From Nodosilinea sp. FACHB-141 (GTDB lineage Bacteria > Cyanobacteriota > Cyanobacteriia > Phormidesmidales > Phormidesmidaceae): a DNA stretch of 64,000 nt. Numbering within the stretch: the first letter of the stretch is position 1; each line of letters begins with the position of its first letter. Under the pieces are notes generated by a model. The model worked only from the letters and a program-made list of their open reading frames with translations. It did no database searches and was not told the DNA's origin. Both the position numbers and the translations under genes were made by a program. The DNA lies in assembly GCF_014696135.1 (NCBI RefSeq), contig NZ_JACJPP010000011.1, positions 434,001 through 498,000 on the forward strand. Reading direction: 5' to 3'. Below, one piece after another: positions 1 through 64,000 of the stretch.

Positions 1-1407
1 GGACATACTCAGGCGATCGCCCAGTTGCCGAATGGTCTGGGCCAGATCTAAATCGCGCTTCAAGAGTTTCTCGATTTTGGTATAGCTGTAAAGCACCGTG
101 GTGTGGTCTTTGCCGCCAAAGGCATCGCCAATTTTGGGCAGGCTGAGATCGGTGTGGCGGCGCATTAGATACATGCCCACCTGACGGGCCTGGCTGATTT
201 CCCGCCGTCGTGAGGATCCCTTTAAATCTTCCACCGAGACGCCAAACTTTTCCGCCACCACCGCCAGCACCGAGCTAGGCGAGGCTTCGACTTTATCTGC
301 TGGAGGGTTCAGCACCGCCGTCAAGTGTTCGACGGTCATGGGCAGACCCGAGATCGAGGTGTAGGCGAGGGCGCGAATCAGCGCCCCCTCCAGCTCGCGA
401 ACATTCGAGGTGTAGCTGGCTGCAATATACTCAAGCGCCTCTCGAGGCAGCTCCACCTGCTCGTACTCCGCCTTCTTTTGCAGAATAGCGATTCGGGTCT
501 CGTAGTCGGGGGTTTGAATGTCGGCAATCAGGCCCATGGAAAACCGCGAGATCAGCCGGTCTTGTAGCCGCATAATCTGGTTGGGGGGCCGGTCTGAGGC
601 CAGCACAATCTGCTTGCCCGCCTCGTGGAGCGTGTTGAAGGTGTGGAAGAACTCTTCCTGGGTGTACTCCTTGCCCTCAATAAACTGAATGTCATCTACC
701 AGCAAAATATCCACATCCCGGTAGTGGGAGCGAAAGTGCTGCATGCTGTCGCGGCGAATGGCGGTGATCAGGTCGTTGGTGAACTGTTCTGTGCTGACGT
801 AGGCCACCCGCGCCTGGGGGGCAACTTCCTGCCGGTAGTGGCCGATGGACTGCATCAGATGGGTCTTGCCCAGGCCCACTCCGCCGCACAAAAACAGCGG
901 GTTAAACTCACGCCCTGGTGACTCGGCTACCGCCAGAGCCGCCGCATGGGCCATGCGGTTGTTGGCCCCCACCACAAAGCGCGAAAACACCGCTTTGTGG
1001 TTGAGGTCGTTGTAATTTTCCCGAGTCGGGGCGGGCGAGTCCGCCGGCATTGCCCGGGTGGGCAACCCTGGGGTCGAGCGAGCGGGTAGGGTCGGGGCCG
1101 AGGTTGGCCAGTTGACCTCAGCCATGGGCCGCAGCGCCGCCGAGGTGTCATCCCCGTCGGGTACCACCGTTACCTGAAGCTCAATAGCCTTGCCCAAAAT
1201 ATTGTTGACGACCTGAGTGATGGTGCCTGCATAGTGCTTCTGCACCCAGTTGCGGGAAAAAGGGTTGGGGGTCGATATCACCAGGGCGCGATCGCTCAGG
1301 GTTTGCGCCTGAGCAGGCTTAATCCAGGTTTCAAAGGTGGGTCGGCTCAGCTCCACCTGAAGCTGATTCAAAACCTCTTCCCACAACCGATCCAGGGCCT
1401 GGTCCAC
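1..1407 (-). CDS. dnaA: Chromosomal replication initiator DnaA (3' end cut off)
   Basis: DnaA is the AAA+ ATPase that binds DnaA boxes and opens the replication origin. The minus-strand frame is open from a GTG at 1407 to the window edge (469 codons) and begins [17 protein letters not shown], typical of cyanobacterial domain I. It continues through the AAA+ core (the reverse strand of 700-890 gives the Walker A region and the [11 protein letters not shown]-type segment) into the domain IV helix-turn-helix near the edge, where [14 protein letters not shown] is read. The last residues seen are [14 protein letters not shown], so only a few C-terminal residues should be missing. It is divergent from def. 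The GTG start is preferred because no ATG lies at the domain I start. Confidence 0.96.
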
Positions 1408-1815
1408 GGTTTACCTCGTAAATAACCGCTGCCCGAAGGCAGACATCGCGCATGATTAACTGATCGGGCTACCACTCCCTAGCCCGCTAGCATTCTGATG
1501 CCAGAACTGGGGCTTTCCAGGGCCGTGGAACCGTTTGTCCCGAACCTTAGCTGTAGACCGGGGCAGCCCAGTCCAACAGCTATTGGAAGATCTATAGGGT
1601 ACTAGATATACAGATAAAAAATGTCCCTAATTCTACATATAGCGTTTTAGCAAAATTTGGATCCAGTGATGCTCCAATTAAGCGAGGCACTAGAGGCGTC
1701 CCGCTGGTCTATTGAACCATAGGACCCTAGCCTCTGGGAAAGATATATACAATGGCTACAATATTGCTCACCTAACCCCGCCCCTGGCTCATCCTTTGAC
1801 ACCTAAGGCCTATCT
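1408..1815. other. Divergent dnaA/def intergenic region
   Basis: This 408 bp gap separates the divergent starts of dnaA and def, so promoters for both must lie here. An AT-rich stretch is visible at about 1590-1670, and TACAAT-like -10 candidates lie near 1749-1765 on the plus strand, but no matching -35 element is clear. I looked for DnaA boxes (TTATCCACA or TTTTCCACA) and found none with fewer than three mismatches, so I do not call an origin here. Confidence 0.4.
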
Positions 1816-2367
1816 ATGACCACCCCAGAGTCTTCGTCGCCATCGCCTTCGCTACTGACCCTGGGCCATCCGGTGCTGCGCCAGGTCGCCCAGCCCGTGA
1901 CCGCGTTAGATGGATCGGTACAACAGCTGATTGATCAGCTATTGACCACAGTGCGCACCGCCAACGGCGTCGGCATTGCCGCCCCCCAGCTGGGCCACTC
2001 GCTACGGATACTGGTGATCGCCTCGCGCCCCAACCTGCGCTACCCCCACGCCCCTCTGATGGAGCCGACGGTGCTGATTAATCCTCGTCTAGTCTCGGCT
2101 AGCGATGAGCTAGAGCTGGGCTGGGAGGGCTGTCTCAGCGTGCCAGGGGTGCGGGGCCAGGTGCCGCGCCATCAAACCGTAGAGGTGGAATACTGCGATC
2201 GCCACGGACAAGCCTACCGTCAAATTTGGCAGGGCTTCGTCGCCCGTATTTTTCAGCACGAAGTCGACCATCTAGACGGCAAGGTGTTTCTCGACCGAGT
2301 GCAGTCTGAGGCTGACCTGCTGACTGAAGACGCCTACCAGGCTATGGAAATCGCCAATCTTGGCTAA
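1816..2367 (+). CDS. def: Peptide deformylase
   Basis: Removes the formyl group from the N-terminal formyl-methionine of new proteins in the cytoplasm; a metal enzyme. All three family motifs are present in the 183 residues: GVGIAAPQ (about 51-58), EGCLS (104-108, Cys metal ligand) and HEVDH (148-152, two His ligands and catalytic Glu). The length is normal for a bacterial deformylase. The ATG at 1816 is chosen because it is the first start after the dnaA-def gap and gives the usual short N-terminal extension. It is divergent from dnaA and stands alone, as no methionyl-tRNA formyltransferase gene follows. Confidence 0.95.
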   Translation: MTTPESSSPSPSLLTLGHPVLRQVAQPVTALDGSVQQLIDQLLTTVRTANGVGIAAPQLGHSLRILVIASRPNLRYPHAPLMEPTVLINPRLVSASDELELGWEGCLSVPGVRGQVPRHQTVEVEYCDRHGQAYRQIWQGFVARIFQHEVDHLDGKVFLDRVQSEADLLTEDAYQAMEIANLG

Positions 2368-2579
2368 GGGTTGTCCAAGCTTTGCCTGACCGCATCAGTT
2401 TCTTGGCGCTAGCCAATTAATTCTTGACGGACTGTATTTCAGAATGCAACGGCCCTAGCCCGGTTTTGAAAAACATTCAGCAGAATCAGAGCCGCCCCAG
2501 GTCACTCAGTTACCCTGATACCTCTGGCCGGATAATTTCTGACCAGACTATCTGGCTGGCTAAGGCCAAAGGAAACAGC

Positions 2580-2960
2580 GTGAGTTCTCACCCGCAGCCC
2601 CGCATTGTTCGCCTCGACATGCTCGACACCGACTACGCCAAAATAGCGGCGGGAGAGCCCATCCCCGACGCCAAAAAGCAGCGGCTCTCCCAAGACAGCT
2701 ATGACTTTACCCGCCTAGGGCAGCACATTGCCCGCTACCGCTACGGTGGGCTTGACGAACAGGGGCAAGACGACATTCTCTGCACCCTGGGCACTACCGC
2801 TGGGCTATTTACCCTAGCCGATGTTGAGGACATGAACGATCGTCTCCGTCAGACCGGCCGCTTTTACCTCACCCCTGGCGAGCGTCAGCAGGTAATCAAC
2901 TGGCTAGTGGACGAGTTGGGCATCGAGTTGACTGAAGAACTGAACTCTCAGGGTGAGTAG
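2580..2960 (+). CDS. Conserved-looking hypothetical protein
   Basis: I do not recognise this 126-residue product. The frame is open from 2424, but the upstream 52 codons look non-coding. I place the start at the GTG at 2580 (VSSHPQPRIVRLDMLDTD), preceded by AAAGGAAA. It is a soluble, charged protein with no signal peptide or membrane segment. The middle part (YDFTRLGQHIARYRYGG) and an acidic C-terminal region look like an ordinary folded domain. It lies between def and chlP on the same strand, with a 196 bp gap before chlP. A start at an internal codon is possible. Confidence 0.6.
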   Translation: MSSHPQPRIVRLDMLDTDYAKIAAGEPIPDAKKQRLSQDSYDFTRLGQHIARYRYGGLDEQGQDDILCTLGTTAGLFTLADVEDMNDRLRQTGRFYLTPGERQQVINWLVDELGIELTEELNSQGE

Positions 2961-3143
2961 ATATAAAGCTCCATCTGTGAACATTTCATTCGCTATAGAT
3001 TTATCTCTGGCTAACGAATAAAATCTGGCCCGTTCCCGGTATCTCAATGTAAACGAGTGTTTCAATCGAGTTACAACCCTTGAGAGTGGCCCAAAATGCC
3101 AAAAATCCCGTGATACGATGCCCTCGTAGCTTTTCGCAATAGT

Positions 3144-3147
3144 GGAG
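3144..3147 (+). promoter_or_regulatory. Ribosome binding site deciding the chlP TTG start
   Basis: GGAG lies nine to ten bases before the TTG at 3157. It supports a TTG start for chlP, since the conserved N-terminus MVLRVAV begins exactly there. Confidence 0.55.
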
Positions 3148-3156
3148 TAAGCACCC

Positions 3157-4392
3157 TTGGTACTTCGGGTAGCAGTAGTAGGATCAGGTCCAGCAGGCTC
3201 CTCGGCTGCTGAGACACTAGTTAGAGCCGGTATTGAAACGTACCTATTCGAGCGCAAGCTCGACAACGCCAAGCCCTGCGGTGGGGCGATTCCCCTGTGC
3301 ATGGTCGAAGAATTTGATTTGCCGCCGGAGATCATCGATCGCCGCGTGCGCAAGATGAAGATGATCTCCCCCTCCAATGTTGAGGTCAACATCGGCAGCA
3401 CCCTCAAAGAGGACGAGTACATCGGCATGTGCCGTCGCGAAGTGATGGATGGCTTTTTGCGCGATCGTGCTGCCCAGCACGGCGCTAAGCTGATTAACGG
3501 TACCGTTCACACCCTCGAAATTCCCACGACCGAGACGGGGGCCTATACCCTCCACTACACCGAGCACCGCGAAGATGGTCTAGTGGGTGACAACAAGTCG
3601 CTTCAGGTCGATCTGGTGATCGGGGCTGATGGAGCTAACTCCCGCGTCGCCAAGGCGATCAAGGCTGGGGATTACAACTATGCGATCGCCTTCCAGGAGC
3701 GCATTCGCCTGCCCGAAGACAAGATGGCTTACTACGAAGACCTGGCCGAGATGTACGTGGGCAACGACGTTTCCCCCGACTTCTACGCCTGGGTATTCCC
3801 TAAGTATGACCACGTTGCCGTAGGCACCGGCACCATGCGGGTCAACCAGGCCAAGATCAAGGGTCTTCAAGCCGGTATTCGCGCCCGCGCCGCCAAGCGT
3901 CTAGAAGGTGGCGAAATCATCAAAGTAGAAGCCCACCCCATTCCTGAGCACCCCAGACCTCGCCGCGTTGTCGGCCGCGTGGCTCTAGTCGGCGATGCCG
4001 CCGGTACCGTCACCAAGTCCTCCGGTGAGGGCATCTACTTCGCCGCTAAGTCGGCCCGCATGTGCGCCGAAACCATTGTGGAATTTTCCAACAATGGCCA
4101 GCGCATTCCCACCGAAGCCGACCTCAAGGTCTATCTGAAGCGCTGGGACAGGCAGTACGGCATGACCTACAAAGTGCTGGACCTGCTGCAAACGGTGTTC
4201 TACCGTTCCGACGCCACCCGCGAGGCCTTTGTCGAAATGTGCTCTGACATCGACGTGCAGAAGCTCACCTTCGACAGCTACCTCTACAAAACCGTGGTGC
4301 CTGCCAACCCCCTGGTGCAGATGAAAATCACCGCCAAGACAATGGGCAGCTTGATTCGTGGCCATGCGCTAGCTCCAACCCGGAGCTGGTAG
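3157..4392 (+). CDS. chlP: Geranylgeranyl reductase ChlP
   Basis: Reduces geranylgeranyl diphosphate or geranylgeranyl-chlorophyll to the phytyl form, supplying phytol for chlorophyll a and tocopherol; an NADPH-dependent FAD enzyme at the thylakoid. The N-terminal dinucleotide fold reads VAVVGSGPAGSSAAE. The family segments KPCGGAIPLCMVEEFDLP and MCRREVMDGFLRDRAA follow, and GDAAGTVTKSSGEGIYFA forms the second FAD contact. At 411 residues it has the normal length. The start appears to be a rare TTG at 3157: the protein begins MVLRVAVVG as in known cyanobacterial ChlP, no ATG or GTG lies in the right place, and a GGAG sits at 3144-3147, ten bases upstream. Confidence 0.95.
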   Translation: MVLRVAVVGSGPAGSSAAETLVRAGIETYLFERKLDNAKPCGGAIPLCMVEEFDLPPEIIDRRVRKMKMISPSNVEVNIGSTLKEDEYIGMCRREVMDGFLRDRAAQHGAKLINGTVHTLEIPTTETGAYTLHYTEHREDGLVGDNKSLQVDLVIGADGANSRVAKAIKAGDYNYAIAFQERIRLPEDKMAYYEDLAEMYVGNDVSPDFYAWVFPKYDHVAVGTGTMRVNQAKIKGLQAGIRARAAKRLEGGEIIKVEAHPIPEHPRPRRVVGRVALVGDAAGTVTKSSGEGIYFAAKSARMCAETIVEFSNNGQRIPTEADLKVYLKRWDRQYGMTYKVLDLLQTVFYRSDATREAFVEMCSDIDVQKLTFDSYLYKTVVPANPLVQMKITAKTMGSLIRGHALAPTRSW

Positions 4393-4431
4393 TAGGGCGA
4401 TCGTTCAGTTTCTTTCTAACCCCCTAAGCTG

Positions 4432-4468
4432 ACTGGCTTTGACAATACTTTGTCAAAGCCAGTTTTTT
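4432..4468 (+). terminator. Rho-independent terminator of chlP
   Basis: A perfect 13 bp stem (ACTGGCTTTGACA at 4432-4444 pairing with 4451-4463) with a 6-base loop is followed by a run of T at 4463-4468. It lies 40 bp after the chlP stop codon. Confidence 0.85.
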
Positions 4469-4646
4469 ATACTTGGTGAACCCAGAGTTCCTATTGATAA
4501 CCTGACCCAACGCTCAACTCTTTGGCTCTAGCCTAAGCTTTGCTTCCACCGCTTTGTTGGCACGAAGCCCAGACGTTGCTTTGGCACCTTCCTGATGGTC
4601 AAAATCCCAGGCAGCCTACTTCAATAGAGAATTCCTAGAACTCCTA

Positions 4647-4690
4647 CAAAAAAAGGCTGTTGGAAATCTAGATTTCCAACAGCCTTTTCT
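4647..4690 (-). terminator. Palindromic terminator of guaB3 (bidirectional)
   Basis: A perfect 38 bp palindrome (4651-4669 against 4670-4688, core GGCTGTTGGAAAT) is flanked by an A-run at 4647-4654 and a T-run at 4685-4688. Read on the minus strand it is a strong hairpin ending in U just after the guaB3 stop; it may also stop transcription from the chlP side. Confidence 0.8.
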
Positions 4691-4718
4691 TAAGCAAGTG
4701 AGTCTTTGATAGTCTGGC

Positions 4719-5882
4719 TTATTTACCCATGCCGAGCTGCTGAGCTTTCTGGTAAACCTTACCCTCCGTCAGCAGCGAGGGAGCAATTACTACCTCTACC
4801 TGCTGCATCTCCTTCAGGTCTTTAGCCCCCAGGGTGCCCATGCTAGTTTGCAGCGCCCCTAAGAAGTTGTGGGTGCCGTCGTCTAGCCCGGCGGGGCCGC
4901 GCAGAATTTGCTCCAGACTGCCGGTAGTACCCACTTTGATACGGGTGCCTCGGGGCAGCACCGGGCTAGGGGTAGCCATCCCCCAGTGGAAGCCGCGACC
5001 TGGAGCTTCGGCGGCGCGGGCAAAGGGTGAGCCAATCATGACCCCGTCGGCTCCGCAGGCGATGCACTTGCAGATGTCGCCGCCGGTGACCAAGCCGCCA
5101 TCGGCGACGATCGCCACATAGCGCCCAGTTTCGGCGAAGAAGTCGTCGCGGGCGGCAGCGCAGTCGGCCACGGCGGTCGCCTGAGGAATGCCAATGCCTA
5201 GCACTCCACGCGAAGTGCAGGCGGCACCGGGGCCAATGCCCACCATGACGGCAGCAGCCCCAGCTTTCATTAGATTGAGAGCGACTTCGTAGGTGACGCA
5301 GTTGCCCAAAATTACCGGCATGGGCATCTCAGCGCAGAAAGCGGCGAGATCGAGCGGGCTAATGTCTGCCGGGGATAGGTGGGCAGTGGAAACCACCGTG
5401 GCTTGTACAAACACCAGGTCAGCGCCGGCTTCAGCAATGGTGGCCCCAAACCGGGAAGCTCCAGCGGGAGTGACGCTCACTGCCGCTACCCCACCCCCAG
5501 CCTTAATGGCTTGAATGCGTTTAGTGATCAGCTCGGGCTTAATCGGTTCAGCATAGAGAGCCTGCATCAGGCCGACAAATTCCTCTTTGCCCACCGAGGC
5601 AATTTTGTCGAGGATGGGGTTGGGGTCGTCGTAGCGGGTTTGAATGCCCTCTAGGTTGAGCACGCCCAGAGCTCCCAGTTCCGAGAGCCGAATTGCCATG
5701 CCCACATCGACGACGCCATCCATAGCGCTAGCGATGATAGGAATCTCACGCTCAACGCCACCAATTTGCCAACGGGTGTCGGCCAGGCTTGGGTCTAGGG
5801 TGCGAGGCCCAGGCACTAGGGCAATTTCGTCAATGCCGTACGCTCTGCGGACTACTTTGCCGCGACCAAGTTGTATATTCAC
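4719..5882 (-). CDS. guaB3: GuaB3 family IMP dehydrogenase-related protein
   Basis: A 387-residue TIM-barrel enzyme of the IMP dehydrogenase/GMP reductase family, acting in guanine nucleotide synthesis. It lacks the CBS pair of ordinary GuaB, and its opening (MNIQLGRGKVVRRAYGIDE) is characteristic of the GuaB3 branch common in cyanobacteria. The catalytic loop is present with the active-site Cys near residue 222 (GPGAACTSRGVLG). Members of this branch in cyanobacteria are described as acting as IMP dehydrogenases, but whether this one does so is inferred. The ATG at 5882 gives the family N-terminus. It is followed by a strong terminator and is divergent from ktrA. Confidence 0.92.
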   Translation of the reverse strand: MNIQLGRGKVVRRAYGIDEIALVPGPRTLDPSLADTRWQIGGVEREIPIIASAMDGVVDVGMAIRLSELGALGVLNLEGIQTRYDDPNPILDKIASVGKEEFVGLMQALYAEPIKPELITKRIQAIKAGGGVAAVSVTPAGASRFGATIAEAGADLVFVQATVVSTAHLSPADISPLDLAAFCAEMPMPVILGNCVTYEVALNLMKAGAAAVMVGIGPGAACTSRGVLGIGIPQATAVADCAAARDDFFAETGRYVAIVADGGLVTGGDICKCIACGADGVMIGSPFARAAEAPGRGFHWGMATPSPVLPRGTRIKVGTTGSLEQILRGPAGLDDGTHNFLGALQTSMGTLGAKDLKEMQQVEVVIAPSLLTEGKVYQKAQQLGMGK

Positions 5883-6050
5883 GTCCTTACTTTACCCTCT
5901 GGGCCAAAACCATTAGGCTAGCCTAGCAAAAAAGAATTCTCGCCGTATAGCCATTGGGCTGAAACCCCGTTGTCAACAGGGATACCGATGGTGGGTGATA
6001 ATATTGGTCAGGCTCGAGCTAGAGCAGTATTTTTAACGGGGAAAACGGTT

Positions 6051-6755
6051 GTGAATCTGTCGTCGCTGACGTTTTTGCGCAAAATGCGATCGCCCAATCG
6101 CCAGTTTGCCGTGATTGGTTTAGGGCGGTTTGGTCGAGCGGTATGCGCCACCCTCAACAACCTGGGTTATGAAGTGCTGGCTGTCGATACCAACGAGATC
6201 CATGTTAGCCAGGCAATGACCGACCAAATTGCCGCCCATGCCCTCCAGCTCGATAGCACCCAACCTTCGGCTCTCCGCGAAGCGGGCATCACTGATTTTG
6301 ATACGGTGATTGTGGCGATCGGCAACTATGTCGAAGAAAGTATCATTACCACCCTCAACTTAAAAGAAGCGGGGGTTAAAAACGTGGTGGCCAAGGCGTC
6401 GTCAGAGATCCACGGCAAGCTGCTCGATCGCGTTGGTGCCGATCACGTCGTGTTTCCAGAGCACGAGATGGGCTGCGATCTGGCGCGATCGCTAACCTCC
6501 CCCGGCATTCTCGATCGCTTCGAAATCGACCCCAACCACTGCATTGCCGAGATCATTGTGCCTCAGGCCTTTGACCAAAAAACCATTGTCGACCTTGACC
6601 TGCGCAACCGCTACGAACTAACCCTGCTGGCGGTGAGTCAAGACAACGAACCCGAGCAGTTTGAGATCAACCCCAGCCCCGTCACTCGGCTCAAAGCGGG
6701 GGGGCTGATGGTGGTCATCGGCAGCAATAAAGGCTTAGAGCGTCTACCGGTATAG
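6051..6755 (+). CDS. ktrA: KtrA/TrkA-type potassium uptake regulatory subunit
   Basis: A 234-residue cytoplasmic RCK protein that gates a KtrB/TrkH potassium channel in response to nucleotide binding. The N-terminal Rossmann motif GLGRFG (about 23-28) and the acidic residue after the second strand (AVDTNE) mark the RCK-N domain. A C-terminal RCK-C domain ends with LMVVIGSNKGLERL. The open frame extends back to 5970, but the GTG at 6051 is preferred because it gives the N-terminus VNLSSLTFLRKMRSPNRQF seen in cyanobacterial homologues and has GGGGA upstream. No channel subunit is adjacent. anmK begins three bases after its stop, so they are likely cotranscribed. Confidence 0.9.
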   Translation: MNLSSLTFLRKMRSPNRQFAVIGLGRFGRAVCATLNNLGYEVLAVDTNEIHVSQAMTDQIAAHALQLDSTQPSALREAGITDFDTVIVAIGNYVEESIITTLNLKEAGVKNVVAKASSEIHGKLLDRVGADHVVFPEHEMGCDLARSLTSPGILDRFEIDPNHCIAEIIVPQAFDQKTIVDLDLRNRYELTLLAVSQDNEPEQFEINPSPVTRLKAGGLMVVIGSNKGLERLPV

Positions 6756-6758
6756 CCC

Positions 6759-7931
6759 ATGCGCGTGATTGGACTAATTAGCGGCACCTCTGTTGACGGC
6801 ATTGATGCCGCCCTGGTTGATTTGGAGGGGCAGGGCTACGACCTGACGGTGTCGTTGGTCGAGGGGCTAGCCTATCCTTACCCCGACGAGCTGCGTCGGC
6901 AGATTTTGGCGCTGTGTGCGGGGGAGGCGATCGCCCTCGACCAACTGGCCGCCCTCGACGATGCTGTGGCCGAGACTTTCGCAGCAGCAGCCCAGGCGCT
7001 AATCGCCCAGGCTGGCCCCGCCGAACTGATTGCCTCCCATGGGCAGACGGTATTTCACCGGCCAGTGGGTAGACCGGCACTGCCTGACCAGGGACCAACG
7101 CGGCTGGCCTACTCGCTGCAGCTGGGGCGCGGGGTGGCAATCGCCCAGCAGACCGGCTTACCCACCGTCAGCAACTTTCGTCAAGCTGATATTGAAGCGG
7201 GGGGTGAAGGGGCACCGCTGGCGCCGATCGTCGATCTCTGCTTACTCAGCCACCCCATCGAGCGGCGCTGCGTGCAGAATTTAGGCGGCATTGGCAATGT
7301 TGCCTACCTCCCCGCCTGGAACCGTCAGGACAGTGCGCCCAAGGTGCTGGGCTGGGATACAGGGCCGGCCAATTCCCTCATTGACATAGCAGTGCATACC
7401 TTGTCGGCGGGGGCGCTTACCTACGACGTTGACGGCGCTTGGGCTGCCCAGGGCACTCCCTGTCTGCCCCTGATCAGTCAGTGGTTGGCGCACCCCTACT
7501 TCACTCAGCCGCCGCCAAAATCCACCGGGCGCGAGCTGTTTGGTTGGGAATTCTTTGAGCAGTGCCGTCAAGATGCTCAGAGGGAGGGGTTAGCGCCGCA
7601 GGATTTGGTGGCGACCCTGACCGAGTTCACAGCGGCCTCAGTGGCCCAGGAGTACCGCACCTTTTTGCCCGCCCTACCCGATCGCCTGCTAGTGTGCGGC
7701 GGCGGCAGCCAAAACCCAGTGCTGATGGCGCGTCTCCAGGCGCGGCTGCCCGAGACAGTGGTGCAGACCACCGATGCAGTGGGAGTGTCAGCCAGCTATA
7801 AGGAAGCGATCGCCTTTGCGGTGCTCGGCTACTGGTATCGCCAGGGCTTCCCCGGTAACTTGCCCGCAGTGACTGGAGCCATCTGCCCTGTTGTGCTTGG
7901 GCACGGTAATGATATTGCCCTGCCCCGCTAG
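6759..7931 (+). CDS. anmK: Anhydro-N-acetylmuramic acid kinase
   Basis: Phosphorylates and opens 1,6-anhydro-N-acetylmuramic acid released from peptidoglycan, feeding cell-wall recycling. The 390 residues start MRVIGLISGTSVDGIDAAL, the family's ATP-binding loop. They carry SHGQTVFHRP and the segment NLGGIGNVAYLP followed by GWDTGPAN, all typical of AnmK, and near the C-terminus LLVCGGGSQNPVLM. The length is normal. It lies three bases after ktrA, so it is probably translated from the same message. The link with potassium uptake is positional only. Confidence 0.93.
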   Translation: MRVIGLISGTSVDGIDAALVDLEGQGYDLTVSLVEGLAYPYPDELRRQILALCAGEAIALDQLAALDDAVAETFAAAAQALIAQAGPAELIASHGQTVFHRPVGRPALPDQGPTRLAYSLQLGRGVAIAQQTGLPTVSNFRQADIEAGGEGAPLAPIVDLCLLSHPIERRCVQNLGGIGNVAYLPAWNRQDSAPKVLGWDTGPANSLIDIAVHTLSAGALTYDVDGAWAAQGTPCLPLISQWLAHPYFTQPPPKSTGRELFGWEFFEQCRQDAQREGLAPQDLVATLTEFTAASVAQEYRTFLPALPDRLLVCGGGSQNPVLMARLQARLPETVVQTTDAVGVSASYKEAIAFAVLGYWYRQGFPGNLPAVTGAICPVVLGHGNDIALPR

Positions 7932-7978
7932 ATTAAAGGGTTGACGAGGCCCATACCCCAGTCTGAGCAATAGGGCGT

Positions 7979-8539
7979 ATGCTTGAGAGGCACGGGACAG
8001 AGGACAGCGGGCTATGCCGGACATCAGCAGCGACACAACCGATGTCGCAGGCCATGTCAAAGCTGAGGGAGCATTGTGTGGACCATAGCTTTTTAATTGA
8101 GCCTGGCCGGTGGACGCTCCAGGGCAACTGGATGGAGCGCGATCGGCTGCCTACGCCAGTGAAGGGAAAAATCCTAGTCGCCTGGAGTCGCGACGACTGG
8201 TTCACGATGGTGATGAAGCTGGTTTTGCCCGATACTCAGCCCAACGAGATGGCGCTTCAGTACCGGGGCCGGTTGACCAGCGGCGACTGTCAGTACACGT
8301 TTGTGCTGCAGCACAGCCTGCTAGGTCGGGTAGAAGGAGAGGGCTGGGTGGCCCCTGACTCAATCATTCAGCGCTATTGGGCTTTGGGCGATCGCCAGCG
8401 CCGCACGGGCTTTGAGACCCTATATCGCCTCGACCACGATCGCTACCACCTTTCTAGCGGCATTATGACCGGCCACTACCTGACCAGCGCCATGGAAGCA
8501 ACCCTTCATCTGCAGGGGACCTCAGCGCCAGGGATGTAA
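7979..8539 (+). CDS. Hypothetical protein
   Basis: I do not recognise this product. It is a beta-rich soluble protein with segments such as LIEPGRWTLQGNWMERD and YRGRLTSGDCQYTFVLQHSLLGRVEGEGWV. It looks like a small lipocalin-like or ligand-binding barrel, but that is only an impression from the strand pattern. The start is uncertain: ATG at 7979 has TAGGG just upstream (186 residues); ATGs at 8042 and 8054 would give shorter forms without the low-quality first 25 residues. It follows anmK by 47 bp on the same strand. HIP1 sites inside it match the core genome. Confidence 0.65.
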   Translation: MLERHGTEDSGLCRTSAATQPMSQAMSKLREHCVDHSFLIEPGRWTLQGNWMERDRLPTPVKGKILVAWSRDDWFTMVMKLVLPDTQPNEMALQYRGRLTSGDCQYTFVLQHSLLGRVEGEGWVAPDSIIQRYWALGDRQRRTGFETLYRLDHDRYHLSSGIMTGHYLTSAMEATLHLQGTSAPGM

Positions 8540-8917
8540 ACGGCCTCTCTATAAGTGCTTTCAGGAGAATGTACTACAGTAAAAACAACACCTTTTAGAC
8601 GCAGCTGGGCATATTAACTCTATGGTCCCTAGCCGTGGGCGGAGCCCAACCTGAGATATTGCGGGGTGCACAATTGAGATGAATGTTAGTCAGCAGGGCG
8701 GCAGCGGGCACCATCATTTCCTAGGTTAACAACTACGGGCTCTACGATTGGTCTAGCTTCGGTTCGTTGATCCGCTTGGCAATGGACGGCTCACTGAGTT
8801 GAGTAAAGCGGTTAGGTTTTGGGCCTCAGATCCGTTGCCGCCCCTAGTTTATATTCTGCTTCGCTACACACCCTCTGACTTGCCTGCCCCTCCCTGCCTT
8901 TTGGCTAATACCGTTCT
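8540..8917 (+). other. Intergenic region before the Ser/Thr kinase
   Basis: A gap of 378 bp. I see no open frame of interest, no strong terminator and no recognised RNA. Short GC-rich inverted stretches occur near 8630-8740, and it presumably holds the kinase promoter. Confidence 0.3.
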
Positions 8918-10459
8918 ATGGCTGACTCAAACCTGGGCTGTAAACTGGCCAATCGCTACGAATTACTAGAACCTATTGGCCAGGGTTCGATGGGTCGGGT
9001 GTATCTAGCCGAAGACCTGCTGCTGGGCAGCGTGAAGGTGGCGATCAAGCTGCTTTCCCAGACCCTACCTGGCGAAAAACTGCGCGATCGCTTCATGCAG
9101 GAGGCCATGACCTGTGCTCAGCTGGGCCAAAAAAGCATTCATGTCGTGCGTGTCACTGACTACGGCGTCAGCGACGAAGGGGTACCTTTCTATGTGATGG
9201 AATATTTGCAGGGGCAAAGCCTCAGCCATCTGCTCAATCTTCAGCCCCTGCCTATGCCTCGATTTTTGGGCCTGATTCGGCAAATTTGTCTCGGTCTTCA
9301 GGCTGCCCACGAAGGCATTATTCTCAAGACCCAGCCTCAGCCGGTGCCCATTATTCACCGCGACATCAAGCCCAGCAACATCATGATTGTGCAAGACCCT
9401 ACCCTAGGGGAGCTGGCGAAGATATTAGACTTTGGCATTGCCAAACTCATGCAGGTCGATAGCGATCAGACCAATTGCTTTATGGGGACTCTGGCCTACG
9501 CTTCCCCTGAGCAAATGGAAGGCCGCGAGCTCGACGGTCGCTCCGACATCTACAGCCTCGGGGTGATGATGTTTCAAATGCTGACCGGCCATTTACCCCT
9601 GCGGGCCAGCAGTCATACCTTTGGGGGCTGGTACAAGGTGCACCAGACCCAGTCGCCCAAGCTCATGAGTGAGGTGGCCAGTGGCATTAAAATTCCTAAG
9701 CTGCTCGAAGACCTGGTCATGGGCTGTATGGCTAAGCTCGCCGATGAGCGCCCCCAGAGCACCCAGGAAATTTTGAAAATTCTAGAGCCGCTTCAGTCTC
9801 GCTACGTTAACGGCTTTCGCATTAGCCAGCGAATCAGCACCACCCTCAGCCGAGTGCCGGTCACTCGCCAGCCAACAGCCACCGAGTCGCTCCAGGACGA
9901 CCAGGTCTGTAAGTTAACTGTGTGGCCTACGGCTAAGCCTGTAGCCGAGATTGTCTTTCCCCACTCGCTGCCCACCAGCCAGGGGCCTTTGGCCACCCTG
10001 TGGGCGATGATGCCCGAGGCCGAAATCAACCGGCGGCTGGTCAGCACCCGCTACAACACCTTTATTTGCACCATGGCTCCCCACCCCATGATGCTCTGGC
10101 TGACGGTGCTCTACAGCAGTTCCCATGGCGCACGCTGGCTGCCCTGCTACCTGGATCTCAAAACGGCTTTAGGCCAAGACATGGCTGGGCTGCTGGGTAA
10201 AACCGGTAGCTATAAGCTGCTGCTCTTTGCCCTAGAGAACCCGCGTCCTTGTGCCCATGTGTTGAGCTGTAATGTCTCCGACCTTCAGCGCAGTCTGCTT
10301 CAAGAGTGGGCGCTGACTGCTCGCAGCCGCCCCTCCACCGGGGCGATCGCCACCAGCCGCGACCTGTTGCGCAACGAACTACAAACTAAGCTCAAACCCA
10401 AGGTGCTGCAAAAGCTAGAGTCGATCTACGTCGATACAGGCTCTAGCCTCTCTGACTAG
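8918..10459 (+). CDS. Soluble Ser/Thr protein kinase with unknown C-terminal domain
   Basis: A 513-residue Hanks-type protein kinase. The glycine loop GQGSMGRVY is at about 21-29, the ATP-binding Lys in VAIK at 44, the catalytic loop HRDIKPSN at 147-154, DFG at 171-173 and the activation-segment SPEQ near 196. All key residues are present, so it should be active. The kinase domain ends near residue 295. The remaining roughly 215 residues form a globular region I do not recognise (ending in a helical tail), with no membrane segment, PASTA or repeat domain. It is a lone gene. The target is unknown; two other kinase-like genes and a PP2C phosphatase lie about 3-7 kb downstream. Confidence 0.92.
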   Translation: MADSNLGCKLANRYELLEPIGQGSMGRVYLAEDLLLGSVKVAIKLLSQTLPGEKLRDRFMQEAMTCAQLGQKSIHVVRVTDYGVSDEGVPFYVMEYLQGQSLSHLLNLQPLPMPRFLGLIRQICLGLQAAHEGIILKTQPQPVPIIHRDIKPSNIMIVQDPTLGELAKILDFGIAKLMQVDSDQTNCFMGTLAYASPEQMEGRELDGRSDIYSLGVMMFQMLTGHLPLRASSHTFGGWYKVHQTQSPKLMSEVASGIKIPKLLEDLVMGCMAKLADERPQSTQEILKILEPLQSRYVNGFRISQRISTTLSRVPVTRQPTATESLQDDQVCKLTVWPTAKPVAEIVFPHSLPTSQGPLATLWAMMPEAEINRRLVSTRYNTFICTMAPHPMMLWLTVLYSSSHGARWLPCYLDLKTALGQDMAGLLGKTGSYKLLLFALENPRPCAHVLSCNVSDLQRSLLQEWALTARSRPSTGAIATSRDLLRNELQTKLKPKVLQKLESIYVDTGSSLSD

Positions 10460-10596
10460 AGCACCAGATATAGCCTCGTCAGATCGGTTAGGACATCCTG
10501 CATAGTCCTTGGATCGATGGCTGTATGCTATTGCTCCGCCCTAGTTTTTGCTGGTGGTAATAACTTGTGTCCAAGTGCAGTGGCAACGTTGTATAT

Positions 10597-11469
10597 CTAA
10601 GCCGGGAAAAACAGCACTGGATGCCAGCTGCTGCGCAAGATCTCGCGGGTAAGGCTGGGGGCTGACCACTTGAGAACGCCGCCAAGGTTGCTAGAGCAGG
10701 CGGCGATCGCCCCTATATCGTGCGTTTCTGCCGTTTTCAAAATTTCTGTCAAGGGGTTGCCCTCGACGACGGTGGTGTTGACGACTAAATTGAGGGCAGC
10801 TAACTCTGACTGAAGCTGGTCGAGTTCCTGTTCAGCTTGCTTCAGGGGATTATTGCCTCTCAACTCCCGGCGCACGCTTTCATCAACAACCCATAGCAGC
10901 CGCACCCGCTCTAGCACCGAGTTGGGGTTGTTTTTCACCTGCTGATGAATTTTTTTGAGCAAACTTTTGCCACCCTGGGTGCCGTTGTAGGGAACTAGCA
11001 GGTAGCGGAACAGGTGAGCACAGCGCAGTTTTAGCTCAGCGGTAGTGTAGGTCGACACGAGCTGGGGCCGCAAAATAACGATGGGAATCGTTGTCTTTTC
11101 GGCCAGATTAGCGGTAGTGCTGCCAAAGAGTTTTTCTTCCAGCAGGGTGCGGGTTGGGCTGCCCAAAAAAATCACGTCGCTCTGGTGCTTTTTGGCTAGG
11201 CGCAAGATGCTTTCGCTGGCGCGTCCCATCTGTACTTCAACGGTCACATCGATGTCGCTGGGTACATCGCGCAGCAGGGTCTGCAAGCGTTGGCGGGGTT
11301 TTTCTAGCAGCTCTGGGCTATCTCGCGGAATTTCCCGCTCTCCGTCTACCGAAACGTTGTGAAAAAATACGAGGGACTTAAACCCTCCAGCGACGAGGCT
11401 CGGCACAAACTGGGCAAGACGGTAGATACCATCGTTGAAGTCGGTACAAATGAGCGCGCGCTGAAACAT
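10597..11469 (-). CDS. Tandem universal stress protein (two Usp domains)
   Basis: A cytoplasmic protein of 290 residues with two UspA-like domains. Domain 1 starts FQRALICTDFNDGIYRL and ends with IFLGSPTRTLLEEKLFGSTT and IPIVILRP. Domain 2 starts FRYLLVPYNGTQGGKSLL and ends with SSWHPVLFFPA. The first domain keeps a GS-containing loop like the ATP-binding G-x9-GST pattern; the second is less well conserved. The frame is open further upstream to 11538, but the ATG at 11469 gives the usual start at the first beta strand. It ends 137 bp from the convergent kinase gene. Usp proteins are linked to stress survival, but no specific role can be read here. Confidence 0.85.
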   Translation of the reverse strand: MFQRALICTDFNDGIYRLAQFVPSLVAGGFKSLVFFHNVSVDGEREIPRDSPELLEKPRQRLQTLLRDVPSDIDVTVEVQMGRASESILRLAKKHQSDVIFLGSPTRTLLEEKLFGSTTANLAEKTTIPIVILRPQLVSTYTTAELKLRCAHLFRYLLVPYNGTQGGKSLLKKIHQQVKNNPNSVLERVRLLWVVDESVRRELRGNNPLKQAEQELDQLQSELAALNLVVNTTVVEGNPLTEILKTAETHDIGAIAACSSNLGGVLKWSAPSLTREILRSSWHPVLFFPA

Positions 11470-12072
11470 AGGTCCCCCGTTCAGGTGCAACAAAGCGTAC
11501 AAAATCTGCGATCGCTCAATCTGGCAATCGTGCGGCATGTCCCTACAGACTATTGGCAGCCGTCGGGGAAGCCCTTCTCCCTACCATAGCGTTAGATAGG
11601 GCCGTTTTAACCCCTGAAAGGTCGCAACTCCCCTCTGCTCGGAGGTTCTATAGGTCAAGCTAAACTGCTTAGATATCGACGGTAGCGATGTCGACGTACC
11701 AAAAATCAGAAATTGGGCAGAACTGAGATCTAAACAAGGTTAGATTGACCGACTTCCTATGCTCTCGCTGCACAGGGGCATTGGGTCTATTAAAGATAGC
11801 TACTTTAGCTGTGGGCCAAGGGGCAGAGACGCATTGCAAGCGGTTGATTTGAACCCTTAACACAACTATGGCTGTAAAAAGCGACTACAAAAAACGAGTG
11901 GGTTGAAGCAGGTGGACTTTGACTAACGGAACTAACGTGAGCTTCGATTCTACAGTTGATGAAAACGTTTTCTAGCATCGAAGGTGACGCCCCGGCATCC
12001 CCGGCCTGATTCAAGAGAATCGTGCAAGAGAGGGAGGTCGCCGTCTTCATGCTGTTTAGGCAACGCGAGAAC
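11470..12072. other. Intergenic region between usp and nblA
   Basis: About 600 bp between the usp start (minus strand) and the nblA stop. Short open frames occur but have no family features. A region at 11675-11705 has several GTCGAC/ATCGA-like motifs. No terminator with a T-run is evident. It should contain the usp promoter and the nblA 3' end. Confidence 0.3.
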
Positions 12073-12267
12073 CTAGACTTGGGGAGTTGGCCCAATCCCC
12101 CATTCGTGCTTGAGAAAGTGCTTGTACATCGTTTCTCGCATCATCATCTGCTCATACATCTTGACTAGGAACTGCTGAGCCTGCTCCCGGCTCATTTTGT
12201 CAACTTGGGTCTCAAAGGACCTCAAACTAAACTGCTGCTCCAAAGAGAGTTGCATCGGTTCGTTCAT
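12073..12267 (-). CDS. nblA: Phycobilisome degradation protein NblA
   Basis: A 64-residue helical adaptor that binds phycobiliproteins and the Clp protease to dismantle phycobilisomes under nutrient starvation. The family pattern is clear: MNEPMQLSLEQQFSLRSFE, then MSREQAQQFLVKMYEQMM, then the C-terminal FLKHEWGI. Its size is typical. The ATG at 12267 is chosen over an upstream start because it gives the family N-terminus and has AGGAG 7-8 bases before it (read on the minus strand). It stands alone behind a long upstream region, as expected for a tightly controlled starvation gene. It also implies that the organism has phycobilisomes. Confidence 0.94.
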   Translation of the reverse strand: MNEPMQLSLEQQFSLRSFETQVDKMSREQAQQFLVKMYEQMMMRETMYKHFLKHEWGIGPTPQV

Positions 12268-12793
12268 GGATTTGCTCCTGTGAGAGAGAGAGAACAACAC
12301 CCCAGTAATGGCTATAACGACCAAGCTGAGCCTGAGTTATGCCTAGCTGCACGGGTTAGCCTCCCTAAGGAAAAACCAATCCCAGCACATCTGGTTTCGC
12401 TACCGGAATAAGTTGTAGCCACAGTACCGGCCTAGGCCAATACGTAATGGTTTACAAATTATAACGATCATTTGACAAAGATCCACTTACTGGTGTTGTA
12501 AGCGAATATAACAAGCCATTCCCAAACCGTCATCTGTCGGCAGAGAATTTACAACTTTTAGCAATGTCTGCTAAGTAAAAATGCTCAGAGCAAACTTCTT
12601 GATGTATTCGGTTACTCAGGCCCAGACAGCACTGGTACAGGGGTGCGTTACCCGCATTATTGCGTGGTCACAGCATCTCCAGCCGCCTCGAATGAAGGTT
12701 GTAGGAGCTATCTTCAATGCGATTGCATCGCTCAAAAGACTGACTTGGTGCAAATGAAATACCTGCCTCTCAGCGGGTAGGTAGTCGCCCAAA
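12268..12793 (-). promoter_or_regulatory. Long upstream region of nblA with candidate promoter
   Basis: A gap of 526 bp between nblA and the PP2C gene. Read toward nblA, a perfect TATAAT lies at 12463-12458. An NtcA-like near-palindrome with one mismatch (TTA-N8-TAC) covers 12511-12498, but the 34-base gap to the -10 is longer than the usual 22-23. No good -35 hexamer lies at the normal distance, which fits an activator-dependent promoter. The implied leader is about 180 bases. This is a weak, inferred call. Confidence 0.4.
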
Positions 12794-13546
12794 CTAGCTG
12801 TCTATGCCAGAGGGTGCTGATAGATTTACGACTACCACCGTGATGTTGTCGCGGCCCCCCCGCTGTTTAGCAGAATTGACCAGGGCTGTGGCCGCCGCCT
12901 CACAGGCGCGAATCGACTTTAGGTGAGAGGCAATGAGATGATCCGATAGTTCTTCGGTGAGACCATCGCTGCACAGCAGTAGGCGATCGCCACTATGCAC
13001 CTCAATGGGTTGAATATCAATTTCGGCAAGGTCATCGCGTCCCAGACACTGCGACAGCACGTGGCGCCACGGATGGCTGCGCGATTGAGCTGAGCTGACC
13101 TCACCCGCTCGAATGGCTTTGGCGATCCAGGTGTGGTCTTCGGTGATCTGCTCGAGGTGGTGGCCCCGCAGACGATAGAGGCGAGAGTCGCCGACATGGG
13201 CGCACCAGGGCTGCGGATCGCTGTCACGGAAGGTGACTAACACCACGGTAGTGCCCATGTCTGCCCGTTCGGGGTGACGCCTCTGGTCGTCGAGAATGGC
13301 ATTGTTGGCCTGGCGCAAGGCTTGCTCTAGAAGCTGAGCCGTGGCTATTTCGCCGTGCCAGTGCTGATGTAAAAAGGTCTTAATGGCGGCGGTGGCTAAG
13401 CGGCTCGCTTCCTGTCCCCCAGCATGGCCACCCATGCCGTCTGCCACAATGAAAAATCGTCCCTCAGGGTCGATGTAGTAATCATCCTGGTTGCTGGTGC
13501 GCAGCAGGCCCGGATCAGATAACCCTGAAAAAACACAATCCACCAT
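12794..13546 (-). CDS. PP2C-type Ser/Thr protein phosphatase
   Basis: Metal-dependent phosphatase of 250 residues that removes phosphate from Ser/Thr. The motifs are RTSNQDD near 16-22, VADGMGGHAGG at about 34-44 (metal-binding Asp and Gly), GTTVVLVTF near 98, a WCAHVGDSRLYR segment, LLCSDGLTEEL, and the final GGRDNITVVVV. It is a bare catalytic domain with no sensor region or membrane segment. It starts 20 bp after the stop of the UbiB-family gene on the same strand, so the two are probably one operon. A role in balancing the kinases nearby is plausible but inferred. Confidence 0.93.
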   Translation of the reverse strand: MVDCVFSGLSDPGLLRTSNQDDYYIDPEGRFFIVADGMGGHAGGQEASRLATAAIKTFLHQHWHGEIATAQLLEQALRQANNAILDDQRRHPERADMGTTVVLVTFRDSDPQPWCAHVGDSRLYRLRGHHLEQITEDHTWIAKAIRAGEVSSAQSRSHPWRHVLSQCLGRDDLAEIDIQPIEVHSGDRLLLCSDGLTEELSDHLIASHLKSIRACEAAATALVNSAKQRGGRDNITVVVVNLSAPSGIDS

Positions 13547-13566
13547 AGCAAACTTGAGCTAAACCA

Positions 13567-15450
13567 TTAAGGCAATCGATCGGCCCGGTTGACTTGAAGC
13601 ACCGCTCGCAAAAACGCGATCCCAGTGCCCGCCGCCAGTACTCCAGGTACTAGGGCCAGCCAAACGAATTCAGATAGTACCAGTACCGTTGCCGAAAGGG
13701 TAAACGCCCCCACCAAAATGGCATAGTTGTTGGCCATCGTGACCCCACTAATGCGGCGCAGGGCGCGATCGGTCTCAATCGAGCGCACTCGTACCCGAAT
13801 GTCACCGCGCTCTAGTTTGTCGAGGGTGTCTTCGATGCGCCGGGGAAGACCCAGGGCAGAGGTACTGACTTGGGCAGCCTGGCGGCTGAGTTCACCCAGC
13901 AGACTGTTAGCTCCATCGGTCGGATTGCCATTGGACATAAGCTGTGCAGCAAACGGCCTAGCCGCTTCCATAAAGTTAAACTCGGGGTCGAGCCCTTTAC
14001 CTACCCCTTCCAAGGTAGAGAACGCCCGCATCACAAAGGTAAACGTGGCCGGAAAGCGAAAGGGCTGATCGTAGGCAACGGCGTAAAGGTCGTCGCTGAT
14101 GGCATTGATAGACTGCTCCTCAAAGGGGCGGTCCATAAAGTTATCCAAAATATACTGGATTGAGCGACGCACTGGGCTCATGTCATCGATTTGTGCCAGT
14201 GCCCCCAACTCCACCAGGGAGTCCATTACCTGCCCAGCATCACGCCGGGCTACTCCCATGAACGTGCTCATCAGCCGCTGGCGAGTCATAGGCTGTACCT
14301 GGCCCATCATGCCGAAATCGTAGAAGATTAACGAGCCATCAAGGCTAACGGCAACGTTGCCCGGGTGGGGGTCAGCATGAAAAAAGCCATTGTTCAACAA
14401 CTGGTGTAGGTAGGCTTGAGCTCCCAACCGAGCCAGGCGCTTACGGTCCAACCCAGCGGCTTCAAGGGCATCGTAGTGACTAATTTTAATGCCGGGCATG
14501 TACTCCAGGGTGACCACGCGAGAGGAGGTCAACCGCCAGAAGACGCGAGGCACGTTGACCCAGTCTTCGCCGCGGAAGTTGCGACGAAAGGTGTCAGCAT
14601 TGCGGCCTTCGTTGAGGTAGTCGATCTCTTCCCATAAAATGCGGCAGCACTCTTCGTAGATGCCTAACCAGTCGCGGCCTTTACCCCAGCTGGGATGGCT
14701 CTGAAAGTAGCGAGCGATGCCCTTGAGAATAGATAGGTCGATGGTGAAGAGCGATCGCAGCCCTGGACGCTGCACCTTCACCACCACCTCATCGCCGCTG
14801 TGCGTCTGAGCCCGGTGTACCTGCCCTAGGCTAGCCGCCGCCAATGGAATCGGATCAAAGGTGCGGTAAAGGGTGTGGATAGGCTTGCCCAAGTCAGCCT
14901 CAATAATGTCGCGGGCCTGCTCATAGCTGAAGGCCGGCACCCGATCTTGAAGCTTCGACAATTCCTCCACAAATTCAATGGGGAAAATATCGGCACGGGT
15001 TGAAAAGAGCTGCCCTACCTTAATAAAGGTAGGACCCAAATCGAGTAGGGTTTCGCGGATCCATACGGCCAGCTCTCGCCGTCGGGCAGTCTGGGCTTCA
15101 GCCGTGATGGTGCCACCGTAGCTCCAGGCTTTGCCGTAGAGCCATCGAGCCCACAGCAGCCGCAGCACAAAACCCCAAATGTCGACAAAGCGACGCTGGC
15201 GGGAATATCGACCCTGGTTCCAGCGGTAGGAGTCTTGACGGAAAGGCGGCGACTTTTCACCGGCAGCAGAGGCAAGGCTCGCCGTGCCGGCTAGGCCCAA
15301 TGGAATGGGAGCAGTTCCGTCTAGGGGGTCTTCGAAATGTGAATCATTTGGGCTGCCATTCATGCCTTCAACATAGCTAAAGTCACCCTCGCCGTTGTCG
15401 AGAGGGGAAGGCAGCTTGGCCGATGCGGAGGAATCAGAAACAGCAGACAC
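13567..15450 (-). CDS. ABC1/UbiB family atypical kinase
   Basis: A 627-residue protein of the UbiB/AarF/ABC1K family; relatives support quinone and prenyl-lipid metabolism in membranes. The first 90 residues are low-complexity and probably unstructured. Family motifs follow: KVGQ (about 144-147) of the KxGQ inhibitory loop, AAASLGQVHRA (about 204-214; the A-rich loop that replaces the glycine loop), VVKVQRPG with the nucleotide-binding Lys, then DPHPGN and DFGMMG as catalytic elements. The C-terminus has two hydrophobic segments (ILVGAFTLSATVLVLSE and LVPGVLAAGTGIAFL). The start is a GTG at 15450 with AGGAA upstream. It is followed by PP2C with 20 bp between. Confidence 0.92.
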   Translation of the reverse strand: MSAVSDSSASAKLPSPLDNGEGDFSYVEGMNGSPNDSHFEDPLDGTAPIPLGLAGTASLASAAGEKSPPFRQDSYRWNQGRYSRQRRFVDIWGFVLRLLWARWLYGKAWSYGGTITAEAQTARRRELAVWIRETLLDLGPTFIKVGQLFSTRADIFPIEFVEELSKLQDRVPAFSYEQARDIIEADLGKPIHTLYRTFDPIPLAAASLGQVHRAQTHSGDEVVVKVQRPGLRSLFTIDLSILKGIARYFQSHPSWGKGRDWLGIYEECCRILWEEIDYLNEGRNADTFRRNFRGEDWVNVPRVFWRLTSSRVVTLEYMPGIKISHYDALEAAGLDRKRLARLGAQAYLHQLLNNGFFHADPHPGNVAVSLDGSLIFYDFGMMGQVQPMTRQRLMSTFMGVARRDAGQVMDSLVELGALAQIDDMSPVRRSIQYILDNFMDRPFEEQSINAISDDLYAVAYDQPFRFPATFTFVMRAFSTLEGVGKGLDPEFNFMEAARPFAAQLMSNGNPTDGANSLLGELSRQAAQVSTSALGLPRRIEDTLDKLERGDIRVRVRSIETDRALRRISGVTMANNYAILVGAFTLSATVLVLSEFVWLALVPGVLAAGTGIAFLRAVLQVNRADRLP

Positions 15451-15560
15451 TCAAGTTCCTAAGACAGAAGGGATGGCAGCAACTTACAAACCGATATAGT
15501 TCCGGGCAGCAGCCCCGACAGGTTTAGACTTAGCATGAAGCCAAGCCGATTTTTTGGCTT

Positions 15561-15890
15561 TTAGATCTGGGAAGTAGCCCGATACTGCTGTAAGGCAACG
15601 CGTACCTGGGCAATTTCGGCTCGCAGGTTATCAATAGTGGCCTGTAGATCGGTGACTGAGCCCGTTGAAGCCGATGCTGTATTTCCCATGGAGGGTTCTC
15701 CAGCTTCTGCTTCTACCTGCTGAGCTCGAGCCATTACTTCTTCCGTAAACTGGCGAAAGTATTCCCGCTGCTCGGCGTCAAACTTACCCACCAGGCTCAA
15801 CCCATCGGTCAACAACCGCTCGGCGCGCTCATTAACCGCATCGGCTAGGGCGCGGCCAACATAAAACGCATGCAGCACGGGGCTACTCAT
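15561..15890 (-). CDS. Small conserved coiled-coil protein (possibly DUF6825)
   Basis: A 109-residue product starting MSSPVLHAFYVGRALADAV, with GLSLVGKFDAEQREYFRQF in the middle and a C-terminal helix with heptad spacing (VTDLQATIDNLRAEIAQVR) likely to form a coiled coil. It has no signal or membrane segment. It resembles a small protein widely kept in cyanobacteria and plastids that is annotated as DUF6825, but I cannot verify the match. It starts at ATG 15890 with GAGG upstream and lies 110 bp before the UbiB-family gene on the same strand, so it may belong to that operon. Confidence 0.75.
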   Translation of the reverse strand: MSSPVLHAFYVGRALADAVNERAERLLTDGLSLVGKFDAEQREYFRQFTEEVMARAQQVEAEAGEPSMGNTASASTGSVTDLQATIDNLRAEIAQVRVALQQYRATSQI

Positions 15891-16014
15891 GGCAAACCTC
15901 AGGAAGAACGGATGATGTAGCGGAACTCGCTTAACTGTAGAGAATTATAACGTCCTTATTCCTCTAGCACCGGGCGGATATTGGGTTAAGTTTTGGTTTA
16001 CTCAGTAAAACCGT

Positions 16015-17538
16015 CTAGCTAGATGACGGCGTTGGGGCCGGTGGGGCTAGGGGGGCGGGGGCTAGGGGCGCTGGAGCTGCTTCTTCCGTCGGAACGGGCT
16101 CCACGAGGACTGGTGCGGGCAGCGGCTGCGGTGCTGGAGCGGGCTCCACAGGCAGTGGCGCGGGGTCGCTGGGGAATATGGGTTCAAACTCAGGTATGGG
16201 CTCGGGTTGGGTGGGCACGGGAGTTTCCCAGTCTTCTACGGGTTCAGGGATGGGTTCAGGGACAATTTCAGGTTGGGGCACCGCTGGGGGTGGGGCAGCA
16301 GGTTCTTGAGGGTTGGGGGTAAAGTCGGGTACTGGCGCCGAACCCGGGGGTGGCGTGTTGCTGTAGTCGGGGCGATCGCGCCGGGCTGGGGCATCGGCCC
16401 AGGGCTGCAAGAGGTCGTCACCATTCCAGTCAGGGAGCGGAGGAAACGATTGATTGGGATTGAGGCGCTCTTGACTAGCAGAGCTGGCCGGCTGGAGCCG
16501 AGCATAGAAGCCAAACCCTAGGCCGCTGATTGTAGCCATCAGCCCAGTCACGACTAGAGCCAGCATTGGTAGGGAACGATTCTGGCGTTGGGTTGAGCTA
16601 ACTAGGGTGTTGACCTGCGCAGGATAGTCAACTTTTGTTTGGGGTTGGGCTCCGGGGTCAGATTGGCCGAATACTACCCTGGTCGGGGGGCCGGTAAAGC
16701 GCTGGGGTGCTGCACTGGATACTGCACTGGGTGCTGGTGTCGCGGGTAGCTGCTCAGGGGGTGGCAAAAGGGCTTTCCACTCCGCCAAAGTAACGGTGGG
16801 TGTTGGTTCTTGCAGAGTTGGTGTAGCCCCGTTTAAAGGCCTGGGGCTACCGAGGGCTAAGGCCGTATTAACAACGGTGGGTAGCTCGGGGTGTCGACGA
16901 CGAACTTCCACTGTTAGGGGAGCGTTGGTAGCCTCCGCCCGCTGACCGGTTAGCAAAAAATACAGCAGGTGAGTAAGTCCGCGCACCAGGGCTGACTCTT
17001 CTGGGGAGACATTTTTGTCGATAGGTTGTGGGATGACGGGGGTGGATGGCGGCAGGTCAAATCCTGTGAACGTGATGGTCTGCTCCTGGGGCTCGTACCA
17101 CACTTGATCAGGGGTCAATCGCAACCCGGCCCAGCCTAGGGGGTGGAGAGCCTCGAAGGCTTCTGTAAGGCGCTGAACAATAGCCATGCTAGAGCGAGGC
17201 GCTAGGGAGTTGGCTTCCGTTACTAGACGATCGAGGGGGGTGCCGGGGGGACTGGCTAGGGTTTGATAGCAGACGCCCTCTTCTTCAAACCCCCCTAAGC
17301 GGGCTGGAAATGCTGCCTGCTTGAGGCTGTTGACTTGGTCGAGGTACCGATAAAACACCTGGCGCTGTGAGACATCGGGCAAGGTTGCTGGACTGCGACT
17401 GCCCAGTATGCGCAGCTGAATCCACTGCCCCTTAGACACATCCATCGCTAGATAGACGGGGCCAACGGCATCTTCGGCCACCCACGCATCAATTACGTAG
17501 GTGCCGTTTTGAAGGGCGGTGCCCACGGCTAGGGTCAT
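16015..17538 (-). CDS. Membrane protein with degenerate kinase-like N-terminus
   Basis: A product of 507 residues from the ATG at 17538. The N-terminal 270 residues follow the order of a Ser/Thr kinase (GTALQNGTYVIDAWVAEDAVGPVYLAMD at the nucleotide loop; LTEAFEALHPLGWAGLRLTPDQVWY where the catalytic loop would be), but the VAIK Lys, HRD and DFG are all missing, so it should be catalytically dead. A single membrane segment (MLALVVTGLMATISGLGFGF) follows near residue 325. The last 120 residues are very rich in Pro, Glu and Ala. Topology would place the kinase-like part in the cytoplasm and the Pro-rich tail outside or in a lumen. Family known, function inferred. Confidence 0.75.
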   Translation of the reverse strand: MTLAVGTALQNGTYVIDAWVAEDAVGPVYLAMDVSKGQWIQLRILGSRSPATLPDVSQRQVFYRYLDQVNSLKQAAFPARLGGFEEEGVCYQTLASPPGTPLDRLVTEANSLAPRSSMAIVQRLTEAFEALHPLGWAGLRLTPDQVWYEPQEQTITFTGFDLPPSTPVIPQPIDKNVSPEESALVRGLTHLLYFLLTGQRAEATNAPLTVEVRRRHPELPTVVNTALALGSPRPLNGATPTLQEPTPTVTLAEWKALLPPPEQLPATPAPSAVSSAAPQRFTGPPTRVVFGQSDPGAQPQTKVDYPAQVNTLVSSTQRQNRSLPMLALVVTGLMATISGLGFGFYARLQPASSASQERLNPNQSFPPLPDWNGDDLLQPWADAPARRDRPDYSNTPPPGSAPVPDFTPNPQEPAAPPPAVPQPEIVPEPIPEPVEDWETPVPTQPEPIPEFEPIFPSDPAPLPVEPAPAPQPLPAPVLVEPVPTEEAAPAPLAPAPLAPPAPTPSSS

Positions 17539-17621
17539 AAAAGCAGATGGGGTCGATGATCTTTGCCACTCTACCCCGTTCTTCACCTAGTGGGGGAGAC
17601 GTACCAGTATCTTGTTCCTCC

Positions 17622-20396
17622 TTAGGGTTGAGGATAGTGCTGCTTTAAGAAGGCGATCGCGTCGGCCTGGGTTGCGATCGCACCGTCAAGCTGGGCGGCA
17701 AATAGGGTCTCTAGCATCGGTCTAAAACTGGGGCCAGGGCGATAGCCCAGGGTTTTGAGTTGATCACCGTCGATCAGGGGCGACGTAGGAGCCCACTGCA
17801 TGAGGTAACGCCACAGGGTAGGGCCCAGCTGCCGAGGATGGCGAGCGCTAATAAGTAGGTGAGTGGGAATATCAGCCTGATTAAAGGCGGCATATAGCTT
17901 ACTAGGTGCGGGCTCAGTTGCCACGAGGGCCTGCCACTGGTGTTCCCATTGATTAAGGTTAGCTAGGCGCTCAATGGCGCGATCGGGCAGTTGTAGATGG
18001 GTGGCCAGGGGCGATCGCGCTTCAGCCGGCACGGCCGCCAGCAGCCCTTGGAGCCGCAGCAGCCAGGGCGGCCCCAACTCAGGCCAGCTAAAGCGCTTTG
18101 CCCAGCGGCTGAGGCGTCGCAGCTGCTGCCATAGGGCTGGAGTCATGGTCAGCTCACTGTGGAGACAGCGCAGTGCTCCAAGCTGGTCTAGTAAAGTTAG
18201 CGCTGACTGCCAGTAGGGTGCCTCCAGGATGTATTTCAGCTCGTTTTTGAGCCGCACCTGCAAGGCCGGGGCCCGCCGCATCTGGTGTTGCATTTGGCTG
18301 TAAACCCCGCTCGCAATGGCGTGGTGAATGTAGCCTTCAGTCTGGGCGTCAAGGCTAAATCCCAGCCGCACCGCAAACCGCACCGCTCGGTAGATGCGTG
18401 TCGGGTCTTCAATAAAGCTGTTGGCATGCAGCACTCGAATGGTGCCCTGGCGCAGGTCAATAAGTCCGCCAAAGTAGTCAAGCAGCTGCCCCGCCCCAGG
18501 ATTAGTGAGCCGCAACGCTAGAGCATTAATCGTGAAGTCGCGACGGTAAAGGTCTTGCTGAATGGAGCTAGCTTCAACTTCGGGATTGGCGGCGGGGTAA
18601 GGGTAAAACTCCGTGCGGGCGGTGGCGATGTCAATCATCAGACCGGCCAGGGGATGGTCTAACTCTTTGCGCCAGACTAGCGACGCCGTTTGAAACCGCC
18701 CATGTACCTGCAAATCGACCTCTGGAAATCGTTCTTTGATCACAGTCGCTAGATCAACGCCAGCCCCCGCCTGCGCCGTACCAAAGAACCCATCCACCAC
18801 TAGATCGAGGTCTGGTAGAGCTGCTGAAATGGAGTCGGTGCAGATCAGCAGATCGCGCACCGCGCCGCCCACCAGGTAGAGGTGCCAGCCCCGCTCCTCG
18901 GCCGCAGCGGTGATTTGCTGCAAGATGCTTTGCAATACGGGCGACAAACTAGCCCCTAGAGCCTGCTGTAGGGCAATGGCAGTAGGTGGGCCTGGGAGAG
19001 CGGGTTGGGTCAGAGGAGAGGGCTGCCCCTGGTGCAGGTGACGCAGCAGATCGGTGCGGGTGACTATGCCCAACAGCGCTCCTTGATGCAGCACCGGTAG
19101 GCGGCCGATGTCGTAGGTCACCATCAGCTGCTCAATATCGGTGAGAGGGGTGTTGGGGGTAATGGTTTTGAGGTTGGTGGCCATGTAGCCCTTGACTGGA
19201 GCATGGCTAAAACCGTGGTGAAATGCCAGATCCAGATCGCGGCGGGAGATGACCCCGACTAGGCAATCGCCCTCATCGACCACCGACAGACCCGAGTGAC
19301 CGTAGCGCAGCAAAATCCGCTGAGCCTCATGAATTGTGGTGTCGGGGCGAATAGTGCGCACTGGCGACGACATCAGATCGCGGGCGGTGGGCTGGCGGGG
19401 GAGCTGCGATCGCACCACCGCCATGACCTCCTGCACCGTTTCTAACGGATCCTCCGTCGTGAGGCTGGCCGAGGCCGCTGCAGGATGTCCGCCGCCGCCC
19501 TGGGCCGTCAGCACCTTGCCCCAGTCGAGGCGATCGCTAACCCGGCCTCGGGCACGGCCAATTAACGTGAGTTTTTGCAGCCCCAGCGATGAACGGGACA
19601 GATTCTGGTTTGGAAAACTGGCGGATTCCGCTTCTTCTTTGGCGGCGTAGTAGGCCCCAAATAGCAGCGCGTCGGCGTCGGCTAGAGCTATCAGTTGCTC
19701 TGCCAACCCCGATAGACCTGGCACGTATCCATCAACCTGTAGTAACACCCAGGCCAACGTGTGGCCTCCTACGGTCTCCACCTGGAGGGCGGCCATAGCC
19801 TCTGTCAACAACTCCTGCAGAGCGGGGCTCAGGCCCGGTTCTACAAAGTCGGCAATGACCGACAGACTGGCTCCATGGGCCATCAGCCAAGCCAGGGCAG
19901 AAGCATCCCGCGCCGTCGCCCCGTCGTACAGCAGCGAACCTGTATCGACGTGAATCCCCAGGGCCATGACCGTGGCTTCCGCGACGCTCGGCTCGATCTG
20001 TTCGTTTTGCAAGAACTCCACCACTAGGGTGGTGGCTGCTCCCACGGCCTCGAGCGTCGTCTTCAGAGCCTGCACTGTTTCGGCACTGCTGGGATGGTGA
20101 TCGTAGATCTCGATGGGCACCTGGTTGTGTTCGGCCTGAGTGATCCACTCGGCTGCTGGGCCAAAGCGATCGCGCTGCTGAGCATCGACCAGGGTGAGGC
20201 GTTCAATCTGGCTAGGATCCACCGATCGCCGCTCAATTAGCGGGTATTCGTCACGGTGAAGGGCCAAAAATCGCTGCACCGTGGGATGGCAGCCTCCAGT
20301 CAGTACAATGCGGCACCCTGGCCGCAAGCGCGCCAGCCCCACGGCAGCCCCCAGGGTGTCAAAATCAGCGGTGGTGTGACAAAGGACTAGGTCCAT
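17622..20396 (-). CDS. DHH-CBS-tRNA nucleotidyltransferase (CCA or A-adding)
   Basis: A 924-residue fusion of three parts. Residues 1-300 are a DHH/DHHA1 phosphoesterase-like region (MDLVLCHTTADFDTLGAA, DHHPSS near 95, GGGGHPAAASA near 305). Residues about 320-440 are two CBS domains (DLMSSPVRTI and GYMATNLKTI). Residues about 480-900 are a class II tRNA nucleotidyltransferase (LVGGAVRDLL, DLDLVVDG, RRDFTINALAL). This arrangement occurs in bacteria where CC- and A-adding activities are split between two enzymes, including cyanobacteria, so it may add only CC or only A. Which one cannot be read from the sequence. The ATG at 20396 opens the DHH fold. Confidence 0.92.
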   Translation of the reverse strand: MDLVLCHTTADFDTLGAAVGLARLRPGCRIVLTGGCHPTVQRFLALHRDEYPLIERRSVDPSQIERLTLVDAQQRDRFGPAAEWITQAEHNQVPIEIYDHHPSSAETVQALKTTLEAVGAATTLVVEFLQNEQIEPSVAEATVMALGIHVDTGSLLYDGATARDASALAWLMAHGASLSVIADFVEPGLSPALQELLTEAMAALQVETVGGHTLAWVLLQVDGYVPGLSGLAEQLIALADADALLFGAYYAAKEEAESASFPNQNLSRSSLGLQKLTLIGRARGRVSDRLDWGKVLTAQGGGGHPAAASASLTTEDPLETVQEVMAVVRSQLPRQPTARDLMSSPVRTIRPDTTIHEAQRILLRYGHSGLSVVDEGDCLVGVISRRDLDLAFHHGFSHAPVKGYMATNLKTITPNTPLTDIEQLMVTYDIGRLPVLHQGALLGIVTRTDLLRHLHQGQPSPLTQPALPGPPTAIALQQALGASLSPVLQSILQQITAAAEERGWHLYLVGGAVRDLLICTDSISAALPDLDLVVDGFFGTAQAGAGVDLATVIKERFPEVDLQVHGRFQTASLVWRKELDHPLAGLMIDIATARTEFYPYPAANPEVEASSIQQDLYRRDFTINALALRLTNPGAGQLLDYFGGLIDLRQGTIRVLHANSFIEDPTRIYRAVRFAVRLGFSLDAQTEGYIHHAIASGVYSQMQHQMRRAPALQVRLKNELKYILEAPYWQSALTLLDQLGALRCLHSELTMTPALWQQLRRLSRWAKRFSWPELGPPWLLRLQGLLAAVPAEARSPLATHLQLPDRAIERLANLNQWEHQWQALVATEPAPSKLYAAFNQADIPTHLLISARHPRQLGPTLWRYLMQWAPTSPLIDGDQLKTLGYRPGPSFRPMLETLFAAQLDGAIATQADAIAFLKQHYPQP

Positions 20397-20544
20397 AAGT
20401 TTCAGGCCTTTTTGATAGCCATACTTTCCGGCGGGGCCTCTTTCTGATAGCGTACTGGTTAGGGTAGTGTGGCTGTTAGCCTGGGCTCATCAGGTTGTTC
20501 ACCGCCGTCTCCGCTGCTGTGTTTGAGAGAGCAAATATAAACCC

Positions 20545-20733
20545 ATGGTAATTCTGTTTCAACTCGCGCTGTTTGCCCTGGTTCTGATGTCATTTGTGCT
20601 AGTGGTGTATGTGCCCGTAGCCTACGCCTCTCCCCAAGATTGGGATCAGTCAAAACGACTCATCCTGTTTGGCTCTGTGATTTGGGGCGCTCTGGTGGTC
20701 GTCGTCGGCGGCCTCAACTACTTTGTGGTGTAA
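20545..20733 (+). CDS. psbZ: Photosystem II protein PsbZ
   Basis: A 62-residue thylakoid membrane subunit (also Ycf9) that stabilises photosystem II and its contact with antenna. Two hydrophobic helices are visible ([20 protein letters not shown] and [19 protein letters not shown]), joined by the family loop [15 protein letters not shown], and it ends NYFVV. The length is exactly that of the family. It starts at ATG 20545. ribH begins 11 bases after its stop, a pairing I recall from other cyanobacteria, so the two are probably cotranscribed. Confidence 0.96.
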
Positions 20734-20744
20734 AAAGAATATTT

Positions 20745-21320
20745 ATGGCGGTTTTTGAAGGCACGTTAGTCTCCACAGGGTCTCCCCGGTTTGCCATTGT
20801 GCTAGGCCGATTCAACGATTTAGTTACGGGTAAGCTGCTGGAGGGTTGCCAAGATTGCTTGAAGCGCCATGGTATAGACGTTAACCCCGAAGGCACCCAG
20901 GTCGACTACGCTTGGGTGCCCGGCAGTTTTGAAATTCCGCTGGTGGCTCGGCAGCTGGCCCTTAGCGGCCGCTACAATGCGATCATTTGCTTGGGAGCCG
21001 TTATCCGTGGCTCGACGCCCCACTTTGACTATGTGGCGGCGGAGGTCGCCAAGGGTGTGGCAGCAGCGGGTTTCCAAACCGGTGTGCCGGTTATCTTTGG
21101 CGTACTCACCACTGATACGCTGCAGCAGGCCCTAGAGCGGGCGGGTATTAAGGCCAACCACGGTTGGGACTATGCCATGAGCGCTCTGGAAATGGCCAGT
21201 CTAATGGGAGTGATTCACTCGGCTATGGGCAGTGGTATGGGCAACGGCTCAGCCCGTTTAGCGCCTGGAATGCCGGTGACAGCTCAAGCCGTCGTGGTTC
21301 CCGACGCGGATTCCATTTAG
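20745..21320 (+). CDS. ribH: 6,7-dimethyl-8-ribityllumazine synthase
   Basis: Condenses the ribityl-aminopyrimidine with 3,4-dihydroxybutanone phosphate in the penultimate step of riboflavin synthesis. Family segments are [52 protein letters not shown] (catalytic His region) and [20 protein letters not shown]. The frame is open upstream inside psbZ, but the ATG at 20745 gives the normal N-terminus. At 191 residues it is about 30 longer than usual: after the expected end (ALEMASLM) a low-complexity tail runs to the stop. It lies 11 bp after psbZ. Confidence 0.94.
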
Positions 21321-21354
21321 GACCAAAGACTGCCTAAGAAAATCCAAAAAAATG

Positions 21355-21390
21355 TTGACATAGTCACACTTTTTTGAGATTCTAGATAAA
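21355..21390 (+). promoter_or_regulatory. Candidate promoter of tRNA-Gly
   Basis: A perfect TTGACA sits at 21355-21360. Downstream, GATTCT at 17 bases or TAGATA at 22 bases are the only -10 candidates and both are poor. The position 75 bp before the tRNA fits, but the call is weak. Confidence 0.35.
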
Positions 21391-21393
21391 GTC

Positions 21394-21432
21394 AAAACCA
21401 GCGAAACGAAGTTGCTTCCGACACTGGTTTTT
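21394..21432 (+). terminator. Hairpin between ribH and tRNA-Gly
   Basis: AAAACCAG (21394-21401) pairs with CTGGTTTT (21424-21431), with an inner GAAG/CTTC pairing, and ends in five T at 21428-21432. It could be the psbZ-ribH terminator. However, it also starts about where a transcript from the TTGACA promoter would begin, so it may instead be a 5' hairpin of the tRNA precursor. Confidence 0.5.
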
Positions 21433-21435
21433 AAT

Positions 21436-21507
21436 GCGGGTATAGCTCAGTGGTAGAGCGTCACCTTGCCAAGGTGAATGTCGCGCGTTCGAATCGCGTT
21501 ACCCGCT
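21436..21507 (+). tRNA. tRNA-Gly(GCC)
   Basis: A complete cloverleaf of 72 bases. The acceptor stem GCGGGTA pairs with TACCCGC, the D arm is GCTC/GAGC, and the anticodon stem TCACC/GGTGA carries the loop TTGCCAA with anticodon GCC at 21468-21470. The T arm GCGCG/CGCGT (one G-T pair) encloses TTCGAAT. The discriminator is T and the CCA end is not encoded. Confidence 0.97.
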
Positions 21508-21938
21508 TACTAAGTTGTTGTGCAGTTTCCTAAGTATCTAGACCTTGCTAGTTTTTAGAACTAACTGCTCACGGCTACTAGGCAAATGCTTCGTAGGTTC
21601 AAGTTAGCCTTGAAGTACATACCCTCGATTTGGCAGGGATACCTTACAAAGCTGTTGCTAGATCAATTCAAAAGCTCGGGGAATTCCCTCAGCGCCTTTA
21701 GGGACAATTCAGCAGGATTGGGCACAAAAGCTAGGGGTCTTGTAACCCGGCTCTGGTACTGGTGCTTAATTGGCTGATTGCGACAAGCCTAACGACTGAG
21801 ATCTAGGGTTCAAGGTGTACGGTCTAAGGTAAGCCGTGAACCATGAACCTTAAACCGTATACCCGCCCCCCACCGTTTATCTTCGGCTTGGCAGACTACT
21901 AGTGGAACCCAGACCGCGAAGTAAGCTGCTTGAAAACC
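21508..21938. other. Intergenic region after tRNA-Gly
   Basis: A gap of 431 bp between the tRNA and the 3' end of the cyclase gene. It holds an inverted repeat at 21814-21863 (separate entry) and short open frames without family features. I saw no integrase or repeat of the tRNA 3' end that would mark an attachment site. Confidence 0.35.
21814..21863. repeat. Imperfect inverted repeat
   Basis: GGTGTACGGTCTAAGGT at 21814-21830 pairs with 21847-21863 (15 of 17 positions), with a 16-base loop. No T-run follows on either strand. It lies about 75 bp past the cyclase stop codon and resembles the short GGTNTANGGT-type intergenic repeats of filamentous cyanobacteria. Confidence 0.6.
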
Positions 21939-23696
21939 CTAGGGAGTTGTGGGCTGAGTGCTTTCCCTACGAAGGGCGCAGAACAGTGCCTCAGGCCGGT
22001 GGCCACGCAGCCAGTAGGTTTCCATTTCGCCACGCCCTTTAATAGCGATGCAGCCGCGACGTTCGAACCGGTATCTGTCCTTGAGGCGCTCATAGGTCGC
22101 AGCCGTAACCTGAATCTGACCAGGTTCGCTAGAGGCCTCCATGCGGCTGGCCACATTGACGGCATCGCCCCAAAGATCGTAAATAAATTTTTTCGTGCCA
22201 ATTACTCCGGCTACCACTACCCCGGTGTTGATGCCGATGCGGATCTCCAGTGGTTCCCCCGACTCGGCCTGGAAGGAAGCGGTGACCTGCTGCATTGCCA
22301 GGGCCATTTCGGCGATCGCCTCCGCATGGTCGTCTCGCGGCATAGGTAGCCCGGCCGCCACCATGTAGGCATCGCCAATGGTTTTGATTTTCTCTAGATC
22401 CAGCTGTTCAGCTAGGCTGTCGAAAGCCGAGAAGATTTGGTTGAGCAGGTCTACCAGCTTAATGGGTGACAGATGGTGCGACAGGCTTGTAAACCCCACA
22501 ATATCAGCAAATAGAATTGTCACCTCGTCAAAGTGCTGGGGGATAGATGCCTTGGTCTGCATCAGCTCGCCCGCGATCGGCGCTGGAAGAATATTGAGCA
22601 AGAGCTGCTCAGCCTTTTGCTGCTCCTGGGCTAGTTTTTTATTGCTGATTTGCAGCTCACCCAGCATGTCGTTGATCTGCTGGCCCAGGGAACTCAGCTC
22701 ATCGTTTCCCTGCACTGACACTCGCTGGGTGAGATCGTTAGAGCGCCCGATGTGCTGCACCTGCTGGCTGAGCCCCAGCAGCCGCAGCAAAATTACTCGA
22801 TCGAGCAGCAGCAGCATGCCGCTGGTAAACACAAGACAGGATCCAAGCAGCGACCAGCCAAGATAATGGCGACTAATCAGCCCTTGCCGGTAGATATCGC
22901 GGGGCAGCTTGACCTCCAGCAGTGCCTGGGGAGCGCCGTAGATGTCAGGCCAGAGAGTATAGCCCGTTAGGGTCTCGGCATTTTGAGGCCGTACTAGGGT
23001 AGCTGAGTCGGTGCGATCGCCAAGGGTCGTGAGGATAGGGCGCAGCGACTCCGACAATTCGTTTTGACCTAGGGAATAGAGCTGTAGATCTAGCCGCGTG
23101 CGCTGCGCTAGGGATTCAACGACGCTAGCACTCAGGGTTCGCCCCATGAGCAACGCCCCTCTAGAGGGACCTGTGGAATCGCTGCGCAGAATAGGCTCCA
23201 CCACTACCAGCATAAGCTGCCCATCCACCATCACTAACCCTTGGTGATGGGAGGCCAGGTGCTCAAACTCCATCAGCGGGCTGGTAGGAGTGAGCTGCTG
23301 GGCCAGATTGGGTGGTAGGGGTAGAAAGATTCTGTTATCTAAGTCATAGCCTGTGCCATAGACTATCTCGCCCTCAGGGTTGACGAAGGCTATAGCGTTG
23401 AGTTGTAGCCTTTCTAAGGCGTACTTGCTGAGATTTGACTCGAGATAGTCAGCGTTGCCGTCTTGGATAAAAGTATAGGTGTCGTTCCAAGCGGCCCAGT
23501 CTTCGGTAAGGCTCTGGAGTTGGGCCAAGTCACCCGCTAGCACTCCATCAACCCGTTGTAGGTTGCGCTGGGCATCCTGCTGCTCAAGGCGACTGTAGCT
23601 GCGCTGTAAGATCACGGAAAAACTGCCGTAGAGAATTGCCATTAGCCCCAGCAGAGGCAGCGTGGTCAGCAGTAGAGTTTTGTGGCGCAGTTTCAT
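21939..23696 (-). CDS. Membrane adenylate/guanylate cyclase with CHASE4-like sensor and HAMP
   Basis: A 585-residue class III nucleotide cyclase. A membrane segment (residues 6-30: TLLLTTLPLLGLMAILYGSF) is followed by an extracytoplasmic region of about 250 residues resembling CHASE4 (LTEDWAAWNDTYTFI), a second membrane segment (SLLGSCLVFTSGMLLLLDRV), a HAMP linker, and the catalytic domain (VTILFADIVGFTSLSHHLSP, GDAYMVAAGLP, NTGVVVAGVIGTKKF, DLWGDAVNVASRME). The metal-binding Asp residues and the DLWGxxVNxAxRM motif are intact. The start is set at ATG 23696, directly before the first membrane segment; an open frame continues to 23753. cAMP is the likely product in cyanobacteria, by inference. 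Confidence 0.9.
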   Translation of the reverse strand: MKLRHKTLLLTTLPLLGLMAILYGSFSVILQRSYSRLEQQDAQRNLQRVDGVLAGDLAQLQSLTEDWAAWNDTYTFIQDGNADYLESNLSKYALERLQLNAIAFVNPEGEIVYGTGYDLDNRIFLPLPPNLAQQLTPTSPLMEFEHLASHHQGLVMVDGQLMLVVVEPILRSDSTGPSRGALLMGRTLSASVVESLAQRTRLDLQLYSLGQNELSESLRPILTTLGDRTDSATLVRPQNAETLTGYTLWPDIYGAPQALLEVKLPRDIYRQGLISRHYLGWSLLGSCLVFTSGMLLLLDRVILLRLLGLSQQVQHIGRSNDLTQRVSVQGNDELSSLGQQINDMLGELQISNKKLAQEQQKAEQLLLNILPAPIAGELMQTKASIPQHFDEVTILFADIVGFTSLSHHLSPIKLVDLLNQIFSAFDSLAEQLDLEKIKTIGDAYMVAAGLPMPRDDHAEAIAEMALAMQQVTASFQAESGEPLEIRIGINTGVVVAGVIGTKKFIYDLWGDAVNVASRMEASSEPGQIQVTAATYERLKDRYRFERRGCIAIKGRGEMETYWLRGHRPEALFCALRRESTQPTTP

Positions 23697-23967
23697 AAGG
23701 TTAGGGGCACTGTGGGGGGTGACACCCCTCAAAAGTACCTGTAGAGTACCCAAGACATACCACTCCAGCGATGTCCCTCACCATTGCTTTGAATTAAAGC
23801 GTCGTTTTTCGGCACTTTTGTAAGGAGTCGTTAGGAGGGGAGTTATTAAACTTAAAAGATTCGCAGTCTTATTAGCAGTGTTACCCCGTGCCATCAATGA
23901 CAGCTAAAGCTTGTCCAAAACCGCATTGGTTTTGACGGCTGAGGAAGACTACTGCAACGGTAAAACG

Positions 23968-25170
23968 CTACCCGTCGCGCTCGGTGCGTACCCAGGTTTT
24001 TTCAGGCTTGACCAGAAATTTGAAGTACAGAGGAATTTTGTTGAGCACGTAGAGCGGTACCGTTAGCAGATCCTTAAGGGAGAGATCGCTGCGTCCATAA
24101 CCCGCCCAGGCCAGGCTGACCCCGGCGCTAAGGGCGAGTACTGCCCCTAAGGCTATGTAGGCGGGCAGCCAGCTCAACCCAGCTAGGGCCGCTACTAGGC
24201 AGAGGGCTGCGATCGCCAAGGTGACCATGACCTGTAGAGAAATCGGCAGTACCGCCAGCTCTAGGGCCAGAGCGAGGAGGTCAACGCGCCCCTGGCGCAG
24301 GGCCTGACCTAGCAACTTGGGCACGTACTCGCTCAACATCTGCAAATGACCATGCTCCCAACGGGTGCGTTGGGTCGTGGCGGCTTGATTGCCGCTGGGT
24401 AGACGGCTGGTCACCCAGGCGCTTTGGCAAAACTGAGGTCCATAGCCAGCCAGCGCCAAATCGAGGCCAAGCTTCATATCTTCGACGATGTGACCACTGG
24501 CAATATTGACGGCAATGGCGGCATCCCAGGGCATGGCGATACCGGTACCGGTCAGCAGGCAGGGCTGCCCCAGTCGGTATAGCCCGAGGGGACGCACCCA
24601 ATTTTTGACCTTAAAGGCAAAGGCTGAAATGCCGTCTTTAATCCCAGGGCTGGGGGGCTTTTCCATTAAATAGACAGCTTGAACCGGGCGCTGGCTGTGC
24701 TGAGCTTGGATAGCCAAGGCGGCTAAGCTGTGGGGCTGTAAGTCGCAGTCGGCATCGACAAAAACAACGATGTCGGGTGGATTGGCCATGAGATGGTTGA
24801 TGCCAAAGTCGAGGGCATAACCCTTGCCGCGCTGAGTAACGTTGTGGCGCTCGATTATGGTGGCTCCCGCTTGACGGGCTGCCTCAGCGGTAGCGTCGGT
24901 GCAGTTGTCGGCAATAACCAGCAGGCGATCGCTAGGACGCAGCTGGGGAAGAATGGTGGCTAGGGTAGTGGCAATGCCTTCAGCCTCGTTGTGGGCGGGC
25001 ACCAGCACCGCTAGGGAAAGGTCGGCAGGCAGGGTAGAGAGGTTGGTGGCCGACTGGGCCTTGCCCAAGGCCATTAGGCACTCGAGGGCAAAAAAGGCTG
25101 AGGTGGTCAGCAGCAGCAGCGGCAAAACCGCGAGCATGACCGTGATCAGGTCGCCTAGACTTACGTTCAT
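23968..25170 (-). CDS. Membrane glycosyltransferase family 2
   Basis: A 400-residue processive-type GT2. A membrane anchor comes first (ITVMLAVLPLLLLTTSAFFAL), then the GT-A domain with LVPAHNEAEGI (about 53-63), the metal-binding VFVDADCDLQPHS, the acceptor-site HIVEDMKLGLDLA, and QRTRWEHGHL, matching the QxxRW motif of cellulose/chitin/hyaluronan synthase-like enzymes. Three or four membrane segments fill the C-terminus (residues about 300-385). It would transfer sugar on the cytoplasmic face, perhaps with extrusion. The sugar and acceptor are unknown. It has no GT partner nearby; the polysaccharide island is 17 kb away. Confidence 0.88.
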   Translation of the reverse strand: MNVSLGDLITVMLAVLPLLLLTTSAFFALECLMALGKAQSATNLSTLPADLSLAVLVPAHNEAEGIATTLATILPQLRPSDRLLVIADNCTDATAEAARQAGATIIERHNVTQRGKGYALDFGINHLMANPPDIVVFVDADCDLQPHSLAALAIQAQHSQRPVQAVYLMEKPPSPGIKDGISAFAFKVKNWVRPLGLYRLGQPCLLTGTGIAMPWDAAIAVNIASGHIVEDMKLGLDLALAGYGPQFCQSAWVTSRLPSGNQAATTQRTRWEHGHLQMLSEYVPKLLGQALRQGRVDLLALALELAVLPISLQVMVTLAIAALCLVAALAGLSWLPAYIALGAVLALSAGVSLAWAGYGRSDLSLKDLLTVPLYVLNKIPLYFKFLVKPEKTWVRTERDG

Positions 25171-25356
25171 AACTACCCAACGTGTTTGACTTAATCGGTG
25201 CTGCTAGATTGCCCAGATCGCCAGGTCGTCCTGCCGTCGGGGCCAACGCCCGCAGTAGGTACCTTAGCGAACTCTAACCAGGTCCATTGACTTCGCCCCA
25301 TCAGATTTACAAGAGCTTCAAAAACCTGTGGTGTCAGCGCCACGACTGGCCCACGG

Positions 25357-26178
25357 CTAGGCCATGACCGCTGCTAGAGCGGTTTCTACGGCGATCGCCC
25401 ACCCCTCAGGCGCTGGCGCTGGCGCGATCTGCCAACCGCGGTTCGCTAGCTGAGGATGGGGACCGTGAGCGCTGGGCAGCACAACCGGATAGTCAACGTT
25501 TTCTAACATGTCGAGGTCGTTGGGGCTGTTGCCTAGCCCAATAGTGGTAATAGGCAGGGCCTCGGAACTGCTGGCTTGGTAGAGCTTCACCAGCTGATGT
25601 ACGGCCCGACCTTTGCCTGCTTCGCTGCCAATCAAATGTGAGAAGCGATCGCCAATCACAACCCGAAACCCCATAGCTTCTACCGCCTCACGCAGCTGGT
25701 CGGTGGGCACATTCTTAGGGGTCATAAAGGGTTCCGTAAACTCCCTGGCCTTGGCTTGCTTGGCCTCTTCAAGGGATAGCCCAGTGAGCTGCACCACCTG
25801 GTCTACAGTCCAGTCGCCGAAGCCTTTGAGGGGGCGGCCGAGATCTTGGGCGATCGCCTTCAAACCAGCGCGAGCGGTGACGTAGTTGCAGCCCAGTTGC
25901 AGTATCCGGTAGCCATCAACATCGTCGCCTGGCGGTAAGGCAAAGCCTATGTGGTCGGTGGGAATGTAGATGGCGCTGCCGTTTTCCACCACGAAGGGAT
26001 CGCGCAGGCCGACATCCTGCCGCAGTTGGGCGACCTCTTGACGGGTTTTGCTCGTGACTGGTATCACCGGAATGCCTTGGTCAGCAAGCTTGGCTAGGGT
26101 AGGTAAGGCCGCCTGGTAGGCGTAGGTTTCGCCATTGAGCAGGGTGCCGTCGAGGTCGGTGAAGATAATGCAGGCCAT
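25357..26178 (-). CDS. HAD-IIB phosphatase, mannosyl-/glucosyl-3-phosphoglycerate phosphatase-like
   Basis: A 273-residue Cof-type HAD hydrolase. Motif I is FTDLDGTLLNG (nucleophile Asp at residue 8), motif II lies in PVIPVTSKTRQEV, and motif IV is ITTIGLGNSPNDLDMLENVDYPVVL. The region FVVENGSAIYIP with the cap residues around it resembles mannosyl-3-phosphoglycerate phosphatase (MpgP/YedP), which makes the compatible solutes mannosylglycerate or glucosylglycerate. No matching synthase is in the window, so the substrate is inferred. The ATG at 26178 opens the first beta strand. Length is normal. Confidence 0.85.
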   Translation of the reverse strand: MACIIFTDLDGTLLNGETYAYQAALPTLAKLADQGIPVIPVTSKTRQEVAQLRQDVGLRDPFVVENGSAIYIPTDHIGFALPPGDDVDGYRILQLGCNYVTARAGLKAIAQDLGRPLKGFGDWTVDQVVQLTGLSLEEAKQAKAREFTEPFMTPKNVPTDQLREAVEAMGFRVVIGDRFSHLIGSEAGKGRAVHQLVKLYQASSSEALPITTIGLGNSPNDLDMLENVDYPVVLPSAHGPHPQLANRGWQIAPAPAPEGWAIAVETALAAVMA

Positions 26179-26564
26179 AGAAATAACAAGGGGGCGCTAT
26201 AGATAAGGACAGAGGACCTATCCAAAGCCTACTGCAAGGGTCACCCTTAATTCTGACGTTTCGGATTCGGAGTATAGGACGCTGTGGTCTGCGATGGGCT
26301 TTGGCTTAGAACGGCTGGAATTCCCGACTGGCAGAGAGCACGAGGCTGCTGAGTAAATGGATAGATTTGAATCTGCTAGGGTCGTAGCGCGCTAACGGTG
26401 TTGCCAAACGGCTGAACTGCGGATAGGCAGCGAACGCGAGCTGACGTTAAAGCAAGAGTGAGACAATTGGAATGCGGCTTTTCCTTGGGTTCGTTCTAGG
26501 GCTAATCTGTTAGGGCTTTAGTTGACGGCTAAGGTTCTGCTGTTCGTTCCTCTAAGAGTGTTGT
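26179..26564. other. Intergenic region, no features seen
   Basis: A gap of 386 bp between the divergent HAD phosphatase and YbjN-like genes. I see no recognised RNA or repeat; promoters for both genes should be here. Confidence 0.3.
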
Positions 26565-27011
26565 ATGGAGTTTAAAACCCCTGGCCAGGAGGCGGTTTAC
26601 CATCGAATTTTGCCCTGGATGCATGAGCTGTTTGGCGAAGCGCTGGTGGTATTTGAGGATGAACCCCTCTTCATTGTGAATTTGGGGTCGGCGGTGGCCT
26701 CGACTCGAGTGGTGCCCTGGCACGACTATGAAACGCTGATTACTACGCGAGCCTACGTAGTAACTGCGATTGACCTCACCCCCGAACTGAGCTACTACCT
26801 GCTGAGGGAAAACAACGGCATCTACTTTGGCCGCTTTGCCTACGATGCTGAGGATGACATTGTGTTTGAGCACAGTCTGGTGGGTGAAACCTGCGATCGC
26901 CTCGATCTAAATCACTCCGTTGCCACCGTGATTCGCATCGCCGACAGCTACGACGACGAAATCGTCGCTCGCTGGGGTGGGCAGCGGGCCCTCGATCGCT
27001 GGGCTTCTTGA
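26565..27011 (+). CDS. YbjN-like domain protein
   Basis: A 148-residue soluble protein (MEFKTPGQEAVYHRILPWMHELFGE). The alpha/beta layout, with LFIVNLGSAVASTRVVPW and the FGRFAYDAEDDIVFEHSLVG segment, matches the YbjN / type III secretion chaperone-like fold that is common in cyanobacteria. No function is established for this group; the fold resembles small peptide-binding chaperones. It is a single gene starting at ATG 26565. It has no signal peptide. Confidence 0.7.
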   Translation: MEFKTPGQEAVYHRILPWMHELFGEALVVFEDEPLFIVNLGSAVASTRVVPWHDYETLITTRAYVVTAIDLTPELSYYLLRENNGIYFGRFAYDAEDDIVFEHSLVGETCDRLDLNHSVATVIRIADSYDDEIVARWGGQRALDRWAS

Positions 27012-27098
27012 CGATTTCACGTCAGTTCAGGGGTTTCATCGCAGGATGAGGGTTCATTGAACCCATTTCGCGCTACAAAATAGTCTGACAATGCACCC

Positions 27099-27103
27099 GG
27101 AGG
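27099..27103 (+). promoter_or_regulatory. Ribosome binding site deciding the amidase start
   Basis: A full GGAGG with a five-base spacer to the GTG at 27109. The upstream ATG at 27091 would place this site inside the coding region. Confidence 0.7.
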
Positions 27104-27108
27104 TTGCC

Positions 27109-27912
27109 GTGGCTCGTCGCTGGATTTGGATAGGGTTAGGGGGGGTGCTGGTAGTGCTGCTGAGCCTAGGGTTTAGTTCAGCCCGCGCGGCAGGCCCCCT
27201 AGAACCTATGCTCACTGTAAGCGGTCTGCCGCCAATGCAAACCACGGCGGCGGCCACGCTTCAGCCGCTCAAGGCCGCTCAGCCGGGGCCAACTGATTTT
27301 GCGGCCCCAAAGCTGGCCCAAGCGGCCCCGCCCCGCCAGGTGACAGCCCTGGCCGACCCTACTAACTACGGCGATCGCTTTCTCACCGACATCAATGGCC
27401 AAGTCGTGCACAACGACTTCATTGCCGTGCTGCACGAAACCGTGGGCTCGGCTCAAAGTGCCCTCAACCTATTCCGGACGCGGCACCCGCGCGACCAAGA
27501 CCAGGTCAGCTACCATGCCCTAATTGGCCGCGACGGCACGGTCTACTACATCGTGCCGCCTGAAAAACGGGCTTTTGGAGCTGGCAACTCCGTGTTCAAT
27601 GGCCCCAATGGCCCAGAGGCGGTGCGCACTAATGCGGCATTTCCCCCCTCGGTGAACAATTTTGCCTACCATGTGTCTTTGGAGACGCCTGGCGATGGCT
27701 TCAACAACCGCCGGAGCCACAGCGGCTATACCCAAGCCCAGTACGATTCCTTAGCTTGGCTGCTGGCTCAGACCACCATTCCCGACAGCCGGATTACCAC
27801 CCACCAAGCGGTCGATCGCTCCGGCAACCGAATGGATCCGCGTAGCTTTAATTCCTCCAGCTTTTTTAGCCAGCTGCGCCGCTACCCCACCCGCAGCAGC
27901 CTGACAGGTTAG
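27109..27912 (+). CDS. Secreted N-acetylmuramoyl-L-alanine amidase (Amidase_2)
   Basis: A periplasmic peptidoglycan amidase of 267 residues. The signal peptide runs to about residue 27 (positive VARRW, hydrophobic IGLGGVLVVLLSLGF, cleavage after SARA). The Amidase_2/PGRP fold follows, with VLHETVGSAQSA (first zinc His), VSYHALIGRDGTVYYIV, FAYHVSLETPGDGF and TTHQAVDRSG (second zinc His). The third ligand may be the Asp in NRMDPRSF. The frame opens at ATG 27091, but GTG 27109 is the better start: GGAGG lies five bases before it and the signal peptide begins there. Its 3' end overlaps the convergent lipoprotein gene by four bases. Confidence 0.88.
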   Translation: MARRWIWIGLGGVLVVLLSLGFSSARAAGPLEPMLTVSGLPPMQTTAAATLQPLKAAQPGPTDFAAPKLAQAAPPRQVTALADPTNYGDRFLTDINGQVVHNDFIAVLHETVGSAQSALNLFRTRHPRDQDQVSYHALIGRDGTVYYIVPPEKRAFGAGNSVFNGPNGPEAVRTNAAFPPSVNNFAYHVSLETPGDGFNNRRSHSGYTQAQYDSLAWLLAQTTIPDSRITTHQAVDRSGNRMDPRSFNSSSFFSQLRRYPTRSSLTG

Positions 27913-28610
27913 GGGGCGACGTCGAACGACACGACCATTTCGTACACCGACGGCTCGAGCACCGTTAAGTTCGGGTCACTGCTAGCAAATATTTCGTCAC
28001 CCATCGTGGCCTCGTAGGCTTCCAGATGTGCTGCTATAGCTGCGTCTGAAGGGGCTAGGCGCAGCCACAGGATATCGTCGTACTGGGCTAGGGCCGTGTC
28101 CTCCAGCACAATTGTGCCGCCGTAGTCCCAGGCAAAGCCGTAGAGGTCGAAGTCGCCCAGCACCGCTTGAACCTCAGCGTAGGGCGCACCCACCCCTAAC
28201 CCCTCTGGGGTTTGCCAGGCTTGGCCAAAATCTTTGATGAGCCGGGGCCGACTTTGGGCGTCGTCAGCCCACACCACGGCGAACTGCTGGTCAGTACCAA
28301 CGTTGACCACTGTGCCCAGCTCTGTGGTGCCTTCTCCTAGGGAAATGGGGCGATCGCTCAGGGCAGTCTCACCATAGAAACTAGCTAAATCGGCGCGGCT
28401 CGTTTGGGCCGTAACCGGCCCCACTCGCTCGCCCGGAATCACCAGCTTGTCAAAATCCTCGCCGGGCGCATCGGGCGCTGCGGTAGCCGGTGTTTCAGCG
28501 GCAGTGCTGGGCTCCGACGGCTGTGCCTCAGGCAGCGCCTCCTGAAGTTGGCAAGCGGTTAGGGACACCAACGCCAGACCAAAAACTACTGTCATCCACA
28601 ATCGCGCCAT
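27909..28610 (-). CDS. Hypothetical lipoprotein
   Basis: A 233-residue product with a clear type II signal: MARLWMTVVFGLALVSLTAC, lipobox LTAC with the modified Cys at residue 20. An Ala/Pro/Glu-rich linker (about 25-50) follows, then a globular domain (LVIPGERVGPVTAQTSRAD, LGVGAPYAEVQAVLGDFDLYGFAWDYGG). The pattern 'GVGPVxxxTSRADLxxxFG' resembles domains found in other secreted cyanobacterial proteins, but I cannot name it. It should be anchored to the periplasmic face of a membrane. It is convergent with the amidase gene, their stops overlapping by four bases. Confidence 0.8.
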   Translation of the reverse strand: MARLWMTVVFGLALVSLTACQLQEALPEAQPSEPSTAAETPATAAPDAPGEDFDKLVIPGERVGPVTAQTSRADLASFYGETALSDRPISLGEGTTELGTVVNVGTDQQFAVVWADDAQSRPRLIKDFGQAWQTPEGLGVGAPYAEVQAVLGDFDLYGFAWDYGGTIVLEDTALAQYDDILWLRLAPSDAAIAAHLEAYEATMGDEIFASSDPNLTVLEPSVYEMVVSFDVAP

Positions 28611-28705
28611 GGTGATTCACCGAGTCAAGCGGCTTGGGCCCAAGTCAGGTAGCCGGGCTATTGCTTTAATTAAGACCAGGCGCAGTCGTTCTGAACGGTT
28701 GATGG

Positions 28706-29392
28706 CTAAGGCACCAGGTGGTGGCTAATGGCAAACCGCAGCAGCTCAGAACGGTTGCTGGTCTCGGTTTTGCGCAGCAAACTGCTGACATACTTCTCAA
28801 CGGTGCGGGGGCTTAAAAATAGGCGATCGCCTATCTGAGCATTTGATAGCCCGTCCGATAGCAGCGTCAGCACATCCTGTTCCCGAGCAGTAAATTCAGC
28901 CACCATGTCGATCGGGTCAGGGGCCCAAGGCACAATCGCTTCGCTGACTTCGCTCGACTGAAGGGCACGCTGCTGAGCAGTATTGAGAGCCACCTGCTGA
29001 ATCCATGCTGACTGGATTAGCTGCGATCGCTCCAACAAATTGCGCACGATCGCCCCGATTTCTTTCAGCTCGAAGGGTTTGGGCAAGTAGAGGTCACAGC
29101 CAAGTTGGTAGCCTCGAATTCGGTCTTGCGTCTGATTGTGGGCGGTGAGGAAAATCACTGGCAGCAGCCGAAAGGCCGGATATTGCCGCACCTTTTGCAC
29201 CAATGTAAATCCATCGAGACCGGGCATGCCGATGTCGGTAATGATGAGCTGGGGCTGGTGGCTAAACACTTGACTCAGCGCCATCTCGCCGTGGCTGGCC
29301 ATCAGTACAGAATAGCCTTCAAGCTCTAAATAATCGCACAACGCAAGGCGAGTGCCCTCGTCGTCTTCGGCAATTAAGATGGTGAGCGGCAT
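28706..29392 (-). CDS. Response regulator, receiver plus LuxR-type helix-turn-helix
   Basis: A 228-residue transcription regulator of NarL/FixJ architecture. The receiver domain has the acidic pocket IAEDDEG, phospho-acceptor Asp53 (ITDIGMPGLDG), Thr in VIFLTAHN and Lys in YLPKPFEL. After a linker, the DNA-binding domain reads FTAREQDVLTLLSDGLSNAQIG and LSPRTVEKYVSSLLRKT. No histidine kinase is adjacent. A second response regulator lies 212 bp upstream on the same strand with its own probable promoter. The target genes are unknown. Confidence 0.93.
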   Translation of the reverse strand: MPLTILIAEDDEGTRLALCDYLELEGYSVLMASHGEMALSQVFSHQPQLIITDIGMPGLDGFTLVQKVRQYPAFRLLPVIFLTAHNQTQDRIRGYQLGCDLYLPKPFELKEIGAIVRNLLERSQLIQSAWIQQVALNTAQQRALQSSEVSEAIVPWAPDPIDMVAEFTAREQDVLTLLSDGLSNAQIGDRLFLSPRTVEKYVSSLLRKTETSNRSELLRFAISHHLVP

Positions 29393-29604
29393 AGCGTTCT
29401 ACCAGGATTAGAGCGGCTGACAGGTCAAACATCACAGCCTACGGCCACGCTCTCAGCCTTGGCACGCAGCCGACTTTCGCTCCTGCCCCTTAAGCCTAAA
29501 CGACAATTTAAGGACTCGGTTTATTTGTTGCTGAAGTTAAAGTCTTGTGAAGTGGGCACTCCGCAGGGATTAACATAGCCTCTGGCGACGAGTTTTGATA
29601 GCCC

Positions 29605-30366
29605 CTAGCCTAGGCGATAACCGAAGCCACGCACGGTTTTCAGGTACTGTGGGTGGCTAGGGTCAACTTCCAACTTTTCACGAATCCAGCGAATGTGCAC
29701 GTCTACGGTTTTGTTGTCGCCCATAAAATCGTGCCCCCAAACCTGGTCGATAATCTGATCCCGCGACCATACTCGCCGGGGTTGGCTCATAAACAGTTCC
29801 AGAATTCGAAATTCTTTGGGGGAAAGATTAACTTCTTCGCCCTTCAAAAAGACACGGCACTCCTGGGGATGGAGCATGATGTCTTCAAACCGGAGTACGT
29901 TATCTTTCTCAACGCTAGCTTTACCCCGCTGTCGGCGCAGCAGCGCCCGGCACCGGGCAACCAGTTCCCGCATGCCAAAAGGCTTGCTCAAATAGTCGTC
30001 GGCACCTATTTCGAGCCCCACCACGCGATCGGTTTCGGTGCCCTTAGCGCTGAGCACTAAAATTGGCACGTCGATACCCTGGTGACGCAGCAGACGGCAG
30101 AGGTCAAGTCCATTCATGCCGGGCAGCATGAGGTCGAGTACTACCAGGTTGACTTCGGGCCGGTCGGTGCGGCTCGACACCGATGTGCCGCCCAGCATGT
30201 CGAGAGCAGTCAAACCATCTTCGGCAACGAGAACATCAAACCCTTCCTCGGCCAACCCAAAGGCCAATGTTTCTCGAATCAATTCTTCATCTTCGACGAT
30301 GAGTACCCGCCCTAGGCCAACCCGTAGGTTTGGCTGAGCCTGGGGCGCGAGGTCTACAGAATCCAT
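29605..30366 (-). CDS. OmpR/PhoB-family response regulator
   Basis: A 253-residue winged-helix response regulator. The receiver domain has VEDEELIRE, phospho-acceptor Asp78 (VVLDLMLPGMNG), VLSAKGTETD and the Lys in YLSKPFGM. The C-terminal winged helix shows FRILELFMSQPRRVWSRDQI and the recognition helix region TVDVHIRWIREKLE, ending KTVRGFGYRLG. The N-terminal 18 residues are an extension. A Ser/Thr-rich insertion (GGTSVSSRTDRPE) before strand 3 is unusual. It does not look like RpaA or RpaB. No histidine kinase is adjacent. Confidence 0.92.
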   Translation of the reverse strand: MDSVDLAPQAQPNLRVGLGRVLIVEDEELIRETLAFGLAEEGFDVLVAEDGLTALDMLGGTSVSSRTDRPEVNLVVLDLMLPGMNGLDLCRLLRHQGIDVPILVLSAKGTETDRVVGLEIGADDYLSKPFGMRELVARCRALLRRQRGKASVEKDNVLRFEDIMLHPQECRVFLKGEEVNLSPKEFRILELFMSQPRRVWSRDQIIDQVWGHDFMGDNKTVDVHIRWIREKLEVDPSHPQYLKTVRGFGYRLG

Positions 30367-30479
30367 AAGAAATGGTTAAAAACTGCTCACTGAGATCATA
30401 TCAGCCCGCAGAGGGATGAGCGGTCTAGCAAAAGCTAAGACTTTGTAAACTCCAACTTATAGCGGGTGGAGAAAGCTCC

Positions 30480-31808
30480 TTAGGCTCCGCTAACCAGATC
30501 TTCTACAGCATCAGCGCGGGTAGGGAGGATGGCGGTTAAAACAGTGCAACCCGTTGAGTTAATTTGCACGTCATTTTCGATGCGGATGCCGCGTACCCCA
30601 TCAAAGGCCTTAAGACGGTCCCAGTTAATGGCGTTGTCATACTGGCCCGACTGTCGCGCTGGACCAAGAATGCCTGGTACTTGGTAAAAGCCGGGTTCGA
30701 TGGTGACTACCATGTTGGCCGCTAAGGGTCGGTCTAGGCGAAGAAATTGGAGCCCAAAGCGATCGCTGCGCGAGCGGCCTGGCTCATAGCCTGCTATATC
30801 CCCTAAATCTTCCATGTCGTGCACATCTAGCCCCAGCAGATGCCCCACCCCGTGGGGGAAGAATAGGGCGTGCACATCTCGCTCAACTAAGGTATCGGGG
30901 TCTCCCCTTAGAATCCCCAGATCGACTAACCCCGCCGCCAGGGTGCGGCAGGCTAGCAGGTGTAGATCTCGGTACTCAATCCCAGGGCGAGCGGCGGCAA
31001 TACAGGCGTCGTGGGCGGCCAGCACCAGATTGTACAGATCCCGCTGGGGGGCGGTGAATTGGCCAGATACAGGCCAGGTGCGAGTAATATCTGAGGCCCA
31101 ACCACTAGGAGCCTCGGCCCCTACGTCGGCCAGCAGCAGATCGCCCGGAGCCAGGGCATGGTGGTACTGCTCATTGTGGAGCACTTCGCCGTGGACAGTG
31201 ACAATGCTGTTGTAAGCGCAGGTCATGCCCTGGCCCATAATCACCTGCTCCATGGCGGCTCGCACCTGGGCTTCAGTGGTTGCCCCCGGAGTGGCAACCA
31301 TACCGGCTTTATGGGCGGTGACTGAGACCGCCGCCGCTCGTTTGATTTGGTCGAGGGCGTAATCATCGTGGTGCAATCGTAGGGCCACCACGGCTTTGAC
31401 TAAGGCTTTGCGACGTTCTGCAGCAGTGGTTTGGGCAGAAAGGGTTGCCGCTTCGCCTAGATAGGAGTCTAGGTCTTGATAAGGATAGGCGGCGTCGGCT
31501 CCGATATCAGCGGCGATCGCGTCTCGACTAGGGCTTGGCCCGTGCCACAGAGCTGCTTCGGCGGAGGTCTCATCCATAAATAGTGTCAGCCGGCCCCCTT
31601 CGAGATGAAGGGCAGCATTGGCCAGGGGCAGGCCCGCAAAGTACAAAAAATGGCTGTTGGCCCGAAAGGGATAGGTGTTGGCCGGAAAGTTGCGCGACAC
31701 TGCCTGCCCCGACCACAGCACCACTGGCTCAGGATGAAGCTCAGCCAGGCGATCGCGGCGCTGCTGTAGTACCGCAGCCAGCGATAAAGAGGTGGTCTGA
31801 GGGGGCAT
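30480..31808 (-). CDS. pepP: Xaa-Pro aminopeptidase (aminopeptidase P, M24B)
   Basis: Removes the N-terminal residue from peptides whose second residue is proline; a cytoplasmic two-metal enzyme of 442 residues. The creatinase-type N-terminal domain (LAELHPEPVVLWSG) is followed by the pita-bread fold with all metal ligands visible: the two Asp in LLADVGAEAPSGWASDITR, His in FPHGVGHLLGLDVHD, Glu in TIEPGFY and Glu in RIENDV. The start is the ATG at 31808 (MPPQTTSLSLA); a TTG two codons upstream is less likely. It is a lone gene. Confidence 0.93.
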   Translation of the reverse strand: MPPQTTSLSLAAVLQQRRDRLAELHPEPVVLWSGQAVSRNFPANTYPFRANSHFLYFAGLPLANAALHLEGGRLTLFMDETSAEAALWHGPSPSRDAIAADIGADAAYPYQDLDSYLGEAATLSAQTTAAERRKALVKAVVALRLHHDDYALDQIKRAAAVSVTAHKAGMVATPGATTEAQVRAAMEQVIMGQGMTCAYNSIVTVHGEVLHNEQYHHALAPGDLLLADVGAEAPSGWASDITRTWPVSGQFTAPQRDLYNLVLAAHDACIAAARPGIEYRDLHLLACRTLAAGLVDLGILRGDPDTLVERDVHALFFPHGVGHLLGLDVHDMEDLGDIAGYEPGRSRSDRFGLQFLRLDRPLAANMVVTIEPGFYQVPGILGPARQSGQYDNAINWDRLKAFDGVRGIRIENDVQINSTGCTVLTAILPTRADAVEDLVSGA

Positions 31809-32049
31809 AGACAACCAAAGCCGACGACCTCTTTAGTCTGCCACAGCACAACAGTCCTAAAGATGTAACAAACTTGACAGGCTAGATCTAGCTTTAAACC
31901 TCGATTGCCAGTCGTTAACCCCAAAGAAGAGAAACATCCCTTAAAATGAAACCAATAAAATTAATTTTTTGTGAATTCTCCATTCAAAGCTCAGTTCAAA
32001 TGAACTACTGTTGAATCTATAACGGCTAGCCTATCTCAGGTGCAGCGCT

Positions 32050-32358
32050 ATGGCTTCCTTAACGATTTGTCTAGGATCACGGGTTCGCCTTAAGGGTCAA
32101 GACGACCACGTACCCGATTTTGTAGTAGTGCGGTGCGAGCGCGATCGCTGCTGGGTGCGCCAGCAAGACTGGGCTCCTGGTACCGAAATCAAAGTCAGTT
32201 TCAAGCAGATTCTCGTGCCTCCTGAGGCAGGCTCAACTCTGACAGTAGACCTGGCTCAGCAGGTCAAAGCATCAGGATTGTTGGCCGGCCACGGTGACCA
32301 CCGCGCGGGAGAGAACGTAGTTTATATGGACGCCTACCGCCGTCGCCCTGCCCCTTAG
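32050..32358 (+). CDS. Small hypothetical protein
   Basis: An unrecognised 102-residue product starting MASLTICLGSRVRLKGQDD. The first 60 residues look like a small beta barrel, with alternating hydrophobics and a possible SH3-like layout (GSRVRLKGQDDHVPDFVVV, CERDRCWVRQQDWAPGTEI). The tail is basic (YMDAYRRRPAP). It contains a HIP1 site and core-like codon use. It ends about 75 bp before a cobalamin riboswitch, and transcription of the riboswitch is probably separate. Confidence 0.6.
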   Translation: MASLTICLGSRVRLKGQDDHVPDFVVVRCERDRCWVRQQDWAPGTEIKVSFKQILVPPEAGSTLTVDLAQQVKASGLLAGHGDHRAGENVVYMDAYRRRPAP

Positions 32359-32431
32359 AAGCGGTAGCGCTGATGGGTAATAACTTTGATCTGCAAGTCG
32401 CAACGATTTGTTGCGGATCGCTTCGCCCTTA

Positions 32432-32615
32432 AGGTGTTAGGATGCAGCTCTGTCGGTTTTAGCGGGGGTCAGCCGCTGAAGGAAACGGGGAAAGCGCAGC
32501 GAAAATCTGCCACTGTCCCGCAGCTGTGAGGCGATTTTAGAGTTCGGATTTTGGATTGACACTTCTCCAACGTCTAGACTTTAAAATTCTCCAAGTCAGA
32601 ATGCCCGCCGATGGA
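32432..32615 (+). ncRNA. Cobalamin (B12) riboswitch
   Basis: The conserved cobalamin aptamer core is present: GGTTTTAGCGGGGG and GGGAAAGCGCAGCGAAAATC, then GCCACTGTCCCGCAGCTGTG at 32509-32528, which matches the consensus GCCACTG-CCCCGCAACTGTG. Further on, AGTCAGAATGCCCGCCG at 32594-32610 matches the B12 box (AGTCAGGAGACCTGCC-type). Adenosyl- or aquocobalamin binding is expected to repress the genes downstream. The expression platform is not clear; a hairpin CATCTG/CAGATG near 32630-32649 follows. The first gene begins 120 bp later. Confidence 0.88.
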
Positions 32616-32736
32616 CGCCCACCGTTATTTCCATCTGCGAGGTACAGATGACTATGAATAGTTTTTGGTTTGCTCTAGGGCGCTGTAGCTCTGGACAATA
32701 TTTTTTGCTGCTGCACCAGGTCCCAAGCGATCGCCG

Positions 32737-33204
32737 GTGGTGGCTGTGCGCATAGATGACAGCGTGTGGCAGGGCTGTAGCGATTGGCAGCCGCTGTTTA
32801 TTCGCGAATATTGGCTGCCCATAGGTCACCTCGCCTGGCAAGGGTTTTTGCAGCAGGGCCGAGGCATAGTGCTGTGCGAGGTTCACGCTAGCACCGCCAC
32901 GGTGGACTGGAGACGCACAGCGGTGCCCTACACTGCCCGCTTTGTGGCCGCAGGTGCCGTAGCTGCCTGCTGTCACGACCTCGGCCTGCCAGTTGATCAA
33001 TTGCCTGCTGTAGCCGAGGCCATAGCAACCTACGACCCCACCCAGGATGCGATCTTGCTCTTGATTGGCGACTCGCGCCCCTACGTGAGCTGCCTAAAAG
33101 GCTGGGCGGTGCCACCGCCGGAGTGCTCCCGCCAAATGGGCGACTCGCGAAGCGATCCGTCCCGGAATCGCCAGGCCGAGTTTACCATCACTCCCAAATC
33201 CTAA
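32737..33204 (+). CDS. Hypothetical protein downstream of the B12 riboswitch
   Basis: A 155-residue soluble product with no named domain. It begins at one of two consecutive GTG codons (32737 or 32740), preceded by an in-frame stop at 32686-32688. Segments such as WQPLFIREYWLPIGHLAWQGF and AEAIATYDPTQDAILLLIGD look like a cyanobacterial conserved hypothetical family I have seen, but have no assigned activity. The C-terminal 30 residues contain a 27 bp repeat (33139-33165) that seems to have added the tail GDSRSDPSRNRQ. It lies between the riboswitch and the DUF1636 gene on the same strand, so control by B12 is inferred. Confidence 0.65.
   Translation: MVAVRIDDSVWQGCSDWQPLFIREYWLPIGHLAWQGFLQQGRGIVLCEVHASTATVDWRRTAVPYTARFVAAGAVAACCHDLGLPVDQLPAVAEAIATYDPTQDAILLLIGDSRPYVSCLKGWAVPPPECSRQMGDSRSDPSRNRQAEFTITPKS
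33139..33165 (+). repeat. 27 bp repeat, copy 1 (inside a gene 3' end)
   Basis: The sequence with core ACTCGCGAAGCG is present here and again, inverted, at 33674-33700 with 24 of 27 positions identical. It lies in the last 25 codons of the hypothetical gene. Confidence 0.75.
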
Positions 33205-33277
33205 TTTCTCAGTTTTGTCGGTCTCCCAAGTTTCGAGGCTGGCTGGCAAATCCTATTCACCTATCTGTTTGAACCCA

Positions 33278-33706
33278 ATGACCCAACCCACTTTATTTGT
33301 CTGTGCCCTGTGCAAATTCCCCACCGCTGAATCTGGCGCGGGCGATATCTCTGGGGGGCAGCATCTGCTCGACCAGCTGACCGACTGCCTGAATGCCGAA
33401 ACCAGCAGAGGCGAAATCACCCTTCAGCCGGTGCGCTGCATGGCTGCCTGCGATCGCGCCTGCAATGCCGCCCTCAGCGCCCCGGGCAAGCTGACCTTTA
33501 TCTTCAATGACCTTTCGCCCAGCCAGTCAGCCCCCGACCTAGCTGAGTTTTGCCGCCAGTACGCCGCTGCCGCCAACGGCAAGGTGCCCTACGGGCTGCG
33601 ATCGCCCGCTATTAAGCAGGCCACAGCCTATGTGCTGCCGCCGCTATTAGCCGAGGCGGTAGAGGCTGCAACTCCGGAACGGAGCGCTTCGCGAGTTGCC
33701 TATTAA
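33278..33706 (+). CDS. DUF1636 family putative metal-binding protein
   Basis: A 142-residue protein starting MTQPTLFVCALCKF. Cys residues in CALC (about 9-12) and CMAACDRACNAAL match the DUF1636 pattern, which resembles a thioredoxin-like [2Fe-2S] ferredoxin fold and is often found near cobalamin genes. The biochemical role is unknown. The frame opens upstream at 33215, but the ATG at 33278 gives the natural family start. The last ten residues (ERSASRVAY) are encoded by the second copy of a 27 bp repeat. The riboswitch 660 bp upstream probably controls it through the preceding gene. Confidence 0.8.
   Translation: MTQPTLFVCALCKFPTAESGAGDISGGQHLLDQLTDCLNAETSRGEITLQPVRCMAACDRACNAALSAPGKLTFIFNDLSPSQSAPDLAEFCRQYAAAANGKVPYGLRSPAIKQATAYVLPPLLAEAVEAATPERSASRVAY
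33674..33700 (-). repeat. 27 bp repeat, copy 2 (inverted)
   Basis: This inverted copy (24 of 27 matches) forms the last codons of the DUF1636 gene. The core CGCTTCGCGAG is palindrome-like (TCGCGA). Confidence 0.75.
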
Positions 33707-33727
33707 CCCATGCACTCATCTAATCGT

Positions 33728-34228
33728 CTACTCTCCACCGACAATCTCAAACTCCAGCCCAAAATCTTGGGCCAAACTACAGGTCTGGTGGTCGGTAATG
33801 TTGGTATCGCTCAGCTCTAAGTTGTAGAAGCTGATGACGGCATCGGTAAAGTATGGCCCCGCATGCCAAGTGCCCACCTCTAGCTTGATAAAGCAGTTGC
33901 CGGGAATGTGAAAGGCGCGAATTTTACTTGGCTCGGGCTGCTCAGCCTCCCCTGGTGGAGCGACTGCAATGAACCAGTCTTTGCCTTCTAGTGCTCCCAG
34001 GCACTGGGTGCAGCGCTGGTGCCGAGTAATAGTGCGAAACCGGGTGCCCTTAGCCTCTAGAGTCATGATGTAAAAGCGGGGAATGCCGCGATCGAGCTTG
34101 AGTTGGGCATCGCTAGGGCCAAAGACAGCACCGTCGGCACTGGGGAAGATTACCTGGCCAAAGGGAGCGAAGCTCTCTGGGGTGATCGGCTGCGCCGTTA
34201 GTCGCTGAGGGGTGAGGGGGAGAGTCAT
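33728..34228 (-). CDS. allA: Ureidoglycolate lyase
   Basis: A 166-residue cupin-fold enzyme that splits ureidoglycolate into glyoxylate and urea, the last step of purine/allantoin breakdown. Recognised by LTAQPITPESFAPFGQVI at the start, RHQRCTQCLGALEGKDWFIAV in the middle (His/Gln metal region), and FIKLEVGTWHAGPYF and NLELSDTNITDH near the end. The length matches the family. It is convergent with the DUF1636 gene, with 21 bp between the stop codons. No other allantoin genes are in the window. Confidence 0.9.
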   Translation of the reverse strand: MTLPLTPQRLTAQPITPESFAPFGQVIFPSADGAVFGPSDAQLKLDRGIPRFYIMTLEAKGTRFRTITRHQRCTQCLGALEGKDWFIAVAPPGEAEQPEPSKIRAFHIPGNCFIKLEVGTWHAGPYFTDAVISFYNLELSDTNITDHQTCSLAQDFGLEFEIVGGE

Positions 34229-34361
34229 CCATCGGTACTGAGTTTTTGCAACTGTGGCGATCGCTAGCTCATGCTTACCTACGGTGGTTGCTCGATGTCT
34301 TGTAGGAGGAGACTATCATAAGACCCACTGGCTCAAGGCTATTGCCATGATAGCTTCTTAG

Positions 34362-34750
34362 CTTAGCTCTCCCCAGGCTTCAGCGTATTGGGTACTGCCA
34401 TTGGAAAGTGGCGACCGCCTCATCCGCCCTGAGTTTGAGCGTCGCCATGCCGCCGCTGCCGTTACCAAAGCCGAGCTGGTCGAAGGAGTCGTCTATGTGG
34501 CCTCGCCCCTGCGGTTTCAACAGCACGCCGAGCCTCACAGCCGATTAGATACTTGGCTGAGCACCTATGTGGCCTTTACCTCCGGCACTCGCTCAGGCAT
34601 TGAACCCACGGTGCCCATTGATCTAGATAACGAACCTCAGTCCGAGGCAACGCCCGTTACTGGTATCGGCAGGCTGGGGAAACCATGCCCGCCAATACGC
34701 TGGAGGAAGAATTGGAGCGGTTAACTGATGCGATTGTGGGTCAGGCGTGA
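34362..34750 (+). pseudogene. Decayed Uma2-family (DUF820) gene
   Basis: The frame from about 34362 reads LPLESGDRLIRPEFERRHAAA, KAELVEGVVYVASPLRFQQHAEPHSRLDTWL and GIEPTVPIDLDNEPQSEA, the N-terminal half of Uma2 putative restriction-endonuclease-like proteins. The usual catalytic middle part (PDLVLEV-type) is missing. After a junction near 34660, a second frame continues as WYRQAGETMPANTLEEELER to a stop at 34748-34750. An internal deletion plus frameshift is the simplest reading. No ATG start is left; TTG 34401 is the only in-frame one. Such genes are abundant and often decayed in filamentous cyanobacteria. Confidence 0.75.
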
Positions 34751-34889
34751 ATGGATTCACCGGCCCGGCGTTGGGCAGCCCATTACGACGTCTCCTGCAA
34801 ATAATTCAGGAAAGACTGGACCCAGAGTAGCTGTATGTTTTTGCAATCCCCAGAACTAACTAACTAGTTGGAAGAAGCTCTGAAACCCA

Positions 34890-36353
<1,464 letters not shown>

Positions 36354-36539
36354 CTACCTTTTACACCACTAAGATAGCCGCCCTTTTTCCGGAAAGCCCA
36401 GGTTTTGCTACCCTAACCAGCGGCTGATTCAAACTACGTTGGCTACTTCTTACAACACCTAAAAGAAAATTCTCACCCTCTAACCCTTGTTGGTAAGCTG
36501 GAGGTTTGTTCTTCGATCGCAGAGTTGGGGCAGTAAGGC

Positions 36540-37688
36540 ATGGATAACAAGTTGATGCTGATGATTCCGGGGCCGACCCCGGTACCCGAGCAGGTGCTGT
36601 TGGCCATGGCCAAGCACCCCATGGGCCACCGTAGCGGCGAGTTTAGCGCCCTGATGGGCGAGGTGACTGAAAACCTCAAGTGGCTGCACCAAACCAAAAA
36701 CGATGTGCTAGTGCTCTGCTCCAGCGGCACCGGGGCCATGGAAGCCGGTATCATCAACTTTCTCAGCGCGGGCGACAAGGTGCTGGTGGGCAACAACGGC
36801 AAGTTTGGCGAACGCTGGGGCGAAGTAGCCCGCGCCTACGGCCTCGACACCCACGAAATTACCGCTGAGTGGGGCAAACCCCTCAACCCTCACGACTTCA
36901 AGGCAGCCCTAGAGGCTGACACCGCTAAAGACATCAAAGCGGTGATTATTACCCACAGCGAGACCTCTACCGGGGTGCTCAACGATGTAGAAACCATCAA
37001 CCGCCATGTCAAAGCCCACGGCGCGCTAATCATGCTGGATGCGGTGACTAGCCTGGGAGCGATCTCGGTACCGGTGGACGAGTGGGGTCTAGATGTGGTG
37101 GCCTCGGGTTCCCAAAAGGGGTACATGATTCCGCCGGGGCTGGCCTTTGTCAGCGTCAGCGCCAAGGCTTGGGAAGCCTACGAATCGGCTACATTGCCCA
37201 AGTTCTACCTCGACCTCAAGCCCTACAGCAAAGGGGCAGCCAAGAATACGACTCCATTTACCCCCCCGGTCAACCTATTTTTTGCCCTGCACGCGGCTCT
37301 GCAAATGATGCAGAAAGAGGGGCTAGAGGCGATCTTTGCTCGCCACGATCGCCAAAAGCGAGCCACCCGTGCCGCCATGGCCGCCCTAAACCTGCCGCTG
37401 TTTGGCGCCGACGACTGCGCTAGCCCAGCGATCACCGCCGTCATGCCCCAGGGAGTCGATGCCGAGCAAATTCGCTCGGTGATGAAGAAGCAGTTTGACA
37501 TCGTCTTAGCTGGGGGCCAAGACCACCTGAAAGGCAAGATCTTTCGGATTGGGCACCTGGGCTTTGTGAGCGATCGCGACATTCTCACTGCCGTCGCATC
37601 CCTAGAAGCCACCCTGACCAAGCTGGGCTACGATCAGTTTACCCCTGGGGCTGGGGTCAACGCCGCTGGTCAAATTCTGTTGGCTTAG
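36540..37688 (+). CDS. PLP-dependent alanine/serine-glyoxylate aminotransferase family protein
   Basis: A class V aminotransferase of 382 residues. It opens MDNKLMLMIPGPTPVPEQVL, a substrate-pocket motif, and continues with MGHRSGEFSAL, LCSSGTGAMEAGI (phosphate-binding), MLDAVTSLGAISV (Asp to the pyridine N) and SGSQKGYMIPPGL with the Schiff-base Lys. In cyanobacteria, members have been annotated as serine-glyoxylate or alanine-glyoxylate aminotransferases of photorespiration, and historically as soluble hydrogenase small subunit. The exact substrate is inferred. The ATG at 36540 fits. It is a lone gene with a HIP1-rich, core-like sequence. Confidence 0.9.
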   Translation: MDNKLMLMIPGPTPVPEQVLLAMAKHPMGHRSGEFSALMGEVTENLKWLHQTKNDVLVLCSSGTGAMEAGIINFLSAGDKVLVGNNGKFGERWGEVARAYGLDTHEITAEWGKPLNPHDFKAALEADTAKDIKAVIITHSETSTGVLNDVETINRHVKAHGALIMLDAVTSLGAISVPVDEWGLDVVASGSQKGYMIPPGLAFVSVSAKAWEAYESATLPKFYLDLKPYSKGAAKNTTPFTPPVNLFFALHAALQMMQKEGLEAIFARHDRQKRATRAAMAALNLPLFGADDCASPAITAVMPQGVDAEQIRSVMKKQFDIVLAGGQDHLKGKIFRIGHLGFVSDRDILTAVASLEATLTKLGYDQFTPGAGVNAAGQILLA

Positions 37689-37717
37689 ACTTACCCTCAA
37701 AGGCCCTGGCTAAATCG

Positions 37718-37822
37718 CTTAACGCAGATTTGCCATTCGTTGAAAGCTGCCAGGGCCGCCCTCTTTCCCAAACTCCTGCACAATTCAGTCCTGGCGTTTG
37801 CCAATGCGCTTTGCGCTTTTTG
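37718..37822 (-). pseudogene. Relic copy of the helicase 3' end
   Basis: Read on the minus strand this gives SAKRIGKRQD-stop-IVQEFGKEGGPGSFQRMANLR-stop, which matches the last 35 residues of the helicase at 37913-39487 (KRQDWIVQEFEKECGSGSFQRMANLR). The Trp is replaced by a TGA. The relic stops at the left edge of the MITE at 37823. It is a diverged partial duplication, not a gene. Confidence 0.8.
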
Positions 37823-37904
37823 GTAGGGTGCATTCGTGCAAAGCACAATGCACCTAAAGGGGTTATGTCGAGAGGTGGTGCATTCGCGCAGCAATGCACC
37901 CTAC
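37823..37904. mobile_element. MITE-like element, 82 bp
   Basis: Terminal inverted repeats of 12 bp, GTAGGGTGCATT (37823-37834) and AATGCACCCTAC (37893-37904), enclose about 58 bp with further nested copies of TGCATT/AATGCA. This is the GTAGGGTGCNTT-type small element that is widespread in cyanobacteria. It has no coding capacity and separates the helicase relic from the intact helicase 3' end. Confidence 0.8.
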
Positions 37905-37912
37905 GTTCGTCG

Positions 37913-39487
37913 TTAAATAGTCTGGCGTAGATTCGCCATTCGCTGGAAGCTGCCGGAGCCGCACTCTTTCTCAAACTCTTGCACAATCCAGTCCTGGCGT
38001 TTGCCGATGCGCTTGGCGCTTTTTTGCAGGTATTCAAAGTACTCCAGCATCTGTGTGGGGGTGGGCCGAGGGCCAAGGATCGAACCCAAGCACCAGGTAT
38101 CCTTGGGTCGGCGACCGCAGTGCTCCCAAAACGATCGCTCCGCCCAGGTTGGCGCGTTGCCACGCATATAGGCGCGGCGGCGGTGGCTGTGAAACAGCTC
38201 TACCAGGGTAGGAATGTCGTTAATCTGGTGAGCCTGGTCGGCGGAGTAAATCTCCACCATATCCTCCAGATTGAGCGGGCGCTCACTAATCCACTGGTGG
38301 CCGCAGTCGGGGCATTTGGCAATGAACGACAGCACAATGCGCCCGCACTGAGGGCAGGGTTTCGTCGGTGGTGGATTGCCCCCCTCGCTGTTTTTTTGCT
38401 CCTGGACGGGCAGGTGGTAGTCCTTAATGTCTTCGGGAAAGCCCAAGCGCTCTAAGTTGCCTGCTTGGTCGAGGATGATGCCGTACTGCTTGCCCGTCTG
38501 GGGTGAAATCCGCATCACTCGGCCAATTTGTTGCAGGTGCAGGGCGCTCGACTGGGTGGGCCGCAGCATTAGCCCTACCTCCACGCTGGGTTCGTCAAAG
38601 CCGATGCTGATCACATTGCAGGAGGTGAGCACCAGGATCTTTTCTTCCCGCAGCTCGCTGTACATGCGTTTGCGGTCTTTGATCGGGGTGCCGCCTTCTA
38701 CCGTATCAGCAGTGATGCCCGCCGCGCGAAAGGCATCGGCCACATGGCGGGCGTGCTCGAGATCCACACAAAAGGCGATCGTGCGCTTGCCGGGGCAGAG
38801 GCGCTGCCACTCGCGGACGATTTTTTCGATTAGCTCGGGGCGATCGCAGGCATTCTTCAACCCGACCTCGTCGTAGTCGCCCCGCACGGTCTTGACTTCC
38901 TTCAGGTTGACGACCCCGTCGGGAGGCATGCTGTAATACTTCATTGGGGCCAAAAAGCCCCGCTGTTGCAGGTCGCTGGGCACGGGCGAGGCTACCAGGG
39001 TATCCATAACGTCGCCCAGCTGCTCTTTGCCCAGGCGCTTGGGGGTCGCGGTCATCACCAGGTGTACGGCGTTGGGAAAGGTTTTGAGCACTTTTTTACC
39101 CACCTGGCTAAACAGGGTAATGTGGCCCTCGTCGTAGAACACCACATCGGGCACCCACTGCTTCCACCATTGCCGCTTTGACATGGTTTGAATGCTGGCG
39201 ATCTGAATGGGAGCATCTCGGTTCTCTTCCCAACCCGCTTTAATGAAACCGCAGTTGAGCCCAAAGGATTCCATCTTTTCGTAGGTCTGGCCCACCAGCA
39301 CATCGAGATGCACCAAAAACATTAGCCGCTTCCCTGCCCGCTCGGCATGGGCGCAGATTTGTCCACTAATCACGGTTTTGCCCGCCCCAGTACCGGCGAT
39401 GATCGCTACCCGCTTGTGCCCTTCGTTGAGCTTGCGGTAGAGGTCGTTGATGAGGTCAACTTGATAGGGGCGCAGTTGGGGAGGCAT
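37913..39487 (-). CDS. SF2 DEAD/DEAH-like helicase with zinc ribbon
   Basis: A 524-residue superfamily 2 ATP-dependent helicase, similar to the UvrB/Res-like 'DEAD/DEAH box' proteins of phage and mobile elements. Q motif region LRPYQVDLINDL, Walker A GTGAGKT (32-38), motif II DEGH (119-122; Gly replaces the usual Ala), motif III TATPKRLG, and motif VI QQIGRVMRISP with the arginine finger. A C-terminal zinc ribbon reads CPQCGRI followed by CPDCGHQW (about 373-395). The nucleic acid substrate is unknown. A relic of its own 3' end and a MITE lie just downstream, so the locus has undergone rearrangement. Confidence 0.85.
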   Translation of the reverse strand: MPPQLRPYQVDLINDLYRKLNEGHKRVAIIAGTGAGKTVISGQICAHAERAGKRLMFLVHLDVLVGQTYEKMESFGLNCGFIKAGWEENRDAPIQIASIQTMSKRQWWKQWVPDVVFYDEGHITLFSQVGKKVLKTFPNAVHLVMTATPKRLGKEQLGDVMDTLVASPVPSDLQQRGFLAPMKYYSMPPDGVVNLKEVKTVRGDYDEVGLKNACDRPELIEKIVREWQRLCPGKRTIAFCVDLEHARHVADAFRAAGITADTVEGGTPIKDRKRMYSELREEKILVLTSCNVISIGFDEPSVEVGLMLRPTQSSALHLQQIGRVMRISPQTGKQYGIILDQAGNLERLGFPEDIKDYHLPVQEQKNSEGGNPPPTKPCPQCGRIVLSFIAKCPDCGHQWISERPLNLEDMVEIYSADQAHQINDIPTLVELFHSHRRRAYMRGNAPTWAERSFWEHCGRRPKDTWCLGSILGPRPTPTQMLEYFEYLQKSAKRIGKRQDWIVQEFEKECGSGSFQRMANLRQTI

Positions 39488-39702
39488 GAGGAGTGGATGG
39501 GTGGGCGGGTAACTGGGTGGATGGGTGAATGATTGGCTTTTTGGTTTCGAGCGTTCACAAGATATTCGATAACTGTCACCTACCTGTCACCCAACATCCC
39601 CTCAATAATAAACGGGTACTACCTTTTGCCCTCTTGATCAAGAGCGCCAGTGGCAACGGCGCTATCATGCAGGTAGCCAAATCCAGGGACGAGCGCTTGA
39701 GC

Positions 39703-40665
39703 ATGGAAACTCGCAAGTTGGGCAACACTGATATTGAGATCACACCGCTGATTTTTGGTACTTGGCAGGCGGGTAAGAGCGGCTGGGTCGGCATAGAAGA
39801 CCAGGATGTGATTGACGCGATGCAGGCGGCGCTGGATGAGGGGATAACCACCTTTGACACGGCGGAGGTCTACGGCAACGGCTATTCTGAGGAGCTGGTG
39901 GGCAAGGCGCTGGTGGATCGGCGCGACCAGGTTGTGCTAGCTACCAAGGTCTTTGCCAACCACCTCAAAGCTGACCAGGTGATCGAGGCTTGCGAGAAGT
40001 CTCTCCAGCGCATGCAGACCGACGTGATCGACCTGTACCAGATCCACTGGCCGTCGGGGGCGTTTAAAAGCGAGGTGGTGCCCATTGGTGAAACCATGGG
40101 AGCGCTGAACCAGCTGAAGGAACAGGGCAAGATTCGCGCGATTGGGGTGTCGAATTTTTCTAAGGCGCAGATCGAAGAGGCCATGCAGCACGGGCGCATT
40201 GACAGCCTCCAGCCGCCCTACTCGCTCTTTTGGCGTGGGGTGGAAACCGAGCTGTTGCCCTACTGCGTGGAGCATAACCTGACGATCCTCTCCTACTCAT
40301 CCCTGGCTCAGGGGTTGCTCACCGGCAAGTTTGGCCCCGACCAACAGTTTCCCAAAGAAGACATTCGCAGCAAAAACAAGCTGTTTCAGCCGCCGATTTA
40401 CGACAAAGCTCAGGCTGCCTTAGAGAATCTGCGCCCCATTGCCGATCGCTACAACACCACTCTGGGAAATTTGGCCCTAGCTTGGCTGATTGTTCAACCT
40501 CAGACCACAGCGATCGTCGGAGCGCGCAACACGGAGCAGGCCGTGGAAAATGCCAAGGCAGCAGCGATTGCGCTCTCTGTGGAAGACTTGGCAGCGATCG
40601 ACGCCATCAGCCGCACCGTGACTGACGACCTACCCACTGACCCAGTAATGTGGGCCTTTGGTTAA
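39703..40665 (+). CDS. Aldo/keto reductase
   Basis: An NADPH-dependent oxidoreductase of 320 residues with a TIM barrel. METRKLGNTDIEITPLIFGTW opens the protein, the catalytic Asp/Tyr pair is in ITTFDTAEVYGNGYSE, the Lys in VVLATKVF, and the His in LYQIHWP; LAWLIVQPQTTAIVGARN gives the nucleotide site. It belongs to the YdjG/Tas-type 'L-glyceraldehyde 3-phosphate reductase-like' group; the substrate cannot be told. The frame is open upstream to 39529, but the ATG at 39703 gives the family N-terminus. No partner gene is close. Confidence 0.9.
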   Translation: METRKLGNTDIEITPLIFGTWQAGKSGWVGIEDQDVIDAMQAALDEGITTFDTAEVYGNGYSEELVGKALVDRRDQVVLATKVFANHLKADQVIEACEKSLQRMQTDVIDLYQIHWPSGAFKSEVVPIGETMGALNQLKEQGKIRAIGVSNFSKAQIEEAMQHGRIDSLQPPYSLFWRGVETELLPYCVEHNLTILSYSSLAQGLLTGKFGPDQQFPKEDIRSKNKLFQPPIYDKAQAALENLRPIADRYNTTLGNLALAWLIVQPQTTAIVGARNTEQAVENAKAAAIALSVEDLAAIDAISRTVTDDLPTDPVMWAFG

Positions 40666-40991
40666 AGGACTGTCTCTATCTTGGCCCTCGATGTGCCCAT
40701 TTCCCTGAAGATGATTCGCCAACGCCTTCGCGCAGGAACATTCGAGCGGCTTGCTCTGCTTCGCCTTTGCGGTGCAGGCGTTGCAGCGTTGGGGGGCCAC
40801 CGCGATCGCTGAGTTTGACGGTGGTGGTAGTGGTGGCGATTCAAAAGGCGCAGGCTTTGCGCTCTCTAGAGGAAACAGAAATCCACAGTAGTTTCGCTGC
40901 GAGGTTGTCCGCAGAAAGCACCTAGGCGATCGCCCAAGAGATTGTATTAAAGTAGTCGGTGACGAGTCCCGGCCCTTCTCTTCGTCTCCCC
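40666..40991. other. Intergenic region, no gene supported
   Basis: A gap of 326 bp. Short frames exist on both strands (one on the minus strand reads LQRLHRKGEAEQAARMFLREG) but none has a start, ribosome site or family match that I would trust. It contains two HIP1 sites. Confidence 0.35.
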
Positions 40992-41279
40992 ATGAAAATT
41001 CCGTTCTTTAGTCGTCTCTACAGTGGCCTATTGAAGCATCCCCGCTACCGCTGGGTCGTCATGGGTGCGTCGCTCATTTACCTGCTGAGCCCTATCGACA
41101 TTTCTCCCGACTTCATTCCCGTAGCGGGCTGGATTGACGACGGCGTAGTGGCCACCTTGCTAGCTACTGGCATTACCCAGGTCTTGCTCGATCGCCGCCA
41201 GACCCTAAAAGCTCAGAAAACCCTGGCCGACAATGCTACCAGAGTGACATCTCTGCCTACCGACCCCAAGAATTCCTGA
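40992..41279 (+). CDS. YkvA/DUF1232 family membrane-associated protein
   Basis: A 95-residue protein with the DUF1232 core YLLSPIDISPDFIPVAGWIDD (proline- and aspartate-rich, partly membrane-embedded). The family function is not known. ATG 40992 is chosen because the motif sits about 30 residues in, as in relatives. Its stop codon overlaps the start of the metal ABC permease by one base (TGATG), so translational coupling is likely. Confidence 0.85.
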   Translation: MKIPFFSRLYSGLLKHPRYRWVVMGASLIYLLSPIDISPDFIPVAGWIDDGVVATLLATGITQVLLDRRQTLKAQKTLADNATRVTSLPTDPKNS

Positions 41280-42136
41280 TGGACTGGTTGCTTGACCCGC
41301 TCAGCTACGACTTTATGCGTCAGGCGCTGCTGGCCAGTCTGCTGGTGGGTATCTTGTGCCCAGTGGTTGGCACCTATCTGATCGTGCAGCGCATGGCCAT
41401 GCTTGGGGATGTGGTAGCCCATGGGGTGCTGCCGGGTCTAGCGATCGCCAGCTTTTTCAACCTTCCAATTCTGCTGGGGGCCTTCTCCATGGGTCTGTTT
41501 AGCACCGCCGTTATTACCTGGATTCGCACCCAGTCCCGCATCAAAGTCGATACGGCTATGGCCATTACCTTTTCTACCTTCTTTTCCCTGGGCATCACCC
41601 TGCTGACGGTGTTTCGCAGCCGTGTTTCCCTAGAACAGCTGTTGTTTGGCGATATCCTGAGCATTAGCCCTAGTGATGTCTGGCAAATTGCTGCGATCGC
41701 CGGACTAGTGCTGGTAGGCGTAGCCCTGTTTTACAAAGAACTGCTGTTCTTCACCTTCGACCCGCTTGGCGCTGAAGCCCTAGGATTGCCCGTCAATACC
41801 ATCAACCTTGGCCTGATGGCCGGTATAACCCTAGCCATCATCGCCGGTATGAAAACTGTAGGCGTAATTTTGGTTGTGGCCCTTATGGTTGGCCCTGCTG
41901 CCACCGCCTATCTGCTGGTCAAAGAACTTCACTGGATGATGCTTTTAGGCGCAGCCCTGGGAGTGCTTTTTGGGGTCGTGGGCATGTACAGCAGCTACTA
42001 TTTAGATATTCCGTCGGGGCCTGCGATCGGTCTGACAGTGTTTGCAGGATTTTTGTTGGCTCTGCTGTTTAGCCCCCGCCAGGGAATTGTAGGGCGATGG
42101 GTTGCGGCAATACCCAGGCAGTCACCGGGTACCTAA
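41279..42136 (+). CDS. ABC-3 family metal transporter permease (Mn/Zn type)
   Basis: A 285-residue integral membrane permease of the ZnuB/MntB/TroC group that moves zinc, manganese or iron. The family opening is clear: LASLLVGILCPVVGTYLIVQ, then RMAMLGDVVAHGVLPGLAIA, a conserved metal-path segment. About eight or nine hydrophobic helices follow. The ATPase and the substrate-binding protein are not in the window, so it is an orphan permease here; its metal is unknown. It starts one base inside the DUF1232 gene stop, so the two are coupled. Confidence 0.9.
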   Translation: MDWLLDPLSYDFMRQALLASLLVGILCPVVGTYLIVQRMAMLGDVVAHGVLPGLAIASFFNLPILLGAFSMGLFSTAVITWIRTQSRIKVDTAMAITFSTFFSLGITLLTVFRSRVSLEQLLFGDILSISPSDVWQIAAIAGLVLVGVALFYKELLFFTFDPLGAEALGLPVNTINLGLMAGITLAIIAGMKTVGVILVVALMVGPAATAYLLVKELHWMMLLGAALGVLFGVVGMYSSYYLDIPSGPAIGLTVFAGFLLALLFSPRQGIVGRWVAAIPRQSPGT

Positions 42137-42208
42137 ACCACACCAAGTTGGTGTCCACACCTGCCAGCTGGACAAGGGTCAAGTTGCGGTATGGTGTCTG
42201 TGGTTTAA
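42134..42208. repeat. Short inverted repeat between permease and wzm
   Basis: TAAACCACA at 42134-42142 pairs with 42200-42208, enclosing further small self-complementary stretches (CACCAAGTTGGTG). It may be a terminator-like structure or a small repeat; there is no T-run. Confidence 0.45.
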
Positions 42209-42232
42209 GTCTTATCGTTAAGGTTAGCTACG

Positions 42233-43102
42233 GTGGCGATTGTCCTGACCCCCCTAAAAGCCCTATGGCGCAAGAAAACCCTAATTAAGCGCTGGCTACC
42301 CCTGGACGATGCCCAATGGGCAAAGCTGAATCTACTCAAAACTTTAGTTCAGCGAGACTTAGAGGCGCGCTATAAAGGCTCTATTTTAGGCAAGCTTTGG
42401 CCCCTGCTCCACCAGGTGTCGCAGCTGCTGATCTACACTTACGTGTTTGGGGTTGTGCTCCAGCTTAGGCTCAGTTTAGCTGGGCTACCAGAAGACAATT
42501 CCTTTATCTTTGGGCTGTGGCTGTTTGCTGGTTTACTTCCCTGGCTGGCCTTCAGCGGCGGACTGTCCCAAGCTGCCACGTCGGTTATCACTCAGTCCAA
42601 CCTGGTCAAGAAGGTTGTCTTTCCGCTTACTCTGCTGCCCCTAGTGCCCATTCTCTCTAGCTTTATTGAAAGCACCTTTGGTCTCATGGCGCTGATTACC
42701 TTTGTGGTGCTGGCCACTCAAAAGCTGCATCCGACCCTACTATTGCTGCCTCTGGTATGGTTACCCCAGCTCTGTTTAACTGCTGGTCTAGGGTTTTTAA
42801 CTGCTGGTCTGTCGGTATTTTTGCGCGATATTCCCCAAACCCTAGGGGTTATTCTCAACCTGTGGTTTTATGCCACACCGCTTATTTATCCAGCTAACAT
42901 GATTCCTCAGCCGTTTCAAAGCTGGGTGTTTTGGCTCAATCCTATGGCAGCCATAGGCGAGCTATATCGAGATATGATTTTAACGGGCACCGTGACTCAC
43001 TGGAGCGAGTGGGCCGTGGCAACGATTGTATCCCTACTGATTTTGCTGGGTGGCTTCTGGTGTTACCGCAAACTACGGCCTGCCTTCGCTGACGTGCTGT
43101 AG
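42233..43102 (+). CDS. wzm: ABC-2 polysaccharide exporter permease (Wzm-like)
   Basis: A 289-residue membrane component of an ABC exporter that moves undecaprenyl-linked polysaccharide across the inner membrane. The TM helices are typical of Wzm/ABC-2 (VSQLLIYTYVFGVVLQL, FIFGLWLFAGLLPWLAFS, TLGVILNLWFYATPLIYP), and the signature RDLEARYKGSILGKLWPLL lies near residue 40. The start is the GTG at 42233 with AAGG about nine bases upstream. The matching ATPase (Wzt) follows after 259 bp, and polysaccharide genes continue for 20 kb. Confidence 0.9.
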   Translation: MAIVLTPLKALWRKKTLIKRWLPLDDAQWAKLNLLKTLVQRDLEARYKGSILGKLWPLLHQVSQLLIYTYVFGVVLQLRLSLAGLPEDNSFIFGLWLFAGLLPWLAFSGGLSQAATSVITQSNLVKKVVFPLTLLPLVPILSSFIESTFGLMALITFVVLATQKLHPTLLLLPLVWLPQLCLTAGLGFLTAGLSVFLRDIPQTLGVILNLWFYATPLIYPANMIPQPFQSWVFWLNPMAAIGELYRDMILTGTVTHWSEWAVATIVSLLILLGGFWCYRKLRPAFADVL

Positions 43103-43116
43103 CGCGATCGCAAAAA

Positions 43117-43183
43117 TCACGCTCTGGAAGAATTAGCCGTGCTTTTTGTGAGCATTGTGGTCTGTGGTCTTGCCAGAGCGTGA
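43117..43183. repeat. 11 bp inverted repeat between wzm and wzt
   Basis: TCACGCTCTGG (43117-43127) pairs perfectly with 43173-43183 around a 45-base loop. It has no T-run. Its role in the wzm-wzt spacing is unclear. Confidence 0.5.
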
Positions 43184-43361
43184 CAACTTCAACATTGAGG
43201 TTTGGCTGATCCTACCTCCGACTAGGATAAAACAACCAAGGGCAGAAAAACTGGCATAACAGAGCCTCGGCTAAAGAACTAAAGTCACCACTGAATGTTC
43301 AGGGCACGAATAAGGTATGCGTTAGCGGTAATTGACCAAACAGGAAGGATCTTGGAGAGTG

Positions 43362-45347
43362 ATGACTAAGGAGATTGTGATTTCGCTACAAAATGTATCT
43401 AAGGTGTATAAGCGATATTACCAGCCCGTAGATCGTTTGAAGGAAATTTTGCTGCCTGGAAAACCTAGAGCAGAAGAGTTTTGGGCACTGCAAAATGTCA
43501 ACATGGAAATTGCTCAGGGCGAGTCGTTGGGCATCATTGGCCGAAATGGATCGGGTAAAAGTACTCTGCTGCAAATTATTGCAGGCACCCTCACCCCAAC
43601 GACGGGAGAGGTAAAGGTCAACGGACGAATGTCAGCGCTACTAGAGCTAGGTAGTGGATTTAATCCAGAGTTCACAGGACGGCAAAACGTATTTTTTAAT
43701 GGTCGCCTTTTAGGATTAACCCAGGAAGAAGTTGAGGGTAAGTTTGATGAAATTGCTGCCTTTGCTGACATCGGTGATTTTCTTGATCAGCCAGTCAAAA
43801 CTTACTCTAGTGGTATGTTTATCCGCTTGGCCTTCTCGGTAGCGGTTAACGTTGATCCTCAGATCCTGATTGTAGACGAAGCTCTAGCCGTTGGAGATGT
43901 TTTTTTTCAGCAAAAGTGCTTTGGCAAAATGCGGCAGCTAAAGGCATCGGGTAGCAATTTACTATTTGTTTCCCATGATTCCTCGGCAATCTACAAACTC
44001 TGCAGTCGGGCAGTACTTTTAGAAAATGGGCACTTAATTCTAGATAGTCAGCCGAGGCAGGTGATCGATTTATACGAAGCCAAAGTCTTGAAAGAAGCAG
44101 ACCAAGACTCTGACTCTCTAGGCGTCAACATGATTTTTGAGACTAGTCAACCCAAAGATAATCCTGACCTACAGGATGTAATTGAAGGAATGCCAGAGAA
44201 CGTAGAAGAGATAAAACTTCATCGATCAGACGTTACTATCCGCTCGGTTCAGCTTTTGAATGGTGAAGGGAAAACTATTCGAACCCCTGCTATTGACCAG
44301 CCTGTTAGGCTGGTGATAAATATACAGTTTCACAAAGCCTTTGAAGATCCGCACGTAGGATTTAAAGTTCGCGATCGCACAGGCTTAGACTTGTTTATGA
44401 CGAACACCTACATCATGAACAAATCATTAGGGGCAGTTACAGCTGGTGAAATTATAGAAGTAGGCTTTAGCTTTTCTATCTCCATAGGTGAAGGTGCTTA
44501 TACAGTAACCATTGGCGTAGCTGATAGTGGTTACGGTGAAGGCTCATTTCGCACGATTCTTATTTATGCACACAACGCCTTATCCTTTAAAGTGCTACGA
44601 AACCCTGAGAAACCAGTATGGTTTGGAATTGCAAGCCTACAACCAAAGTTGACGGTAAAGCGAAGCCAATCAACAATTTCTCATTCGAATGAGATTCCAT
44701 CGCTAGAAATAATTACCCCATTGCCGCCAGCTAAGGCTTATGTAGACGATCAGCTGTTTGCCTTACTTCAGCCATACACGCTGTGTAGCCGTGGTCGCCT
44801 TGAAAATATAGCCCGACTTTCCGCGCAGCTCAACAACCAAAATATACCCGGCGACTTTGTTGAATGTGGAACGTATAAAGGTGGTTCTGCGGCTCTACTT
44901 TCGAGATTTTTAAATTTGGAGCGGCAGCTTTGGTTATACGACAGCTTTCAAGGAATGCCGCCTACCTCTGCCAAAGATGGAAAAGATGCCGCCAATTGGG
45001 TCGGAAAATGTGTGGCTGAAATCAGTGACGTCAGAGAAATCTTAGGCTACGTCTCAGCACCCGTAGAAAAATGTCATATCAAACCGGGTTGGTTTCAAGC
45101 AACTTTCCACCAGCCTTTGCCGAAACAGGTTGCACTGTTACACTGCGATGCAGATTGGTATGAATCGGTTATTCTTGTTTTGAACACATTCTATGATCGC
45201 ATTCCAAGAGGCGGATGCATTATTCTCGATGACTTTGGCTATTGGCAGGGATGCCGGGAAGCCTTCTATGATTTTTGCAAGCAGCGGGATGAGAAACCCT
45301 TGTTAGAGCGTGTTGGCTCAACTCAAGCATACTGGATTAAAACTTAA
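43362..45347 (+). CDS. wzt: Wzt-type exporter ATPase fused to a TylF-like methyltransferase
   Basis: A 661-residue fusion. Residues 1-260 are the Wzt nucleotide-binding domain (Walker A GRNGSGKST at 60-68, signature-like YSSGM near 150, Walker B ILIVDEALAVGD). Residues about 290-415 form the Wzt carbohydrate-binding beta sandwich (GVGFKVRDRTGLDL-type, GEGAYTVTIGVAD). Residues 465-661 are a TylF-type class I methyltransferase (CSRGRLENIARL, DFVECGTYKGGSAAL, YDSFQGMPP, LLHCDADWYES, ILDDFGYWQGC). In ABC-exported O-antigens, chain ends are commonly methylated and Wzt's C-terminal domain reads the cap. Here cap maker and cap reader seem to be one protein. Start ATG 43362 with GGAG. Confidence 0.9.
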   Translation: MTKEIVISLQNVSKVYKRYYQPVDRLKEILLPGKPRAEEFWALQNVNMEIAQGESLGIIGRNGSGKSTLLQIIAGTLTPTTGEVKVNGRMSALLELGSGFNPEFTGRQNVFFNGRLLGLTQEEVEGKFDEIAAFADIGDFLDQPVKTYSSGMFIRLAFSVAVNVDPQILIVDEALAVGDVFFQQKCFGKMRQLKASGSNLLFVSHDSSAIYKLCSRAVLLENGHLILDSQPRQVIDLYEAKVLKEADQDSDSLGVNMIFETSQPKDNPDLQDVIEGMPENVEEIKLHRSDVTIRSVQLLNGEGKTIRTPAIDQPVRLVINIQFHKAFEDPHVGFKVRDRTGLDLFMTNTYIMNKSLGAVTAGEIIEVGFSFSISIGEGAYTVTIGVADSGYGEGSFRTILIYAHNALSFKVLRNPEKPVWFGIASLQPKLTVKRSQSTISHSNEIPSLEIITPLPPAKAYVDDQLFALLQPYTLCSRGRLENIARLSAQLNNQNIPGDFVECGTYKGGSAALLSRFLNLERQLWLYDSFQGMPPTSAKDGKDAANWVGKCVAEISDVREILGYVSAPVEKCHIKPGWFQATFHQPLPKQVALLHCDADWYESVILVLNTFYDRIPRGGCIILDDFGYWQGCREAFYDFCKQRDEKPLLERVGSTQAYWIKT

Positions 45348-45419
45348 TTACGCGATCGTTAAGTACCATACTGAGACTCTCCTCATCATATTCTTGAAAC
45401 TGTTACTTAGTGCAAGTCA

Positions 45420-46328
45420 ATGGTAGTTAAGAGCCCCCTAACTAATTGCGATAATGTGACTCTCTTGAACAAATTTTCAAGGGAAAAGATTATCAGCGAC
45501 TGGCAAGATTCCTTTCAAATAGATGTTAGTGCGGATCTCAAAGCTTATCCAACCTTTCAACTATATCGATGTAATATCACCGACCTACGTTTTTTCTACC
45601 CTTTGGATATTTTTGGTTCAGCTCAGTTATACGAAAATCTTATGAAATTTGAGTGGTACTACATGGCTGAAAAGTGGGAGTACCAGGTCGCGCTTCAGGA
45701 CTTACAAGAGAACAGCAGAATCCTAGAAATAGGTTGTGGTCATGGTCATTTTGTACGTCAGGTAAAAAATATGGGCTTTCAAATTGAAGGAATTGATTAT
45801 AACGAGAAGGCTGTGCTTGATGCTCAGATAAGTGGCCTTAATATTCATCAGTCATCAATCGCAGATATTTTGGCCAAAGGAAAATTTCAATACGATTGCC
45901 TTTGTGCCTTCCAGGTTTTAGAACACTTACCCAATCCATTAAAATTTCTTACAGATTGTATCGACCTTCTGAAATCAAATGGCTTATTATTGTTGAGCGT
46001 ACCTAATGCGAAGAGCTTTCTAAAGTACCAATATAATTTACTTGATATGCCTCCTCACCACATGGCTCAGTGGTCCGTCAAGACTTTCCGCGCTTTAGAA
46101 AAACTTTTGCCGCTGAGACTTGAAGCTACTCGTTTCGAACCCTTAGCTGACTATCACATTGCTGGCTACGTCCAGGCGAAAGAAAATGAGTTTAAGAGTG
46201 TTTTATCTCGATTACCAAGTTCCTTAGCTACTTCGATGATAAATAACTACGAGAAAGCCTTAAGAAGGGGACTAAATAGATATACAAGAGGGCAAAGTCT
46301 GTACGTTAAACTTCGGAAGCGGAAATGA
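45420..46328 (+). CDS. Class I SAM-dependent methyltransferase
   Basis: A 302-residue methyltransferase. The SAM-binding motif is ILEIGCGHGHFVRQVKNMGF, with the acidic end of strand 2 at EGIDYNEKAV and the post-motif LCAFQVLEHLPNPLKFL. The N-terminal 100 residues and the C-terminal tail are specific to this protein. It probably modifies a sugar in the polysaccharide, but the acceptor is unknown. It starts at ATG 45420, 72 bp after wzt. Its stop overlaps the ATG of the next gene by four bases (ATGA), so the two are coupled. Local sequence is AT-rich compared with the core genome. Confidence 0.87.
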   Translation: MVVKSPLTNCDNVTLLNKFSREKIISDWQDSFQIDVSADLKAYPTFQLYRCNITDLRFFYPLDIFGSAQLYENLMKFEWYYMAEKWEYQVALQDLQENSRILEIGCGHGHFVRQVKNMGFQIEGIDYNEKAVLDAQISGLNIHQSSIADILAKGKFQYDCLCAFQVLEHLPNPLKFLTDCIDLLKSNGLLLLSVPNAKSFLKYQYNLLDMPPHHMAQWSVKTFRALEKLLPLRLEATRFEPLADYHIAGYVQAKENEFKSVLSRLPSSLATSMINNYEKALRRGLNRYTRGQSLYVKLRKRK

Positions 46329-48823
46329 GATACCTAAATTTAGGATGTGGCAATCACTTTCATCCAGACTGGGTTAACATAGACTTCCAGTCAACTGGAA
46401 CTGATGTTATTACTCATGATCTGCGTAAGCCAATCCCTTTTGCAGACAATACTTTTGATGCCGTTTACCATTCTCATCTTCTAGAACACTTTTCTCGATC
46501 CGAAGCTAAGCCTTTTCTGCAGGAGTGCTTACGAGTTCTTCGTCCAGGTGGTGTGCTTAGGATTGTTGTACCAGATTTAGAACAAATAGCCCGCGAATAT
46601 TTGCGAATCTTGGAAGAAACAGAAAATGGTTTTGAGAAGACCGCCCATGACTATGACTGGATTTTGTTAGAAATGTATGACCAGGCTGTTCGTCATCAAC
46701 CTGGAGGTGACATGGCCAAGTATCTCTCGAAAAACCAGATTCCTAACGAAGATTACGTCATCAAGCGTTTTGGCTATGAAGGGCAGACGCTTATAGAAAA
46801 CTTAAAAGGCAAAAATTTAGAAGATTCTCAAAACCAAGCGATTTCAGAAAATACTAATGAAGCTGCATTGGCAATCGGACATTTTCGTTTAGGTGGCGAA
46901 GTTCATCAATGGATGTACGATGGCTATTCTCTACGACGGTTATTAAGAGAGTCTGGATTCAACGATGTTGATGTTTATGATCCATCAGAATCACAAATTC
47001 CAAACTTCTCTAACTATTATTTAGATGTTCTAGAGAATGGTCAGGTTAGAAAACCTGACTCTTTATTTGTGGAAGCTAGTAAACCCAATGATGTTGTAGA
47101 CTCCTGGACTTTTGGGACTGAGAACTCTCAAGAAATACTAAAAACAATACAGATCGTGACTTACGACATACAAGGAGGAGCAGCTCGGTCTGCGTATCGA
47201 CTACATCAAGGACTACGCTTGATTGGTCAAGACTCCTTGATGTTAACCAGATATCGAAAGTCAGAAGATCAGTTTGTATGCTCAGCATCAGACTTGAGTC
47301 TAGCAAGCGTTCTCCCAGACGAATACAGTCTCTACGCAGAAATTCAGCTTAACTACATAGATAATAATCGTACTGACCTTTCAAACACTTTATTTTCGTA
47401 TCCTTATCCAGCTATTGACCTAGCGAATGTTGAGCAGGTTAAACAGGCTGACATTTTAAATTTACACTGGGTTGCTTGGTTTCAATCTGCTAAAACTATC
47501 GCTTCACTTTTAGCTTTAGGTAAACCTATTGTGTGGACCCTGCACGATATGGCTGCCTTTACAGGTGGCTGCCATTATTCTGCTAGATGCGATCAATATC
47601 AAGCTGATTGTAGTGAATGTCCTCAATTAAAAGCAGATAAGTATAATTTACCTGCTTTAATTTTAGAAGATAAGCTTCAACATCTATTGCCTTATTCAAA
47701 TCTGACTATTGTGACACCTAGTAAATGGTTAGCAGAGTGCGCTCGCAAAAGCTCCTTGTTTCGGAATAATCGTATTGAAGTGATACCTTATGGTTTAGAC
47801 ATTGAAGTATTCAAACCCATTCCTAAAGAAATAGCTAAACGTCACTTAGGCTTACCCAAGGATTCAGTAGTATTGCTTTTCGGTGCTGACTCCAATGGGG
47901 AAAAACGAAAGGGATTTGAGCTTCTACTTGAAGCACTATGTCAATGCTTTGAGAACTCTCTAGTTCAGCAAAAGCTACAAGAAGGTCAAATCAGGATCTT
48001 AAATTTTGGCCATGGTTGTTCTAGTTTAGACAGCCTAGGATTTCCTATTACGTCTCTTGGCCACATAACTTCAGACGAAGAACTAAGCTATATTTATTCT
48101 GCATCAAACGTTTTACTACTTCCTTCTCTAGAGGACAATTTGCCGAATCTTATGTTAGAGTCTATGAGCTGTGGAACACCTGTTTTTGCATTTTCGACAG
48201 GTGGAATGAAAAGCTTTATAAAAGATAAAAAGACAGGAGTTCTAGTATCTCCTGAAGATATTCTCGGTTTCTCCGAAGCAATTTTAGACATCTTGCTTGA
48301 TCCTGAAAAATATTTATGGATGGGTTCGAAAGCGCGTTCGGAAATTGAGGAAAATAATTCCTTAAAACACCAAGCAAATCTATATACGGATCTTTATCTA
48401 GACTTGTTAAATAATTATCAAAAATCAGACGTTCATAAAAAACAAGAATCTGAGAGATCTATTTATAGTGAAAGATCGGGCCTACGTGATGTCGCTATTG
48501 AGTCGGGACGCATCGCTTTATTGAAAGAGCGTCAACTTACTCATGATCTCCGACAAGAAGTTATAGATGCCCAAATTAATCTTCAGCAAGCTAAAGAGAC
48601 TTTTCAGCAAACTCAAATTGACCTGCAACAAACTCAGGCTGATCTCCAGCAAACTCAGGCTGATCTCCAGCAAACTCAGGCTGATCTCCAGCAAACTCAG
48701 GCTGATCTCCAGCAAACTCAGGCTGCCATATTAAATATGGAGATGAGCAAGTTTTGGCAAATACGAAAAATTTGGATTTTAGTGAAAACCTCAATACATG
48801 AAAAGTTCTTTAAGTCTGATTAG
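46325..48823 (+). CDS. Methyltransferase-glycosyltransferase fusion with coiled-coil tail
   Basis: An 832-residue protein in three parts. Residues 1-250 are a class I methyltransferase (YLNLGCGNHFHPDWVNIDF, HSHLLEHFSRSE, LRVLRPGGVLRIVVPDLEQ). Residues about 275-700 are a GT4 glycosyltransferase (IVTYDIQGGAARSAYRLHQG; PSLEDNLPNLMLESMSCGTP with the E-x7-E motif). Residues about 740-805 are a coiled coil built from QTQADLQ repeats, followed by MSKFWQIRKIWILVK. It probably methylates and glycosylates the same glycan. The start codon overlaps the stop of the preceding methyltransferase gene by four bases. The repeats look young (see separate entry). Confidence 0.85.
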   Translation: MRYLNLGCGNHFHPDWVNIDFQSTGTDVITHDLRKPIPFADNTFDAVYHSHLLEHFSRSEAKPFLQECLRVLRPGGVLRIVVPDLEQIAREYLRILEETENGFEKTAHDYDWILLEMYDQAVRHQPGGDMAKYLSKNQIPNEDYVIKRFGYEGQTLIENLKGKNLEDSQNQAISENTNEAALAIGHFRLGGEVHQWMYDGYSLRRLLRESGFNDVDVYDPSESQIPNFSNYYLDVLENGQVRKPDSLFVEASKPNDVVDSWTFGTENSQEILKTIQIVTYDIQGGAARSAYRLHQGLRLIGQDSLMLTRYRKSEDQFVCSASDLSLASVLPDEYSLYAEIQLNYIDNNRTDLSNTLFSYPYPAIDLANVEQVKQADILNLHWVAWFQSAKTIASLLALGKPIVWTLHDMAAFTGGCHYSARCDQYQADCSECPQLKADKYNLPALILEDKLQHLLPYSNLTIVTPSKWLAECARKSSLFRNNRIEVIPYGLDIEVFKPIPKEIAKRHLGLPKDSVVLLFGADSNGEKRKGFELLLEALCQCFENSLVQQKLQEGQIRILNFGHGCSSLDSLGFPITSLGHITSDEELSYIYSASNVLLLPSLEDNLPNLMLESMSCGTPVFAFSTGGMKSFIKDKKTGVLVSPEDILGFSEAILDILLDPEKYLWMGSKARSEIEENNSLKHQANLYTDLYLDLLNNYQKSDVHKKQESERSIYSERSGLRDVAIESGRIALLKERQLTHDLRQEVIDAQINLQQAKETFQQTQIDLQQTQADLQQTQADLQQTQADLQQTQADLQQTQAAILNMEMSKFWQIRKIWILVKTSIHEKFFKSD
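48608..48727 (+). repeat. 21 bp tandem repeats coding QTQADLQ
   Basis: Four perfect 21 bp units run 48629-48712 (core CAGGCTGATCTCCAG), with a diverged unit before (48608-48628) and a partial unit after (48713-48727). All are in frame and add seven residues each. Perfect identity suggests recent slippage. Confidence 0.9.
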
Positions 48824-48838
48824 GTGATAGTTGCTATT

Positions 48839-48889
48839 TAAGACGCCTAGTTAGGATACGCTAAGTGCGTATCCTAACTAGGCATCTTA
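48839..48889. terminator. Long hairpin between convergent genes
   Basis: A 23 bp stem with a single mismatch (48839-48861 against 48867-48889, core CCTAGTTAGGATACGC) and a 5-base loop lies between the 3' ends of the fusion gene and the FG-GAP gene. There is no clear T-run, but the stem is strong enough to act in both directions. Confidence 0.65.
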
Positions 48890-48958
48890 AATTTCCTAAT
48901 TCACTAACACGGGTTGCAATAACCCTTATCATGCCTGAATTGTGTTTCTATGTGCCCG

Positions 48959-50440
48959 TTAGACGGGAATAGATTCTCCAGTTGGGTTAGGCTGTGCAAA
49001 GAATCCACCGCCAATAATATCGGGGCCATCCATAAGCCAAGCAGCCTTTGTTCCAGTACTTGATGTCCAATAGATATCAGTGTTGCTATCCCCGTTTAGC
49101 TCCCGGAATTCAAATTGCCAACCATTCTGGCCTGCAATTGGGGCATCAGGCAAGAAGCCACCATCGATAATAGTTGACCCATCCATGAGCCAGATGGCGA
49201 ACTGGTCATCAGGGGTGTTGTTCCATAAGATATCAGTCTTGCCGTCGCCGTTGAAGTCGGCAAAGAATGAATCCCAATCTTCGCCACTGGTGCCGGTTTT
49301 AGGCGATGTGGGTAGAAAGCCGCCATTGACAATGGCGGGACCGTCCATTATCCAAACTGCTTTGGTGCCGTTAACAGAGTTTTCCCACAGAATGTCGGTT
49401 TTGCTATCGCCATTAAAATCGCCAAAGGCAGTATCCCAATCGTTGGGGTTGCTGCCAGAAATCGGTGTTGATGGCAAAAAGCCGCCATTGACGATGTTGG
49501 GGCCATCCATGATCCAGGTCGCTTTTTCTCCAGTGGTATTATTCTGCCAGAAAAAGTCAGTTTTGCTGTCGCCATTAAAGTCGGCGAAGTCAAAAGACCA
49601 TTGTGTAGCAAGTTGTTCTGGCCTAGGACTTGTCTGTAAAAAGCCCCCATTGACGATGTTGGGGCCATCCATGATCCAGGTCGCTTTTTCTCCAGTGATA
49701 TTATTCTGCCAGAAAAAGTCAGTTTTGCTGTCGCCATTAAAGTCGGCAAAGTCAAAAGACCATTGTGCAGCAAGTTGTTCTGGCCTAGGACTCGCCTGTA
49801 AAAAGCCCCCATTGACGATATTAGGACCATCCATTATCCAAATAGCGACTTCCCCAGCATTAGTGATAGACGTTGTACTCTTGCGCCATAGAAAGTCGCT
49901 TCTACCATCGCCGTTGAAATCTACTCCTGTAGAAAAATCCCACTCTAAGGGATTTTGGCCTACTCCCGTTCTAGGTGCGCCCTGTAAAAAAGCCCCATTG
50001 ATGATGCTGGTACCCTGCATGTTCCAGATGGCAATTTCAGTACCATCCTCTCTACGCCAGAAAATATCGCTGGTGCCATTGCCATCAAAATCGAGCTTAG
50101 GAGCTGGATAACCCTCTGTGAAGAGCCAACCATAATCTCCAAAAGGGGTATAGCTTGACCAGTCACCGTAGGAAAACTCGATATCCCAAGCGGTGGGAGA
50201 ATCTGTACCTCTAGGGGAAGCTGGCAGAAACCCACCCCCAACAACGTTGACGCCATTAAAAATCCAGATGGCTACCTGACCGGCATTTGAGGTCGAGGTT
50301 TCTAATCTTCGCCAAAGAATATCATTAATACCATCTCCGTTAAAGTCGGATGAGGCAGTGTCGCTGAAGAACTGATCGTTCTCAGTAATCTGTCGCCAGT
50401 CGGTGGGGCCGTCCTGTACGCCGTAGGATGTATTTGGCAT
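48959..50440 (-). CDS. FG-GAP/VCBS-like repeat protein
   Basis: A 493-residue protein made of about eight beta-propeller-type repeats. Each repeat carries a calcium-binding-like DFNGDGKTDILW or DFNGDSKTDFFW motif and a segment WIMDGPNIVNGGFL. In the middle the repeat period is exactly 54 codons (162 bp), with almost identical DNA at 49487, 49649 and 49811. There is no signal peptide (MPNTSYGVQDGPTDW); it could leave the cell by a route that uses a C-terminal signal. The start ATG 50440 has GGAGA upstream. Its place inside a polysaccharide island suggests a surface protein or glycan-binding protein, by inference only. Confidence 0.85.
   Translation of the reverse strand: MPNTSYGVQDGPTDWRQITENDQFFSDTASSDFNGDGINDILWRRLETSTSNAGQVAIWIFNGVNVVGGGFLPASPRGTDSPTAWDIEFSYGDWSSYTPFGDYGWLFTEGYPAPKLDFDGNGTSDIFWRREDGTEIAIWNMQGTSIINGAFLQGAPRTGVGQNPLEWDFSTGVDFNGDGRSDFLWRKSTTSITNAGEVAIWIMDGPNIVNGGFLQASPRPEQLAAQWSFDFADFNGDSKTDFFWQNNITGEKATWIMDGPNIVNGGFLQTSPRPEQLATQWSFDFADFNGDSKTDFFWQNNTTGEKATWIMDGPNIVNGGFLPSTPISGSNPNDWDTAFGDFNGDSKTDILWENSVNGTKAVWIMDGPAIVNGGFLPTSPKTGTSGEDWDSFFADFNGDGKTDILWNNTPDDQFAIWLMDGSTIIDGGFLPDAPIAGQNGWQFEFRELNGDSNTDIYWTSSTGTKAAWLMDGPDIIGGGFFAQPNPTGESIPV
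49487..49972 (-). repeat. Three 162 bp in-frame repeats
   Basis: Units starting near 49487, 49649 and 49811 show period 162 bp. The first two are nearly identical over most of their length (for example GTCGCTTTTTCTCCAGTG in both), which argues for recent unequal crossing-over or gene conversion. Confidence 0.85.
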
Positions 50441-50914
50441 GGGTTTTCTCCAAAATCAAGCATCTACACACATCAAATGTTGTCAGAAATGACAATATGC
50501 CTTTGAATTTTCTAAATGCGCTTTCAGTAAGATCTAGGCAATTTTGGTAACGTCAAACGCTACATGATAAGCCCTAAGCTTGTTATGCTGTAGACGTCGC
50601 CGTGCCCTCGATCGCATCACTCGGTGGAGCGAACCCGGTGAAAGCATGCAATAAAAATCTTTAGAGAACACACTATGACACTGTACTACTCTACTGATGC
50701 GCTAGGTTTTTATATCTAAAAAAGTAAAACAATCTTTTCATTGCCTTACTTAAGTACATGTTATATAGAAGAGCGCTCGCATACGTGTTAGGCACTAGAT
50801 AGCCGAATTCTTTTAGGGCACCTCGAAAAATATAATTCTTACTAGGAATAAAACAAGACTTCAATAGTTTTGGGCTCCAAGAATTCGCAATAATGCAATT
50901 AATCGAGGTGCCTT
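50441..50914. other. Intergenic upstream region of the FG-GAP gene
   Basis: About 470 bp of AT-rich sequence. A perfect short palindrome TTGTCA-GAAA-TGACAA at 50480-50495 lies 40 bp before the start of the FG-GAP gene and could be an operator. No gene is supported. Confidence 0.35.
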
Positions 50915-51078
50915 TTACATTAACAAGTTTCTAAGATAGCTTGTCCAGCGATCACCTTGACACTTAAGTGTGCATTCTTCTCAATCAGCTTTTTCTTGGC
51001 CCCCCGTAGATTTGACCAACATCAGAATCCTTCATGAAAAACTCTATTTCGTCAATCATCATGTCAGAGGATATTTGA
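50915..51078 (-). pseudogene. Relic of a GT4 glycosyltransferase 3' end
   Basis: On the minus strand it reads IDEIEFFMKDSDV..YGGAKKKLIEK, then after a one-base deletion LKCQGDRWTSYLRNLLM-stop. This matches the C-terminus of the GT4 gene at 54283-55620 (IDEIEFFMGTSN..YGEAGRKLVEK, LKCQGDRWMNYLRKLSM). The natural stop codon is kept at 50915-50917. The rest of the gene is missing; an IS630 element begins about 80 bp further upstream. Confidence 0.8.
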
Positions 51079-51156
51079 AAACACAGAGCTGGGGTATCGA
51101 AAGCGTCATGCTACGCAGTTAGCTTGAGAGGATGTTTGCTATTGCCAACAATGAGG

Positions 51157-52081
51157 TAGTTAGGACAGTTTTCTGAAGGCATCATCGACGGCATCCCAGA
51201 GGGTGTCAAAGGCGCTGAGCGTCTTGCGAAGATGGCGTTTTAACCGTGCCCAAAATTTTTCAATCTTGTTGAGGTCTGGAGAATAGGGTGGTAGGAACAA
51301 GACGGTGCAGCCAACTTGCTCAATCAAGTTCTGCGTGTGCTGAGATTTGTGGAAGCTAGCGTTGTCCATCACGACAACCTGACCCGGGCTCAGTTCAGGA
51401 ACGAGGTAACGCTCAACCCATGCCTCGAACAGGCGTGTGTCGCAGTGTCCTGAATAGGTCATCGGGGCGAGAACCGCTCGATTGCACCAGCCTGCCACCA
51501 TGCTGATGTGCTGGGTTCTGTGACCCAATTTGAGGGCATGAAAGCGCTCTGAGCGAGGGCAGTAGCCGTAGGGATAGTCTTCGGTATCATCGACCCCTGC
51601 TTCGTCGAGATACACTACCTGAGTCGGGTCAACCTGCGCTAGTTGCTTAGAAAGACTCGGCGTTTGGCCTCATTGCGCTCGCGGTAGCCATAGGTCTTTT
51701 TTTACGCGTAAACCCAATGCGGCGAAGCGCTTTGCCTATAGTGACATCGCTAATCGGCTCAAGCCAACGCTCGGCCATCTGTTGCTGGGTAAGATGACCA
51801 TGAGTTTGAGCAAAGGCCCGGAAGGCCTCTAAATCGTTGACCTTGGGGTGGGGCCCCCGGTGATACCCCCGCACTGGCGAGGCACTGCCAGTAGCATCAC
51901 GGCGTTTAAGCCATAGGTCAAGAGTGTTTCGGCTGATGTTAAATATCCGACTGACCTGGCTTTTCTTCTCGCCTCGGTCAACGGCAGCAAGCACTTTCTC
52001 ACGCAGGTCATCACTATAAGCGGCTGGCATTAGGAGTAGTGGTACGGCAAACACACTTTCCCATCTATATTGTCCTAACTA
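51157..52081 (-). mobile_element. IS630-family insertion sequence (ISY100-like)
   Basis: Terminal inverted repeats GTAGTTAGGACA (51156-51167) and TGTCCTAACTAC (52071-52082) flank about 0.92 kb. TA dinucleotides at both ends (51157-51158, 52080-52081) fit the TA target duplication of IS630/Tc1-mariner elements. The transposase inside is split into two frames. Confidence 0.85.
51160..52054 (-). pseudogene. IS630 transposase, frameshifted
   Basis: The upstream part (51647-52054) is the helix-turn-helix domain (AYSDDLREKVLAAVDRGE, SQVSRIFNISRNTLDLWLKR). The downstream part (51160-51615) is the DDE domain (VYLDEAGVDDTEDYPYGY with the first Asp; VVMDNASFHKSQHTQ with the second; FLPPYSPDLNKIEKFWARLK with the Glu). 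The A7G run at about 51697-51704 is a good -1 slippage site and would give RKKKTYGYRERNEAKRR as in active relatives. That frame then meets a TAG, and one base is missing near 51645 before the DDE frame. So the copy seems inactive despite intact catalytic residues. Confidence 0.8.
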
Positions 52082-52122
52082 CACCTTCGACTGCAATAAG
52101 TCTTATTTCTTGTAGCGGAAGT

Positions 52123-52186
52123 GGGGATCCCCCTAAATCCCCCTTAAGAAGGGGGACCCTTACCCCCCTAAGAGGGGCAAGGGGGA
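52123..52186. repeat. CCCCCTAAATCCCCC-type repeat remnant
   Basis: GGGGATCCCCCTAAATCCCC, AAGAAGGGGGACCC and AGGGGCAAGGGGGAG form the alternating C-run/G-run pattern of a common cyanobacterial intergenic repeat. It sits between the IS630 element and the IS4-like remnant. Confidence 0.65.
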
Positions 52187-52203
52187 GCAGCAGGTGACTA
52201 AAG

Positions 52204-52724
52204 CTACAGCAAATCACTTTTCAAACGCCCTCTGATGCCTTTGATACATGCTCTGCGTTTCCAAATGTCCTCTAAGACCATCATATTGGGATAGGACTGC
52301 AACAGCTGATGGGCCAATCGCAGCATGGGCACATACCGATGAGTACTGACGGTGGCACTGGGATGCTCCAAAACTCGCCACAGCAAGGGCACCGCTTGTT
52401 CACAACAGGCCACTGACAGGTGAATCATGCAGTAGCGATTCCACCGTGGTATCGAGAGTTAGGTAGGACCGACGCCTTTTCCAGTGATGAATCGCCGCGA
52501 GCACCAAGGGTACGTATAAGCTTTTCACGTGTACTTGTCGATTGCCCATAGCGTTGCCATCGTCGTTCGGTACTTTGCGCTTGGCGGGCGCAACTCGGCA
52601 CATACAATTCCCATTCCGGCAGACTTAACCGACCACTGCACACTAGCGCCGTCACCATCCACGCCAGCGCTTTGAGGTGTCGCAGATCGCGGCGGTGACT
52701 ATATTGACGCAGCAGTGGCACCAC
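52204..52724 (-). pseudogene. IS4-like transposase remnant in three frames
   Basis: Read on the minus strand, three successive frames make one protein: VPLLRQYSHRRDLRHLKALA...TERRWQRY, then GNRQVHVKSLYVPLVLAAIH...YLTLDTTV (first Asp of the DDE triad), then MIHLSVACCEQAVPLLWRVLE..MLRLAHQLLQSYPNMMVLED. Two frameshifts and loss of the C-terminal half make it a dead fragment. The family call rests on the order RRWQR...LDTT...PLLWRVL, typical of an IS4-type group in cyanobacteria. Intact terminal repeats were not found. Confidence 0.75.
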
Positions 52725-53314
52725 TTATCATAAAGACAGGTGGTCGCTGACATGGTATAGACCCTGAAATGACGCAAATTTCAGCGTCTTATGTCAGGTC
52801 GCCTTTTCTCCCTCGCTTCACGAGGTTTCAAGCCTCTCGCTCACTTCTGTCAGGCAGTCAAGCGCTGGCAATTGGCCTAATTCGCTACTCCCCTACCCCT
52901 TTTCAAACGCTCTCTGACGGCCAAAGGTGTAAAATTGATGCTTCCTTGCTAGTTAATCTCTTGCCCAAGGTATTCAAGCCTCCTTCATCAATATATGCTA
53001 TTGAATGATTTGGTGTAGAAGTGAAATGATGATTGGAATAATCAACTCTTTGAAATCAATGAGGATAAAAGGACTCAATTTTTTGAGCAATCTCTTTTGT
53101 CAAAGCGATTGAGTTTCAGAATATTTATCTTGTGCTAACATCTTCCTTGATTCGATTACTGCTCTTTAATTTGATTATTGCTTGATCGAAAAAATCCTCA
53201 CTGAGCAGCGCATGACTGGACTTTCTCGAAAAGGATCATCGTCAGTATCATTGCTCCTTTCCGATGAGTGTAGGCCCCAAGATTAACTTTTTCGAACTTA
53301 AAGTCTTGCGTAGA
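52725..53314. other. Intergenic region with remnant-like sequence
   Basis: About 590 bp. A 79-codon frame at 52769-53008 (MTQISASYVRSPF) has no recognisable features and I do not call it. CTTTTCAAACGCTCTCTGA at about 52904 is nearly repeated at about 52216 (CTTTTCAAACGCCCTCTGA), so the stretch may hold an end of the IS4-like element. Confidence 0.35.
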
Positions 53315-54226
53315 CTATTCGATAAATCCATTCTTATTTTTCTCCAAAACTCCAAATATTTTCTTTACTTTTAACCAAGCTAATCTCATCTTCCAAAACT
53401 TACTAGACTCCATTGCTTGAATACGAGATTGAGCTTGCTCGAGTTCAGTCTTAACTTGCTGAATACGAGATTGAGCTTGCTCGAGTTCAGTCTTAACTTG
53501 CTGAATACGAAATTGAGCTTGCTCAAGTTCAATCTTAACTTGGTGTAAATCCTGGCCTATAGCTGCATCAGCTTTACATCCTGAAAATTCCTGTGCGCTT
53601 AGTCTTGGCCTAGCTACTCCACCACATTGATTTGTTGTTAGTAAGAAAGCGGAACAACCAAACGTTCCAACAAACTCAGCATAGCCTTCTCGAATAAACT
53701 CATTGACGGCCTGCCTGACTCCCATTTCACCTGTTTCATTTTCAGGGTTGGCGTAGTCATGACACAGAACTGGTGTTCCAGCCACTAGATAATCTTTGAG
53801 CAATAGTAAGTCGCTTTTAACACCTTCATATCGATGATCAGCGTCCACAAAAACCATTGTGGGTTGAATGGAAAATTTTTTAACAAAACTATTGAGCGTT
53901 CCATGGAATAAAAGGCAATAATCCGCCAAATTAAATTTTTCGAGGGTATCAGCTGTTCTCAAAACACCATCGATATCTAAGTCAATACCAAAATATTGGG
54001 GCTTGATAGAGCGATCTGGATTTGCTAGGGCACCTTCCAACTCCACAACCGCAGATCGACCACTGTAAGTCCCAATCTCCAAAATTACATCCCCATTCCT
54101 GTAACCCATTTCGTAGAGCTTATAGGAATCTCCAGGCTCCTGCCAGCCTGGAATATCTTTTGTCTTCTCAAAAATGCTATGGTGATCTTCGTTGAGAAAG
54201 TGCTGTTGTTCAGTCCAAGTAGTCAT
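53315..54226 (-). CDS. SAM-dependent methyltransferase with coiled-coil tail
   Basis: A 303-residue protein. Residues 1-200 are a class I methyltransferase of the Methyltransf_24/CmcI type: GDVILEIGTYSGRSAVVELE (motif I), QYFGIDLDIDGVL, TMVFVDADHRYEGVKSDL and TPVLCHDYANPENETG. Residues 228-270 are three tandem 14-residue repeats (QVKTELEQAQSRIQ) forming a coiled coil. It ends MESSKFWKMRLAWLKVK, very like the tail of the fusion protein at 46325-48823. It probably acts on the same polysaccharide. It is the last gene of a three-gene minus-strand run (57392 to 53315). Confidence 0.87.
   Translation of the reverse strand: MTTWTEQQHFLNEDHHSIFEKTKDIPGWQEPGDSYKLYEMGYRNGDVILEIGTYSGRSAVVELEGALANPDRSIKPQYFGIDLDIDGVLRTADTLEKFNLADYCLLFHGTLNSFVKKFSIQPTMVFVDADHRYEGVKSDLLLLKDYLVAGTPVLCHDYANPENETGEMGVRQAVNEFIREGYAEFVGTFGCSAFLLTTNQCGGVARPRLSAQEFSGCKADAAIGQDLHQVKIELEQAQFRIQQVKTELEQAQSRIQQVKTELEQAQSRIQAMESSKFWKMRLAWLKVKKIFGVLEKNKNGFIE
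53418..53544 (-). repeat. 42 bp tandem repeats coding QVKTELEQAQSRIQ
   Basis: Three in-frame units of 42 bp; the first two on the plus-strand map are almost identical and the third differs at a few positions. Each adds 14 residues (four helical turns) to the coiled coil. Confidence 0.9.
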
Positions 54227-54282
54227 ATGTCTGCTCTGGTTTAGGACCTATAAAAAATTAAGCTCATGGTTCTGGGATGCCT

Positions 54283-55620
54283 CTATCCCAGAGGGGAAGG
54301 ACTTTGGGTATCCAAACGTGAACTTGTTTCTTCACAGTTCCCTGCTGGCTGCATTGATAGCTTTCTAAGGTAGTTCATCCATCGATCGCCTTGACACTTA
54401 AGGGAAAATTCTTTCTCAACTAACTTTCTTCCTGCCTCTCCATAGGTTCGACATGCATTTGATGTTCCCATAAAAAACTCAATCTCGTCAATCAACGCTT
54501 CAGCTGTTGCCTCATTGGCCAGACGGGCATTGAGATCATGGCGGGCTATTTCTGGAATGCCATCTCTCTTAAAAGCAACAATGGGCACGGCACAGGCTGA
54601 GGCTTCACAAAAGGTTTGGCCAAAGGCTTCTTCCAAAGAGGTTCCTACGAACAAGTCTACTGCACTGTAAATCAAAGGCATTCGGCGATAGTCCCGAATT
54701 AACCCTGTGCCACACACACCAGGAACTTGTGTGGATGCCATACCAAACACAACAAAGTGGGCTCTGCCTTTCAGTCGCTGAACAACTTCTTTGAAAATGT
54801 GCCCTCCCTTACGATATTCGGTGACATTAACCGAACCCCCTAAAATCACAAACTTATTTTGGGGAATACCAAGAATCTTGCGGGCCAAGGTTTGATTTAT
54901 TGGCTGAAACAGTTGTTCGTCTACCCCATAATAGAGACAGTCAACCTGAGCCTCTCCATGAAAAGCTTTGTTTGCCATATCGGCTGTCCACCGACTATTT
55001 GTAGCCAGAGGAATAGCGTTAGCACCACAAAAAATTTCTCGACGTAGTTGCCATTGGTCAAAGATTTTCTTAGGCTCTAAGATAGGATACTCCTGCCACG
55101 TGGGACAGGTTTCATTACAGCCGGTTTGATATAAAGTGCAATTGCCAGTGTAGGCACAACGTCCTGAGATCAGGTAACAGTCATGCATATAAGCAATCAC
55201 TAGACATTTTAGTGATTGTAAGGTTTTCAGTAAATCTAGGGGCCACATGGCACTATGTAAGTTGCCTACGATAATTACATCAGGGCTCCATCGACTCACT
55301 TCGAGAATCAACTGCTCTATGATATAGTTTGACCTCAAACCAAAGTAACCATTCAAATGGGGCAGTTCTGTTAACCCAAACCAACGCCCCGAAGAGTTTT
55401 GCGTCTCTAACGGAATAGTCTTTTCCGTTTCCCCTTGGGTACAAGAAATGGCTTTGACAGCATGCCCCATAAGCAAAAAAGACTGAATCTGCCGTAGAGC
55501 GGCAATGCCAGCTCCGTATTGAAAACCTAGATCATTGATGTAGAGAATACGAAGCGGTTGCTGACTATCGAGCTTATCCTGAATGAAAGGATAGCGGCAA
55601 TCTGTTGAGGAAATATTCAT
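54283..55620 (-). CDS. Glycosyltransferase family 4
   Basis: A 445-residue GT-B enzyme. The N-terminal domain begins LRILYINDLGFQYGAGIAAL (a glycine-rich acceptor-side loop) and contains GNLHSAMWPLDLLKTLQSL and MHDCYLISGRCAYTGNC with the Cys-rich insert seen in related GT4 proteins. The donor domain has FVILGGSVNVTEYRKGGHIF and VGTSLEEAFGQTFCEASACA (E-x7-E). The sugar is unknown. It starts at ATG 55620, with 14 bp between it and the stop of the upstream GT2 gene, so they form one transcript. A relic of a close paralogue lies at 50915-51078. Confidence 0.88.
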   Translation of the reverse strand: MNISSTDCRYPFIQDKLDSQQPLRILYINDLGFQYGAGIAALRQIQSFLLMGHAVKAISCTQGETEKTIPLETQNSSGRWFGLTELPHLNGYFGLRSNYIIEQLILEVSRWSPDVIIVGNLHSAMWPLDLLKTLQSLKCLVIAYMHDCYLISGRCAYTGNCTLYQTGCNETCPTWQEYPILEPKKIFDQWQLRREIFCGANAIPLATNSRWTADMANKAFHGEAQVDCLYYGVDEQLFQPINQTLARKILGIPQNKFVILGGSVNVTEYRKGGHIFKEVVQRLKGRAHFVVFGMASTQVPGVCGTGLIRDYRRMPLIYSAVDLFVGTSLEEAFGQTFCEASACAVPIVAFKRDGIPEIARHDLNARLANEATAEALIDEIEFFMGTSNACRTYGEAGRKLVEKEFSLKCQGDRWMNYLRKLSMQPAGNCEETSSRLDTQSPSPLG

Positions 55621-55634
55621 GCCTGGGTGTACAA

Positions 55635-57392
55635 CTAGAGATGTTGACTAAACTGCTTGCTGACTTCCCGCAATTCGGGGAGGTAGGGAAGGACTTCACC
55701 ATAGGTTTTTTGGGCCTTGTGAACCCGATAGTTCACAAGTACATCAGGAATGTGGATAACCTTTGCTCCTGCACGAGCCATTCGAAGCCACATTTCATAA
55801 TCCATGCTGTAAAAAAGGTCTTCTTTGAGACGAGCGCCTGAGCGTTCCCAAATATCGCGAGTCCAAAAAACTTCAGGCTGATAGAAGAAATATCCCTTTA
55901 ACCAACAATTATCAATATCTAGTAGTTTCTCTAGCGATAAAGGAACAACCTGGCCGATTGGCATTTGATCGTGATGAATTGTAGAAAGCTCAGGATTATA
56001 ATCATGGTATAGGCGACAACCTCCAGTCACAATATCACTCTCGTAAATTTTAAAAGCTTGTGCTACCCGCATTAAGGTGCCGGGTAGATAGTAATCATCA
56101 CTATTGAGCCATGCCAAAATATCTCCAGTGGCATGACTAAATCCTTTATTCAGCGCGTTGGCCTGTCCCTGATCTGGCTCGCTGACGCAATAAGTGAGTT
56201 CATGTCTATATCGATCGAGAATGACTGGGGTATTGTCTGTAGATCCTCCATCGATCACGATGTACTCCAAATTGGGGTATCCTTGCATCAATACCGAACG
56301 GATTGTTTCTTCCAAGAATGCTCCTTGGTTGAAGGTCACTGTAATGATGGAAATTTTGGGAAATTTGTACCCTGATGGCAACCCTTCAGGAATCTGGGCA
56401 GTGGGATAGTTCCAAGGCCAAGCATAATTTTTGTTGAGGGCCTGATTCGCAAACGGATCAATCCAACTCTCAGCTGGAGCTTCGTAGAAGTTTAAAGTTG
56501 AAGGTAGTTTTTCACCAGGGACCCAATCAAATTCTGAGTTAATCATGGCAGGAAAGGTAATGATCCGAGTCTGAGACGTAAGGTGTCCTTTTAGAAATAG
56601 AAGACTGTTTGATGAGGTGTCACTGCTAAGGCAGAGCAAATCACAGTTCTTAAGGGTATAAGTATAGGAGTTTACCAACCAACTTTCTAAGGTGTCTGCA
56701 ATTGCACGTATGTTGTAGTTGGCGAAATTTGCAATTTCCGGGAAGCTACAGTCAAAACAGGTAACCTGACCTCCAGCTTGGGTGATTGCTTGCAAGAGTG
56801 GCAAAATCTGTTGATTGGGCTTTATGCAGAGAGCGTGCTGTGTTTTGGCAATTAGTGCGGATAAGTACTCCAGTTTTGGTAGATCGGACTCACCGTTGAT
56901 TTTAATGCCCAAAGCCCTAGCTACGACTGTTGTTCTGACCAACAGTGTTTCTGTGTCAATGTTAGAGCCGATTCCCTTGCTGGGAAATGTCAATTTCTGC
57001 AATGTTGGCTGAGCGTTAGATTGGGTGTCGGGAGGGCTCTCCTGCCCTAATGAAGCATCTTGAAGAGCGCTAGTAAGGGTGGCTGGCCGCCATTGATCGC
57101 GGAAGAAAAAGTTGTAAAGGGGAACAAATATTTTATAGTTTCTATAAACCAAGTCATAGGCCTTAATTCTCTGTAAAGTTGCCTTGAATAGTTTGCGAAT
57201 AGAGGCTTTAGTTGTTGAAAGATAAGCTAGCTCCTGTTGTAGGGTACGGGTCTCATGGGTCAAAGCTGAACGAGACAACTGAACAGATGCAAGTGCTTGT
57301 TGTAGGTGAATGATAGTCGCTTCTTTTTCTTGCAATTGGTTTTGCAGTTGTTTGATGTCATCTGGTTTGGATTGACTTTGACTCGGCAGCAT
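55635..57392 (-). CDS. Glycosyltransferase family 2 with N-terminal coiled coil
   Basis: A 585-residue protein. Residues about 8-75 are a coiled coil (DDIKQLQNQLQEKEATIIHL). Residues about 140-330 are a region with Rossmann-like strands (LVVRTTVVARALGIKINGE-type), possibly a degenerate domain. Residues about 345-585 are a GT-A transferase (KISIITVTFNQGAFLEETI, YIVIDGGSTDNTPVI, GDILAWLNSDDYYLPG with the metal-binding DD, SMDYEMWLRMARAGAKV). It resembles the plus-strand GT2 at 58703. First gene of the minus-strand run; no terminator is seen between it and the GT4 gene. Confidence 0.87.
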   Translation of the reverse strand: MLPSQSQSKPDDIKQLQNQLQEKEATIIHLQQALASVQLSRSALTHETRTLQQELAYLSTTKASIRKLFKATLQRIKAYDLVYRNYKIFVPLYNFFFRDQWRPATLTSALQDASLGQESPPDTQSNAQPTLQKLTFPSKGIGSNIDTETLLVRTTVVARALGIKINGESDLPKLEYLSALIAKTQHALCIKPNQQILPLLQAITQAGGQVTCFDCSFPEIANFANYNIRAIADTLESWLVNSYTYTLKNCDLLCLSSDTSSNSLLFLKGHLTSQTRIITFPAMINSEFDWVPGEKLPSTLNFYEAPAESWIDPFANQALNKNYAWPWNYPTAQIPEGLPSGYKFPKISIITVTFNQGAFLEETIRSVLMQGYPNLEYIVIDGGSTDNTPVILDRYRHELTYCVSEPDQGQANALNKGFSHATGDILAWLNSDDYYLPGTLMRVAQAFKIYESDIVTGGCRLYHDYNPELSTIHHDQMPIGQVVPLSLEKLLDIDNCWLKGYFFYQPEVFWTRDIWERSGARLKEDLFYSMDYEMWLRMARAGAKVIHIPDVLVNYRVHKAQKTYGEVLPYLPELREVSKQFSQHL

Positions 57393-57952
57393 GTTGAATG
57401 TTAGTTTCGCTGGATGGAGAGTGACTCGCGCATAGAGGCTTGAGTCAATAAGAATGGTATCATCCCTATTGAGCCAAGTGGTATCGAGTCTGCCTAAGAT
57501 TCGTTCATCTCAAGGTAACGCTAAAGAGCTATCTGACTAGATTCGCAGGAGTTATACGGATTTGAGTTTTTTGTCATACCTTTTCTAAAGTCATAGATTC
57601 GAAGCCAAAATGAGTTTAGGTATATGGAGTTGGTAAAGCAAGGCGAACATTGCCAGAATTTCTTACCTTAAAATAATCTTACTAAGTTGAAGCCTTTCTA
57701 GGGCTTCTATGATGGACTATCTCAACGTCATAATGCGGCTCCTAGCCATTTGGAGTAACTGAAGTTAGTTCTTTGAACAAGAATTATTCTCATGATGAAT
57801 TTTGTTAGGACATTGCCTGTTCAGCGAAGTATCAAATGGTGATAGCACGCCTTTACTCCCTAGGAGATGACTGATCATACCGCTCACCCTAAATGTTGTC
57901 GACCTAACTTTGTGACTAGCTTTTCCTTCTCGACGCACTATAGACAGACTTT
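57393..57952. other. Intergenic region, AT-rich, no gene supported
   Basis: 560 bp between a minus-strand gene start and a plus-strand remnant. It should contain the promoter of the minus-strand glycosyltransferase run. I see no repeats or RNA. Confidence 0.35.
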
Positions 57953-58537
57953 ATGGATAGCATAATAACAAAGCGATTAAAGCTGAGGATTAAGCTCTCA
58001 GATACAATAAATTTCCTCGGAGCAAACCATAGAAGACTTAGTAAGAGAATCTCAAGAAAATTTAACTTACTAAAGTTTATCCTTGGCCAAGCGATACTAG
58101 GTATTATTGCGACTCATTGTGAAATTAATAATAAGCGGGGCATCGGCGTTCTTATTCAAAAACTCTTCCTCAAGAGTGACAATAATTCGTTCATATGCTC
58201 CAAAAATCTCTACGGTGGCCGTCAAAAGTTTGGTTTTGCCCATGTCTGTCTCAGCTACAGCAACAGCGAGCACGTAGTTGTTACAGGTAAAGTAGAGAAC
58301 GTTAGACCCTACCTGGCACAATCAGTAGCCATATGTGCACCGCTGTCGTCGGGCAGTGGTACCAATTACAAGCCTTTAGAGGCGTCAAGTGCTGGAGTAC
58401 CTGTTGTCTTCTCCAGTTTGCCTCTGAAGGGGCCAAATTCAACTCCTGGGGTTCATCTATCGAGGTCAGACACTGCTCAAGACGTAGCATCAGCTCTCTT
58501 GCGGCTTATGAATAATACGGCCTTGCGGGCTTTCTAG
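57953..58537 (+). pseudogene. Glycosyltransferase remnant
   Basis: The last 110 codons read VVVTGKVENVRPYLAQSVAI, SGTNYKPLEASSAGVPVVFS and DTAQDVASALLRLMNN, the C-terminal donor-binding part of a GT4 enzyme of the TIGR03087 (PEP-CTERM/exosortase sugar transferase) type. The conserved Glu and Gly are kept, but RGIQNK is replaced by GSGTNYK. The first 85 codons do not resemble the family and are AT-rich. The N-terminal half of a real enzyme is missing, so I call it a truncated remnant. It lies 165 bp before the intact GT2. Confidence 0.65.
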
Positions 58538-58702
58538 TCCATTAAGGGAGAGCGCTTGTATCCCAGCACTACTCTTGGGATATAAGCTTGCAAGGTATTG
58601 ATCAGTGGCTTGATGTTATGACCAGTATGCCTAAATGAATCACCCAGTAGCAGTAGCTCTTAACTTTAGAAGACCCCGTCGAGTTATTTACTTTAAGTCA
58701 TT

Positions 58703-59617
58703 ATGTCGCTTACGTTTAGTGTCGTTACTCCCTCCTATAATCAAGGGCAATTTATTGAAAGAACGATTCAGAGCGTGCTGACGCAATCTGGGGTGGCGAT
58801 TGAGTACACGATTTGCGATGGTGGTAGCACTGATGAAACTGTCAATATCCTGAAGCGTTACAAAGACCGACTGAGGTGGGTTAGCGAGCCAGATGATGGC
58901 CAAGCCGATGCGGTTAATAAAGGGGTGGCCATGACTCATGGCGATATTATTGCCTGGTTAAACTCTGATGATATCTATTACCCCAATGCTCTGGCGAAGG
59001 TGGCGACGGTATTTGAGGCAAACCCCGCTCTGGATATCGTCTACGGTGAGGCCGACTGGATTGGAAAAAATGATGAGGTTTTAAAGGCATTTCCCACAGA
59101 GCCGTGGCGGTACAACCGCCTCAAGGAGGCCTGCTTCCTTTGCCAACCGGCGGTGTTTTTTAAGCGCTCTGTGGTAGATCGCTACGGTGGGCTAGACAAG
59201 ACTCTACAGTACTGTATGGATTATGAACTGTGGCTTCGCTTTGGGCAGCACACAGACTTTTATTTTTTACCCGAAAAGCTTGCAGGCTCCAGAATGTACG
59301 CCTCGAACAAAACTATGGGCCAAGCCCTAGTGGCCCATGGCGAGATCAACCATATGCTTGAGGCTAAGCTGGGGGTGATTCCAGCTAACTGGCTGCTGGG
59401 CTATGCTTTAGTCAAGGTAGAAAAGACCTATGGTATTAGCCGTTACGACCGTAACCAAACCCACCGCTTTGTGCGCCTACTAGTGCAGTTTTCTTGCCAG
59501 GAGCTAATGGCACACAATCCGCTGGCTTTCTTCAAAATCGCTCCCAAGATGATCTTTTGGTTTCTGGTTCCTGACCGAGCCTGGTTTAGGCGTGAAGACA
59601 TTTTGGCGCTGGTCTAG
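58703..59617 (+). CDS. Glycosyltransferase family 2
   Basis: A 304-residue GT-A enzyme: LTFSVVTPSYNQGQFIERTI, YTICDGGSTDETVNIL, GDIIAWLNSDDIYYPNAL (DD metal site) and YCMDYELWLRFGQHTDF. These are the same motifs as in the C-terminal half of the coiled-coil GT2 at 55635-57392. No membrane segment. It starts at ATG 58703, and the next gene begins three bases after its stop. Codon use and GC return to core-like values here. The sugar is unknown. Confidence 0.9.
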   Translation: MSLTFSVVTPSYNQGQFIERTIQSVLTQSGVAIEYTICDGGSTDETVNILKRYKDRLRWVSEPDDGQADAVNKGVAMTHGDIIAWLNSDDIYYPNALAKVATVFEANPALDIVYGEADWIGKNDEVLKAFPTEPWRYNRLKEACFLCQPAVFFKRSVVDRYGGLDKTLQYCMDYELWLRFGQHTDFYFLPEKLAGSRMYASNKTMGQALVAHGEINHMLEAKLGVIPANWLLGYALVKVEKTYGISRYDRNQTHRFVRLLVQFSCQELMAHNPLAFFKIAPKMIFWFLVPDRAWFRREDILALV

Positions 59618-59619
59618 AT

Positions 59620-60768
59620 ATGGTCAGAGTTGTAGTAGATGCTACCCCTGTTTTGCCTAAGCCTAGCGGGGTGGGGCTATACGTACTAAATCTGCTGTGG
59701 GCGCTGCGATCGCTGCAATCAACTGAAAACTTTAGCCTCGGCGTTGCTTATCAACCCAGTCTGAAGAACTGGCTACGAGGGAATCTGGCTCTGCCTGAGG
59801 CGATTGCAGTCCATGACGATGTGGCTGTCTTACCCCTGCCGGTGCGCTTGCTTAACCTGCTGGCCCAGGCACCTAAAAATCCGATTTTGGGGCAGCTAGA
59901 GCATCGTTTTGGTCAGCCCGATGTCTACCACGGCACTAACTATGCGGTTTATCCTTGTCGGTATAGCCAGCGAGTGATGACGATTTACGACTTGTCATTC
60001 CTGCGCTATCCCGAATATGTGACTGCCGTGGTGCGCACCTATAGCCAGCGGGTGCGGCAGTGCCTGGATTGGACTGACCTAGTGGTGACAATTTCGGAAA
60101 GCTCGAAGCGCGACATTGTGGAGCTGTTAGGGGTGCCGCCGGAGCTGGTGTGGGTGACACCTTTAGCTAGCCGCTACGCCGATGATGCTCAGGCAAGTAG
60201 CGATGTTGTAAAAGCGGTTGATTTGGGCGATCGCCCCTATATTCTTTTTGTCAGCACCCTAGAACCTCGCAAGAATGTGGTTCGTTTGATTCAAGCTTTT
60301 GATCGGCTGAAGACTCAGCACCAAATTGACCATCAACTGGTGCTAGTAGGTCAAAAAGGATGGCAGTTTGAGCCGATTTTTGAAGCGATCGCCGCCTCAC
60401 CCTGGCGGCACCACATTCGTCATCTCGACTATCTCTCCGATGCTGAGGTGGCCTACTGCTACCAAAATGCTGATGTGTTTGCCTACCCTTCGCTCTATGA
60501 GGGGTTCGGCCTGCCGGTGCTGGAGGCCATGACCCTAGGCTGTCCGGTGGTCACGGCTAATACGTCGTCTCTACCCGAGGTGGCCGGTGATGCGGCGCTG
60601 TTGATAGACCCTACCAGCGTAGAAGACTTGGCTGAGGCGCTGGAGCGGGTGGTTGGCGATCGCCCCTTGCGCCAGACCATGATCGCCAAGGGCTACCAGC
60701 AGGCGGCTCAGTTTTCCTGGACTCGTACGGCTAAATCGACCCTGGCGGCCTATCGTTCACTACTATAG
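59620..60768 (+). CDS. Glycosyltransferase family 4
   Basis: A 382-residue GT4: VVVDATPVLPKPSGVGLYVLNLL at the N-terminus, VYHGTNYAVYPCRY, MTIYDLSFLRYPEYV, RPYILFVSTLEPRKNVVRLI and [23 protein letters not shown] (E-x7-E) with VAGDAALLIDP. It belongs to the mannosyltransferase-like group common in cyanobacterial exopolysaccharide loci, but the donor is inferred. It starts at ATG 59620, two bases after the preceding stop. gmd follows after 35 bp, which suggests GDP-linked sugars. Confidence 0.9.
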   Translation: MVRVVVDATPVLPKPSGVGLYVLNLLWALRSLQSTENFSLGVAYQPSLKNWLRGNLALPEAIAVHDDVAVLPLPVRLLNLLAQAPKNPILGQLEHRFGQPDVYHGTNYAVYPCRYSQRVMTIYDLSFLRYPEYVTAVVRTYSQRVRQCLDWTDLVVTISESSKRDIVELLGVPPELVWVTPLASRYADDAQASSDVVKAVDLGDRPYILFVSTLEPRKNVVRLIQAFDRLKTQHQIDHQLVLVGQKGWQFEPIFEAIAASPWRHHIRHLDYLSDAEVAYCYQNADVFAYPSLYEGFGLPVLEAMTLGCPVVTANTSSLPEVAGDAALLIDPTSVEDLAEALERVVGDRPLRQTMIAKGYQQAAQFSWTRTAKSTLAAYRSLL

Positions 60769-60803
60769 GTAAGCTGAACTCTTTGACCTATAGAGTATTT
60801 TCA

Positions 60804-61766
60804 ATGGCCAAAAAAGCATTGATTACGGGCTTAACTGGCCAAGACGGCTCGTACCTGGCTGAGCTTTTGCTGTCACAGGGGTATGAGGTCTGCGGCATGG
60901 TCAGGCGTTCTAGTTCCAGCAGTTTTGAGCGCATCAGCCATTTTTCGAATCAAATTGAAGTCATATCGGGCGATCTGCTCGACCAGTTCTCGCTGATTGA
61001 CGCCATTGATCAGACGCAGCCTGATGAAATTTACAACTTGGCCTCCCAAAGCTACGTGCCCCTGTCTTGGACCCAGCCAGCCCTAACTGCTGAGTACACA
61101 GCCCTAGGAGTGTCTCGCTTGCTGGAAGCGATTCGGCGCTGTAAGCCCAGCACCCGCTTTTATCAGGCGTCGAGCAGTGAGGTGTTTGGCGAACCCGATG
61201 AGTCTCCTCAGACCGAGCGCACGGCCTTTAGGCCCCGCAACCCCTACGGCGTGGCCAAGGCCTATGCCCACTGGATGACGGTGAACTACCGGCAAAAGTA
61301 TGATCTGTATGCCTGCTGCGGCATTACCTACACCCACGAGTCGCCGCGGCGGGGGGCAGAGTTTGTCTTTCGTAAAATTACCCGGGGGGCAGTGCAGATT
61401 AAACTCGGCCAAGCTCAGGAGCTGCGGCTGGGCAATCTGGACGCCCGACGAGATTGGTGTCATGCCCAAGATGTGGTGACGGCAATGTGGCTAATGCTGC
61501 AGCAGGAGAGCCCTGACGACTACATTATTGCCAGCGGTGAGACCCACTCGGTGCGCGAGCTAGTGGATTGTGCGTTTAGCTATCTGGGTTTGGACTACCA
61601 GCAGTACGTCAGCGTTGATCCAACATTTTACCGCCCCGATGAGGAGGTGCAGCTGGTAGGGTCGATTGACAAGATTAAAACCGAGCTGAATTGGCAGCCC
61701 CAGTATTCGTTTCAGCGCCTGGTCGAATCGATGGTTGATCACGACTTGAAAACGTTGAATGGGTAA
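60804..61766 (+). CDS. gmd: GDP-mannose 4,6-dehydratase
   Basis: Converts GDP-mannose to GDP-4-keto-6-deoxymannose, the precursor of GDP-rhamnose and GDP-fucose. The 320-residue SDR protein has the dinucleotide motif GLTGQDGSYLAE, the active-site region QASSSEVFGEP (Ser, Glu), NPYGVAKAYAHW (YxxxK) and THESPRRGAEFVFRKITR, typical of Gmd. It is somewhat shorter than the 360-370 residues of E. coli Gmd. The ATG at 60804 replaces an upstream TTG. Between two GT4 genes; GDP-fucose or GDP-rhamnose synthase is not in the window. Confidence 0.93.
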   Translation: MAKKALITGLTGQDGSYLAELLLSQGYEVCGMVRRSSSSSFERISHFSNQIEVISGDLLDQFSLIDAIDQTQPDEIYNLASQSYVPLSWTQPALTAEYTALGVSRLLEAIRRCKPSTRFYQASSSEVFGEPDESPQTERTAFRPRNPYGVAKAYAHWMTVNYRQKYDLYACCGITYTHESPRRGAEFVFRKITRGAVQIKLGQAQELRLGNLDARRDWCHAQDVVTAMWLMLQQESPDDYIIASGETHSVRELVDCAFSYLGLDYQQYVSVDPTFYRPDEEVQLVGSIDKIKTELNWQPQYSFQRLVESMVDHDLKTLNG

Positions 61767-61815
61767 GCATAGCTAACCGATCGCAGGCACGGAACACATC
61801 TTAAACGACTCTTGA

Positions 61816-62889
61816 ATGACTGAGGCCTCACTGCTGATTAACCTGGCGTTTGTCCCCACTAAGCCGACGGGACTGGGGGTCTATGCGCTTAATTTAATTC
61901 AGCATTTGTCGCGGGAGAATAGTTATTTGCTCAGCGATCGCCCCATCGCCGGGCATCGCCATCTCCCTTCACCCATGGGGGCGACTACTGATTCAGGCAA
62001 GCAGGGCCATGCTCGGCGACTGTGGTGGACACAGTTTCAGGTGCCGAAGCTGTATCGGCAGCTTGGGGCAAAACTGCTGTTTTCGCCCATTCCCGAAACA
62101 CCGCTCTGGTCATCGTGCCGAACGGTGGTGACAGTGCACGACCTAATTCCCCTGCACTTTCCCCAAAAGGGGTCGCCGCTGACGCTGTACTTTCGACACT
62201 ATTTGCCCCAGGTCATTCGCCAGGCTGAGCACATTATTTGCGACTCGGAGTCAACCCTGCGCGATATCCAACATTTTTTTGGTCCACTACCCAAAGCAGC
62301 AACGGTCGTGCCTCTAGCCTACGATGCTGAGCACTATCGCTGGCTAGACCTGCCACGTCAGCCCTATCTCCTCTACGTAGGCAGCCACTATACCTACAAG
62401 AACCTAGGCCGTCTGATAGAAGCCTTTGCCCAGACTGCGCTGCCCGACTTTAAGCTATTGATCGCAGGAGTGCCCGACCCTCGCTATACGCCAGCGCTGC
62501 AAGCTCAGGTGGAGGAGATGGGGCTGAGCAATCGCGTTCAGTTTTTGGCCTACGTCCCCTACGACCAGCTGCCCCGATTGATCAACCAGGCGATCGCGCT
62601 GGTATTTCCCAGTCTATGGGAAGGGTTTGGCCTACCTGTCCTAGAGGCGATGGCCTGCGGCACGCCGGTGATTACGTCTAACCTATCTTCGCTACCCGAG
62701 GTGGCTGGGGAAGCGGCGCTGTCAATTGACCCCTACAACGTCGGTGAACTAGCCGAGGCGATGACTGCCGTCGTCAGCGACTCTAGCCTTTGGATGACGC
62801 TTCACCGGTCTGGACTAGCGCGGGTGAAGGCCTTTAGCTGGGAACGAACTGGACGTCAGACTAGCCACATCCTTCAGCGTTATTTATGA
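61816..62889 (+). CDS. Glycosyltransferase family 4
   Basis: A 357-residue GT4: [65 protein letters not shown] and [21 protein letters not shown] (E-x7-E), [11 protein letters not shown]. It is close in layout to the other GT4 at 59620, so the two may be paralogues. It starts at ATG 61816, 49 bp after gmd, and is the last gene of the polysaccharide run, ending at a long hairpin. Confidence 0.9.
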
Positions 62890-62892
62890 GTA

Positions 62893-62949
62893 AATGTTGA
62901 GTTTTGAGGGTTGAGTTCTTAGCCAACCCAACCCTCAAAACTCAACATT
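62893..62949. terminator. Long perfect hairpin between convergent genes
   Basis: A perfect 21 bp stem (core GTTGAGTTTTGAGGGTTG at 62895-62913, pairing with 62929-62949) around a 15-base loop. There is no classical T-run, but it lies exactly between the stops of the GT4 and the PsiE-like gene and could serve both. It resembles small cyanobacterial palindromic repeats. Confidence 0.65.
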
Positions 62950-62958
62950 CAAAACTAA

Positions 62959-63408
62959 TCAACGATGGCTGACCCGGACGATCCAATAGCTGATGGCCAA
63001 GGCAAAAATAGCGATCGCTAGGCCAATCAGCGTAGTGCCCGAAATGGTGCTGAGATCCAAAATAATAATTTTTCGGCCGACGGCGGTGAGGGCAGTGGCA
63101 AGCACTAACTCCACCTGCACCACGTGGTTTTGAATATAGGCGGTGATATTTTCCATGATCTCTAGGGCGATCAGCACGCCCAAAAAGAGACCAAAGAGGT
63201 CAATTACCGGCTGGCCTAGAAAGTCTCCCGGACTGTTGGTGAAGATGGTGGTCCCTAAAACCACGGCTAAATCAATCACCATGGCCAGAATTACCACGAT
63301 CATTCCTATAGAAAGCACCTTAGAGATGGTGCCTTCAAACTGGTGCAGGCGACTCAAGAAAACGTCGTCTTTGAACTGCTTCATCAACTGTCTAGACCGG
63401 TTCGCCAT
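62959..63408 (-). CDS. PsiE-like phosphate-starvation-inducible family membrane protein
   Basis: A 149-residue membrane protein with four hydrophobic helices: VLSIGMIVVILAMVIDLAVV, VIDLFGLFLGVLIALEIME, VELVLATALTAVGRKIIIL and LIGLAIAIFALAISYWI. The FGLFLGVLIALEIMENI and ALTAVGRKIIILD segments match PF06146 (PsiE-like). The function is unknown. The frame continues upstream to 63489, but the ATG at 63408 (MANRSRQLMKQF) lies just after the narB 3' end and avoids overlap. It is probably cotranscribed with narB. Confidence 0.87.
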   Translation of the reverse strand: MANRSRQLMKQFKDDVFLSRLHQFEGTISKVLSIGMIVVILAMVIDLAVVLGTTIFTNSPGDFLGQPVIDLFGLFLGVLIALEIMENITAYIQNHVVQVELVLATALTAVGRKIIILDLSTISGTTLIGLAIAIFALAISYWIVRVSHR

Positions 63409-63421
63409 TGATGCTGACTGC

Positions 63422-64000
63422 TCAGGAGGTGGGTGCTGCTGAGAGAATAGACGATTCTGCAGCCTCGGGTAAAGTTTCAGCGGCGACAATGGCTGCTTCT
63501 GGATGTTTCAGCGGCACGACCTGCACCGCGCAAGCCTTCAGCTCGGGCTGGCCTGAGACTGGGCAGGCGACCGGGTGGGTGAGGGCGTTGCACTCGGCAT
63601 TCTCGGCCCACAGGCTGCCCCAGTGCATGGGCACAAACAGGGTGCCTCGGCGAATATTTTGAGTGACCAGCAGGGGCAGCCGGACGATGCCGCGGGGCGA
63701 TCGCACCTCCACCCATTCACCCCCCTGCACCTGGAGCTGCTGAGCATCGCGGGGGTTGATCTCCAAAAACGGAGCCGGGTGCATTTTCTGAATCTTTTCG
63801 ATGCGCCCGGTGCGGGTTTGGGTGTGCCAGTGGCCGTAGAGCCGGCCGGTAGTAAGCACAAAGGGAAACTGGTCGTCGGGCGGCTCCGCCAGACCATTGG
63901 AGTGGAACGCGGCGAAGCGAGCCCGGCGATCGGCGGTGTTAAAAATACCTCGGGTGTAGAGGCGCTTGTCGTGGCGGGTGGCGGCGGTGGTGGCGGTCTC
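63422..64000 (-). CDS. narB: Ferredoxin-nitrate reductase, C-terminal part
   Basis: The 192 residues seen belong to the C-terminal molybdopterin-dinucleotide-binding domain of a DMSO-reductase-type enzyme: [60 protein letters not shown] and [22 protein letters not shown]. This combination is typical of cyanobacterial NarB, which reduces nitrate to nitrite with ferredoxin. The 5' part lies beyond the window edge and the frame stays open through 64000. A short tail rich in Ala and Glu follows the domain. The PsiE-like gene follows after 13 bp. Confidence 0.88.

Follow-up and report, generated by a model that had tools for sequence, protein, structure and literature searches.

The window analysed here is a stretch of 64,000 nucleotides from Nodosilinea sp. 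FACHB-141 (contig NZ_JACJPP010000011.1, positions 434,001 to 498,000), and coordinates refer to it unless another locus is named. Its forward strand encodes a polysaccharide exporter comprising Wzm, an ABC-2 polysaccharide export permease (42233-43102; PF01061, E = 7.6e-21), and Wzt (43332-45347), in which Pfam recognized an ABC ATPase and a carbohydrate-binding Wzt_C domain fused to a TylF methyltransferase. Six further genomes have Wzt_C open frames of 690-701 aa, which may represent the same Wzt-TylF fusion. The same strand carries a class I methyltransferase (Methyltransf_23; 45420-46328) and an 832-aa fusion of a methyltransferase (Methyltransf_11) with a GT4-type glycosyltransferase (46325-48823). 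The reverse strand carries a 303-aa CmcI-like methyltransferase (Methyltransf_24; 53315-54226), a GT4-type glycosyltransferase (54283-55620), and a GT2 glycosyltransferase (55635-57392).

The original prediction held that the 832-aa and 303-aa enzymes have unrelated catalytic parts and share a repeat-built coiled coil followed by an SKFW tail at their C-terminus. The Pfam assignments agreed with the first statement, and the coordinates and frames of both proteins proved right. The fusion protein ends in ...NMEMSKFWQIRKIWILVKTSIHEKFFKSD and the methyltransferase in ...AMESSKFWKMRLAWLKVKKIFGVLEKNKNGFIE, and their common C-terminus consists of a heptad coil and then SKFWxxRxxW. In the fusion gene, a 21-bp tandem repeat of 5.8 copies (48605-48725, forward strand; TRF) encodes LQQTQAD heptads, and the tail covers residues 799-825 of 832 (48719-48799). 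In the methyltransferase gene, a 42-bp tandem repeat of 3.1 copies (53413-53542, reverse strand; TRF) encodes 14-residue double heptads, and the tail, also modelled by AlphaFold2, covers residues 265-293 of 303 (53348-53434). The GT2 enzyme, for which a coiled coil had been predicted at the N-terminus, does have a coil-like N-terminal segment, but the HMM scan found no SKFW tail in it. The Methyltransf_23 and GT4-type enzymes are likewise without the tail.

An HMM built from 18 seed tails from outside the window found both proteins among 4,695 ORFs, the methyltransferase with 47.9 bits (iE = 1.4e-13) and the fusion protein with 23.3 bits (7e-6), whereas the next-best window ORF scored 2.2 bits. 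With the HMM of all 20 seeds, none of the 4,695 reversed ORFs reached 25 bits (top score 14.0) versus 214 forward proteins. In the 5.9-Mb host genome, SKFWxxR was encoded at 19 DNA places, and only the window pair showed in-frame coil-plus-tail ends; the same two proteins, both among the 20 seeds, were the only matches to the tail profile. An origin of the tail from chance or from the low complexity of the repeated coils has negligible probability: the coils are indeed simple DNA repeats, but the conserved part lies outside the repeats, and the reversed ORFs, the leave-window-out HMM, and the reversed query described below all ruled out chance.

Several other features lie around the two convergent tailed genes. 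Directly 3' of the first is a 26-nt inverted repeat (48836-48892; 96% complementary, 5-nt loop), which is possibly a terminator. An FG-GAP repeat protein containing 162-bp DNA repeats is encoded between the two genes at 48959-50440. The segment 51140-52098, also between them, harbors adjacent ORFs in different frames (51160-51615 and 51647-52054) and imperfect 28-nt inverted repeats at its flanks; this arrangement suggests an IS element whose transposase is split. On the question of a viral origin, a search of viral contigs returned one relative of the catalytic domain, with 32% identity over query residues 48-177. Leptolyngbya sp. FACHB-60 (L051), the nearest relative found, encodes orthologs of both tailed proteins, and matches to Wzm, Wzt, and Wzt_C are also present in it. 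Its two tailed genes likewise flank an ORF, which is similar in size to that of the FG-GAP protein.

Column statistics were taken from 186 non-redundant tails out of 220, selected with a cut-off of 25 bits and a loose filter on the motif and consequently biased towards conservation. With the Trp of SKFW as position 0, the core comprises Ser-3 (98%), Lys-2 (99%), Phe-1 (99%), Trp0 (100%), Leu+2 (77%), Arg+3 (99%), and Trp+6 (99%). It is preceded by Ile-9 (74%), Ala-7 (85%), and Met-6 (87%), and followed by Phe+7 (75%), Lys+10 (85%), and Gly+14 (67%). Upstream of the tail, the 3.5-residue hydrophobic periodicity was 22.5 versus 7.1 in shuffles (185 tails), with hydrophobic positions at -44, -37, -30, -23, -16, and -9 and weaker ones at -41, -34, -27, and -20; the heptads thus keep a fixed register with the motif Trp. 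Past the motif, the column statistics read as a hydrophobic pattern shifted by one residue.

The AlphaFold2 models offer a helix break at Ser-Ser as a reason for this shift. In the window methyltransferase, a single coil helix was predicted at 221-274, a break at 275, and a second helix at 276-290; these 54 coil residues would measure about 8 nm at a rise of 0.15 nm per residue. In a natural fragment with two tails, each coil helix stops right before the S-K step and a new helix begins from F-W. Only the coil and tail blocks of the best models were used (score 79-86); the methyltransferase was modelled from a 5-row alignment, its catalytic domain being of low quality (mean pLDDT 54.9), and the two-tail fragment from a 2-row alignment (mean pLDDT of the five models 72.9 to 53.6). 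Together with the periodicity, the single helix agrees with the coiled coil originally predicted.

The fixed register, the shift across the motif, and the predicted break at Ser-Ser would all suit a module that merely caps the coil, setting oligomer number and register without an outside partner. Such a cap predicts neither the restriction of the tail to glycan enzymes nor its linkage to Wzt_C, both reported below, and some tails near the protein N-terminus are preceded by only about 25 residues (L067 and L090). We regard this explanation as very unlikely.

Of 155 tails, 122 lie within 20 residues of a closed ORF end. The other 33 are located internally, at the N-terminus, or in an ORF truncated at the locus end, which speaks against a strictly C-terminal tag. 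The C-terminal tails end about 19 residues past Trp0 (range 16-24, 5-95%). Some carriers outside the window have an N-terminal coil or one that separates two domains, and two proteins end in two complete SKFW tails in tandem (L056:12976-13332 and L052:12892-13248). A weaker variant, SSDWW-x-LRExWW, occurs inside long proteins whose genes are directly 3' of a standard tailed gene (L071:4452-9884, L074:4918-10296, and L061:10109-15655).

The tail is strongly basic (mean net charge +5.5), and 96% of 182 tails passed a HeliQuest-type discriminant (mean D = 2.09). These properties, and the published membrane association of the C-terminus of the E. coli enzyme WbdD, are what a membrane-surface anchor would show, in which a basic helix rich in Trp rests on the anionic inner leaflet without any partner. 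However, D is driven by charge, and the hydrophobic moment did not exceed that of composition-matched shuffles (0.29 versus 0.28, sd 0.14; 182 tails), which counts against a plain membrane helix despite the basic charge. Moreover, the 99-100% identity of K, F, W, R, and W in the 186 filtered tails exceeds the need of a generic lipid-binding helix. We consider an anchor acting alone a rather unlikely explanation.

Database searches gave the tail no known relative. None of the 20 seed tails matched Pfam at E <= 1, and in NCBIfam two of the 20 matched VcdP only (best E 0.022). PDB sequences returned no tail match at E <= 10, and Foldseek against the PDB none at E <= 0.001. A relation to a known domain was rejected on these Pfam, NCBIfam, PDB sequence, and PDB fold searches.

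The profile search over cyanobacterial genomes that the original prediction called for detected the tail in 79 of the 386 genomes of the phylum and in 48 of 143 genera (E <= 0.001). When one genome of each species was scanned, the best 79 of 305 relatives' loci all bore names that we take to be cyanobacterial. For classification by Pfam, we used 40 representatives of 47 segment groups drawn from 150 non-redundant proteins. Thirty-four of the 40 were a glycosyltransferase, methyltransferase, or sulfotransferase at 1e-5, and six had no Pfam match; a loose Pfam search of these six gave coil-type and marginal matches. The carriers belong to at least eight catalytic families in Pfam, with GT2, GT4/GT-B, and WsaF-type glycosyltransferases, class I methyltransferases, FkbM, Methyltransf_24, TylF, and Sulfotransfer_1 and _3 among the classes. 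Tails have so far been seen only on glycan-type or unclassified enzymes, and the proposal of a portable tail common to the enzymes of the island is supported.

The tails are linked to ABC polysaccharide exporters. In the distance count, which comprised 132 tail rows after the seven weakest (E >= 6e-5) were left out, Wzt_C was within 20 kb of 61 tails, whereas a rough estimate predicts about 1.3. The flippase family PF01943, for which the same rough estimate gives about 4.8, was within 50 kb of none of the 132. The searches for both families covered 72 tailed genomes of 74 (G170 and G215, with one tail each, lie outside the set) and located 97 Wzt_C and 143 PF01943 places. Strong Wzt_C places (at least 77 bits) had a tail within 20 kb in 38 of 50 cases, and weaker places in 2 of 47. 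Strong Wzt_C was present in 42 of the 72 tailed genomes versus 7 of 44 tail-less genomes (Fisher p = 6e-6), and Wzt_C at any score in 58 versus 23, in a comparison with tail-less genomes hand-picked from the class and uncorrected for genome size and relatedness. A second genome collection gave 51 loci with a length of 19 kb or more, and 36 of these contained both Wzm and an ABC ATPase. Judged by the PF01943 flippases, which were never near a tail, the Wzx pathway was rejected.

For 71 of the 132 tails, no Wzt_C was found within 20 kb, and only 4 of 20 loci around such tails contained Wzm and an ABC ATPase. Accordingly, part of the tailed enzymes either act in another setting or have a transporter encoded far away. 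Five of the tailed proteins lacking a nearby Wzt_C (three in L152, one in L156, and one in L167) were likewise sulfotransferases or glycosyltransferases. As many contigs are short, the tail-exporter distances give lower bounds on linkage.

At least two tailed proteins were encoded in 65 of 119 loci, with a maximum of six, and 64 of 132 tails had another within 10 kb, a figure that includes tandem tails belonging to a single protein. These numbers and the tandem tails would be expected of a homotypic assembly tag, in which the tails of one locus bind each other through mixed coils or SKFW helices to form a multi-enzyme complex; the loci with up to six tailed proteins keep this idea, which is the one originally proposed, alive. 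On a helical wheel, the near-invariant S-K-F-W..R..W residues occupy both helix faces, which resembles a protein contact more than lipid binding. Same-locus tails were also slightly more alike: in the variable motif columns likeness was 0.45 within versus 0.42 between loci (exceeding 1000 of 1000 permutations), and in the coil 0.18 versus 0.16 (998 of 1000). On the other side, 54 of the 119 loci, some of them cut, have a single tailed protein, and the within-locus excess may reflect a shared genome or duplication. Locus-specific matching of tails was set aside, being significant by permutation but tiny in excess. We consider the assembly tag possible, although rather unlikely. The densest loci, with six tailed proteins each, were L063:3430-14165 and L070:2-12116.

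A counterpart of the tail occurs in proteobacteria, in the form SRSWRLTAPLR. Used as a query against 72,556 plasmid records, this string gave 12 matches at E <= 1 (best 0.08), every one annotated as a sulfotransferase, glycosyltransferase, FkbM, or class I methyltransferase. Searches were run at E up to 1 and 10, and most matches are individually weak. A real proteobacterial tail retrieved 52 plasmid records at E <= 10, some of them near-duplicates, whereas the reversed query retrieved none. The 52 records comprised 13 sulfotransferases, 13 glycosyltransferases, six methyltransferases (one DUF1698), three rhamnan synthesis F proteins, 12 hypothetical proteins, and five without a listed gene; there were no other named functions. 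Another real tail retrieved 18 records: five methyltransferases, three glycosyltransferases, one FkbM, one sulfotransferase, five hypothetical proteins, and three without a listed gene. In 16 plasmid loci picked for variety rather than at random (L170-L185), both an ABC permease and an ATPase were within 9 kb in 10, one of the two in two, and neither in four.

The proteobacterial SxSWRxTxPLR tails resemble the SKFW tails in their enzyme classes, in the coil-like stretch that precedes the motif in most carriers, and in the ABC exporter genes often found nearby. They differ in having a Pro after the motif and in lacking the second Trp at the same place. In one hhalign comparison, the local alignment of the SKFW and SxSWRxT profiles reached 74% over 15 columns in register (P = 2.8e-5), and the alignment forced over all 26 columns 3.7%. 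Of 18 proteobacterial proteins, just 3 had the best match of the cyanobacterial HMM on the motif. Judged by these alignments, descent from one ancestor is only moderately supported, and likeness by convergence is possible.

Among the closest known systems is WbdD, the coiled-coil chain terminator of ABC-transporter-dependent O antigens, a methyltransferase in O8 and a kinase-methyltransferase in O9/O9a. One of the 16 plasmid loci is an E. coli O8 cluster (L175), carried by an IncC plasmid and only a few kb away from blaKPC-2. In it, the carrier adjoins O8-family wzm and wzt and is annotated only as a methyltransferase; we identified it as WbdD from its place. This protein has the motif NSRSWRITQPLR after its coil. 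In the O9 cluster, the protein in the WbdD position has HRSRSWRMTKGYR after its coil, with the Trp at residue 595, and is 708 residues long, the published size of O9a WbdD. The 12-residue windows of highest identity between the two proteins start at O8 304-322 and O9 588-606, that is, at the motif and the following residues.

WbdD resembles the window enzymes in having an N-terminal catalytic domain, a coil, and Wzm/Wzt encoded beside it, and the S-x-S-W-R-x-T motif at its coil end is moderately similar to SKFW. According to published work, the length of its coil sets chain length, and its C-terminus contains an amphipathic helix for the membrane and a site that recruits the polymerase (PMC11231755, PMC5082667, PMC3447403). 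The same sources and a review describe the order as catalysis, a trimeric measuring coil, and a membrane- and polymerase-bound C-terminal region, with a Wzt domain that recognizes terminated chains only (PMC11231755, PMC5082667, PMC3447403, PMC6286764); the review calls the C-terminal domain structurally uncharacterized (PMC6286764). As published, WbdD 1-600 could be expressed and purified and the full-length protein was hard to solubilize. By our O9 numbering, the purifiable construct keeps the motif, so the motif alone need not bind the membrane. A literature search with the motif strings, which covered few subscription journals, found no mention of the Trp motif at the WbdD coil end and nothing on the tailed proteins. 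The motif adjoins the C-terminal domain of WbdD.

The two systems also differ. The WbdD motif reads SRSWRIT or SRSWRMT and the cyanobacterial one SKFWKLRxxWF. O9 WbdD continues for 113 residues past the Trp, as opposed to about 19 in the cyanobacterial C-terminal tails, which lack a C-terminal domain of about 110 residues after the coil. The cyanobacterial tail is carried by many enzyme types, often by several enzymes of a locus and by up to six, whereas the WbdD model needs one ruler. We know of no termination activity for the cyanobacterial tailed enzymes. The tailed enzymes can also be likened, by published description, to the Klebsiella O4, O7, and O12 polymerase-terminators (ORF7, ORF6, and WbbB), in which a coil joins catalytic modules in ABC-dependent glycan assembly; ORF6(O7) orthologs are reported from cyanobacteria (PMC11231755).

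Because the window has a Wzt_C exporter and two coil enzymes with a conserved motif at their coil ends, the reading we favor, and consider probable though far from certain, is that the coil and SKFW tail form the foot of WbdD-type coils on polysaccharide enzymes with Wzm/Wzt export. The tailed enzymes would build, cap, or decorate polysaccharides exported via the Wzm/Wzt ABC transporter, with the catalytic domain placed at one end of an oligomerizing coiled coil. The coil helix would end at A-M-E-S-S, and the strongly basic, Trp-rich second helix, KFWKLRxxWFxLKxxLGL, would hold the complex at the assembly site by attaching to the surface of the membrane, to the polymerase or the transporter as a partner, or to other tails. 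By analogy, this arrangement corresponds to the published WbdD layout of catalysis, coiled-coil ruler, and membrane- or polymerase-binding end. We infer that one of the tailed enzymes of the window may be a chain terminator read by the Wzt_C domain. That the tail may keep the enzymes attached to each other or to the membrane, as originally suggested, is plausible by the same analogy, since a similar motif stands where the coil of E. coli WbdD ends, and membrane association and polymerase recruitment have been published for the C-terminal region of WbdD.

A more speculative extension of the foot reading, which we put forward only tentatively and think unlikely, is that the SKFW module serves cyanobacteria as a dedicated docking code for the assembly of ABC-exported glycans. 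Each enzyme would stand on its own coil of set length, and coil lengths in whole heptads (21- and 42-bp repeats) would set reaction order and spacing along the growing chain in a multi-ruler line, as opposed to the one ruler of WbdD. If this were true, polymerase, capping methyltransferase, and sulfotransferase would share one site through tail-tail or tail-transporter contacts.

The findings suggest that more than one enzyme of a locus may follow the ruler principle. The 21- and 42-bp repeats in the coil DNA could allow an easy change of ruler length. Read against the orthologs of Leptolyngbya sp. FACHB-60, the coil of the window's 832-aa protein has one heptad fewer, and that of its methyltransferase has one 14-residue unit more.
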